This document shows, in pieces, positions 1 to 37,918 of a stretch of 37,918 bases of DNA. The stretch's first letter is position 1. Each line of letters opens with the position of its first letter. The DNA comes from Clostridia bacterium (GTDB lineage Bacteria > CBDUZB01 > JAGLHV01). The notes under the pieces were generated by a model. That model was not told the origin of the DNA. It saw only the letters and a list, made by a program, of their open reading frames with translations, and did no database searches. The position numbers and the translations under genes are program-made. Location: contig JAUVLC010000012.1 in assembly GCA_030595925.1 (NCBI GenBank), positions 1 through 37,918 of the forward strand, written 5' to 3'.

Positions 1-108
1 CTCTTTTTAGAAAAGAGGACCACAAAAATTATAAAGAATGCGGCGACCAAATTTTAAGACGTTTTCTAAACGGACTTATTATCCGAAACAGAGGAAAAAA
101 ATAAATCT

Positions 109-414
109 GTCATTCCTGCGAACAGACTGTTTCACAATCAATGTAGTTGCCCAATGAACTTGTACTGAGTGTAATCGAAGTATTGGGCTAATGAATACTT
201 TTTCCGACGGACGTCATAAAGAGATTGTTGAAAAATACAAATTTGGTAGTCGCAAACTTTAGTTTGCGTGAAAACATGGTAATATTTGGTAATAATCAGC
301 AAAAAAATTCGCCGGCTGAAGCCGTCGGCTACCGTTTTTCAACAATCTCTAAATGTCGCCACTACAATTACTTTGAAAATCAGAGTTATGACGCAGTCTG
401 TTCAAGAGAATGAC
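109..414. repeat. MITE-like element, copy A (long imperfect terminal inverted repeats)
   Basis: The outer ends are inverted: gtcattcctgcgaacagact at 109-128 faces the reverse complement of gtcattctcttgaacagact ending at 414. Inside lies a perfect 16-bp inverted repeat, agagattgttgaaaaa at 220-235 and its complement at 335-350. The core carries a REPIN-like pair (245-333). The same arms recur at 4960-5311 and 21900-22095, and the ends recur at 34456-34610, so this is a dispersed family. Small ORFs across it are judged non-coding. Bases 1-108 hold only a 7-bp hairpin at 1-17 and nothing else I recognise. I see no transposase inside, so it would be non-autonomous. Confidence 0.75.
245..333. repeat. 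REPIN-like inverted REP pair nested in MITE copy A
   Basis: Left arm at 245-268 is GGTAG followed by a hairpin (cgcaaactttagtttgcg). Right arm at 311-333 is a GC-rich hairpin followed by CTACC. A GTAG tetranucleotide at the foot of a hairpin, in inverted pairs, is the hallmark of REP sequences recognised by RAYT transposases. The two hairpins differ in sequence, so the pair is diverged or mosaic. Confidence 0.6.
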
Positions 415-446
415 AACAATACATGTCTCTTGTTGCTATTGTTAAT

Positions 447-2279
447 TTACTTTTTTTCTGCTAAAAGAATAATATGCTTTAACTCTTCCTCGTTTTTTGC
501 CCCAAACCATTTATCTTTAAAGTTAGGAGTCTGGGTGACCTGAGCAATAGCAGCTAAAATTTTCAAATGTAAAACACGCTCACCAACAGTACCCACAAGC
601 ACAAAGGCAATATGTACTATTTGATCCTGGGGAAAAATAATCCCTGTTCTTGCCCGAACTAAAAGCAGTTTATCCTCATTTTTTCCTTTAACGAAAATAT
701 GAGGAATAGCCAACCCCTTTGCTATTACAGTGCTGGATTCTCTTTCCCTATCCATAAACTTCTCAAATATCTCTTTAGCACCCAGATTCAGTTCTTTATG
801 TAAAAATTCTGCAATTTCTTTAAAAAAATCTTCCATTTTTATAGGTTCTTTAATATCTAAAACTCTGCTTCCCTCGACAAGTTTACCGAATTTCTCCTCA
901 ATAAGCCCTTCCCGCTTAATAACGATTTCTTTTAATTCGGTAAGCAGATTTCCCGATGCTAATTCTTTATCCTTAGCCACCAGATGTTCTAAAACGTGTA
1001 TGAGTGCTGAGTTTTGCGATGCTCTCTTCTGTGCATAAATTTTATACCAGCAAAATCCCAGCAAAAGAAGGATCATCGTCATAAAAACAATTACCGTTCC
1101 CATTTCTATCAAGAGAAATACGCCCCCCAACACTCCTAAAACTTGCAGATACGGGTAGAACGGAGCATAAAATTTTGGTTTGTAACTCAGGATTTTACTT
1201 TCCCTAAATACAATTAAAGTCAGATTGGCAAAAATATAAAGCAAAATTAACACACTGGAAGCAACCTTGACTAATAAATCCAGTTTTAATATTGTAATAG
1301 ATAAAATCATAAAAAACCCCGTAAAAAGAATAGCTACATACGGAGTTTTAAATCTCTTACTAATTTTTTGAAAAATTGGAGGTAAAAGATTATCTCTGCT
1401 CATCCCCAAAGGGTAGCGGGAAGCGGTCATAATCCCTGCATTAGCAGTTGAAATAAAGGCTAAAAATGCCCCTACGCTTATTATTATTTTTAAAAAATTT
1501 CCTCCGAAAATTCCCGCTGCATCAGATATAGGAGTAACGGTCGTTTTTAAACTTACCGCATCCGAAACTCCTATTGTCACAAAAATAACCACCGCATATA
1601 AAATAGAAGTTATTCCAATAGAAAAAATCATCCCTAAGGGTAACACTCTACCCGGATTCTTTATCTCCTCAGCTAATGCTGCAACCTTAGTCAATCCGCC
1701 GTAAGAGATGAAAACAAAGCTGGTCGTAGCAAACATAGCATTGAATCCATGGCTAAAAAACGGAGAAAAATTTCCAACATCAACCTTTGTCGTACCAAAA
1801 ATAATATACCCCAGAAGTATTCCTATAAGGACTACTACTAAAAATGACTGTAAATTTCCTGCCTCTTTTACACCTATTAAATTTAATATAATAAAAAATA
1901 GACAACAAAAAAGGGCAATAACATTTAAAGGTAAAGGGGTTATTATACTCAAATAAGCACCCATACCCAATAATGCAAAAGAACCTTTTAAACTCAGCGA
2001 AAACCACGTACAAAAACCAGCGATAGTCCCGAAAAGAGGCCCAAATCCTCTCATTATATAAAAATAATCACCCCCTGCTTTGGGCATAGCAGTTGTCAGT
2101 TCTGCCATACTTAAAAGTGTAGGAAGACAAAATATTCCGGCTATAGCATAAGAAAGAATTACTGAAGGACCTGCCTTAGCAAATGCTAAACCCGGCAAAA
2201 TAAACAACCCGGAACTAATCATTGCCCCTGTCGCAATACAGAAAACATTTAAAAGAGTCAGTTCTTTTTTTAATTCCAT
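447..2279 (-). CDS. APC-superfamily amino acid permease fused to a C-terminal PTS EIIA domain
   Basis: Residues 1 to about 425 are a multi-spanning inner-membrane permease (roughly 12 helices). The first helix carries the APC signature region ATGAMISSGLFILPG, as in amino acid/polyamine transporters. A charged linker follows, and residues of about 475-610 form a fructose/nitrogen-type EIIA domain with the phosphoacceptor motif GLAIPH; the histidine is residue 527 (codon 699-701). Plain APC permeases are 430-500 aa, so the extra length is this domain. The likely role is amino acid import tuned by PTS phosphorylation. No other PTS gene is in the window. There is no clear Shine-Dalgarno site. The start lies 22 bp from a transposable element whose end may supply its promoter. 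The substrate is not predictable. Confidence 0.88.
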   Translation of the reverse strand: MELKKELTLLNVFCIATGAMISSGLFILPGLAFAKAGPSVILSYAIAGIFCLPTLLSMAELTTAMPKAGGDYFYIMRGFGPLFGTIAGFCTWFSLSLKGSFALLGMGAYLSIITPLPLNVIALFCCLFFIILNLIGVKEAGNLQSFLVVVLIGILLGYIIFGTTKVDVGNFSPFFSHGFNAMFATTSFVFISYGGLTKVAALAEEIKNPGRVLPLGMIFSIGITSILYAVVIFVTIGVSDAVSLKTTVTPISDAAGIFGGNFLKIIISVGAFLAFISTANAGIMTASRYPLGMSRDNLLPPIFQKISKRFKTPYVAILFTGFFMILSITILKLDLLVKVASSVLILLYIFANLTLIVFRESKILSYKPKFYAPFYPYLQVLGVLGGVFLLIEMGTVIVFMTMILLLLGFCWYKIYAQKRASQNSALIHVLEHLVAKDKELASGNLLTELKEIVIKREGLIEEKFGKLVEGSRVLDIKEPIKMEDFFKEIAEFLHKELNLGAKEIFEKFMDRERESSTVIAKGLAIPHIFVKGKNEDKLLLVRARTGIIFPQDQIVHIAFVLVGTVGERVLHLKILAAIAQVTQTPNFKDKWFGAKNEEELKHIILLAEKK

Positions 2280-2294
2280 TTCTTTGCCCTAGCC

Positions 2295-2322
2295 CCTATA
2301 GGGGACGTTGTCAAGATGTCAA
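2295..2322 (-). promoter_or_regulatory. Possible hybrid promoter for the permease gene, -35 inside the element's inverted repeat
   Basis: On the minus strand TTGACA (2317-2322) sits 16 bp upstream of TATAGG (2295-2300). The -35 is inside the transposable element's terminal repeat and the -10 is in flanking DNA. The predicted transcript would start about 10 nt before the permease ATG. A 12-bp palindrome, cccctatagggg, spans 2293-2304 across the boundary. Confidence 0.4.
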
Positions 2323-3315
2323 GTTATAGTTTCCATTTTTAACAAGTTTCTCCCCTTTTGCTACTAATAATGATACTGCCTGCCGGCTTATCCCCAGTTC
2401 TTTCCCTATCTCTACTCCACTGAATCCAAGTTTTTGTTTGCCCCAATATGCTACCAACTCTTTAGCATAAGCAACTGAATTATTTTTCCCTTTCTTCTTT
2501 ATATCTTCCCTTTTAATTGAAAACATTTGACATACATGTTTTATTAGTTTATCAATATTCCATCCTTCCCGTCTCATCTTCTCCTTTTTATTAAACTCTT
2601 CTTCCCATTCTTTTAACGCCTGAGTTACAAATTCTCCATCTCCTAATATTCGTTCATCTCCCTGCCATCTTGTTTTCATTTTTCTTAATATCTGTATGCC
2701 CGACCATCCACCGGCACTGCGCTTTAGTCCCCCCCCAATCAAATCTGCCCGCCGCCCCATCTTCCGTCCATCTTCTATAAAACTCAGATAATTTTTACGC
2801 GCTGCTTCTTTTTTCTCCCCAAAGAGTGAAAGTACTTCCTCCACAATGTACCAGTCTTTTTTAGTTGTTCCCACAATATCTGAATGCCCTGTCCAAAGAT
2901 AATTATTCAATTCTGCTATGGTCATGACCACACCACTGCGTAATGGATTAAGATGGATATATCTTACTAACTCTTTAAAATAGACATCTTCCTGACACAA
3001 TATTGACTTATACCTATTTTGCACTAAATACCCGACCCTGTGATGCCTCCTATTAAAATAGCCCACATAGCCACTCATCAATCTACGCATAAAATCACTA
3101 ATTGGTTTTTTGCCACTTTGAATTAATAAGTGAAAATGGTTATACATAAGAGCCCATGCATAGCAACGACTACCAGTTTTTGCCAATGCTTTTGCTAATC
3201 TTTGTAAAAATTCTTTTCTATCGGCATCATCAATAAATATTGCTCGTCGTTCTATACCACGCACTATTATATGATACAATGCTCCCGGTAATTCTAATCT
3301 TCTATTTCTTGGCAT
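2311..3315 (-). CDS. Y1_Tnp (IS200-like/RAYT-type) transposase with C-terminal helix-turn-helix
   Basis: The N-terminal third is a Y1 HUH single-strand nuclease. The metal-binding motif is NHFHLLI (H60, H62), and the candidate nucleophile is Y119 in VRYIHLNPLRSG, the usual RAYT-type context. The family core is about 150-200 aa. Here an extra C-terminal part (about 255-334) has a DnaA/HTH-like stretch ending ELGISRQAVSLLVAKGEKLV, probably DNA binding. The stop codon and the last four sense codons (NLTS) lie within the element's inverted repeat. The gene has a strong promoter so close that the mRNA may be leaderless, and no Shine-Dalgarno site precedes the ATG. Confidence 0.88.
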   Translation of the reverse strand: MPRNRRLELPGALYHIIVRGIERRAIFIDDADRKEFLQRLAKALAKTGSRCYAWALMYNHFHLLIQSGKKPISDFMRRLMSGYVGYFNRRHHRVGYLVQNRYKSILCQEDVYFKELVRYIHLNPLRSGVVMTIAELNNYLWTGHSDIVGTTKKDWYIVEEVLSLFGEKKEAARKNYLSFIEDGRKMGRRADLIGGGLKRSAGGWSGIQILRKMKTRWQGDERILGDGEFVTQALKEWEEEFNKKEKMRREGWNIDKLIKHVCQMFSIKREDIKKKGKNNSVAYAKELVAYWGKQKLGFSGVEIGKELGISRQAVSLLVAKGEKLVKNGNYNLTS

Positions 3316-3321
3316 ATGCTT

Positions 3322-3350
3322 ATCTTATCAAATACTTTCTTTCTTGTCAA
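3322..3350 (-). promoter_or_regulatory. Strong promoter for the transposase, predicted leaderless transcript
   Basis: Minus strand: TTGACA (3345-3350), a 17-bp spacer, then TAAGAT (3322-3327). The -10 ends 6 nt before the ATG, so the expected start of transcription is at or next to the A of the ATG (3315). Confidence 0.6.
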
Positions 3351-3394
3351 CATCTAACAACTTGACATCTTGACAACGTCCCCCATTATCCGTC

Positions 3395-4846
3395 TTATCC
3401 TTTGATTACTCCTAAGGGTTTTAGGCGGGCTACTTTTTTGGAAATACCTGCCTGATGGCAAACATTAACTACTGAATCTACATCCTTATAGGCAAGCGGG
3501 GCCTCCTCGGCTAATGTTTTAATTTTTCTTGCCCGAACAACAATTCCCTTTTCTGCCAGCTGCTGTTGTAATTTATGTCCGGAAACCTGCTTTAAAGCCT
3601 GGGTCCTGCTCATCACCCGGCCGCTTCCATGGCAGGTGCTTCCCCATGTTTGTTCCATCGCCGTTTGCGTTCCTACTAAAACAAAAGAATGCGTACCCAT
3701 TGTTCCCGGGATAAGCACGGGCTGACCGACCTTTTTATAAACATCAGGCAAATCCTGATGTCCTGCGGGTAATGCCCTGGTTGCTCCTTTGCGATGAACA
3801 CACAATTTTTTCTTTCGTCCATCTACTAAATGCTCTTCAATTTTTCCAATATTATGAGCTACATCATAAACTAATTCCATCCCTAAATCCCGCATCGACG
3901 ACCCTAACACATGCTGAAATGTTTCCCTCGTCCAATGGGTTATACATTGTCTGTTAGCCCAGGCATAGTTGGCTGCGGCTGACATTGCCTGAAAATAATT
4001 TATTCCCTCCGGAGATTTTAAAGGAGCACAGGCAAGCTGACGATCAGGTAATTTAATCCCATATTTTCGTACTGCCTCATTCATCACCCTTAAATAATCA
4101 TCACAAACCTGATAACCTAAACCTCGTGAACCCGTATGAATCATTATCACAACCTGACCTTCTTCCAAACCAAAATCCCGGGCAAGAGCAGGTTCATAAA
4201 CTTGATCAACCACCTGAATTTCCAGAAAGTGGTTTCCCGCGCCTAACGTTCCTAACTGTTCCCTTCCTCTTTCCAGAGCCCGCTGACTCACCTTGCCGGC
4301 GTCGGCACTTTGCATACATCCGTTATTTTCGGTATGTTCAATATCTGCTTGTTCTCCCATACCTCTATCTACCACCCATTTAGCTCCTTTTTGCAAAACC
4401 TTGCTTACTTCCTGTTTATTAAGTTTTATTCTGCCGGTAAATCCCACCCCACTGGGAATATTATTGAATAAAGCAAAAATCAAATCCGATAATTTATTCT
4501 GAATATCTTTCTGAACTAAATTAGTTCTTATTAAGCGGACTCCACAATTAATATCGTAGCCAATCCCACCCGGAGAAATAACCCCTGTTTCATAATCCAT
4601 TGCCGCCACGCCGCCGATACAAAACCCATATCCCCAATGGATATCAGGCATAGCCAAAGAATATTTAACAATACCGGGCAAAGCGGCGACATTAATTACC
4701 TGCTGGGGTGCCTTATCCCGGCAAATAGATTTTAGCAATTTTTTATCGGCATAAATTATCCCTTTTACCCGCATACCATCTCTTTGAGGGATAAGCCATT
4801 TATATTTTCCGACTTCTTCTAATCCGTCTATCAATTCGTTGGTCAT
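3395..4846 (-). CDS. rtcB: RtcB RNA-splicing ligase (tRNA/RNA 3'-phosphate ligase)
   Basis: RtcB is a GTP- and Mn2+-dependent cytosolic ligase that joins 2',3'-cyclic phosphate or 3'-phosphate RNA ends to 5'-OH ends. The 483 aa match the family's length. Visible ligands are D98 and C101 in GYDINCG, H206 in GAGNHFLE, H237 in IHTGSRG and H331 in DVAHN. The guanylylated histidine is H406 in CHGSGRVMSR, where the usual motif is HGAGR. No archease or RtcA gene is nearby. The ATG is preceded at about 12 nt by a purine-rich AGGAGGGGGG. A transposable element lies 11 bp beyond its stop. The gene probably serves RNA repair; its native substrate is unknown. Confidence 0.95.
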   Translation of the reverse strand: MTNELIDGLEEVGKYKWLIPQRDGMRVKGIIYADKKLLKSICRDKAPQQVINVAALPGIVKYSLAMPDIHWGYGFCIGGVAAMDYETGVISPGGIGYDINCGVRLIRTNLVQKDIQNKLSDLIFALFNNIPSGVGFTGRIKLNKQEVSKVLQKGAKWVVDRGMGEQADIEHTENNGCMQSADAGKVSQRALERGREQLGTLGAGNHFLEIQVVDQVYEPALARDFGLEEGQVVIMIHTGSRGLGYQVCDDYLRVMNEAVRKYGIKLPDRQLACAPLKSPEGINYFQAMSAAANYAWANRQCITHWTRETFQHVLGSSMRDLGMELVYDVAHNIGKIEEHLVDGRKKKLCVHRKGATRALPAGHQDLPDVYKKVGQPVLIPGTMGTHSFVLVGTQTAMEQTWGSTCHGSGRVMSRTQALKQVSGHKLQQQLAEKGIVVRARKIKTLAEEAPLAYKDVDSVVNVCHQAGISKKVARLKPLGVIKG

Positions 4847-4873
4847 CAGTTTATTATTCCCCCCTCCTCTTAA

Positions 4874-4894
4874 TCTCCTCCCTCAAGGGGAGGA
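4874..4894. other. GC-rich hairpin in the rtcB leader
   Basis: The sequence ctcctcccTCAAgggaggag-type hairpin (8-bp stem) lies about 28 bp upstream of the rtcB ATG. On the minus strand it is not followed by a U-tract, so it is not a simple terminator. Its anti-SD-like strand could pair with the adjacent AGGAGG ribosome site. Confidence 0.4.
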
Positions 4895-4921
4895 GAAATA
4901 AAAAAACAAACAAGTTTTTTG

Positions 4922-4953
4922 TGAACCTATCCGCAACAAGCCACGGAGTATCA
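4922..4953. repeat. 32-bp direct repeat flanking MITE copy B (left copy)
   Basis: Begins tgaacctatccgcaac. It matches 5401-5432 in the same orientation at 24 of 32 positions, including the shared end agtatca. The two copies bracket the MITE copy at 4960-5311. Confidence 0.5.
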
Positions 4954-4959
4954 ATCAAT

Positions 4960-5311
4960 GTCACTCCTGCGAAAGCAAGAATCTATTCCTGTAGATTCTC
5001 TCTTTCCAGACTGTGTTATAATAAATGTAATTGCCCAATAAACTTGTGCTGAGTGTAATTGAAGTATGGGGCTAATGAACACTTTTTCCGACGGGTGTCC
5101 TAAAGAGATTGTTGAAAAAAGCCTTTTTGTCTCTGTCATTGCAAGCCCTAAGGGCGCGGCAATCTTATTCTTCGACGATAACGACGAGATTACTTCGTCG
5201 CTTTGCTCCTCGCAACGACACCTTAAAAGAGTTTTTCAACAATTTCTAAATGTCGCCACTACAATTGCTCTGAAACTCAGAGTTATGAGACAGTTTGTTT
5301 GCAGAAATGAC
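4960..5311. repeat. MITE-like element, copy B, carrying a nested second repeat
   Basis: It has the same architecture as 109-414. The left arm runs through ccagactgtgttataataaa and tgggg-ctaatgaacac; the inner repeat agagattgttgaaaaa is at 5104-5119 and its complement, with one mismatch, at 5232-5247. The right arm reads aatgtcgccactacaattgc and ends cagtttgtttgcagaaatgac. The left arm also contains extra sequence with a tattcctgtagattct stretch absent from copy A. A separate repeat (5135-5222) sits in its core. Confidence 0.72.
5135..5222. repeat. Nested short inverted-repeat element (tgtcattgc...gcaacgaca type)
   Basis: It starts tgtcattgcaagccctaagg and ends ctcctcgcaacgaca, so its ends are inverted and its middle is partly self-complementary. 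It resembles a small GC-richer palindromic element I know from many bacterial genomes. It lies exactly between the inner inverted repeats of MITE copy B. Confidence 0.55.
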
Positions 5312-5348
5312 GCCTCAAAAAATGGAGTTGTAACACAGTCTGAACAGT

Positions 5349-5393
5349 AAAAAAAAACCTGAATTATCGCAAAAAACGATTTTTCAGGTTTTT
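5349..5393. terminator. Rho-independent terminator of the glycosidase cluster (probably bidirectional)
   Basis: The stem aaaaacctgaa / ttcaggttttt (5353-5363 with 5383-5393) has an inner atcg/cgat pairing. On the minus strand the hairpin is followed by a run of nine T. It lies about 145 bp beyond the GH35 stop. Confidence 0.75.
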
Positions 5394-5400
5394 CTATTAA

Positions 5401-5432
5401 TGAACTACCCCACAAGAAACCACGAAGTATCA
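5401..5432. repeat. 32-bp direct repeat flanking MITE copy B (right copy)
   Basis: Partner of 4922-4953 (24 of 32 identical), beginning tgaactaccccacaag. It lies just beyond the terminator. Confidence 0.5.
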
Positions 5433-5469
5433 TATTCTTCCCCTCACTCTATCGCTCTTCCCGGACAAA

Positions 5470-5497
5470 AAGAGCACCCTGTAAACAAACTACAGGG
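5470..5497 (-). terminator. Second terminator-like hairpin after the GH35 gene
   Basis: The stem ccctgta (5477-5483) pairs with tacaggg (5491-5497). On the minus strand it is followed by tgctcttttt. It is weaker than the hairpin at 5349-5393, and together they would form tandem terminators. Confidence 0.5.
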
Positions 5498-5536
5498 AAT
5501 TATAAAATTAAAAAACGGTAAAAAACAAAAGATTTT

Positions 5537-8338
5537 TTAGCTTATGCAAATTTTAACATCCACTTCTTTTGCTTCAAAAAAATCCTCTATTTCCGGTTCT
5601 TTTAAATAAGGGGGTTTAAATTCACTGGGTTTAAACTGATTAAACCCAGGACCTTCTAAAACAAAACTAAAAAGATTATCTTCTTTTAACATTGGTTCTG
5701 GTATATAAAATTTATGCTGCGGCCCGATATTTTCATATTTTCCTAATAATTTCCCATTAAGATAAATAATCATTCTTTCCGCAGCTTCGGATATATATAA
5801 ACCCAGGGGTGCTGTCCACCCTTTCTCTTTTTCAAATTTAACCCGTTGTCTAATCCAAACCAGATCCCCCATATCTTTGTGAAAAATATATTTTTCTCCA
5901 CGGGGGACTCTAACCCATCGGCTATCATCAAATTCATCTTTAGCAAATCCTTTGATTACTCCTCCCAGTTTTAAACGCACACGAAAACTTTTTATTTCCT
6001 TTTCCCATTCCTCATCATTTACCTTGCCACAAATTAACACCGGTTTCTTAATACCGCTTTTTTTATGGATGGGCCCCTCTGCAGGGTGTCCCTTGGTATG
6101 ATAGGCATTTTCATACCTAACCGCCAGAATATTTTTCCCCTGCCGAAATTTCCCCGGGACTTCAATTTTTTCCTCTCCAATTCCTTTCCACAAAAATTCT
6201 CCGTTTAAATATACATAAGCCCGGTCAACTCCCCCTGTGTCAAAAACAATTAAGGCATCTTCTATTTCGTCTGAAATTGTAAAGTCTGTCCGATACCAAA
6301 CAAATCCATGGTCTGCCATACTAATATCTTCCAGAGCTACGGGTTCAGGTAATAATTTCCAATTGCTGTCGTCATAATCAAATTCTTTTTCTTTATTATC
6401 CGGTAAAACATAACAAAACTCATCTTTTTTGATACTCACCGCTTTTTCTTTTTTCACTTTTACCACAAAAGAAACACATGAAAAAGTTTTATCCCATTTA
6501 AAAGAAACGGATTTTCCTTCTATCAACACTTTATTCGGTTTTGACGGCAAAAATATTAAATTATTATTTGTCGTACCGTTTAAAACCTGCAAACGCAAAT
6601 TTAAATCTTTTTTGGACCGGCCACTATCAACAAGGCAATAGGCCTGAGAAATTAAAATACTTTCCTTTGAACCCGGCCAGGTATTCCGTGCCCCTTCAAA
6701 ATCAAGAATTACTATTATTGCCCCTTCCAATTCTACCATTTGGATATCTTTGTGAACATAGGATAAATAAAGCACTTGGTCCTGTAATTTATGTTTTATT
6801 TTTCCCTTTATTGTTTTAGGAGTGCGTTTTATCCCACGAATAACTACTTCCCCTTTTCTTCCCTTCGTCCCATATAAAAATAATATTTGATTTTTACCTA
6901 TTTGCTTAGAAGTTAAAATCTCCGAAGTTGAATATTGGATAACTAAATCAGTCTTAGGAATCTTTACTTCTATGGGCAGCAAATAAGCTGTTTCCTTCGG
7001 AATGAACAATTTTCCTTCTCTGGGTAACAATCGTTCTTTTTGGGTTCCCGGAACTTTATAACTAATCACTAAGTTTTTATCGGAATTTTCCGTATTTCTG
7101 ACTAACAACAAACCGGAAGATTTATTTGCTTTTTCCAAAACCATTACTTTTTCATAAACTTCAGCAAATTCCCCACCGGAAAATACTTCATTTTCCTTTA
7201 TTACATGCGTTCCCTCTACCCCCTGAACAATTCTTGCTCCGCCAATAACCTCTTCCGTTTCTACAAAAAGTTTGGGAAACGCTTTTAAAAACATTGCGGT
7301 TGATTTCAAATCATAATATTTTTCACTTAATTGACCCCATTCCCGAATAGGAGAACAACCAAAATCATAACTGGTTACAGAACCAATCGCCTCCATGCTT
7401 CCACTACCCCGGGCATCCCCGCGGCAACCCCAATAAGGAAAAGTTGTTCCGCCGACAAACATAAAGACATTAAGCAAACAGGCATTGCGTGCCAGCACAT
7501 TACGCACAATGGCATTGGTTAAGGAAGAGGGCACATTATATATGGGCTGTCCGAATTGAGCAAACCATCCCCCCTGAAGTTCAAAAATACAAACAGGTTT
7601 ATCAGGCTGTCCTTTTTTTGCCTGCTTGATTTTTTTATCAAAATCATCGAATTCCCACATCCACAACCAGGGAATATTAGGATAAAAAGTTCTGGTTTCA
7701 ATAATCTCTGTCCCGTGAATAAAACAAGCTTCGTTAGTAAAAGCAGGAACATCTATTCCAGCCATTCTTGTATATTTCAAAAGAGACATTAAGTACTTTT
7801 TGGCATCTTCCCTGGTAATAGTAACATCTCTTTGCTGTTCAATTAAATGATCATACTCATTTTCTATCTGGAAAAGAATTACCGGCCCTCCGGAATTGGT
7901 AATTAAATAGGGCTTAATCACCCTCCCCACTTCTTTATACCATTTCTCTACATAAGAAAGAGCCTCATCATCTAAAAATCTCAACTTTAGATTTTTAGGT
8001 AATATCCAATGAGGAAACCCACCGTTGTCCCATTCGGCACAAATATAGGGACCCGGCTTCATGGCAACATAAAAATTATATTTTTTACAAAGATCCAGGA
8101 ATTTACTTAAATCATGATCCCCTTCCCAATTATAAACCCCTTCTTCGGGTTCATGCCAATTCCATGGAATATAGGCTGAAATGAAATTTAATCCTGCCTG
8201 TTTCATCTTTTTTAGCCGCTCATCCCACAATTCATGCGGTACCCGAAAATAATGAAATTCACCTCCGAAAAGAATTACTCTTTTTCCTTTAATAATAAAA
8301 CTTTGTGCATCAAAATCAATTATTTTTTTTCTTTCCAT
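5537..8338 (-). CDS. Glycoside hydrolase family 35 beta-galactosidase
   Basis: It releases terminal beta-galactosyl (or related) residues. The N-terminal TIM barrel opens with GGEFHYFRVP, followed by IPWNWHEPEEG and GPYICAEWDNGGFP, all GH35 hallmarks. The acid/base is E161 in FQIENEY; the nucleophile is probably E253 in IFELQGGWF. The remainder (about 420-933) consists of beta-sandwich/jelly-roll modules, including WYRTDF and DRAYVYLNGE, typical of large GH35 enzymes. No signal peptide is seen, so it is probably cytoplasmic. Its ATG directly abuts the TAA of the upstream glycosidase gene, implying translational coupling. Two terminator-like hairpins follow it. GH35 also includes exo-beta-glucosaminidases, so the sugar is not certain. 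Confidence 0.9.
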   Translation of the reverse strand: MERKKIIDFDAQSFIIKGKRVILFGGEFHYFRVPHELWDERLKKMKQAGLNFISAYIPWNWHEPEEGVYNWEGDHDLSKFLDLCKKYNFYVAMKPGPYICAEWDNGGFPHWILPKNLKLRFLDDEALSYVEKWYKEVGRVIKPYLITNSGGPVILFQIENEYDHLIEQQRDVTITREDAKKYLMSLLKYTRMAGIDVPAFTNEACFIHGTEIIETRTFYPNIPWLWMWEFDDFDKKIKQAKKGQPDKPVCIFELQGGWFAQFGQPIYNVPSSLTNAIVRNVLARNACLLNVFMFVGGTTFPYWGCRGDARGSGSMEAIGSVTSYDFGCSPIREWGQLSEKYYDLKSTAMFLKAFPKLFVETEEVIGGARIVQGVEGTHVIKENEVFSGGEFAEVYEKVMVLEKANKSSGLLLVRNTENSDKNLVISYKVPGTQKERLLPREGKLFIPKETAYLLPIEVKIPKTDLVIQYSTSEILTSKQIGKNQILFLYGTKGRKGEVVIRGIKRTPKTIKGKIKHKLQDQVLYLSYVHKDIQMVELEGAIIVILDFEGARNTWPGSKESILISQAYCLVDSGRSKKDLNLRLQVLNGTTNNNLIFLPSKPNKVLIEGKSVSFKWDKTFSCVSFVVKVKKEKAVSIKKDEFCYVLPDNKEKEFDYDDSNWKLLPEPVALEDISMADHGFVWYRTDFTISDEIEDALIVFDTGGVDRAYVYLNGEFLWKGIGEEKIEVPGKFRQGKNILAVRYENAYHTKGHPAEGPIHKKSGIKKPVLICGKVNDEEWEKEIKSFRVRLKLGGVIKGFAKDEFDDSRWVRVPRGEKYIFHKDMGDLVWIRQRVKFEKEKGWTAPLGLYISEAAERMIIYLNGKLLGKYENIGPQHKFYIPEPMLKEDNLFSFVLEGPGFNQFKPSEFKPPYLKEPEIEDFFEAKEVDVKICIS

Positions 8339-9643
8339 TTATCTACTTTTCTCCTTTTTTTTTATTATCTTAATCGATTTTCCTTCTACAGCAATATTCC
8401 CATTACCATCAGTTACATAAACAAATAAAAAATATATTCCCGGCTTATCAGGTGCAGTTATTACAAACTCTTTCTTTTTCTTTCTCTCAAATATAACCGG
8501 ATAAATGCCTTCATCCCAAATTTTCTTGTTGCACATTTTAAAAACACAATTTAATTTATCCTTATCCGGATCCTTTACTTCCAGATAAACATTAAACTTC
8601 TCTCCCGGATAAATATCAGTAGATTTACTCAATTCAAATTTATCAACCCAGGGAGATTTATTTTCACCTTTTTTCCCAGTAAACATCTCATACATTTTCC
8701 AATAAGCAGCTCTTTTCCGGCCTAACATAAAGATATTAAACCATGCTCCGCAAAAATCTTCATTACCTTCAAAAGCAAAAGCATATGCCCCAATATTTAG
8801 CCCCTTGTTTTTTTCAATATAATTCTTCCATCCATTAAAATACGCTTTAGCTTTACTTTCTTCGGAAGGAATTATCGGCTGCCCATTCTTATCAACAGAA
8901 ACTTCCCATTCTCCATGCGGGCCATATTCGGTTATTAAATAAGGCTTCTCTATCCCTAACTTTTCCCATTCTTCTTTAATCACTACTACTCCACCATAAA
9001 TATTAGTCCCATAAATATCCAGGCCGGGAGTATATTTTTTAAAATAAGGCCAGGCAAAAGACCAGGCCGTAGTAGAAGTAACCGGGTGCTCGGGATCTAT
9101 TTTATGAATCAGTTTACAAATTTCTTCCACAAACTTAGCAAAAGCTATTTTTTCCTCTTCCGTCTTTAAATTCATCACCACTTCATTTCCAACATTCCAC
9201 ATCAACACCGACGGATAATCTTTAAACTTTTTTACCTGTTCTTCTATTTCCCGCAGGGTTTTTCTTTTATATTCTTCTCCCTTAACATAATCAACCGCTT
9301 TAGGTTCGCCCTTCTTGTTTTGTAGAAGCCAAATACCCACATCTACCATCAATCCATATTCTTCCGCTTTTTCCAGCATTAAAGAAGTATCATCCCCTAC
9401 CCCCCAGGTACGGAAAGAATTTAAACCGATTTTCTTCATCTCATTGAAATAATAATCAATGTTGCCCGCATGAACAGTTTTTGTAAAACCAACCCCTTTA
9501 ATATAGAAAGGAGCCCCATCTACCATTAGCTGCCAATTTCCCTGAGAACCAACAATTTTAACCTGCTTAGCCCAGATACTTTCCAACGCGCAAAAAAAAG
9601 TCATGCAGATTAACAATAACAATAATAAGCCTTTTTTTTTCAT
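8339..9643 (-). CDS. Secreted clan GH-A glycosidase (GH2/GH5-like TIM barrel)
   Basis: A signal peptide is visible, MKKKGLLLLLLICM then a hydrophobic stretch ending SIWA, with likely cleavage near residue 25, so the enzyme is exported. A TIM barrel follows: YIKGVGF, LNSFRTWG, then LMWNVGNEV with acid/base E154, and LITEYGPHGEW with nucleophile E239. The order and spacing fit clan GH-A, closest by eye to the catalytic domain of GH2. The C-terminal 90 residues (DIYPGEKFNVYLEV...GNGNIAVEGK) look like an Ig-like beta-sandwich. It overlaps functionally with the GH35 gene, whose ATG begins at the base after its stop. Its exact substrate, probably a beta-glycan, cannot be told. Confidence 0.82.
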   Translation of the reverse strand: MKKKGLLLLLLICMTFFCALESIWAKQVKIVGSQGNWQLMVDGAPFYIKGVGFTKTVHAGNIDYYFNEMKKIGLNSFRTWGVGDDTSLMLEKAEEYGLMVDVGIWLLQNKKGEPKAVDYVKGEEYKRKTLREIEEQVKKFKDYPSVLMWNVGNEVVMNLKTEEEKIAFAKFVEEICKLIHKIDPEHPVTSTTAWSFAWPYFKKYTPGLDIYGTNIYGGVVVIKEEWEKLGIEKPYLITEYGPHGEWEVSVDKNGQPIIPSEESKAKAYFNGWKNYIEKNKGLNIGAYAFAFEGNEDFCGAWFNIFMLGRKRAAYWKMYEMFTGKKGENKSPWVDKFELSKSTDIYPGEKFNVYLEVKDPDKDKLNCVFKMCNKKIWDEGIYPVIFERKKKKEFVITAPDKPGIYFLFVYVTDGNGNIAVEGKSIKIIKKKEKSR

Positions 9644-9904
9644 TTGTTTTCCCCTTTTTTATTAGATTCCATAATTCGTAATAATTTGTTTTTCTTGTTT
9701 TTAGTATCTACTGAATCGTTCTTTTCAATAAGTTCTTATCCGGAAAAAAGAACACTTAAATTTAATTATTACCGTTTACAAAAAACCTTGCTTTTCAAAA
9801 AAAATATCCGTTAAAAAAGAAATTCACAACGCCTTCTCAAAAAATTATTGTAATCTACACGACTTTTTATTTTTTAAACTAACAATTTTTTATTAATTGA
9901 TTTA

Positions 9905-12256
9905 CTATCCCATTATCACTTCTACCCGATGGGTTTTCCCATCACCAAAGTATTTAATTAAATTACCTTTTATCAGAGACCCATCAACCTTAACAGATTT
10001 TACCCCTTTGTTTACATGTTTTGGGTTTTTAATGAATATCTCATAAACATCTCCCCTGAAAGTACGTTTTATAGAACACTTGCCCCATTTAGAAGGAATA
10101 CAAGGATCTATCCGTAATCCCTCAAAATCCCGACGGGCACCCAACATCCATTCCGTAGCAGCTAAATACATCCATGCCGCCGTTCCTGTAATCCAGGTAT
10201 ATGCTCCTTCTCCAAAACTATACGGATGGTCAGGCCCTACCAGATATTCGGCAAAAACATAAGGTTCTACTTTATATCCATTTTTTTGGCAAGCAGGATT
10301 TATTTTCTGATAAGAATCAAAAGCCTCATTTCCCCGGCCAGCCATACAATCAGCAACGATTTTAAACGCTACTGCGTGACAAAAAATCGCCCCATTTTCC
10401 TTTACCCCCGGAACAAACTTGGTAATTCTTCCGATAGATAAATCCGTATTTTTATAAGCCGGTCTGAGAAGAGCAGGACCATGAACTGTATCACAATATT
10501 TATCTACCATTGACATTACCTGCTTTTTCCTTTTATCATCACAAACATCGGCCAATACTGCCCATGTTTGAGAATTCATATGAATTGAACCCTCTTTGTT
10601 CTTAGAAGAACCAAAGGGTTTTCCTTCATCAGTATACCCGCCCAAAAACCAGCGTCCGTCCCAACCGGCAGAACTATTAATGATTTTTTTCATTTCTTTT
10701 GCCTTTTTCAAAAGGTCTGCTTCAATATCGCCCTTACCCATAACTTTAGCCAGCTCTGCCGCATAAAGAAGGGTTCGGTGAAAGGCAATTCCTAACCAAA
10801 CACTCTCTCCTTTTCCTTCATCCCCTGCACTATCAATAGCATCATTCCAATCAGCAATTCCAATTAAAGGAGAACCGTGCTGTCCACGATGAGTCCAGAG
10901 ATAATCAATATTGGCCAAAACATGTTCAAATATTGTTCCTTTTCCACCATCAAGCCAGTTTGCCTTTTCATTCAGGAAATCTACATCCCCGGTCTCTTTG
11001 ACATAAGCAGATAAAGTGTACGTGAACCACGCCGGATGATCAGCTCTTGGACTATCGGTAAAAGGGCCGTAATGATCCGACCAACCGGAAGCCGTATGGC
11101 CATCTTTAAAATGCAAAACAGCAATAGCTCTCAATTTATCCTTTACATACTCTGCGTTTAGAGATAATATCCCCTCTGCATCCTGGCAGGAATCCCGATA
11201 ACCTCTTCCTCCTGTCCCTTCATGATAAAAAGAAGGAGATCTACTCCATGTATTAGCAGTATAAAGTTGATATTTACTCCAGACATTTACCATCCGGTCA
11301 AAATTTTTATCCGGAGTAGAAACTTCCACTTTGTCTACCAATTTCTGCCAGAAATTCCGTACCTCTTTAAGAGATTTTTCTACGGTCGATAAATTCCGGT
11401 ATTTCTTTAATAGTTTATTTCCTTCCGGCTGGGATTTTGCATGAACCAGCATTATTACAAATTCTCTTTCCTCATTTGGTTTGAGTGTAAAATTATGCTG
11501 TAAGGCAGAAACCATGTTTTCCCCGTGATTATCCGTGTTAGAACATTTTCCGTTTACTACCGCCTCCGGACGGGAAGGAATTAAATATTTACCGTAAAAA
11601 TTCTCTCTGCGCGTTTCCCATCCATGTATCTTAAAATTTGCTCCTACATAAGCCTGATGCGGATATACTCCTCCTTCCCAACCCCAGGTGTTTTTCGTAG
11701 AAACAATCGCCTGCATTTTTTTATCAAACCAGGCTTTGTTATACATAGCAAAAATATTTTTATAGAGTAACTCCGTTTGAAAATCCCCCAAAATTAACTC
11801 GGTCACGGAAAACATACTTAAGTTTCTTTTTTTATTACTCTTATTACTTATTTTTATCTTCCAGATTTCCATCGGTTCTTTGCGGGGAACAAAATACGTT
11901 ATTTCTCCCTCTATACTCTGGTTTTTCGAACTGATCACCGTATATCCCAATCCATGACGGCATTGAAAATCCTGCTTTTCCGGACAAATAGGCTGCCAAT
12001 TAATCGACCAATATTTTTTAGTATCCCTATCTTTTAAAAACACATATCTCCCCGGTCTATCGGTAAAAAGATTATCCGGATTCCAGGTAGTAATTCTTTT
12101 TGTTTTACAATCGTGCTCAAAACTATAGCCTCCCCCTGTATGAGAAATAATGGCACAATATTCCTCATTATAGAGATAATTAATCCACGGACGGGGAACA
12201 TCAGGCCTTAGAATTACAACTTCTTTGTTGTCTTTACTAAAATTACTATACTTCAT
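9905..12256 (-). CDS. GH94-family glycoside phosphorylase (cellobiose/laminaribiose phosphorylase-like)
   Basis: This enzyme uses phosphate to split beta-linked disaccharides into a sugar 1-phosphate and a free sugar, saving ATP. The N-terminal beta-sandwich domain begins with the GGGYSFEHDC stretch. The (alpha/alpha)6 barrel carries GYRDSCQDAEG (352-362) and the catalytic aspartate D472 in IADWNDAID. The C-terminal part includes GPDHPYSFGEGAYTWITGTAAWM, another family hallmark. The 783 aa fit the family. No signal peptide is seen, so it acts in the cytoplasm on imported sugar. An AGGAGAGG ribosome site precedes the ATG. It is first in the glycosidase cluster, 261 bp upstream of the secreted glycosidase; that AT-rich gap shows no clear promoter or terminator. 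Confidence 0.9.
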   Translation of the reverse strand: MKYSNFSKDNKEVVILRPDVPRPWINYLYNEEYCAIISHTGGGYSFEHDCKTKRITTWNPDNLFTDRPGRYVFLKDRDTKKYWSINWQPICPEKQDFQCRHGLGYTVISSKNQSIEGEITYFVPRKEPMEIWKIKISNKSNKKRNLSMFSVTELILGDFQTELLYKNIFAMYNKAWFDKKMQAIVSTKNTWGWEGGVYPHQAYVGANFKIHGWETRRENFYGKYLIPSRPEAVVNGKCSNTDNHGENMVSALQHNFTLKPNEEREFVIMLVHAKSQPEGNKLLKKYRNLSTVEKSLKEVRNFWQKLVDKVEVSTPDKNFDRMVNVWSKYQLYTANTWSRSPSFYHEGTGGRGYRDSCQDAEGILSLNAEYVKDKLRAIAVLHFKDGHTASGWSDHYGPFTDSPRADHPAWFTYTLSAYVKETGDVDFLNEKANWLDGGKGTIFEHVLANIDYLWTHRGQHGSPLIGIADWNDAIDSAGDEGKGESVWLGIAFHRTLLYAAELAKVMGKGDIEADLLKKAKEMKKIINSSAGWDGRWFLGGYTDEGKPFGSSKNKEGSIHMNSQTWAVLADVCDDKRKKQVMSMVDKYCDTVHGPALLRPAYKNTDLSIGRITKFVPGVKENGAIFCHAVAFKIVADCMAGRGNEAFDSYQKINPACQKNGYKVEPYVFAEYLVGPDHPYSFGEGAYTWITGTAAWMYLAATEWMLGARRDFEGLRIDPCIPSKWGKCSIKRTFRGDVYEIFIKNPKHVNKGVKSVKVDGSLIKGNLIKYFGDGKTHRVEVIMG

Positions 12257-12281
12257 TTTTCCTCTCCTTTTTTATGAAATA

Positions 12282-12570
12282 GTAATGTCAAAAATATCTG
12301 CACATTTCTGTTCTGATTTCTGTCCATGTAACTACAGGCTTTCTAGAGTAAGCCTGCGTATAATTAGCTCCTGTTGCACAAAGCCCATGTCAGGTCGGAG
12401 GACAGATTGTATCACAATCCCTTTTTTGGTAGTCGCAGGCTAAAGCCTGCGAAAAATCTCCAACGATAACGCAGGTTAAAGCCTGCGGCTACCTCCCCCT
12501 ATTTACAAAAGATTTTCCCTTTATCTACAAACTTCTTTCTGTTTTTCTTTCATACCTTTTTTGACACTAC
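12282..12570. mobile_element. 289-bp MITE with gtaatgtcaaaa-type ends, possibly related to the RAYT element
   Basis: The left end gtaatgtcaaaaa (12282-12294) faces tttttgacactac (12558-12570), its complement with one mismatch. The same ends border the RAYT element at 14099-14744. Inside are a REP-like hairpin (near 12349-12372), a fragment resembling the left end of the other MITE family (acagattgtatcacaatc, 12404-12421), and a full REPIN (12428-12493). No transposase remnant is recognised. It lies just upstream of the GH94 gene. Confidence 0.6.
12428..12493. repeat. REPIN: inverted pair of GTAG-footed REP hairpins
   Basis: Left arm 12428-12451 is GGTAGT plus cgcaggctaaagcctgcg. Right arm 12470-12493 is cgcaggttaaagcctgcg plus GCTACC. 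It is the cleanest copy in the window. The hairpin stem matches those at the RAYT element ends. Confidence 0.75.
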
Positions 12571-12625
12571 CTTTCCTATCGTTAGACTTCTACAAAATAG
12601 CTTTTTATCTTTTTTGCCTCCGCCA

Positions 12626-12699
12626 TCATTCCTGCAAAAGCAGGAATCTGTTACATCATAGATTCCGCATCATCCGCCTGAGGCGGAGCGGAATGACAG
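12626..12699. repeat. Short palindromic repeat (cattcctgc...ggaatgac type)
   Basis: It contains attcctgcaaaagcaggaat (12628-12647) and ccgcctgaggcgg (12674-12686), and the outer ends (atcattcc / ggaatgac) are inverted. It resembles a small palindromic element common in many bacterial genomes. The rest of 12571-12792 is AT-rich and shows nothing else. Confidence 0.55.
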
Positions 12700-12792
12700 A
12701 AGGTGTTATTTCGCAGAACTCTTTTTCTATCATAACATTATAATTATATTTATTACCTTATCCCGGTTTTTCATTACTCAATTTTCAATACT

Positions 12793-14073
12793 TTAATTTT
12801 TTTTATTATTCAGACAGGGAAAGGCTATAGTAACTATTGCTCCTTTAGGCTTTACATTATCTATTCTAATCCATCCTTTGTGGTCATCAATAATCCTCTT
12901 CACAATAGATAAACCTAAACCAATACCTTCTTCTTTAGTAGTAAAAAAAGGCTCAAACAGTTTATTCTTATTATCCTCGGATATTCCCTCTCCTTCATCC
13001 GTAATTTCTATTTGTATATCTTTATCCTTCTGCTTAGTACTAATTTTTATATTTCCTCCATTAGGCATTACCTGAATAGCATTTAAAAATAAATTTAAAA
13101 ATACCTGTTTTATTTGTCCCTTATCAGCCCGAACAAAAGATAATGGTAAAAATTCCTTTTCTATTATTATACTCCATTCTTTTATTTCCCCGGAAATCAA
13201 AGCAATAATTTCTTCCAGGACATGATTTATATCTACGCAGGAAAATTCCGGTTGTTTAGGACGAGCAAAATCAAAGAACCGATTAATAATTTGATTAACC
13301 CTTTCTACTTCATCTTCAATGACTTTAATATCTTTTTTCGCCATTTCATTATGCTGAATTTCCTTAGCCAGGGAATGAACTAATAGTTTGATACTGGTTA
13401 AGGGATTTTTTATCTCATGGGCAATCCCGGCACTAAGTTTTCCTAAAGCAGCTAATTTTTCCGATTGAATAAGTTTATCTTGTGTCTTTTTTAAATCCTC
13501 GGTAGCAATTTTAACTTTTTCTTCTAATTGGGTATTAAATGACTTTAATTCATCATACATTTTTGCATTTTCCAGGGCCAGGCCTGCCTGATTGGCAAAA
13601 GTAATGAGCGATTCAAATTTTTCCGGCGTGATTATCCGGTCGCTAAAAAGATTGTCCGCAGTTATTGCACCTAAGACCTTATCCCTGCCCAAAAGCGGTG
13701 CTACTGCAAAAGATTTAAGTCCAAAGAGTTCTTTCAACTTTTTATTTACCCGCGAATCAGCAAGTGCATTTTCAATGATAAAAGCTTTTTTTTCCAGCAC
13801 TGAACGGGCAACCACACTATTTTTCTCATCCAAAGGCAAACGAATATCTTTAATTTTCTTTTTCTCTATTCCTATAGCTATCTTACATTCAAGTTCTTTT
13901 TTTTGTTCATTAATCAGATAAAGCCTGGTGCGGTCAAATCCGATAACCCTGGTCACCCCTTCCAGAATCAAATGGAGAATCTGTTCCAGGTCCAAGGTCT
14001 GCATTGATTTGCTTATTTCATGTAAAGCAGACAATTCCCTTAATCTTTTTACTTCCTGCTGAACATTTTTCAT
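12793..14073 (-). CDS. Soluble sensor histidine kinase with N-terminal GAF domain
   Basis: Residues of about 20-170 are a GAF sensor domain, a coiled coil spans about 170-210, then HisKA with phospho-acceptor H219 in GIAHEIKNPLTS. The ATPase domain has the N box (LFLNAIQVMPNGG, N331), the G1 box DEGEGIS (359-365), the F box LFEPFFTTK and the G2 box GIGLGLSIVK. This is the NtrB-like arrangement of kinases that serve sigma-54 regulators. There is no transmembrane segment, so the signal is cytoplasmic. No response regulator is in the window. The gene follows a sigma-54-like gene with a RAYT element between them; a GGGAG ribosome site precedes the ATG. Confidence 0.92.
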   Translation of the reverse strand: MKNVQQEVKRLRELSALHEISKSMQTLDLEQILHLILEGVTRVIGFDRTRLYLINEQKKELECKIAIGIEKKKIKDIRLPLDEKNSVVARSVLEKKAFIIENALADSRVNKKLKELFGLKSFAVAPLLGRDKVLGAITADNLFSDRIITPEKFESLITFANQAGLALENAKMYDELKSFNTQLEEKVKIATEDLKKTQDKLIQSEKLAALGKLSAGIAHEIKNPLTSIKLLVHSLAKEIQHNEMAKKDIKVIEDEVERVNQIINRFFDFARPKQPEFSCVDINHVLEEIIALISGEIKEWSIIIEKEFLPLSFVRADKGQIKQVFLNLFLNAIQVMPNGGNIKISTKQKDKDIQIEITDEGEGISEDNKNKLFEPFFTTKEEGIGLGLSIVKRIIDDHKGWIRIDNVKPKGAIVTIAFPCLNNKKN

Positions 14074-14098
14074 CGTTTACTCCCTTAAAAAAACTAAC

Positions 14099-14744
14099 GT
14101 AATGTCAAAAGTATTTTATTTTTTGGTAGACGCAGGCTTTAGCCTGTGTCTTTATGTAATAATTTCTTCTAAATCAAAATCCAACGAACCTTTAAACGCA
14201 TATTCTTCCCAATGAGCAATTAAACCTTTTCTTACGGGATTATCCAAAACATAGATTATATGTTTTTTTAAATCTTCGTTTTTTCTGTGAATATGGTCGT
14301 AAAAATCCTTCTGCCATCGTATTCCTTTTCTATTCTTTGATAACCAAAAACCTGTTTTTTGTTTAAATCTTACTATCATTCTCCATAAATCTGCTTCCTC
14401 TGAGTTCCCTTCTATAATCAGGTGTACATGGTTTAGCATAAATATATATACCCAGTTTTTACAATCATATTTATTCTTTATTTCTATCAGAATTTCTAAA
14501 AATTTGTCAACTATTTCTTTATCAACAAACAGAATCTTCTTTTCTTCAATACAGAAAGTAAAAGTTATTTTTACTTTACCCTTATAATAATCCAAAGGTA
14601 ATCTGTGTTTCCTTTCCCTACGCAGACTAAAGTCTGCGGCTACCGGATTTTCACAATTACTATTATTCCTTCCCTCATCATGAAAAAATTCTTTTTCATT
14701 TATAACACTTTTCTGAGTTTTTTTCATTTTATTTTTGACATTAC
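14099..14744 (-). mobile_element. 646-bp RAYT element with 12-bp inverted ends and REP arms
   Basis: Perfect 12-bp ends gtaatgtcaaaa (14099-14110) and ttttgacattac (14733-14744) enclose one RAYT gene. REP arms lie just inside: GGTAGA plus hairpin at 14125-14148, and hairpin plus CTACC at 14621-14644. The 9-mer aaaaactaa flanks it directly on both sides (14089-14097 and 14746-14754), which may be a target repeat or chance in AT-rich DNA. The right flank covers the stop codon of the sigma-54-like gene. A second, internally deleted copy lies at 15861-16137. Confidence 0.8.
14152..14727 (-). CDS. REP-associated tyrosine transposase (RAYT, Y1_Tnp)
   Basis: It is a Y1 HUH nuclease expected to cut REP hairpins as single strands. 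The HUH motif is MLNHVHLIIEG (H100, H102) and the candidate nucleophile is Y159 in IIYVLDNPVRKGLI, the RAYT family context. The recognised domain begins near residue 41. The first 40 residues are unusual because they are encoded partly by the element's right REP hairpin (14621-14644, residues about 28-36). Either the true start lies downstream at a non-ATG codon, or the REP has been incorporated into the coding region. The length (191 aa) fits RAYTs. The C-terminal end also survives in the deletion derivative at 15861-16137. Confidence 0.88.
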   Translation of the reverse strand: MKKTQKSVINEKEFFHDEGRNNSNCENPVAADFSLRRERKHRLPLDYYKGKVKITFTFCIEEKKILFVDKEIVDKFLEILIEIKNKYDCKNWVYIFMLNHVHLIIEGNSEEADLWRMIVRFKQKTGFWLSKNRKGIRWQKDFYDHIHRKNEDLKKHIIYVLDNPVRKGLIAHWEEYAFKGSLDFDLEEIIT

Positions 14745-14750
14745 CAAAAA

Positions 14751-15836
14751 CTAATTAGAATTAATTTCTCTTCGATAATCATTTACAGACCTGCGGGAAA
14801 GGTTTATCCGAAATTGCTTTTTTATTATATCAGTCAGTTGTCGATCAGTAAGTTTATCTTTTTTTTCGGCAAGAATTTCCTGCAAAAATTCTTTTATTAT
14901 TGTTTTTCTGTCCGGAAAAAAATCTTTTATAGCTATTTCTTTTCCCCATGGTACTTGCACACTTTTAAGTTTAATCGCCCGAGAGATAAGACTGGAATCT
15001 TTTTCTATAATTTGTGCTATCTCTTTTTGAGTAAAGACTTTTCGATCTTTTTTATTACCGCTAAGTAAAAATTTATTTTGCTTTTTAATTATTCCCTGCA
15101 AGATTTGATATAAAGTATTTCTCCTGCTATTAATCAATTCCAATGTTTTAGTTAAATTATCCAGTTCTTTTATTTGCCTTGAATTAAATTTCCCTTTTTT
15201 CTTTAATTGAGTCAATTTCTCATAATCAATTGAATATTTTCCCTTAACATAACAAAAATCAAAATATCCTATCGAAAATCCATCCCGTTCTTTTTCAATG
15301 GAAGCAACCCGAGCATAAAATACCCGGGTGGAGGGATCGGTTATTGCCGGAATAGTAAAAGAACTCTGAATGGAAATATCATTAACCAAATCGATTATTT
15401 CAGTTACTTTTTCTATTTTCATACTACATTCTTCGGCTATTTCTTCCAGACTTAAATTATCCCGGCAATCCAGGAAATATTCCCTGAATTTGGCAATTCC
15501 CAACTGTTTGATAACTTTAATTATATCTTCCCTTCCTTCCAGCAATGATTCTATGGAAACTTCTGATTTATCAGCCAAAATTTCTTCTTTAAGTTCATAT
15601 GCCCGGATTATTTTTGTTTTAGGAAATTTAACAAAAGAAATAACCTTTTCTTTTTTATCTTTAAAACTAACAGGATAAGTTAATTTTTTAAATAAAGGAC
15701 TCTGCTCTATATGCTTTATAAGTTCCTTAAATTCCACTTCCTTTAAATCCATCAAATCCGCTAACTGCATCCGGCCAATAAGTTTTGGTAAATGCTTGAG
15801 TTTTTGGATAGAAACATTTCTTAAAGACTGTGGCAT
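14751..15836 (-). CDS. rpoN: Divergent, shortened sigma-54 (RpoN) family factor
   Basis: The C-terminus carries an RpoN-box-like sequence SRRSVNDYRR (347-356; canonical ARRTVAKYRE), preceded by the sigma-54 HTH region (KVFTQKEIAQIIEKDSSLISRAIK then VPWGKE, about 257-297). The N-terminus (QLADLMDL...FKELIKHIEQSPLFKKL, 24-54) resembles region I, but lacks its usual glutamine richness. At 361 aa it is about 100 residues shorter than typical RpoN and lacks an obvious acidic region II. It should direct RNA polymerase to -24/-12 promoters with an activator ATPase, none of which is in the window. The ribosome site GGGAG stands 8 nt before the ATG. The gene is bracketed by a RAYT element and its deletion derivative. 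Confidence 0.82.
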   Translation of the reverse strand: MPQSLRNVSIQKLKHLPKLIGRMQLADLMDLKEVEFKELIKHIEQSPLFKKLTYPVSFKDKKEKVISFVKFPKTKIIRAYELKEEILADKSEVSIESLLEGREDIIKVIKQLGIAKFREYFLDCRDNLSLEEIAEECSMKIEKVTEIIDLVNDISIQSSFTIPAITDPSTRVFYARVASIEKERDGFSIGYFDFCYVKGKYSIDYEKLTQLKKKGKFNSRQIKELDNLTKTLELINSRRNTLYQILQGIIKKQNKFLLSGNKKDRKVFTQKEIAQIIEKDSSLISRAIKLKSVQVPWGKEIAIKDFFPDRKTIIKEFLQEILAEKKDKLTDRQLTDIIKKQFRINLSRRSVNDYRREINSN

Positions 15837-15860
15837 TATTTTATCTCCCTACCGAGCAAA

Positions 15861-16137
15861 GTAATGTTAAAAATGTTTTATTTTTTGGTAGCCGCAGGCT
15901 TTCTTGTCCGCCTGTGGAGGAAACCTGCGTTTTTATATAATAATTTCTTCTAAATCAAAATCCAATGAATCTTTAAACACATACTCTTCCCAATTATCAA
16001 TTATAACAATTTAAGGCTAATCTGTATCTCCGTCCCCTACGCAGGCTAAAGCCTGCGGCTACCAACTTCCCACAATTACTATCATTACCCCATCAACAAA
16101 AGGGTTGTAGTGTTTTTTATCGTCGAACTTAACATTT
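15861..16137 (-). mobile_element. Internally deleted copy of the RAYT element (MITE derivative)
   Basis: The left part (gtaatgttaaaa at 15861, REP arm from 15887, then ataatttcttctaaatcaaa) aligns with 14099-14225, including the codons for the transposase C-terminus. The right part (gctaatctgtatctccg, then the REP arm at 16040-16063 and cacaattactatcatta) aligns with 14590-14690. About 350 bp of the transposase gene is missing. The left REP hairpin carries an inserted cttgtccgcctgtggagga, also seen at 34482-34525. Its left end is only 24 bp upstream of the sigma-54-like ATG. The right end is poorly defined near ttaacatt (16129-16136). Confidence 0.78.
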
Positions 16138-16230
16138 TAATTTTATTTTGGAAAATGTTAATTGAACAGTAATATAATAGGACTAATTTTGCTTTTATAT
16201 GGTCGATATTAAACATTATTTTCTTAAACA

Positions 16231-16400
16231 TGTCAATAGACAACAGACAAAAACAGATTTAGTCCATAGTCCACAGTCGATAGTCCATAGACAACAGATA
16301 ACAGAAAGTTATTAGTTATTAGTTAACTACAAAAAAACAAAGATAAATACTGGCACAAAGGAAAAGACAACAGATAGTCCATAGACAACGGAATAAAGAC
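16231..16400. repeat. Degenerate heptamer tandem repeat (agtccat-type)
   Basis: From 16261 to about 16302 the unit agtccat recurs every 7 bp with variants (agtccac, agtcgat, agacaac, agataac). The motif atagtccatagacaac reappears at 16374-16389. This stretch has no ORF. The gap 16138-16595 also holds ttaactac-type AT-rich sequence without recognisable signals. Confidence 0.6.
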
Positions 16401-16485
16401 AATAAACATATAAGTTAAAAATTTTGGGACTTTGAATTTGGGAGTTTGGAAAAATAGTCAAACATAGTTTATGATAATGTATTTT

Positions 16486-16516
16486 CCCTCTTTGAAAAAG
16501 GGGGTTAGGGGGATTT
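16486..16516. repeat. Purine-rich interspersed repeat
   Basis: ccctctttgaaaaaggggg followed by ttagggggattt. It forms a short hairpin and resembles a common interspersed repeat of many bacterial genomes. It lies just beyond the ANTAR gene stop and might act as a weak transcription barrier, but it has no U-tract. Confidence 0.4.
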
Positions 16517-16595
16517 ATGACTTTTTATGCCAATTGGTGTAGCGGTCTGAAAGAAGAGTAAGAACTACAGTTCGGAAACAGGCTTATATTTTAGA

Positions 16596-17306
16596 TTATA
16601 AAATTTGGTGAGAAATAATAATTGCTTCGGCAATTTCCTTCATTGATTTTCGGTTGTCCATACTTTTTCTCTGTAACCGGCGAAAAGACTCTTCTTCGGT
16701 TAAGTCATTTGCCCTCATCAAAATTCCTTTTGCTCTTTCCACCAGTTTGCGCGTTTCCATCTCTTCCTGAATAATCTTCGTTTTTACCATCAACTGAGCA
16801 TTTTCAATAACAATTGCTGCTTGATTAGCCACGGCAATAAGTGTTTCTGTTTCACTTTTAGTGAATTTATGAGACTTGGATGTATAACTGTTTATCACCC
16901 CAATTACCCGTCCTTTAACGCTTAAAGGTACACTCAAAAGCGAACACAGATTCTCAGTTACTGCTATGCTTTTATTAATAAATCTGGAATCTTTTTTTAC
17001 GTCAACAGTCTGAATAGGTTTATTTTCCTTCGCTACCTGACCGGAAATACCTTCGCCTAATTTTATGTGGGGTTTTTTATTGTAAGCTTTACTTACCGAA
17101 TGACTTGCCCGAATAACTAATTCATTTTTTCCTTCATCTAAAAGCATCAACGAACATATTTTCGAACCCATTACTTTTGCCGTTACAGTGACAATTAGAG
17201 ATAATATATCATCCAGATAAAGATCGGAAACAATCGTTTTGCTGACTTCCTGAATTGCTTTAAGTTTTTTAGCATAAGTTGATCGATTAGATTTTGAAAC
17301 AACCAT
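16596..17306 (-). CDS. GAF-ANTAR transcription antitermination regulator
   Basis: Residues of about 15-170 are a GAF sensor domain (LGEGISGQVAKENKPIQTVDV, SVPLSVKGRVIGVIN). About 175-236 is an ANTAR RNA-binding domain: METRKLVERAKGILMRANDLTEEESFRRLQRKS, ending MKEIAEAII. ANTAR proteins bind paired hexaloop hairpins in mRNA leaders and prevent termination, often for nitrogen genes. It is last in the run glnA-nuoE-nuoF-hoxU-like-this gene, 39 bp after the previous stop, with no clear Shine-Dalgarno site. Position and family suggest that it regulates this cluster or nitrogen genes elsewhere. I could not find a convincing paired-hexaloop target in the window. Confidence 0.88.
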   Translation of the reverse strand: MVVSKSNRSTYAKKLKAIQEVSKTIVSDLYLDDILSLIVTVTAKVMGSKICSLMLLDEGKNELVIRASHSVSKAYNKKPHIKLGEGISGQVAKENKPIQTVDVKKDSRFINKSIAVTENLCSLLSVPLSVKGRVIGVINSYTSKSHKFTKSETETLIAVANQAAIVIENAQLMVKTKIIQEEMETRKLVERAKGILMRANDLTEEESFRRLQRKSMDNRKSMKEIAEAIIISHQIL

Positions 17307-17345
17307 AATTTTTATTCTACACTATTTATAATTTATTTTTTAACA

Positions 17346-18038
17346 TTATTTATTTTTTGCTCTCAGGCAATTAAAACCCTCTCCCAGCCTGCAATCTACA
17401 CAAGTATCCACTATATTTTCTGCCATTGAAAGTTGTGATTCACACAAACCGCAAAAAAATTCTTCACCTTTTTTCATCGGGCCGGGACAGGGGGTAATAG
17501 TCATTGGACAAACATTTATACAGTCATTACATTGTTTGCAAAATTCCGGGCGTTTATCAAAAGGTAAAGCAACATGGCGTTCACTACCACGCCCGACAAA
17601 CCCCAAAGATTTAGACTGCCATGTTTCAGCACAAATTCTAACACACCGTCCACATAATACACAATCTTTGTTACGGAAAGGATAGCGTACCTCTTTGACC
17701 CCACATCTAAGGGCAATATCCTGAATAGCACGTGAATTAGGTGCCTCAGCTACTAACATTTCCGCAATATTTTTTCTTGCTTTAAGTATTCGTTCTGTAT
17801 GAGCTAAAATTACCATTCCTTCTTCTACTTCCAGCGTACAAGAAGTAGTAACTTTTGATTTACCATTTTTTACAACCTCTACAATACATAACCGGCACGC
17901 ACCTATGGGACTAATCCCGGGCATATGACAAAGATGCGGAATACATATACCATAACTTAAAGCAGCATCTAATACTGAAGTACCCTGCGGCGTCTTAACT
18001 TTAGAGCCGTTAATTGTAAGTGTTACATATTCATTCAT
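17346..18038 (-). CDS. NuoG N-terminal/HoxU-like iron-sulfur electron-transfer subunit, short form
   Basis: An N-terminal plant-type [2Fe-2S] ferredoxin domain has C37, C48, C51 and C67. Two [4Fe-4S] motifs follow: C126, C129, C132, C136 and C167, C170, C173, C177. The His-Cys3 cluster domain that sits between these in NuoG and HoxU is absent; AEAPNSRAIQDIALRCG stands there instead. After the second cluster, six further cysteines (184, 196, 199, 213, 216, 224) form FFCGLCE and DTCVDCRLGEGFNC. They might bind an extra metal or cluster. No molybdopterin or H-cluster domain follows, so this is a wire, not a catalyst. It lies 11 bp after nuoF; an AAGAGG site precedes the ATG. Confidence 0.85.
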   Translation of the reverse strand: MNEYVTLTINGSKVKTPQGTSVLDAALSYGICIPHLCHMPGISPIGACRLCIVEVVKNGKSKVTTSCTLEVEEGMVILAHTERILKARKNIAEMLVAEAPNSRAIQDIALRCGVKEVRYPFRNKDCVLCGRCVRICAETWQSKSLGFVGRGSERHVALPFDKRPEFCKQCNDCINVCPMTITPCPGPMKKGEEFFCGLCESQLSMAENIVDTCVDCRLGEGFNCLRAKNK

Positions 18039-18049
18039 TCGTTTTCCTC

Positions 18050-19903
18050 TTATGAAATAGTAATTGCGTTAAATTTACATACTTCTTTACAAATACCACA
18101 TTTTTCGCATTGGTCATCATCAATTCTGTAACTTTTTTTCTTCTCTCCAGAAATAGCACCGTGAGGACAAGCCTTAAGGCAACTTCCGCAACCGGTACAT
18201 TTATCTTCATCAATTGAATAATGTATCAATTCACGACAGACCCCGGCAGGACATCGTTTATCTTTTATGTGGGCTTCATATTCGGATTGAAAATATTTAA
18301 TCGTAGAAAGTATTGGATTGGGAGCTGTTTTACCCAAAGCACATAAAGAGGCTATTGATACTGTTTCCGCTGTTTCTTTAAGCAATTCCATTTTTTCTTC
18401 TGTCCCCTTGCCTTTAGTAATATCATCAATTATTTCCAACATACGGCTTAACCCCACTCGGCAAGGAACGCATTTACCGCAAGATTCGTCCAAAAGAAAT
18501 TTTAAAAAATATTTAGCAACATCAACCATACAGGTTGATTCATCCATAACTACCATGCCGCCGGAACCCACCATTGAACCGGCTTCGGCTAATGCCTCAA
18601 AATCCACAGGTAAATCAAAAAGCTCCTCCGGCAAACAACCCCCGGATGGCCCCCCTGTCTGAACGGCTTTTATCCTTTTTCCCGTAGCAGAGCCGCCACC
18701 TATATCGTATATAATCTTGCGCAAGCTGGTTCCCATAGGAACCTCAATTAATCCTGTATTTTTTATTTGTCCGGTGAGAGCAAAAATTTTCGTTCCTTTA
18801 CTCTTAGCAGTACCTTTTGAAGCAAACCAGGATGCACCATTTTTTATAATAAAGGGAACATTAGCCCATGTTTCAACATTATTTAAATTTGATGGAAGGT
18901 CATTAAAACCTTTATCTGTGGTATGAATATCCTTAGGCCGGGGCTCACCTACTTTACCTTCTAAAGAGGCCATTAAAGCAGTTGATTCTCCGCATATAAA
19001 TGCTCCGCCTCCCCTAACTATCTTTATATCAAAGGAAAAGTTTGTCCCAAAAATGTTTTTACCTAAAAGCCCCAATTCTTCCGCTTGTTGAATTGCTATT
19101 TTTGAATGTTTTACTGCAAGTGGATATTCGTTTCTCACGTATATATAACCATGTTTTGCACCAATTGCAAATGCACCAATAAGCATCCCTTCAATGACCG
19201 CATGAGGATTACCCTCTAATACACTTCTATCCATATAAGCCCCGGGGTCACCTTCATCTGCATTACAAATAACATATTTTGGACTACCTTCAGCATTTCG
19301 GCAATATTCCCATTTCTTTCCTGTAGGAAATCCTCCTCCCCCTCGGCCTCTAAGTCCGGATTCTTTTATCTCTTGAATGATTTCTTCCGGAGACATCTTG
19401 GTCAAAACTTTAACTAATGCCGAGTATCCACCCTGGGCTATATAATCATTAATATTACACGGATCAATTAATTTGTTTTGTTCAAGAACAGTCCGATTCT
19501 GGGATTTATAAAAAGAAATATCTCTTTCATAAGTAATTTTCTTTCCTGAAGTCGCGTCTGTATATAATAATCTTTCTATAATTTTATCTTTCGATAGCGT
19601 TTCAGAAACGATTTCAGGAATATCTTTTGGTTTAACAAAAGAATAAAAAATATTTTCGGGTTCAATAACCATAAGCGGCCCTTGTTCGCAAAAACCATGA
19701 CAACCCGTTGTTCTGATTTTTATCTTTTCTGTTAATCCTTTGTGTTTCAATTCTTCGTGTAAAGATGTTATTATAGATGAACATCCCGATGCCTGACACC
19801 CTGTGCCCGCACAAAGAGTAACTATTTTACTATATTTCTGATTATCTTTTTTTGTTCTTTCCGATAGTTCTTTCAAACTTTTCATACTTGTTATTGTATT
19901 CAT
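18050..19903 (-). CDS. nuoF: NuoF/HydB-type NAD(P)H- and FMN-binding flavoprotein
   Basis: This diaphorase subunit oxidises NAD(P)H or reduces NAD(P)+. Domains in order are a thioredoxin-like [2Fe-2S] domain (C31, C36, C68, C72), the FMN/NADH-binding core with GLRGRGGGGFPTGKKW (184-198), CNADEGDPGAYMDR and CGESTALMASLEGK, a [4Fe-4S] site at C475, C478, C481 and C521, and a C-terminal 2[4Fe-4S] ferredoxin (C569-C579 and C599-C609). The N- and C-terminal additions are those of HydB/HndC from electron-bifurcating or NADP-reducing hydrogenases, not of respiratory NuoF. Its ATG overlaps the nuoE stop by 4 nt. It is cytoplasmic. Whether it bifurcates cannot be told from sequence alone. Confidence 0.92.
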   Translation of the reverse strand: MNTITSMKSLKELSERTKKDNQKYSKIVTLCAGTGCQASGCSSIITSLHEELKHKGLTEKIKIRTTGCHGFCEQGPLMVIEPENIFYSFVKPKDIPEIVSETLSKDKIIERLLYTDATSGKKITYERDISFYKSQNRTVLEQNKLIDPCNINDYIAQGGYSALVKVLTKMSPEEIIQEIKESGLRGRGGGGFPTGKKWEYCRNAEGSPKYVICNADEGDPGAYMDRSVLEGNPHAVIEGMLIGAFAIGAKHGYIYVRNEYPLAVKHSKIAIQQAEELGLLGKNIFGTNFSFDIKIVRGGGAFICGESTALMASLEGKVGEPRPKDIHTTDKGFNDLPSNLNNVETWANVPFIIKNGASWFASKGTAKSKGTKIFALTGQIKNTGLIEVPMGTSLRKIIYDIGGGSATGKRIKAVQTGGPSGGCLPEELFDLPVDFEALAEAGSMVGSGGMVVMDESTCMVDVAKYFLKFLLDESCGKCVPCRVGLSRMLEIIDDITKGKGTEEKMELLKETAETVSIASLCALGKTAPNPILSTIKYFQSEYEAHIKDKRCPAGVCRELIHYSIDEDKCTGCGSCLKACPHGAISGEKKKSYRIDDDQCEKCGICKEVCKFNAITIS

Positions 19904-20382
19904 TGTTTTTTACTTTCTTTACAAGATTTGTTGCGATATTTTTGTATTAAAACACGTAATTTACCTGCAGTCATATGATCGTAATATTTTCCATCCAACA
20001 CCACCACAGGACCCAATGCACAAGCACCCAGGCAATTAACCGTTTCTACGGTAAATTCCCCGTCCTCGGTAGTCTCTCCGGGCTTAATACCCAATTGACC
20101 AAGCACTTCATCTAAAAACTTAGGGGCTCCCCTTACATGACACGCTGTCCCCATACACACAGTTAAAATATGTTCTCCCCGTGGTTTAAGAGTAAACGCT
20201 TTATAAAAATTTGCCACTCTAAATACTTCAATCAAAGGTACTTCTAATTTTTCAGATACATTCCTTAAAATATCTTCAGGGAGATAGTTATAAGTTTTCT
20301 GAACTTCCTGTAGTACTTCAATCAATTCAGATGAAGACTTGCCCGTAGTTTCTAATATGTTATCCAATTTTTCCGTATGCAC
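19900..20382 (-). CDS. nuoE: NuoE/HydC-type [2Fe-2S] subunit
   Basis: A helical N-terminus (residues 1-65, with the LQEVQKTYNYLPEDILRNVS stretch) is followed by a thioredoxin-like domain with C76, C81, C117 and C121 in CMGTACHVRG and NCLGACALGP, the ligands of a single [2Fe-2S] cluster. The 160 aa fit NuoE, HoxE, HndA and HydC. It forms a unit with the NuoF-like protein, whose gene overlaps it by 4 nt. It lies 54 bp after glnA across AT-rich DNA with no GC-rich terminator hairpin. A GAGGTTG ribosome site precedes the ATG. Confidence 0.92.
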   Translation of the reverse strand: MHTEKLDNILETTGKSSSELIEVLQEVQKTYNYLPEDILRNVSEKLEVPLIEVFRVANFYKAFTLKPRGEHILTVCMGTACHVRGAPKFLDEVLGQLGIKPGETTEDGEFTVETVNCLGACALGPVVVLDGKYYDHMTAGKLRVLIQKYRNKSCKESKKQ

Positions 20383-20436
20383 AATTTCAACCTCTGTTTA
20401 AATTTTAATTTTTAATTTAAAAATTATTATATTTTT

Positions 20437-21762
20437 TTAAAGCAGCGGAAGATATTTTTCCAGTTCAAAGGAAGTAATCTGTACCCTGTAATCTTCCCAT
20501 TCTCTCTTTTTGTTAAGGATAAAACGCAGGAAAATATGTTCTCCTAAAGTTCCTTTAACGAATTCACTCTTTTCCGCTTCTTTAATTGCTTCAAAAAGAT
20601 TTAAAGGTAAACTGGAAATATTTCTTTTTTCTATTTCCGACATTTGCATCTTATAAAGGTTAGGTTCTATAGGCGCCGGCAAAACATATTCTTTTTCCAT
20701 TCCTCTTAAACCCGCAGCCAACATCACTGAAAAAGCAAGGTAAGGATTAGCCGCCGGATCCGGACAGCGCAATTCCATTCTTGTTGCCTTTTCATTTCCC
20801 GGCCGATACAAAGGGACTCGAATCAATGTCGTCCTGTTTTTTTGAGCCCAGGAAATATAGACCGGTGCTTCAAACCCGGAAACAAGTCTCTTGTATGAAT
20901 TTACCCACTGACAAACTACCAGAGAAAATTCTCTTATATGTTTTAATTGTCCGGCTATGAATTGCTTGGCTAAAGAAGAAAGATGATGTTTATCTTTAGC
21001 ATCATAAAAGGCATTTCGTTCTTTCTTAAAAAGTGATTGATGGGTATGCATTCCGCTGCCGTTGTGTCCTAATAAAGGCTTGGGCATAAAGGTAGCATAA
21101 ACACCGTATTGTTGAGCAATCTCTTTAATACAATAACGCATAGTAATAATATTATCAGCCATAGATAAAGCATCAGAATAAGCCGGATCTATCTCATGCT
21201 GGCTGTGAGCTACCTCATGATGACTGGCCTCTATGGCAATACCCATCTCTTCTAAAACTCGCACCGTTTTGTTACGCATATCATTAGCTAAATCATTAGG
21301 AATAAGTTCAAAATATGTCCCTTCATCAAGAATTTCAGTGTTTTTACTGTTTTTAAAATAAAAATATTCCATTTCAGGCCCTACATTAAAAGTAAAACCT
21401 TTTTTTTGGGCCTGTTCTAAATTACGCTTAAGAACATAACGGGGATCTCCTGGATAAGGAGTCTTATCCGGATTTAAAATGTCACAAAACATCCTGGCTA
21501 CCGGACCCTCTTCTATTGCCCAGGGAAGAATCTTAAAAGTTGAAACATCAGGCATAGCAATAATATCCGATTCTTCTGCCTCAGCAAAACCGGTTATTGA
21601 CGAACCATCAAACCCTTTGCCGTACTCTAAAGTAGGTTTTAACTCTTTTGGCGTAATGGAAACACATTTCAATGTCCCTAAAATATCTACAAACCAGAGC
21701 TGAATGGTTTTGACTTTTTTTTCTCTAACAATTTTTAATATATCCAAACTTGCTTTATTCAT
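20437..21762 (-). CDS. glnA: Glutamine synthetase type I (alpha-type length)
   Basis: It makes glutamine from glutamate, ammonia and ATP as a cytoplasmic dodecamer. The N-terminal beta-grasp domain includes KGFDGSSITGFAEAEESD. The catalytic domain has NVGPEMEYFYF, HNGSGMHTHQSLF and RCPDPAANPYLAFS, all GSI signatures. At 441 aa it is the short GSI-alpha form, without the roughly 25-residue insertion of GSI-beta. The adenylylation-site region reads EPNLYKMQ, as in forms regulated by feedback rather than adenylylation. It has a good promoter with a palindrome near the start of transcription, so transcriptional control is likely. The diaphorase and ANTAR genes follow. Confidence 0.95.
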   Translation of the reverse strand: MNKASLDILKIVREKKVKTIQLWFVDILGTLKCVSITPKELKPTLEYGKGFDGSSITGFAEAEESDIIAMPDVSTFKILPWAIEEGPVARMFCDILNPDKTPYPGDPRYVLKRNLEQAQKKGFTFNVGPEMEYFYFKNSKNTEILDEGTYFELIPNDLANDMRNKTVRVLEEMGIAIEASHHEVAHSQHEIDPAYSDALSMADNIITMRYCIKEIAQQYGVYATFMPKPLLGHNGSGMHTHQSLFKKERNAFYDAKDKHHLSSLAKQFIAGQLKHIREFSLVVCQWVNSYKRLVSGFEAPVYISWAQKNRTTLIRVPLYRPGNEKATRMELRCPDPAANPYLAFSVMLAAGLRGMEKEYVLPAPIEPNLYKMQMSEIEKRNISSLPLNLFEAIKEAEKSEFVKGTLGEHIFLRFILNKKREWEDYRVQITSFELEKYLPLL

Positions 21763-21797
21763 CGTTAATCCTTTCCTTTTTTAACAAAAAATAAACT

Positions 21798-21814
21798 ATA
21801 ATGTTATGCATTAT
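21798..21814. promoter_or_regulatory. Palindromic operator-like site at the glnA start of transcription
   Basis: ATAATG-5 nt-CATTAT, a perfect 6-bp inverted repeat, beginning at about the predicted transcript start. It could be a nitrogen-regulator operator; the regulator is not identified. Confidence 0.45.
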
Positions 21815-21821
21815 GGTTGCC

Positions 21822-21850
21822 ATTTTACTTTAAAAAATTATTAATGTCAA
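21822..21850 (-). promoter_or_regulatory. glnA promoter
   Basis: Minus strand TTGACA (21845-21850), 17-bp spacer, TAAAAT (21822-21827). The expected transcript start is near 21815, giving a leader of about 50 nt; AAGGAAAGG lies just before the ATG. Confidence 0.75.
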
Positions 21851-21899
21851 GAAAAAACAAAAAGCTCCGGTTGCCGAACTGTATTTCTTGTTCCTTTCT

Positions 21900-22095
21900 G
21901 TGCACCTGCGAATAAATCTGTGTTATATCTAATGTAGTTGCCCAATTTACTTGTCCGCCAGTCTGTTTGGAGGATTGGGCTAATGAATACTTTTTCCGAG
22001 GGGCGTCATACATTCGACAAGCTCAGTACAAGTTCATGTCGCCACTACAATTGCTTTAAAAATCAGAGTTGTAACACCGTCTGGAAAGCAGAAAT
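21900..22095. repeat. MITE-like element, copy C (core deleted), upstream of glnA
   Basis: It shares with copies A and B the left-arm runs atgtagttgcccaat and gctaatgaatactttttccg, and the right-arm run atgtcgccactacaattgct followed by aatcagagtt. The inner inverted repeat and REPIN core of copy A are missing; cattcgacaagctcagtaca replaces them. It ends about 50 bp upstream of the glnA -35. Confidence 0.65.
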
Positions 22096-22122
22096 CCATT
22101 TTTCAATAATAATATTTTTCTG

Positions 22123-22176
22123 TGATAGTTGCAGGCTTTACGACTTAAAACCTACGCAACTTAAAAGTTGTAGCTA
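22123..22176. repeat. Degenerate REPIN-like pair
   Basis: gatagttgcaggcttta on the left and aaaagttgtagctac on the right resemble decayed GTAG hairpin arms. The rest of 22177-22299, up to the carB stop, is AT-rich and shows no clear terminator. Confidence 0.4.
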
Positions 22177-22299
22177 CAGAAATAGAACAATATTCACTGC
22201 CATTTTTTGGTCAAAACAAAAAAATTCATAAATTCGTTATAATTACAATAAATTCTTTAAAAAGTTGCTATAAAAAATATGAATAAGTTATAATTTTTT

Positions 22300-25200
22300 T
22301 TAAACAAGCTCCTTATAATAATCCTGCAGGGGTTTGGGTAAATTTTTATCCTTAGCTACAGATTGAATACCTTCAACACTAGCCTGAGCGGCCGTTAATG
22401 AAGTAATGTAAGGAATTTTATACTGTATCGCCTCCATACGAATAAAACTATCATCGTATTTACCACTGCGTCCGATAGGTGTATTAATAATAAGATTGAT
22501 TTCTTTATTTTTGATTGCATCGGTAATATTGGGTTTACCTTCATGTAATTTCTTTAGCCTTACACTTTCTATCCCCTTTTCTTTTAAGAAACACCCGGTG
22601 CCACTTGTAGCGTAAATATTAAATCCTATTTTCTTAAGCTGTTGGGCAATAAGAACCAAACCCTGTTTATCTTTATCAGCTACGGTTAAAAGGACATTCC
22701 CTTTTAGGGGAAGTTTAGTCCCGGCAGCTTCCTGCGCCTTATAGAAAGCAAGTCCAAAGGTTTCAGCAATTCCCATAACCTCACCGGTAGCCCTCATTTC
22801 CGGTCCCAACAGAGGATCTACCTCGGGAAACATATTGAACGGAAAAACAGCTTCTTTTACTGCGACATAAGGAAGTTTATAGGTTTTCAACTCGGGAAAA
22901 TCTTTAATTTTTTTACCCAACATTATCTGGGTTGCTATACGGGCTATAGGAATTCCCGTAATTTTAGAAACCAGAGGAACTGTACGCGATGCCCTGGGAT
23001 TTGCTTCAAGAATATAGACTTTATCATCACAGATAGCATATTGGATATTCATTAAACCCACAACCTTCAATTCCCTGGCGATTTGAGCAGTATATTTCTC
23101 TATTGTCTTTAAATTTTCTTCTTTAATCGTTCTGGTGGGAATAGCACAGGCAGAATCACCTGAATGAACACCGGCCAACTCTATGTGCTGCATAACGGCC
23201 GCAACAAATGTATTCTCACCATCGGAAAGAGCATCGACTTCTATTTCAACGGCCTGTTCAAGAAATCGGTCAATAAGCATCGGATATTCAGGACTAACAT
23301 CTATTGCTTTCTCGGCATATTTTCGCAACATCGTTTCATCATATATAATCTCCATCCCTCTTCCGCCTAACACAAAAGACGGCCTCACCATCAGGGGATA
23401 GCCTATCTTTTCAGCAATAGCAATGGCTTTTTCTAACGAACGGGCTGTGCCGCTTTCCGGCTGAAGAATATTAAGAGCAATCATCTTTTCACGAAAACGT
23501 TCTCTATCTTCCGCTAAATGAATACTCGCCGGTGACGTACCTAAAATTTTTACCCCATTATCTTCCAATTCCTTAGCAATATTCAAAGGAGTCTGTCCGC
23601 CAAACTGGACAATTACCCCTTCCGGTTTTTCTTTCTCATAAATTGCCAGAACATCTTCAATGGTTAACGGTTCAAAATAGAGTTTATTGGAGGTGTCATA
23701 ATCGGTGGATACAGTTTCAGGGTTACAGTTGACCATAATGGACTCATATTTTTCATCACGCAGAGCAAAGGCTGCGTGTACGCAGGTATAATCAAATTCT
23801 ATCCCCTGACCAATTCTGTTCGGGCCGCCACCTAAAATCATTATTTTTTTATTTGGCGAAACAGGAATTTCGTCCTTGGCATTATAGGTAGAATAATAAT
23901 AGGCCGCATCTGTTACCCCACTGACAGGAACAGCTTCAAATCCTACTTTTTTTCCGATGGCAATCCTTTTTTCTCTAATGTCCTTTTCTTTTATTTTAAA
24001 AAGACCTGCTAAATATTTATCGGAAAAACCCCACTCTTTGGCTTGCTCCAGCTTTTTATCCGGGAGTTCCTTCCATACAAGCTTCAGTAGTTCCTCTTCA
24101 AAATCAACTAATTCTTTCATTTCCTGAAGAAACCAACGTCCGATATGGGTCAATTTATAAAGTTCTTCTACCCCCGCTCCCTTGCGCAAGGCTTCATATA
24201 CTAAAAAAATACGTTCGCTGGAAGCATAAGCTAACTTCTCTTTTAATCTTTGCAGTGAAAGCGACTTAAAATTCTTAGCCCCTCCCAGACCATATCTTTT
24301 TATTTCCAGTGAGCGAATGGCTTTTTGAAACGATTCCTTAAATGTCTTGGCAATACTCATCACTTCCCCTACTGCTTTCATTTGTGTTCCTATTCTATCC
24401 TTGGCTCGAGGAAATTTCTCAAAGGCCCAACGGGCAAACTTAATTACTACATACTCTCCACTGGGTTGATATTTCTCCAGCGTTCCTTCCTTCCAATATG
24501 GGATTTCATCCATTGTTATCCCAACAGCCAGCTTTGTGGAAATAAGTGCAATCGGAAATCCTGTTGCTTTTGAAGCAAGTGCGGAAGAACGCGATGTTCG
24601 GGGATTAATCTCAATTACGACCAATCTGTCATCTTTCAAATTATGAGCAAACTGTACGTTTGTCCCTCCAAGTACACCGATGGCATCTACTATTTTGTAT
24701 GAAATTTCCTGCATCCGTCGTTGTAATTCCTGTGGAACCGTGAGCATGGGTGCTGAACAAAAACTATCCCCTGTATGTACTCCCATTGCATCAATATTTT
24801 CAATAAAACAGACTGTAATTTTTTGATTCTTTTGGTCCCTGACTACCTCAAGTTCCAATTCTTCCCATCCCAAAACAGATTCCTCAACTAACACCTGATG
24901 CACTAAACTCACCGCCAATCCCCGACTTACTATGTCCCTTAGTTCTTCAACATTATAGGCAATTCCCCCTCCTGTTCCACCCATGGTATAAGCAGGCCGT
25001 AAAACAACAGGATAACCCATTTTTTCCACTATTTTCTCAGCTTCCTCAATAGAATAACATGGCTCGGATAGAGGAATGGATACACCCAATTTTTTCATCG
25101 TTTCTTTAAAAATAATGCGGTCTTCCCCCCGTTCAATAGCATCAATTTTAACACCGATAACCTCAACACTATATTTATCTAACACCCCGGCCTTATAAAG

Positions 25201-25503
25201 AGCAGAGGCAAGATTAAGCCCGGTCTGCCCTCCCAGATTAGGAAGAAGGGCATCTGGTTTTTCTTTTTCGATAATCTTTTCCAAACTCTCCAGGGTAAGC
25301 GGTTCCACATAGGTTTTATCAGCCATACCCGGGTCAGTCATTATCGTCGCAGGATTGGAGTTAACTAAAACCACCTCATATCCTTCTTTCTTCAAGGCCT
25401 TACAAGCTTGAGTACCTGAATAATCAAATTCACAGGCCTGGCCTATTATTATCGGACCGGAACCTATGATTAAAACCTTGTGAATGTCTGTTCTTTTGGG
25501 CAT
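22300..25503 (-). CDS. carB: Carbamoyl-phosphate synthase large subunit
   Basis: It makes carbamoyl phosphate for arginine and pyrimidine synthesis from ammonia, bicarbonate and two ATP. The full-length 1067 aa hold two homologous ATP-grasp halves: the first (about 1-400) starts KVLIIGSGPIIIGQACEFDYSG, split here as KVLIIGSGP and IIIGQACEFDYSG; the second (about 548-930) starts KIMILGGGPNRIGQGIEFDY. An oligomerisation region lies between them, and a C-terminal MGS-like allosteric domain (about 930-1067, ATSGTGCFLKEKG) binds effectors. The glutaminase subunit carA is not in the window, so it is encoded elsewhere. The gene has its own promoter; a TGGAG site precedes the ATG. Confidence 0.96.
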   Translation of the reverse strand: MPKRTDIHKVLIIGSGPIIIGQACEFDYSGTQACKALKKEGYEVVLVNSNPATIMTDPGMADKTYVEPLTLESLEKIIEKEKPDALLPNLGGQTGLNLASALYKAGVLDKYSVEVIGVKIDAIERGEDRIIFKETMKKLGVSIPLSEPCYSIEEAEKIVEKMGYPVVLRPAYTMGGTGGGIAYNVEELRDIVSRGLAVSLVHQVLVEESVLGWEELELEVVRDQKNQKITVCFIENIDAMGVHTGDSFCSAPMLTVPQELQRRMQEISYKIVDAIGVLGGTNVQFAHNLKDDRLVVIEINPRTSRSSALASKATGFPIALISTKLAVGITMDEIPYWKEGTLEKYQPSGEYVVIKFARWAFEKFPRAKDRIGTQMKAVGEVMSIAKTFKESFQKAIRSLEIKRYGLGGAKNFKSLSLQRLKEKLAYASSERIFLVYEALRKGAGVEELYKLTHIGRWFLQEMKELVDFEEELLKLVWKELPDKKLEQAKEWGFSDKYLAGLFKIKEKDIREKRIAIGKKVGFEAVPVSGVTDAAYYYSTYNAKDEIPVSPNKKIMILGGGPNRIGQGIEFDYTCVHAAFALRDEKYESIMVNCNPETVSTDYDTSNKLYFEPLTIEDVLAIYEKEKPEGVIVQFGGQTPLNIAKELEDNGVKILGTSPASIHLAEDRERFREKMIALNILQPESGTARSLEKAIAIAEKIGYPLMVRPSFVLGGRGMEIIYDETMLRKYAEKAIDVSPEYPMLIDRFLEQAVEIEVDALSDGENTFVAAVMQHIELAGVHSGDSACAIPTRTIKEENLKTIEKYTAQIARELKVVGLMNIQYAICDDKVYILEANPRASRTVPLVSKITGIPIARIATQIMLGKKIKDFPELKTYKLPYVAVKEAVFPFNMFPEVDPLLGPEMRATGEVMGIAETFGLAFYKAQEAAGTKLPLKGNVLLTVADKDKQGLVLIAQQLKKIGFNIYATSGTGCFLKEKGIESVRLKKLHEGKPNITDAIKNKEINLIINTPIGRSGKYDDSFIRMEAIQYKIPYITSLTAAQASVEGIQSVAKDKNLPKPLQDYYKELV

Positions 25504-25534
25504 AGTTTATACTCCATTTTATAAATAAAGTAAA

Positions 25535-25554
25535 TGATAAATGGTAAGTTATCA
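25535..25554. promoter_or_regulatory. Inverted repeat in the carB leader
   Basis: TGATAA-8 nt-TTATCA lies roughly 17-36 nt after the predicted carB transcript start. It may be an operator or a small hairpin; its role is unknown. Confidence 0.35.
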
Positions 25555-25577
25555 CTCCTGAAAATTTATTAAGGGGC

Positions 25578-25607
25578 ATTTTACATGTTATTAATTATAT
25601 TTGTCAA
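25578..25607 (-). promoter_or_regulatory. carB promoter
   Basis: Minus strand TTGACA (25602-25607), 18-bp spacer, TAAAAT (25578-25583), lying in the 139-bp gap after nadE. It implies that carB can be transcribed independently of nadE. Confidence 0.65.
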
Positions 25608-25642
25608 GTAAAGAGAGCTCTTTTTATTTAAAATTCGTTCTT

Positions 25643-27322
25643 TCAATATTCCCTATATTTATTGGTAATAGGAAATCTTCTGTCTTTGCCAAAAGCTTTA
25701 GAAGTAATTTTTATCCCCGGAGAAGATTGTCTGCGTTTATATTCATTTTTATCAATCATCCGGATAATTTTTCTTACCGTACCAATACTAATTTTATTAG
25801 TAGTTATTTTTTGAGAACTTTTGTCCTCTTCCACGTAACCTTTTATGATTTCATCTAAAATCGCATACGGGGGTAAACTATCCCGGTCTTTTTGATTTTC
25901 CCGTAATTCTGCTGACGGTTCCCGGACAATAATACTCTCCGGTATTAAAATTTCATTTTCTTTTTCATTCACAAATTCAGCCAGCCGGTAAACCATTATT
26001 TTAGGAACATCTTTTATTACGGCAAATCCGCCGGCCATATCACCATACAAAGTGCAATACCCAACGGATGTCTCACTTTTATTTCCGGTAGTAAGTACCA
26101 GCCAATTGAATTTATTGGAAAAAGCCATCAAAATATTCGCTCTTATTCTTGCCTGTAAATTTTCTTCGGTAACATCATTTTTCAACCCTGAAAACTCTTT
26201 TTGCAGTGCTCCTAAATAAACTTTAAAAATCTTCTCTATCGATATAGTAATCAATCTAATCCCTGTATTTTTAGCTAAAATACGGGCATCTTTTTGTGTC
26301 TCTGCTGATGAATAACGAGAGGGCATTGAAATGCCGACAACATTTTCTTTACCTATTGCATCCCCGGCAATCACCGCAGTCAAGGCAGAATCTATCCCCC
26401 CACTTAATCCAACAACGACTTTCTGAAAACCGTTTTTTCTTATATAGTCATGCGTTCCTAATATTAAAGCAGAATAAATTTTATTTATCTCTTTTGATTT
26501 TTTTACTTTCCGCTGTTGTAAAACAGGTTTTTTACTCTTTTCAGGGACACTTATTTTAATACAATTTTTACCTTTATTTTTTTTGGCTGTTTTTTTTACG
26601 GGTAAATCGGCAACAATCAAATCCTCTTCAAATTGTTTGCCCCTTATTATTTCTTTGCCCGTAAAATCAAAAATAACACTGTCTCCGTCAAAAACAAGCT
26701 CGTCCTGTCCTCCCACTAAATTATTATAACAGAGATAAGTTCTTGTTTCTTTTGCCTGTTTAATCAATATTTTCTTTCTTAAACTTTCTTTTCCGGCATA
26801 ATAAGGAGAAGCGGAAATATTTATTATCAGTTGTGCCCCTTTGTCTGCCTGCAACCCGGCTACCCCTCCGGGTTCCCAGATATCCTCACAAATATTAACC
26901 CCGAAAACAATCTGATTCATTACAAACAAAGGAGATTTTTTACCCGTTTTAAAATACCTTTTCTCATCAAAAACCCCGTAGTTAGGTAACCTGCTTTTAT
27001 GGCAAATTCCTTTTATCTTTCCTTTGCTGATTATAGCTGCTGCATTATATAAATGACCGGATTTGTCTCTGTCCACAAATCCGACAATTACGACAATAGA
27101 GGAAATTTTCTTCACTAATGAATTCAATGCTTTTAGATTATCTTCTACGAAATGTTTTTTTAACAACAAATCCTCGGGAGGATATCCACATATGGCTAAT
27201 TCAGGAAAGGTTACTATATCGGCTTTGAGCTTTTGAGCCTGCTTAATAAACCAATCGATTTTACTACTATTTCCCTTAAAATCCCCTACTACAGTATTAA
27301 TCTGAGCTAAAGCTATTCTCAC
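25643..27322 (-). CDS. nadE: Glutamine-dependent NAD+ synthetase
   Basis: It is the last step of NAD synthesis: deamido-NAD plus glutamine-derived ammonia and ATP. An N-terminal nitrilase-type glutaminase domain (1 to about 270) carries E41 (TFPELAICGYPPEDLL), K109 (CHKSRLPNYGVFDEKRYF) and C145 (GVNICEDIWEPG). The C-terminal synthetase domain has the PP-loop GLSGGIDSAL (SGGIDS 307-312), then STSVGYCTLYGDMAGG-like KSETSVGYCTLYGD and PSAELRENQKD. The length (559 aa) fits the two-domain bacterial form. It lies in the glutamine-related block with carB and glnA and has a near-consensus promoter. Confidence 0.95.
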   Translation of the reverse strand: MRIALAQINTVVGDFKGNSSKIDWFIKQAQKLKADIVTFPELAICGYPPEDLLLKKHFVEDNLKALNSLVKKISSIVVIVGFVDRDKSGHLYNAAAIISKGKIKGICHKSRLPNYGVFDEKRYFKTGKKSPLFVMNQIVFGVNICEDIWEPGGVAGLQADKGAQLIINISASPYYAGKESLRKKILIKQAKETRTYLCYNNLVGGQDELVFDGDSVIFDFTGKEIIRGKQFEEDLIVADLPVKKTAKKNKGKNCIKISVPEKSKKPVLQQRKVKKSKEINKIYSALILGTHDYIRKNGFQKVVVGLSGGIDSALTAVIAGDAIGKENVVGISMPSRYSSAETQKDARILAKNTGIRLITISIEKIFKVYLGALQKEFSGLKNDVTEENLQARIRANILMAFSNKFNWLVLTTGNKSETSVGYCTLYGDMAGGFAVIKDVPKIMVYRLAEFVNEKENEILIPESIIVREPSAELRENQKDRDSLPPYAILDEIIKGYVEEDKSSQKITTNKISIGTVRKIIRMIDKNEYKRRQSSPGIKITSKAFGKDRRFPITNKYREY

Positions 27323-27444
27323 TTTTCCTTCTTTCTATTTTTATTAGATTTATGCAAAATATCTGCCTGGTTATCTTAAAAATTGGCAGATATACAAAAT
27401 GCTTATATTGAAATATTAACCATTGCTTTGCGTAAACTTTAAAC

Positions 27445-27474
27445 ATTATACATCAAAAAAAAACAATTAGTCAA
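27445..27474 (-). promoter_or_regulatory. nadE promoter
   Basis: Minus strand TTGACT (27469-27474), 18-bp spacer, TATAAT (27445-27450). The leader is about 115 nt. The promoter lies back to back with the nitroreductase promoter in the 316-bp intergenic stretch 27323-27638, which otherwise holds only AT-rich sequence. Confidence 0.75.
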
Positions 27475-27552
27475 GTTATCTTTCTACGCTCTTGTCAATC
27501 TTTTATTTTTTTAAAAGCCAAAAAAAAATTCTTTCTCTATCTGAAAAAATCC

Positions 27553-27581
27553 TTGACTCAATTAAGTAATTATGGCATACT
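27553..27581 (+). promoter_or_regulatory. Nitroreductase gene promoter
   Basis: TTGACT (27553-27558), 17-bp spacer, CATACT (27576-27581). An AAGGAG ribosome site is at 27628-27633. Confidence 0.6.
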
Positions 27582-27638
27582 TCTTAAAATACTTACGTTA
27601 AAATTTTCAATATTATTAATTATCCCAAGGAGAAAATT

Positions 27639-28160
27639 ATGGAAGTAATGGAAGCGATAAAAAAAAGATGCAGTATTCGCAGTTATCAGGATAAACCCGT
27701 CGAAGAAGAAAAATTAAAGCTTGTTTTAGAAGCAGCACGACTTGCTCCTTCGGCTAAAAACAAACAGGAATCTAAATTTATCGTAGTCAGGGATAAATCG
27801 TTACGTCAAAAGCTTATGGTTGCCGCCAAAAATCAGAGTTTTGTCGGGGAAGCCCCGGTAATAATTGTTTGCTGTTCGGCGGACACGGAATATAAAATGA
27901 CCTGCGGACAACTTGCTTACCCTATCGACGGAGCAATTGCCCTGGACCATATGACTTTAAAAGCAGTTGAAGAAGGTCTGGGAAGCTGTTGGATAGGTGC
28001 TTTTTTCGAAGAACAGGTAAAAGAAATATTAAATATACCTGCAGAAGTGCGAATAGTTGATTTACTTGTTCTTGGTTATCCCAAAGAACCTTCAGTCACT
28101 AGAAAAGGCAGATTACCTCTTGAACAAATTATAATGAATGAAAAATGGCAACAAATTTAA
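27639..28160 (+). CDS. Nitroreductase-family FMN oxidoreductase
   Basis: It is a small FMN-binding NAD(P)H-dependent oxidoreductase, usually a cytoplasmic homodimer. Family features are the start AIKKRCSIRSYQDKPV with RxSxR-type phosphate contacts, LEAARLAPSAKNKQESKFIVV, and LKAVEEGLGSCWIGAFFEEQVKEIL near the C-terminus. At 173 aa it is of the compact type. The physiological substrate cannot be predicted. It is the only clear plus-strand gene in the window, divergent from nadE and convergent with pepD, whose stop is only 5 bp away. Confidence 0.92.
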   Translation: MEVMEAIKKRCSIRSYQDKPVEEEKLKLVLEAARLAPSAKNKQESKFIVVRDKSLRQKLMVAAKNQSFVGEAPVIIVCCSADTEYKMTCGQLAYPIDGAIALDHMTLKAVEEGLGSCWIGAFFEEQVKEILNIPAEVRIVDLLVLGYPKEPSVTRKGRLPLEQIIMNEKWQQI

Positions 28161-28165
28161 TAAAT

Positions 28166-29656
28166 TTATTTTGATAATGCCGTTAAAATTCCTTTAAGAA
28201 AGTTAAAGTATTTAGCTACAGACGATATTTTCACTTTTTCCCCGACAGAATGAGGATTTTCAATCCAGGGGCCGATAGAAATCATATCCATTCCCGGAAA
28301 TTTTTCACCGATTATCCCGCATTCTAATCCTGCATGAACTATTTTAGCCGAAGGTTCTTCCTTAAATAAATTTTGATAAACATTTTTAGCCAGATTCAAA
28401 AGTTTCGAATTTTCATCCGGGTTCCAGCCGGGATAAAGCCTTCCGTCTTTTACCAGAGCACCTGCATCAACTCCTATAGTTTTTAATCTATCCCTTATTC
28501 CTGCCAATTCAGCATTGACACAACTCCTGCTCATTGAACGAATTATAACCTCTCCTTTTTCTTCTTCACCTTGTTTAGTACGAATTTTAGCCAGATTAGT
28601 AGAAGTCTCCACGACATCTATTTGCTCACACATTTTAACGACTCCGTGAGGCAAACCACTTAAAAGTTTTAATATCCTATTTTTTAAATTTGATTTTATT
28701 AAATATTCTTCAGTAGATTCAATTGTTAAGGAAATAGCTTTTATTTGTAAATTTGGTTCAGTCAACTTAAATTCATCGGATAACTCTTTAAAAAACATAG
28801 CTATCCCTGACTTTAACTCTTGAACATCAGCTGTTTTTATCAATATATGGGCTTTAGCTTCCCGGGGGATAGCATTTAATTTGTTTCCGCCGTCAATCTT
28901 GATTAAATCAAGTTTGAATCTCTCCTCTAAGCATAATAACGCCCTGCTCAGCAATTTAATTGCATTTGCCCGGCCCAGATGAATATCTATCCCGGAATGC
29001 CCTCCTTTCAACCCAAAAACTTTAATGACATATTTTTCTTTTCCCTCAACAGATGTTTTTTTATAATTAAAAGGAAAACCAAATCTTGTATTTCCACTGC
29101 CGGCACAGCCAATATATATGTTTTCATCCTCCCCGTCCAGATTCAACATTATTTTTCCTTTTAAAAAATGGGGTTCAATTCCCAATGCCCCGGAAAATCC
29201 TGCCTCTTCATCAACGGTAAAAAGACACTCTAACGGGGGATGTACTACATCAGAAGCATCTAAAACGGCTAACATTGAAGCAACCCCTATCCCATTATCG
29301 GCTCCCAAAGAAGTATCTACGGCATAAAGATAATCCCCTTCAACCCTTAATAAAACGGGGTCTTTGGAAAAATCATGCTTAACTTCTTCGTTTTTTTCAC
29401 AAACCATATCCAGATGTGCCTGAATAATAACTTTGGGAAGTTGTTTATCTCCGGAAGAGGAACTATCCACCCTTGCTGGTTTACGAATGAGAATATTGCC
29501 GATTTTATCTTCCCAAAACAAAAGATTCCGTCTGCGAGCAAATTCCTTTACATACTCCCTTATCTGTCCCTCCTGTTTGGAACAGCGGGGAATATCACTA
29601 ATTTCCTTAAAATACTTCCAGACATTGCCGGGCTCAAGATTTAAAATAGATGACAT
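28166..29656 (-). CDS. pepD: Aminoacyl-histidine dipeptidase / cytosolic non-specific dipeptidase (M20)
   Basis: It is a Zn-dependent cytoplasmic peptidase that splits dipeptides. Metal and catalytic motifs are QAHLDMVCEKN, DTSLGADNGIGVA, TVDEEAGFSGALG and HAGLECGIIGEKFPG, ending NPHSVGEKVKI, all diagnostic of PepD. The lid or dimerisation region contains GLKGGHSGIDIHLGRANAIK. The 496 aa match the family. It follows the GGQ-protein gene by 20 bp and probably shares its transcript; GAAAGGA lies before the ATG. Confidence 0.94.
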   Translation of the reverse strand: MSSILNLEPGNVWKYFKEISDIPRCSKQEGQIREYVKEFARRRNLLFWEDKIGNILIRKPARVDSSSSGDKQLPKVIIQAHLDMVCEKNEEVKHDFSKDPVLLRVEGDYLYAVDTSLGADNGIGVASMLAVLDASDVVHPPLECLFTVDEEAGFSGALGIEPHFLKGKIMLNLDGEDENIYIGCAGSGNTRFGFPFNYKKTSVEGKEKYVIKVFGLKGGHSGIDIHLGRANAIKLLSRALLCLEERFKLDLIKIDGGNKLNAIPREAKAHILIKTADVQELKSGIAMFFKELSDEFKLTEPNLQIKAISLTIESTEEYLIKSNLKNRILKLLSGLPHGVVKMCEQIDVVETSTNLAKIRTKQGEEEKGEVIIRSMSRSCVNAELAGIRDRLKTIGVDAGALVKDGRLYPGWNPDENSKLLNLAKNVYQNLFKEEPSAKIVHAGLECGIIGEKFPGMDMISIGPWIENPHSVGEKVKISSVAKYFNFLKGILTALSK

Positions 29657-29676
29657 TTAAGATTTATCCTTTCTTT

Positions 29677-30105
29677 TTAGTCGGTATTTTCTTTTTTAAT
29701 GTTTTTTATCGGGGCCCTGAGTTTTTTCTTTTCGGATTGCATTTTCTTCAGTTTCAAGACCTTTTCTTTGGCTTTTTTCGAGCGCCTACGCTTTTGCCGG
29801 CGTATTTTTTCTATCTGCTGTTGTTGGGCACTTTCCTTACCCAGGATTATTGACTCAATTTTATCAACTAAAATTCTTCGTGCCAAAAATCTATTGAGCG
29901 ATTGGACCCTTTCTTTTTGACATTTTATTTCTATTCCGGTAGGAATATGTTTTAAGTATACGCAGGTAGACGTCTTGTTTACTTTTTGGCCGCCTTTCCC
30001 GCTGGAACGAATAAATTTTTCAATAATATCTTTTTCAAAAACACCCAGTTTCTGCATCCGTTCTTCTAAGTTTTTTTGCTTTTTTAAGCTTATTTTGAAT
30101 AACAT
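29677..30105 (-). CDS. Orphan release-factor-like protein with GGQ motif (ribosome-rescue type)
   Basis: Residues of about 27-90 match the catalytic domain of class I release factors, with SSGKGGQKVNKTSTCVYL (GGQ 38-40). The codon-recognition domains of RF1/RF2 are absent. A strongly basic C-terminal tail (RRQKRRRSKKAKEKVLKLKK region) follows, as in ArfB/YaeJ and mitochondrial C12orf65-like factors, where it enters the mRNA channel of stalled ribosomes. It should hydrolyse peptidyl-tRNA on stalled ribosomes. Whether it is a true ArfB or a related RF-like family is unclear. No Shine-Dalgarno site is obvious. Confidence 0.85.
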   Translation of the reverse strand: MLFKISLKKQKNLEERMQKLGVFEKDIIEKFIRSSGKGGQKVNKTSTCVYLKHIPTGIEIKCQKERVQSLNRFLARRILVDKIESIILGKESAQQQQIEKIRRQKRRRSKKAKEKVLKLKKMQSEKKKLRAPIKNIKKENTD

Positions 30106-30164
30106 ATTTTATACCAACTATTTTTATTTAAATGGCTTATATTTTAAAGATGAATCGAAATTTC

Positions 30165-30215
30165 TTTAATAAATTACTTTAGCTTTTTTGGAAATTATTA
30201 AAGTAAATTATTAAA
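30165..30215. repeat. 17-bp AT-rich inverted repeat
   Basis: Arms 30165-30181 (tttaataaattacttta) and 30199-30215 pair with one mismatch across a 17-nt loop. It lies between the PQ-loop gene and the GGQ-protein gene. It may be a weak terminator or a protein-binding site. The rest of 30106-30330 shows no signal. Confidence 0.45.
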
Positions 30216-30330
30216 CAACCGTCATCTATCTTTGTTTTTACAAATGATTTAAAACATATTTTACCAAAAATTGCTTTATAATAATCTAAGTTTTCCTTTG
30301 CTTAATCTTTCCTCTTTTGATGGGGCAAAA

Positions 30331-30615
30331 TTACCTGTCGCTTTCTTTTACTTCTAACACTGTTGAGTTACGATACAAAAGGACAACTACTACTACACAG
30401 CTAAACAAAAGCATATTTACTATATTAAAAGCTTTCCAAACAATATCCGCAGACAATATGCCGGAAGGAAACATTGCCAATAAACAAAACCATACACCTA
30501 ACACCCAGGCCAGACTAATATCTTTCGATGATTTTCGCTTAATTATGCGTATAATTAGCGGAATATTCCACAAAGGCAATACTATTGCTGCTACCAAACC
30601 AATATTTTCAATCAT
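30331..30615 (-). CDS. Small PQ-loop (SemiSWEET-like) membrane protein
   Basis: The 94 aa form three hydrophobic helices (about 3-22, 36-56, 60-82). The first ends in LWNIPLIIRIIKRKSSKDIS, resembling the PQ-loop repeat of SWEET and SemiSWEET transporters, which form channels as dimers of a three-helix unit. A sugar- or small-solute-transport role is plausible, but the substrate is unknown. It lies 11 bp after the DUF481 gene with an AAGGAG site at the right distance from the ATG, so the two are co-transcribed. Confidence 0.7.
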   Translation of the reverse strand: MIENIGLVAAIVLPLWNIPLIIRIIKRKSSKDISLAWVLGVWFCLLAMFPSGILSADIVWKAFNIVNMLLFSCVVVVVLLYRNSTVLEVKESDR

Positions 30616-30626
30616 TTTATTACTCC

Positions 30627-31373
30627 TTATAATTTTAGTATCAATGCGACGGTTAAGATTGTATCGGTTTTTTCAAACCCTTCAACCGGTTGATGGGCAT
30701 ATTTTAAATTATAACCAATTTTTGAAGATAAATTCTGACTTAAGGCCGTAGTTAACGCTGTTGTTGAATTGACCTTATAATCATCCGATTCTTCCATATT
30801 GCCCGCAAATTCACATTCAAGAGAAAAAACGGCAGTTTGAGAGAAAAGATGCTTATATTCTCCATACATCCTATAAGAACCATACTCTATCTGTGATGAA
30901 CCGTCAAATACATTGATTATGTCTTCAATAGTATAACCGGCACCTAATTCACTTTTGAGTTTATCAAACTCTTTATCAACCAGCCAATAACCGACTCCAC
31001 CTTGTAGTTTATATTGATTATTTAATCCAATGAAATGATTTTTCAACCATTCCCCATACTCAAAAAGATATATTTTTTTTCCTACGCTATATTCAATTTT
31101 TTCACCCAAAGTATACTGTTCGGCAGTAGTCGTACTCCCTTGAGTAGAAAAAAGAAAACTGCCGTCTAATTTAAAAATTGTCCTGGTCCAATTTTGTTGG
31201 TATAAAACATCTAAATTAGCAGTGGATATTTCGCTATTTCCATCGGATGAAATATAGGAAATCTCTGTAGTTAAACTACGTTTTTTTTCTTTCCCCTCTG
31301 CCGAAAACAATTTAGAACTAAACGACATAAAACATATTCCGGCTAATAATAACCCTGTAAAAACTTTCTTCAT
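30627..31373 (-). CDS. DUF481 (YdiY-like) outer-membrane beta-barrel protein
   Basis: A signal peptide MKKVFTGLLLAGICFMSFSS precedes alternating amphipathic beta strands (ISYISSDGNSEISTANLDVLY, WTRTIFKLDGSF), ending in a C-terminal leucine as in outer-membrane barrels. The pattern matches DUF481, the YdiY family of outer-membrane proteins of unknown role. The start is chosen at 31373: AGGAGG at 31382-31387 stands 8 nt before this ATG. An in-frame GTG at 31382 overlaps that site and is rejected, and the ATG at 31376 is an alternative. It supports a Gram-negative envelope. Confidence 0.75.
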   Translation of the reverse strand: MKKVFTGLLLAGICFMSFSSKLFSAEGKEKKRSLTTEISYISSDGNSEISTANLDVLYQQNWTRTIFKLDGSFLFSTQGSTTTAEQYTLGEKIEYSVGKKIYLFEYGEWLKNHFIGLNNQYKLQGGVGYWLVDKEFDKLKSELGAGYTIEDIINVFDGSSQIEYGSYRMYGEYKHLFSQTAVFSLECEFAGNMEESDDYKVNSTTALTTALSQNLSSKIGYNLKYAHQPVEGFEKTDTILTVALILKL

Positions 31374-31456
31374 CATATTCACCTCCTTTTTTTATTAAGT
31401 TGAGCACTCCTTACTTCCTTATAAACAATTCTCTGCCTCAGACAAAAACTTACTTT

Positions 31457-32764
31457 TTATTTCTGTCTTAAAGAAGCATTTAAACAAACCGCTTTTTCTT
31501 TAACTGAACGAATATCTTTCCATTCGGATAATGCAAACGACGGGAAAAAACTATTATTCTGTAAAAGCGGTTCTTCGTCGATTCCGTTAAAGTTTTCAGC
31601 CATTTTTGTGCCGGGAATAGGCGAAAACTCACTCAATGATATTTTACCTCCCAGCGAATGAACAAAATCTACCCCCTCTTTTACTTCCTCGATGTTACTT
31701 CCCGGGGCACCTAACATGAGATATACCGAATACTCTCCTTTCTTGTATCCGGCTTCCTTTAAATTAGATATTGCCTTTTGAAGTTGTTCCCCGGTAACCT
31801 TTTGATGCCAAAGCTTTTCTTTTCCCTTATTAACTGTTTCCAGACTCAATATTGGATTTACAAAGTTTACCTTTTTCATCAATTTAGCTATCTCTCTACT
31901 AAGAAATTTAGCATGCAAGCCATTAGGAGTATAAAAATTCATATCCTGACCTACTTCTTTTACAATTGCTTCCAAATACCAGCTTATATAATCCTGATTA
32001 AATAAAAGGGCATCATCATAAAAAGCAAAATTTCTTATACCTTTTTGATAAAGTAATTTAATCTCTTTTAAAGCACTTTTTTTTTCTTTGAGCATAAAAC
32101 CAGGGCCCAACAGCTTTTGAGCACAATAAAGGCAATTAAAAGGGCATCCCAGGGATATTCTCAAAACAGTATAAGCGGGATTGTGATAACATTCATAATC
32201 TATCAGTTCGTTTAAGATATTGCTAAAAGAAAAATCACATTCTTTTCCCAAAATCAGGGAAAGTTTATACAACTCCTTATTCTTAACAACATAATCCGCC
32301 CCGCTTTCCTCTACTGCATGATTATAACACAAACTTGCATAGGTTCCCCCTAAAATGACAGGAACACCTTGATAAACCCGCTTAAGCGTCTTTATTGCCT
32401 GAAATACCCCTTGATACCAGTAAGTCATACTTGAAGACACCAGTATAAAATCTATATCCTCCGGTGGTAAAGCTTTTTTGAAATATTTTATAGGTAATCC
32501 GTATCTTTTATACTTCCGGGGAATGTTTTTAAAAACATCCGGCTGTTTGATTTCTTCAATTAAATATTTTCCTGTACCATCCGAACGGTCTTTAATTTTT
32601 TCTTTAATCAAAGGATGGTGTCTATCTAATGTATCTACATAGTATACGTTAAAACCCGCTTTTTTAAGTATTGAGGATATTTTTAAAAACCCCCAGGGTT
32701 TAAGCCATAAATCATAAGCCGCAAAATCGTATATCCAGGGATTGACCAGTAATATTTTTTTCAT
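31457..32764 (-). CDS. Radical SAM protein with N-terminal cobalamin-binding-like domain
   Basis: Residues 1 to about 160 form a Rossmann-like B12-binding-type domain (KKILLVNPW, PVILGGTYAS, ESGADYVV). The expected DxHxxG motif is not evident, so cobalamin may not be bound conventionally. The radical SAM core carries the [4Fe-4S] motif CPFNCLYC (C207, C211, C214), followed by NFAFYDDAL and SLETVNKG. It would use S-adenosylmethionine to generate a radical in the cytoplasm; the substrate cannot be told. Related proteins modify lipids, sugars or hopanoids. It has no strong ribosome site. Confidence 0.87.
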   Translation of the reverse strand: MKKILLVNPWIYDFAAYDLWLKPWGFLKISSILKKAGFNVYYVDTLDRHHPLIKEKIKDRSDGTGKYLIEEIKQPDVFKNIPRKYKRYGLPIKYFKKALPPEDIDFILVSSSMTYWYQGVFQAIKTLKRVYQGVPVILGGTYASLCYNHAVEESGADYVVKNKELYKLSLILGKECDFSFSNILNELIDYECYHNPAYTVLRISLGCPFNCLYCAQKLLGPGFMLKEKKSALKEIKLLYQKGIRNFAFYDDALLFNQDYISWYLEAIVKEVGQDMNFYTPNGLHAKFLSREIAKLMKKVNFVNPILSLETVNKGKEKLWHQKVTGEQLQKAISNLKEAGYKKGEYSVYLMLGAPGSNIEEVKEGVDFVHSLGGKISLSEFSPIPGTKMAENFNGIDEEPLLQNNSFFPSFALSEWKDIRSVKEKAVCLNASLRQK

Positions 32765-32840
32765 ATTTTATTGATTAACGTTATGATTTTTCAAATATTT
32801 TTCAGATATAACGGTCAAAACAATTATTCCAAGCATATAT

Positions 32841-33539
32841 TTAGGATTTATTGCTATTACAGGGAAATTTTCCACTTAAAACACATAAATTATCTAATAC
32901 ATTCATAACGCTATCCGTATTTAAAGATTTTTCTATAGTATAATCCAATGCAACGGTTAGTTTTTTTAATGATAACTTCTGCAGGAATTCTTTTTGCATT
33001 CTTTTTCTTTCTTCTTTATTTAAATGACACATTTTTATTAATTTTATACGGTCTTTAAGAAACAAAACAAAAAATTGCTGATTAAAAATCCGCTCAATGG
33101 ATGTTTTAATTTCAGATTGTGAAAGATAATTTATGCAATCCATTTTATTATTACTTCGGACAAAAAATTTCTCGTCATAAAAAAGAATACCCGTATCTAT
33201 CACCCGAAACAATTTAATTTTTCTTAAAAAACGGTTCATAGCTGTTTTTTCTTTTATTTCCATCCTAAAAGGAAGAGAACAAAAGAGTTCAATAATTAAT
33301 TTAGAAATACCATCCCGGACTGGCCAGCTATAAGAAATTTTTATTTGTTTTGTCTTATAAACCCCTTCGACATAACCAACCCTTACTATACCTTTTTTTA
33401 GCCTTCCACCCATTCGAAAAGCAATCTCATTTAATTTACCCCGAACCTTTTTACTCAGATTATTAATTAAATAAAAAAACACACCCACACCAAAAACTAC
33501 AGGCAACAAAACTATAACAATCAAAAACAAAATTTTCAT
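32841..33539 (-). CDS. Unknown protein with one N-terminal transmembrane helix
   Basis: I do not recognise this family. One hydrophobic helix (about 3-27, LFLIVIVLLPVVFGVGVFFYL) is followed by a basic, mixed alpha/beta region of about 200 residues, probably cytoplasmic given the lysines right after the helix. A central stretch (VGYVEGVYKTKQIKISYSWPV) looks like beta strands. An AAGGA site precedes the ATG. It sits between the radical SAM and SDR genes on the same strand, so it may belong to the same envelope or lipid-related operon; that is inference from position only. Confidence 0.7.
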   Translation of the reverse strand: MKILFLIVIVLLPVVFGVGVFFYLINNLSKKVRGKLNEIAFRMGGRLKKGIVRVGYVEGVYKTKQIKISYSWPVRDGISKLIIELFCSLPFRMEIKEKTAMNRFLRKIKLFRVIDTGILFYDEKFFVRSNNKMDCINYLSQSEIKTSIERIFNQQFFVLFLKDRIKLIKMCHLNKEERKRMQKEFLQKLSLKKLTVALDYTIEKSLNTDSVMNVLDNLCVLSGKFPCNSNKS

Positions 33540-33605
33540 TCATTTATCCTTATTTTATAGATTGGAAGACATCCCTTAAATTACGCGCAAATATCCCCCC
33601 AATTA

Positions 33606-34403
33606 TTATTTCGGGCGTGGAAGACTTGAATCTAATATGCTTGTTATTATTCTTCCGGGAAGAATCTTGCTTAATATGCGTAGTAAAAAAACCTCAGAAT
33701 TAATCGTAATCAAAAATCTTTTTCCTTTGCATTTATTAATTATTTTTTCGGCAGCTTTTTGGGGGGATAAAAGAGAATGCCTGGCAGAAAGGCCTTTTGA
33801 CATCCATTCAGGCATATTTTTTCTTTCCTCGGCATATTGAGGTGTATCTATATCTGCGGGACAGGCTACATATACAGCTATATCTTTACAAAGAAGTTCT
33901 CTTCTAATTGCCTCAGCAAAATTGACAATTCCCGCTTTTGCCGCACAATAGGTAGAATATCCTGCCCCTCCGATTAATCCAAATGCCGACGAAATCATTA
34001 AAATTTTAGAACCGGGCGTTAATAAAGTCATAAAAATTCTAGTTGATAATATCGTTCCCCATAAATCAATTTCAATATCCTCTTTCATTTTTTCATAATC
34101 ATCATAATCAGCCAATAAACCCACACTAACTACCCCCGCATTCAACACCAGAAATTCTATTTTTCCAAACTGCCCTTTTATGCTTTCAAATATATTGGTC
34201 AAATCTTCCTGAGAAGTAATATCTCCCTGAAAACCATAAACATCAAACCCCATCTTTTTAATGTTATCCACTGCCTCATCCAGCTTATTTTTCCTTCTGG
34301 CAATAAGGATAGGAACATAACCTTTTTCCGCCAAATTTTTAGCAAAAGCAAACCCCAAACCTGATGACCCACCCGTAATTAGGGCATATTTCTTGTCTTC
34401 CAC
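33606..34403 (-). CDS. Short-chain dehydrogenase, 3-ketodihydrosphingosine-reductase-like
   Basis: It is an NAD(P)-dependent SDR: TGGSSGLG (10-17), NAG (88-90), catalytic S138/S139, Y152 and K156 in YSTYCAAK. The segment PADIDTPQYAEERKNMP (182-198) closely resembles the PPDTDTPGFAEE stretch of eukaryotic 3-ketodihydrosphingosine reductase. That suggests reduction of a long-chain ketone, possibly in sphingoid-like lipid synthesis. A hydrophobic C-terminus (FLLRILSKILPGRIITSIL) could dock on membrane. GTG is the start codon at 34403; AGGAGG stands 9 nt upstream. The serine palmitoyltransferase expected for that pathway is not in the window. Confidence 0.83.
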   Translation of the reverse strand: MEDKKYALITGGSSGLGFAFAKNLAEKGYVPILIARRKNKLDEAVDNIKKMGFDVYGFQGDITSQEDLTNIFESIKGQFGKIEFLVLNAGVVSVGLLADYDDYEKMKEDIEIDLWGTILSTRIFMTLLTPGSKILMISSAFGLIGGAGYSTYCAAKAGIVNFAEAIRRELLCKDIAVYVACPADIDTPQYAEERKNMPEWMSKGLSARHSLLSPQKAAEKIINKCKGKRFLITINSEVFLLRILSKILPGRIITSILDSSLPRPK

Positions 34404-34452
34404 AATACTAAACCTCCTTTAATGGTTTCCCCACTTATCTTTACCTTCCGTC

Positions 34453-34610
34453 TTTTCAGACCGTATCACAATCCCCTTTTTGGTAGTCGCAGGGCTTTCT
34501 TGTCCGCCTGTGGAGGAAGCCTGCGAAAAAACTTTGCCGATAACGCAACCTAAAGGTTGCGGCTACCACATAAAATCTGAGTTATGACACAGTCTGTTTA
34601 ATCCAATGAC
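34453..34610. repeat. MITE-like element, copy D, with REPIN core
   Basis: Left arm cagaccgtatcacaatc and right arm aaatctgagttatgacacag, ending ccaatgac at 34610, match the ends of copy A. The middle is a REPIN: GGTAGT plus an interrupted hairpin (34482-34525) and hairpin plus CTACC (34544-34567). The left hairpin carries the same inserted cttgtccgcctgtggagga as at 15887-15930. It lies between the SDR gene and the GNAT gene. Confidence 0.68.
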
Positions 34611-34626
34611 GATTTATAAAATCACT

Positions 34627-35772
34627 TTAGTTCAACTCACCGGTTTTACCGTTAAATAATTTAGTGAAACATCTCCTTCTTTTATGCTGTTTCGCATTAA
34701 ATCGATGCCACAACGACAGTACTTTGTGATTTGTTTCCAACTGGTTGGATGTTTCCACAACAGTAATATTATTTTTTACATATGTTTTATATCCTTCCGT
34801 CATAATTAGAGCATTTAATCCTTTCCCCTGAAAATCTTCTCTTATGGCTATAATTAATAAATCAGCTTTATCGTTTTTCTTGTTAGCCTTTAATAAATGA
34901 ATAAACCCAAAAGGAAAAATTTTTCCCTTTGCCTTTTGCAAAGCTATTGATATCGAGGGTATAGTAAGCCCAAAAGCAACTATTTTATCATCTTTATCAA
35001 GTATTAATTGCAAAAACTCAGGACGAAGAAAAGAAAAAATTTGTTTGGTATAATAATCCATTTGTCTCTCGGATAAAGGCACAAATCCAAATATGTTTTT
35101 ATAACAATTATTTAATAACTGAAATATTTCTTTCACGTAGGATAGTAGTTCTTTTGTTGTCTTTAATCTAAGCACTTTCAGTTTAAACCTTTTTTTTACA
35201 ATATTTGCCATCCGCTCAATTTTTTCATCTACGGTATCGGATAATTTTATCCGGAATTCCAGCCAATCCACTTCCTTTTTATAAGATAATTTTTCTAAAT
35301 GTTCCGGATAATATGGATAATTATATATGCCCATCATACTACCCAACTCCTCAAACCCCTCTATAAGCATTCCTTCTTTATCAAAATCAGTAAAACCAAG
35401 GGGTCCTTGCATCCCAACCATCCCGTTTTCTTTTACCCAATTCTCAACAGCAGTAAATAATGCTTTAGACACATCATAATCGTCAATAAAGTCTACCCAT
35501 CCAAATCTCGCATATTTGTTTTTCCAGACCTCAACATATTTCTCATTGATAATTCCGGCGATTCTTCCTACAACCTCATTCCCCTTATAAGCAAGATAGT
35601 ATTTTGCTCTGCAAAAATCAAAAGCGGGATTCGATTTTTTGCTTAATGTCGTCCTTTCATCCATATTCAACGGCGGCACCCAATAGGGACAATTCTTGTA
35701 TAATTTGTGTGGAAAAAGAATAAACTTTTTCATTTCCTTTTTTGATTCTACTTCCTTAATCGTTACTTCCAT
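34627..35772 (-). CDS. GNAT-fold acyltransferase-like protein
   Basis: This 381-aa protein has a central acetyltransferase-like fold ending in REDFQGKGLNALIMTEGY, a GNAT motif A with acyl-CoA-binding R/QxxGxG/A, plus the recognisable segments YWVPPLNMDE, YLAYKGNEVVGRIAGIIN and GPLGFTDFDKEGMLIEGFEE. Close relatives are widespread, mainly in Bacteroidetes, without firm function. Start chosen at 35772: GGAGG stands 7 nt before this ATG, and an upstream in-frame ATG 12 codons earlier has no such site. It stands next to a ketosphinganine-reductase-like SDR. GNAT-superfamily bacterial ceramide synthases exist, so N-acylation of a sphingoid base is one possibility, but the link is speculative. Confidence 0.75.
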   Translation of the reverse strand: MEVTIKEVESKKEMKKFILFPHKLYKNCPYWVPPLNMDERTTLSKKSNPAFDFCRAKYYLAYKGNEVVGRIAGIINEKYVEVWKNKYARFGWVDFIDDYDVSKALFTAVENWVKENGMVGMQGPLGFTDFDKEGMLIEGFEELGSMMGIYNYPYYPEHLEKLSYKKEVDWLEFRIKLSDTVDEKIERMANIVKKRFKLKVLRLKTTKELLSYVKEIFQLLNNCYKNIFGFVPLSERQMDYYTKQIFSFLRPEFLQLILDKDDKIVAFGLTIPSISIALQKAKGKIFPFGFIHLLKANKKNDKADLLIIAIREDFQGKGLNALIMTEGYKTYVKNNITVVETSNQLETNHKVLSLWHRFNAKQHKRRRCFTKLFNGKTGELN

Positions 35773-35855
35773 ATTCAGCCTCCAATTAAAATAAAAAAAT
35801 TCAGTCAACCAAATTGTCTTAGTATGTAAATATCATATCATTTCCCGAGCATTTT

Positions 35856-36449
35856 CTACCATGTAATAATGTATGTACAACTGTCAGCCCCATTCTTTCT
35901 ACATGGTTTTGAATCGTCATGTGTAATATTTGCTTTTATTTCGAATTTTCTTGCCATTGTCATTATAATTCCAAAATCAAATGCACAAGGATAAGGATTT
36001 CTACATTCACTAATTATCATATTTGTAGTATCCATTCTTTCATATCCATAATGACCAATTCCTTCTTCCATTTTACCCGTATCAACATCAAATAAAACCT
36101 TTCCCTTTTTTCTATGATTCATATGATAAGCTATATCTATTGAGCTTATCGCACTATCAATATCTTTAACCCATGGCGGAAAAATCGCATTTTCAGGAAT
36201 TTTCATCCCGATTAGTTGTAATGTTGCATCACCAATTTCTTTGGCTATTTTCTCAAATGCTCTTAACCAACTATCATGAGAATACCAGTATTCCTTTTCA
36301 ATCTTGAGGTTACCATTTTTTTCTATACCAATTCCCACCCCTAATAAATATTTCTTTGCTAAACTTTTATAGTTACCCAAACCATCTACTACTGAATTTA
36401 CAGTTGTACCATTTACTTCAATACCTTGCTCAAAAGCTTTAAATTGCAT
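35856..36449 (-). CDS. Unknown sensor-like protein with a V4R/heme-NO-binding-like C-terminus
   Basis: I recognise the shape but not a named family. The N-terminal half includes VVDGLGNYKSLAKKYLLGVGIGI and SHDSWLRAFEKIAKEIGDATLQLIG. The C-terminal half has ISSIDIAYHMNHRKKG and ends KANITHDDSKPCRKNGADSCTYIITW, which resembles the closing cysteine segment of V4R and heme-NO-binding domains (small-molecule or heme sensing). The cysteines are in CRNPYPC, KPCRK and DSCTY. No membrane segment or signal peptide is seen. An AAGGAG site precedes the ATG and there is a strong promoter with a leader of about 150 nt. It may transcribe onward into the GNAT gene 83 bp away. Confidence 0.7.
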   Translation of the reverse strand: MQFKAFEQGIEVNGTTVNSVVDGLGNYKSLAKKYLLGVGIGIEKNGNLKIEKEYWYSHDSWLRAFEKIAKEIGDATLQLIGMKIPENAIFPPWVKDIDSAISSIDIAYHMNHRKKGKVLFDVDTGKMEEGIGHYGYERMDTTNMIISECRNPYPCAFDFGIIMTMARKFEIKANITHDDSKPCRKNGADSCTYIITW

Positions 36450-36608
36450 ATAATTCTCCTTTGGGAAAACCCAGGAAACAACAGAGTTATTTCGGTTAAT
36501 TTACTCTCCTAACATCGCCGCTATTATTTTTCCTCTTTTGTTAATTTATTTGTTTTACTTTTTTTGTTTATAATAAAAATAAAAAAAACCTACTTTTTAT
36601 ATATCTAT

Positions 36609-36637
36609 ATTTTAGTTAATTATCCCTTTATTGTCAA
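36609..36637 (-). promoter_or_regulatory. Promoter of the V4R-like protein gene
   Basis: Minus strand TTGACA (36632-36637), 17-bp spacer, TAAAAT (36609-36614). The transcript start would be near 36602, leaving an unusually long AU-rich leader (36450-36602) in which I see no defined riboswitch. Confidence 0.7.
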
Positions 36638-36663
36638 TTTATTTATTCTTTTACTAATGTCCT

Positions 36664-37581
36664 TTATTTTTCCCTTTTTGTGTTCTTTTCAAAAAAATGG
36701 TATCCTTTTATAATGCAATCACAAACCATCTGAACAATATTTTTATAATCCCCATAATCGGCTTTACCCAGGGCCATATAATATTTATAGCGATCATCTA
36801 TCTGAACAATTGCCGGAGCAAAACCCTTGCTTAAAAGCTGAGTAATCATAATCAATCTTCCCACTCTCCCATTTCCGTCAAAAAAAGGATGAATAACTTC
36901 AAATTCATAATGGTCATGGGCAATTTTTTTTACAGGTTCTTTTTTGTAATTATTAATATTTTTAATCAACTTACCCATCCTCAGAGGAACATCCTGTGCG
37001 GAAGGAAGTACTTTTTCCGTATTAGTCAGATTAACAAACCCTGTCCGATATTTACCGGGTAATTTATTACTAAAATTATACATCACTATCTCATGCAGTT
37101 TCAGAATATAATTCTGGTCAATTTTAAAACCGTAACAAATCTTATCTAATAGAAATTCCAAAGCATTTCTATGATTGATGGCCTCTAAGACCTCAAAGAA
37201 TTCCTTTCCCCTTACCTTTTTCCCTTCAAAAGCCCTTTCAGTCTCTTTTACCGTCAAACGGCTTCCTTCTATGGCATTAGAATGATAGGTCATTTCTAAA
37301 AAGAATTTATCACGTATCTCTTTGTTGTTTTTTAATATCCGGATAGGATTTTTTAGCTTATTACGCAATTGCAAAACAACATCCCTTAAATCCACATATT
37401 CTTTAAATAATTGTTCAATATCATTAGACAGGGAAGGATGCGGTACAACATTTTTATCCAGCCAGCGATATAGGGTCTTATAGCTTACTTCCAGACGCCG
37501 TGCAAGCTCAGAACGGGATATTCCTGTTATTTTAATAATTTCTTCTAATTTTTCTTTATCACTTAAAAAATGTATCTTCAT
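36664..37581 (-). CDS. Fic-domain protein (nucleotidyl/AMP transferase) with N-terminal HTH and inhibitory motif
   Basis: Residues of about 12-45 form a helix-turn-helix (ITGISRSELARRLEVSYKTLYRWL). An inhibitory helix follows with the (S/T)xxxE(G/N) motif S101-NAI-E105-G106, the N-terminal class that blocks ATP binding. The Fic core carries HPFFDGNGRVGR (231-242), the active HxFx(D/E)GNGRxxR motif, intact. It would transfer AMP from ATP to a hydroxyl of a target protein. HTH plus Fic is the layout of self-regulated Fic proteins. GGAGG lies 9 nt before the ATG. A promoter and two operator-like sites lie upstream. No antitoxin partner gene is adjacent; the internal motif may serve that role. 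The target is unknown. Confidence 0.9.
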   Translation of the reverse strand: MKIHFLSDKEKLEEIIKITGISRSELARRLEVSYKTLYRWLDKNVVPHPSLSNDIEQLFKEYVDLRDVVLQLRNKLKNPIRILKNNKEIRDKFFLEMTYHSNAIEGSRLTVKETERAFEGKKVRGKEFFEVLEAINHRNALEFLLDKICYGFKIDQNYILKLHEIVMYNFSNKLPGKYRTGFVNLTNTEKVLPSAQDVPLRMGKLIKNINNYKKEPVKKIAHDHYEFEVIHPFFDGNGRVGRLIMITQLLSKGFAPAIVQIDDRYKYYMALGKADYGDYKNIVQMVCDCIIKGYHFFEKNTKREK

Positions 37582-37625
37582 TTTTTAATCCCTCCTCTAA
37601 TCCCTTATTAAAAAATTATTTACCA

Positions 37626-37659
37626 CAATATATATAGGACATATGTCCTACATATATTG
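37626..37659. promoter_or_regulatory. Extended palindromic operator in the Fic gene leader
   Basis: A perfect 16-bp palindrome, taggacatatgtccta (37635-37650), is extended by caatatata and catatattg to a 34-bp palindrome with one mismatched pair. It lies about 12-27 nt after the predicted transcript start (37662). It is a strong candidate for a repressor site, possibly of Fic's own HTH. Confidence 0.7.
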
Positions 37660-37668
37660 TTCAACATT

Positions 37669-37697
37669 AATATACCATACGTCCTATTCATTGTCAA
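37669..37697 (-). promoter_or_regulatory. Near-consensus Fic promoter with a second operator-like half in its spacer
   Basis: Minus strand TTGACA (37692-37697), a 17-bp spacer, TATATT (37669-37674). The spacer contains TAGGACGTATGG, similar (12 of 16 over the whole site) to the palindrome at 37635-37650. Two sites over one promoter suggest cooperative repression. Confidence 0.7.
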
Positions 37698-37787
37698 GAC
37701 AAAAATACAATTATGGGATAAAAGATTTCACATTAAAAGTGGAAAAAAAATGGAGAACAACGGTGAAAGGTACAACTAAGTAAATAA

Positions 37788-37805
37788 CCCCGCTCAAGAG
37801 CGGGG
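37788..37805. repeat. IS200-type end hairpin
   Basis: ccccgctcaagagcgggg, an 8-bp stem, lies 8 bp beyond the stop of the TnpA fragment, where IS200/IS605 elements carry their subterminal hairpin. It could also act as a transcript terminator. Confidence 0.6.
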
Positions 37806-37813
37806 CATTAAAG

Positions 37814-37918
37814 TCAAAACAATTTTAGTTGTTTGCTCTTTGTTTCATGTTGTTGGTACTTTATATACTTTCTGATTACATCAGCAGTCACTTTGTCACC
37901 AACAGTTCGGGCAAAGTA
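37814..37918 (-). CDS. IS200/IS605-type TnpA transposase, C-terminal fragment cut by the window edge
   Basis: The 34 codons read YFARTVGDKVTADVIRKY then IKYQQHETKSKQLKLF before a TGA at 37814-37816. The stretch YxxxTVGxxxxxVIxxYIxxQ matches the C-terminus of IS200-like TnpA, which ends with this helix after the catalytic tyrosine. The N-terminal part is outside the window, so intactness cannot be judged. It is a third, different Y1 transposase in this window. Confidence 0.7.
   Translation of the reverse strand, partial: YFARTVGDKVTADVIRKYIKYQQHETKSKQLKLF

Follow-up and report, generated by a model that had tools for sequence, protein, structure and literature searches.

The analysed DNA, hereafter the window, is a stretch of 37,918 nucleotides from a Clostridia bacterium. 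Within it lie three neighbouring genes with start codons at 15836, 14073 and 12256, and each of them carries one insertion, located 24, 25 and 25 nt upstream of the start codon, respectively (Table 1). The first gene encodes a protein with a sigma-54-type DNA-binding domain and an RpoN box (SRRSVNDYRRE) at its C-terminus, which scored only 87 bits against the full-length RpoN model TIGR02395 (cut-off 277); by its sequence, the protein is a short divergent relative of RpoN. A paralogue with 41% identity is present in the same genome (C161:7380-8477), where it is followed by an ORF resembling a response regulator and carries no element. Elsewhere in the window, another Y1 transposase is encoded at positions 2311-3315 (minus strand), in fusion with the C-terminal domain of DnaA (PF01797, 2.3e-11; PF08299, 2.9e-8), and dispersed repeats of the unit ATAGTCCATAGACAACAGA occupy positions 16228-16400 between the deleted copy and a GAF-ANTAR gene.

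Table 1. Features of the locus and of related autonomous-type elements
Feature	Position	Strand	Remarks
Third element, same TIR family	12282..12570	-	different interior, 289 bp
Histidine-kinase gene	12793..14073	-	GAF + HisKA + HATPase
Shine-Dalgarno AAGGGAG of histidine-kinase gene	14080..14086	-	target of full element
Target-site duplication copy of full element, AAAAACTAA	14089..14097		one base off TIR
Full element	14099..14744	-	TIR-bounded, non-autonomous, carries RAYT/REP unit
Gene-proximal terminal inverted repeat (TIR), GTAATGTCAAAAGTA	14099..14113		93% complementary to 14730-14744
Left REP palindrome	14123..14149		GTAG foot
RAYT (REP-associated tyrosine transposase) ORF	14152..14727	-	191 aa, HUH motif NHVHLIIE
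Right REP palindrome (inverted)	14620..14644		inside RAYT reading frame
Distal TIR, TATTTTTGACATTAC	14730..14744
Target-site duplication copy of full element, AAAAACTAA	14746..14754		covers sigma-like stop codon
Short sigma-54-like gene	14751..15836	-	361 aa; Sigma54_DBD 2.6e-17
Shine-Dalgarno AGGGAG of sigma-like gene	15845..15850	-	target of deleted copy
Deleted (MITE) copy	15861..16158	-	right end decayed, end coordinate approximate (~16158)
Deletion junction	16001..16003		full element 14222^14582; 3-bp TTA microhomology
L229 element			1819 bp; Atribacteria; duplication TTTCAGAA
L220 element			1926 bp; Elusimicrobia
Decayed IS6-like copy in the host genome	C157:9140-10947		duplication TATTTGTA; 24 nt before ATG, behind AGGAG

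The preliminary description had placed a RAYT-bearing element at 14099-14744, and the ORF, the inverted ends and the two REP palindromes were all found there; as also described, the element abuts the end of the sigma-like gene, with 6 bp between the element and the stop codon. The inverted ends are 15 nt each and the target duplication is 9 bp. The ORF matched Pfam Y1_Tnp at 6.4e-7 and NCBIfam REP_Tyr_transpos at 5.6e-21 with 75 bits, slightly below the cut-off of 80, and the presence of a Y1 domain and an HUH motif next to inverted REPs with a GTAG foot marks it as a RAYT-type ORF. It is intact in two copies, the dN/dS ratio between which was 0.51, not a value that demonstrates strong constraint, and in both of them the right REP palindrome is translated in frame (VAADFSLR). 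Because the ORF opens at an ATG that is conserved on the inner side of the distal TIR, its first ~30 residues probably derive from the end of the element. Most simply, the RAYT would be a passenger of the element.

It had also been proposed that the full element and the deleted copy form a pair that mobilises the sigma-like gene. This was not supported, since the full element is flanked by its own duplication and sits at the kinase gene, indicating that it inserted singly. The duplication covers the sigma-like stop codon because the kinase gene was preceded by a gap of only ~20 bp prior to insertion, and this short gap accounts for the closeness to the stop codon without any link to the sigma-like gene. 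The apparent bracket is two independent insertions in one operon. No clear target duplication was found for the third element. Upstream homology with the two congeners, G001 and G002, stops at this element and different genes lie beyond it, so that the third copy probably marks a rearrangement breakpoint.

As for expression, a perfect TATAAT does occur at 16000-16005 near the deletion junction, but it has no -35 partner, and no sigma-70-like site that includes these positions was found. A TTGACA in the TIR was likewise rejected as an outward-facing -35 that would serve the following gene, because the -10 would overlap the Shine-Dalgarno sequence of the adjacent start. The elements may influence how the three genes are translated or how long their transcripts are.

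The element family and the deleted copy

We searched the genome that contains the window (2.6 Mb, 193 contigs) with the full element and the deleted copy and obtained 67 and 68 matching pieces, respectively. These copy numbers are lower bounds, since the assembly breaks within repeats at many contig ends; breaks of this kind were seen at C69, C91, C93, C96, C98, C108, C117 and C181. The family is bounded by GTARTGTCAAAA inverted repeats and flanked by ~8-bp target duplications, the element ends being A-GTAATGTCAAAA and G-GTAGTGTCAAAA, and the 12-mers GTAATGTCAAAA or GTAATGTTAAAA occur exactly at ~50 places in the genome. The shared ends enclose interiors of several types, including the RAYT/REP type, the 289-bp type (the third element of the window and C86), a 629-655-bp type (C44, C46 and C184) and others. 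At the distal ends of all sub-families, an ATG (ATGAAARAA) is conserved 4-6 nt inside the TIR, even where no gene follows. Eight-bp target duplications, one base off the TIR, were found at C12, C16, C178, C183 and C184. At a strict match of at least 7/8, six rows were obtained, compared with a shuffled mean of 0.7 and a maximum of 4 in 2000 shuffles; the six rows are five distinct elements, as the palindromic C16 element is counted twice. A clear target duplication was absent from many two-ended copies, perhaps owing to recombination or decay.

Alignment confirmed the homology between the full element and the deleted copy, with contiguous matches at 78-80% identity to positions 1-124 and 484-569 of the full element and 359 bp absent. 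The deleted copy has the same orientation as the full element, starts exactly 24 bp upstream of the sigma-like ATG, and carries a 19-bp insert in its left REP loop. It had been described as retaining both ends together with the C-terminal codons and REP arms of the RAYT unit; the codons, both REP arms and the left end are indeed there, but the right end is decayed. BLAST similarity ends at position 569 of the full element, beyond which we saw only a weak 18-bp match near 16135-16152; neither a TIR nor a target duplication could be recognised at that end.

The deleted copy had further been taken to show directly how a MITE arises from a RAYT. The same 124^484 junction, however, is present at at least nine places in this genome (C16, C32, C75, C123, C129, C152, C163, C165 and C183) and also in the congener G002 (C46), and the insertion upstream of the C123 gene, which has this junction, is orthologous in both species. 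With the junction at no fewer than 10 loci of two species, the copy therefore arrived already deleted and, as judged from this shared junction, is a member of an established MITE subfamily older than the species split. Other internal junctions in the family (for example, 59/504, 132/497, 42/568 and 40/540) vary, and such deletions therefore arose repeatedly.

The insertions are not all ancient, as the orthologous sites in G002 are often empty. When orthologues of element-bearing genes were compared over their first 120 nt (about 80-98% identical), ~14 lacked the element in G002 and 6 had it. At the C178 site, for instance, the host genome has TTAAAGAGTGATA-element-GAGCGATATAAAAGG, whereas G002 has an uninterrupted TTAAAGAGTGATATAACGG.

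Insertion position relative to Shine-Dalgarno sequences

The position and orientation seen at the three genes of the window recur throughout the host genome. Of 58 gene-proximal ends, 48 are followed at 20-29 nt by a start codon that has a Shine-Dalgarno sequence; the distance from end to start in these 48 averages 24.3 nt (sd 1.5), being most often 24 nt (n = 19) and in 11 cases 25 nt, and the 15th base outward from the end is G in 42. The elements have one orientation throughout, with the Shine-Dalgarno sequence between the element end and the start codon. Only 4 of 22 distal ends had any such start, three of them at 23-25 nt, and at least some of these are probably proximal ends missorted by the filter. 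The ORFs used were mechanically called.

We then scanned the genomes of 84,980 species for TTTTTGACATTAC with GGAGG and ATG behind it at the same spacing and obtained 54 stretches; Elusimicrobia, Desantisbacteria and others had more than one or two in a single genome. In six of these genomes, which belong to other candidate phyla (Elusimicrobia, Desantisbacteria and Atribacteria), every exact occurrence of the 13-mer TTTTTGACATTAC was collected without any requirement for a nearby gene, which gave 46 ends versus 4 for the reversed control. For 34 of the 46, a start codon preceded by a Shine-Dalgarno sequence lay at a distance of 22-26 nt, a fraction that may be flattered by the choice of genomes through the scan; the register, with all but one of the 34 having G at offset 15, is not subject to this effect. 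About eight of the remaining 12 look like distal ends or starts missed by the filter.

As for the anchor of this register, the ATG was rejected, since its distance varies (sd 1.5 nt) while the G at offset 15 is fixed, and so was the transcription start, since the full element sits within an operon and over the sigma-like stop codon. Within the window, 26 noncoding GGAG motifs away from starts stand against 10 GGAG motifs in Shine-Dalgarno sequences, and a 20-nt motif model that left out the start codon gave, at its median score, 204 sites in coding sequence, 23 in other noncoding sequence and 26 near starts. Both motifs are thus too common away from starts for the motif alone to settle the exact signal. 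Selection against insertions in coding sequence explains the excess of unused sites in part, not in full.

Instead of targeting, such selection, or regulation exerted by the elements from within the 5' UTR, might also underlie the fixed position itself. Insertions within genes would be purged, and a stem formed between the two TIRs in a 5' UTR could affect translation. However, selection gives a lower limit near 20 nt and not a sharp upper limit near 27 nt, it leaves the base-precise register at offset 15 (42/48 and 33/34) unexplained, and the same geometry is found in full insertion sequences and in distant plasmid copies (see below). We therefore regard this explanation of the position as improbable.

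Autonomous elements and proposed mechanism

Two stretches from the scan, L229 and L220, contain complete elements whose ends are those of the family in the window. These elements of 1.8-1.9 kb encode a transposase with a DDE_Tnp_IS240 domain (2.4e-10), which matched the NCBIfam IS6 model at 9.8e-17 with 61 bits, far below the cut-off of 125. The L229 ORF is 483 aa long, with an N-terminal extension and a CxxC zinc ribbon (CRVC...CKVC...CDNDRC). In the host genome, the sole copy of an IS6-like transposase (C157) is frameshifted. Plasmids from Geobacillus (three), Levilactobacillus brevis KB290 and Pediococcus damnosus encode relatives with 35-37% identity. All five copies with a recognisable end have ends of the form TTTGACA-N-TACC upstream of a Shine-Dalgarno sequence; in four the start codon follows at 24-25 nt, the annotated TTG of G. 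kaustophilus being at 19 nt, and four have perfect 8-bp duplications. At one further locus, in three lactobacillus plasmids, no recognisable left end was found, and a search of viral contigs for relatives of the transposase gave none.

These whole elements bear on the question of what moves the copies in the window. An intact RAYT ORF with its HUH motif in two copies, and REPs with a GTAG foot on both sides, would be expected if the RAYT spread the elements through the REP hairpins by single-strand transfer, in the manner of REPINs or BIMEs. IS200-type enzymes work without TIRs and, like a RAYT, do not duplicate the target. The elements here have both TIRs and duplications, outside the REPs, and the same TIRs and target position are found on interiors without a RAYT and on insertion sequences with a DDE transposase. 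The MITE is also present in G002, yet blastn with the full element gave only partial matches there. Spread by the RAYT is therefore largely refuted and very unlikely. Even smaller is the likelihood we give to a composite transposon that carried the sigma-like gene between the two copies. The copies do flank the gene as direct repeats and, according to an IS6 review (PMC7986276), short IS6-family elements mobilise passenger DNA between direct copies. Against this, the full element has a target duplication of its own, the two copies sit at the Shine-Dalgarno sequences of different genes, the outer ends share no duplication, and a third independent copy is present at 12282. The gene itself may have been gained by transfer, as both congeners gave no match to either sigma-54-like paralogue.

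It is highly probable, in our judgement, that the full element and the deleted copy are non-autonomous derivatives of GTARTGTCAAAA-ended insertion sequences, moved by an IS6-like enzyme to positions upstream of Shine-Dalgarno sequences. The ends, the duplications, the fixed position and orientation, the empty orthologous sites, the shared junction and the autonomous elements with the same ends were all observed; we infer that it is the IS6-like enzyme which mobilises the MITEs, that the transposase reads the Shine-Dalgarno sequence and that the RAYT is a passenger. In the proposed mechanism, a long zinc-ribbon IS6-like DDE transposase would act in trans on both elements, pairing the two ends with a target marked 14-18 bp from the joining point, at the GGAG core of the Shine-Dalgarno sequence, and joining with an 8-bp stagger would yield the ~8-bp target duplication. 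The transposase-upstream end would always face the gene, ~24 nt from the start codon, and insertion would leave the ribosome-binding site and the reading frame intact. The full element, with its RAYT/REP unit, and the deleted copy, a member of the older MITE subfamily minus 359 bp, would have arrived separately at two neighbouring genes of one operon. The target may be read as DNA with extra context or with help from the translation machinery. Because GGAG and the 20-nt model are too common away from starts for such precision, we also considered guidance of the transposase by the translation machinery (the 30S subunit or the anti-Shine-Dalgarno end of 16S rRNA) instead of by the double-stranded Shine-Dalgarno sequence, which we think unlikely.

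An element that recognises Shine-Dalgarno sequences would have thousands of sites per genome while sparing the coding sequence and the ribosome-binding site. Such targeting would account for MITEs upstream of dozens of host genes, could serve as a natural tool for placing DNA before genes, and raises the testable question of how a DDE transposase picks a gene-start signal. The RAYT, for its part, seems to be carried along by a DDE element.

Comparison with known systems

The elements resemble the long IS6-like insertion sequences, which form clades VII/VIII of Harmer and Hall 2019 (PMC6807381) and clades h/i of the 2021 IS6 review (PMC7986276), for example ISHahy6, ISHco2 and ISTet2. As described in these papers, that group is 1.7-1.9 kb long with 8-bp target duplications and has transposases of ~450-490 aa with a zinc ribbon and an N-terminal extension; its TIRs have G7, together with G2 on the side upstream of the transposase gene or G1 on the opposite side, and their outermost bases are non-complementary (PMC6807381). 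The insertion sequences found here have the features of clade VIII/i, namely, an IS240/IS6-type DDE domain, a zinc-ribbon transposase with an N-terminal extension (483 aa in L229), 8-bp duplications and the TIR bases, and by these sequence features they agree with the long IS6-like group in length, duplication and TIRs. They differ in that most copies here are MITEs, of which one bears a RAYT. The family is widespread; insertion targeted to, or adjacent to, a Shine-Dalgarno sequence or ribosome-binding site was not found described in the open-licence literature, nor by targeted term searches of PMC6807381 and PMC7986276. IS26 and IS6 proper share the IS240-type DDE domain and the 8-bp duplication, but have a short transposase without a zinc ribbon and the TIR GGTTCTGTTGCAAA, according to PMC6807381.

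RAYT/REP systems and REPINs are similar in the RAYT ORF with an HUH motif and in the inverted REPs with a GTAG foot. REPINs and BIMEs end in REP hairpins and have no TIRs or target duplications, whereas the unit here is enclosed in DDE-type TIRs and duplications lying outside the REPs and was apparently spread by those ends.

Tn7, which uses an att site by glmS, and Ty3, which uses the starts of tRNA genes, are targeted elements. Like them, the elements described here insert into safe havens beside genes at a fixed place and in a fixed orientation. Unlike them, the mark would be a translation-initiation signal common to most genes, offering thousands of sites.
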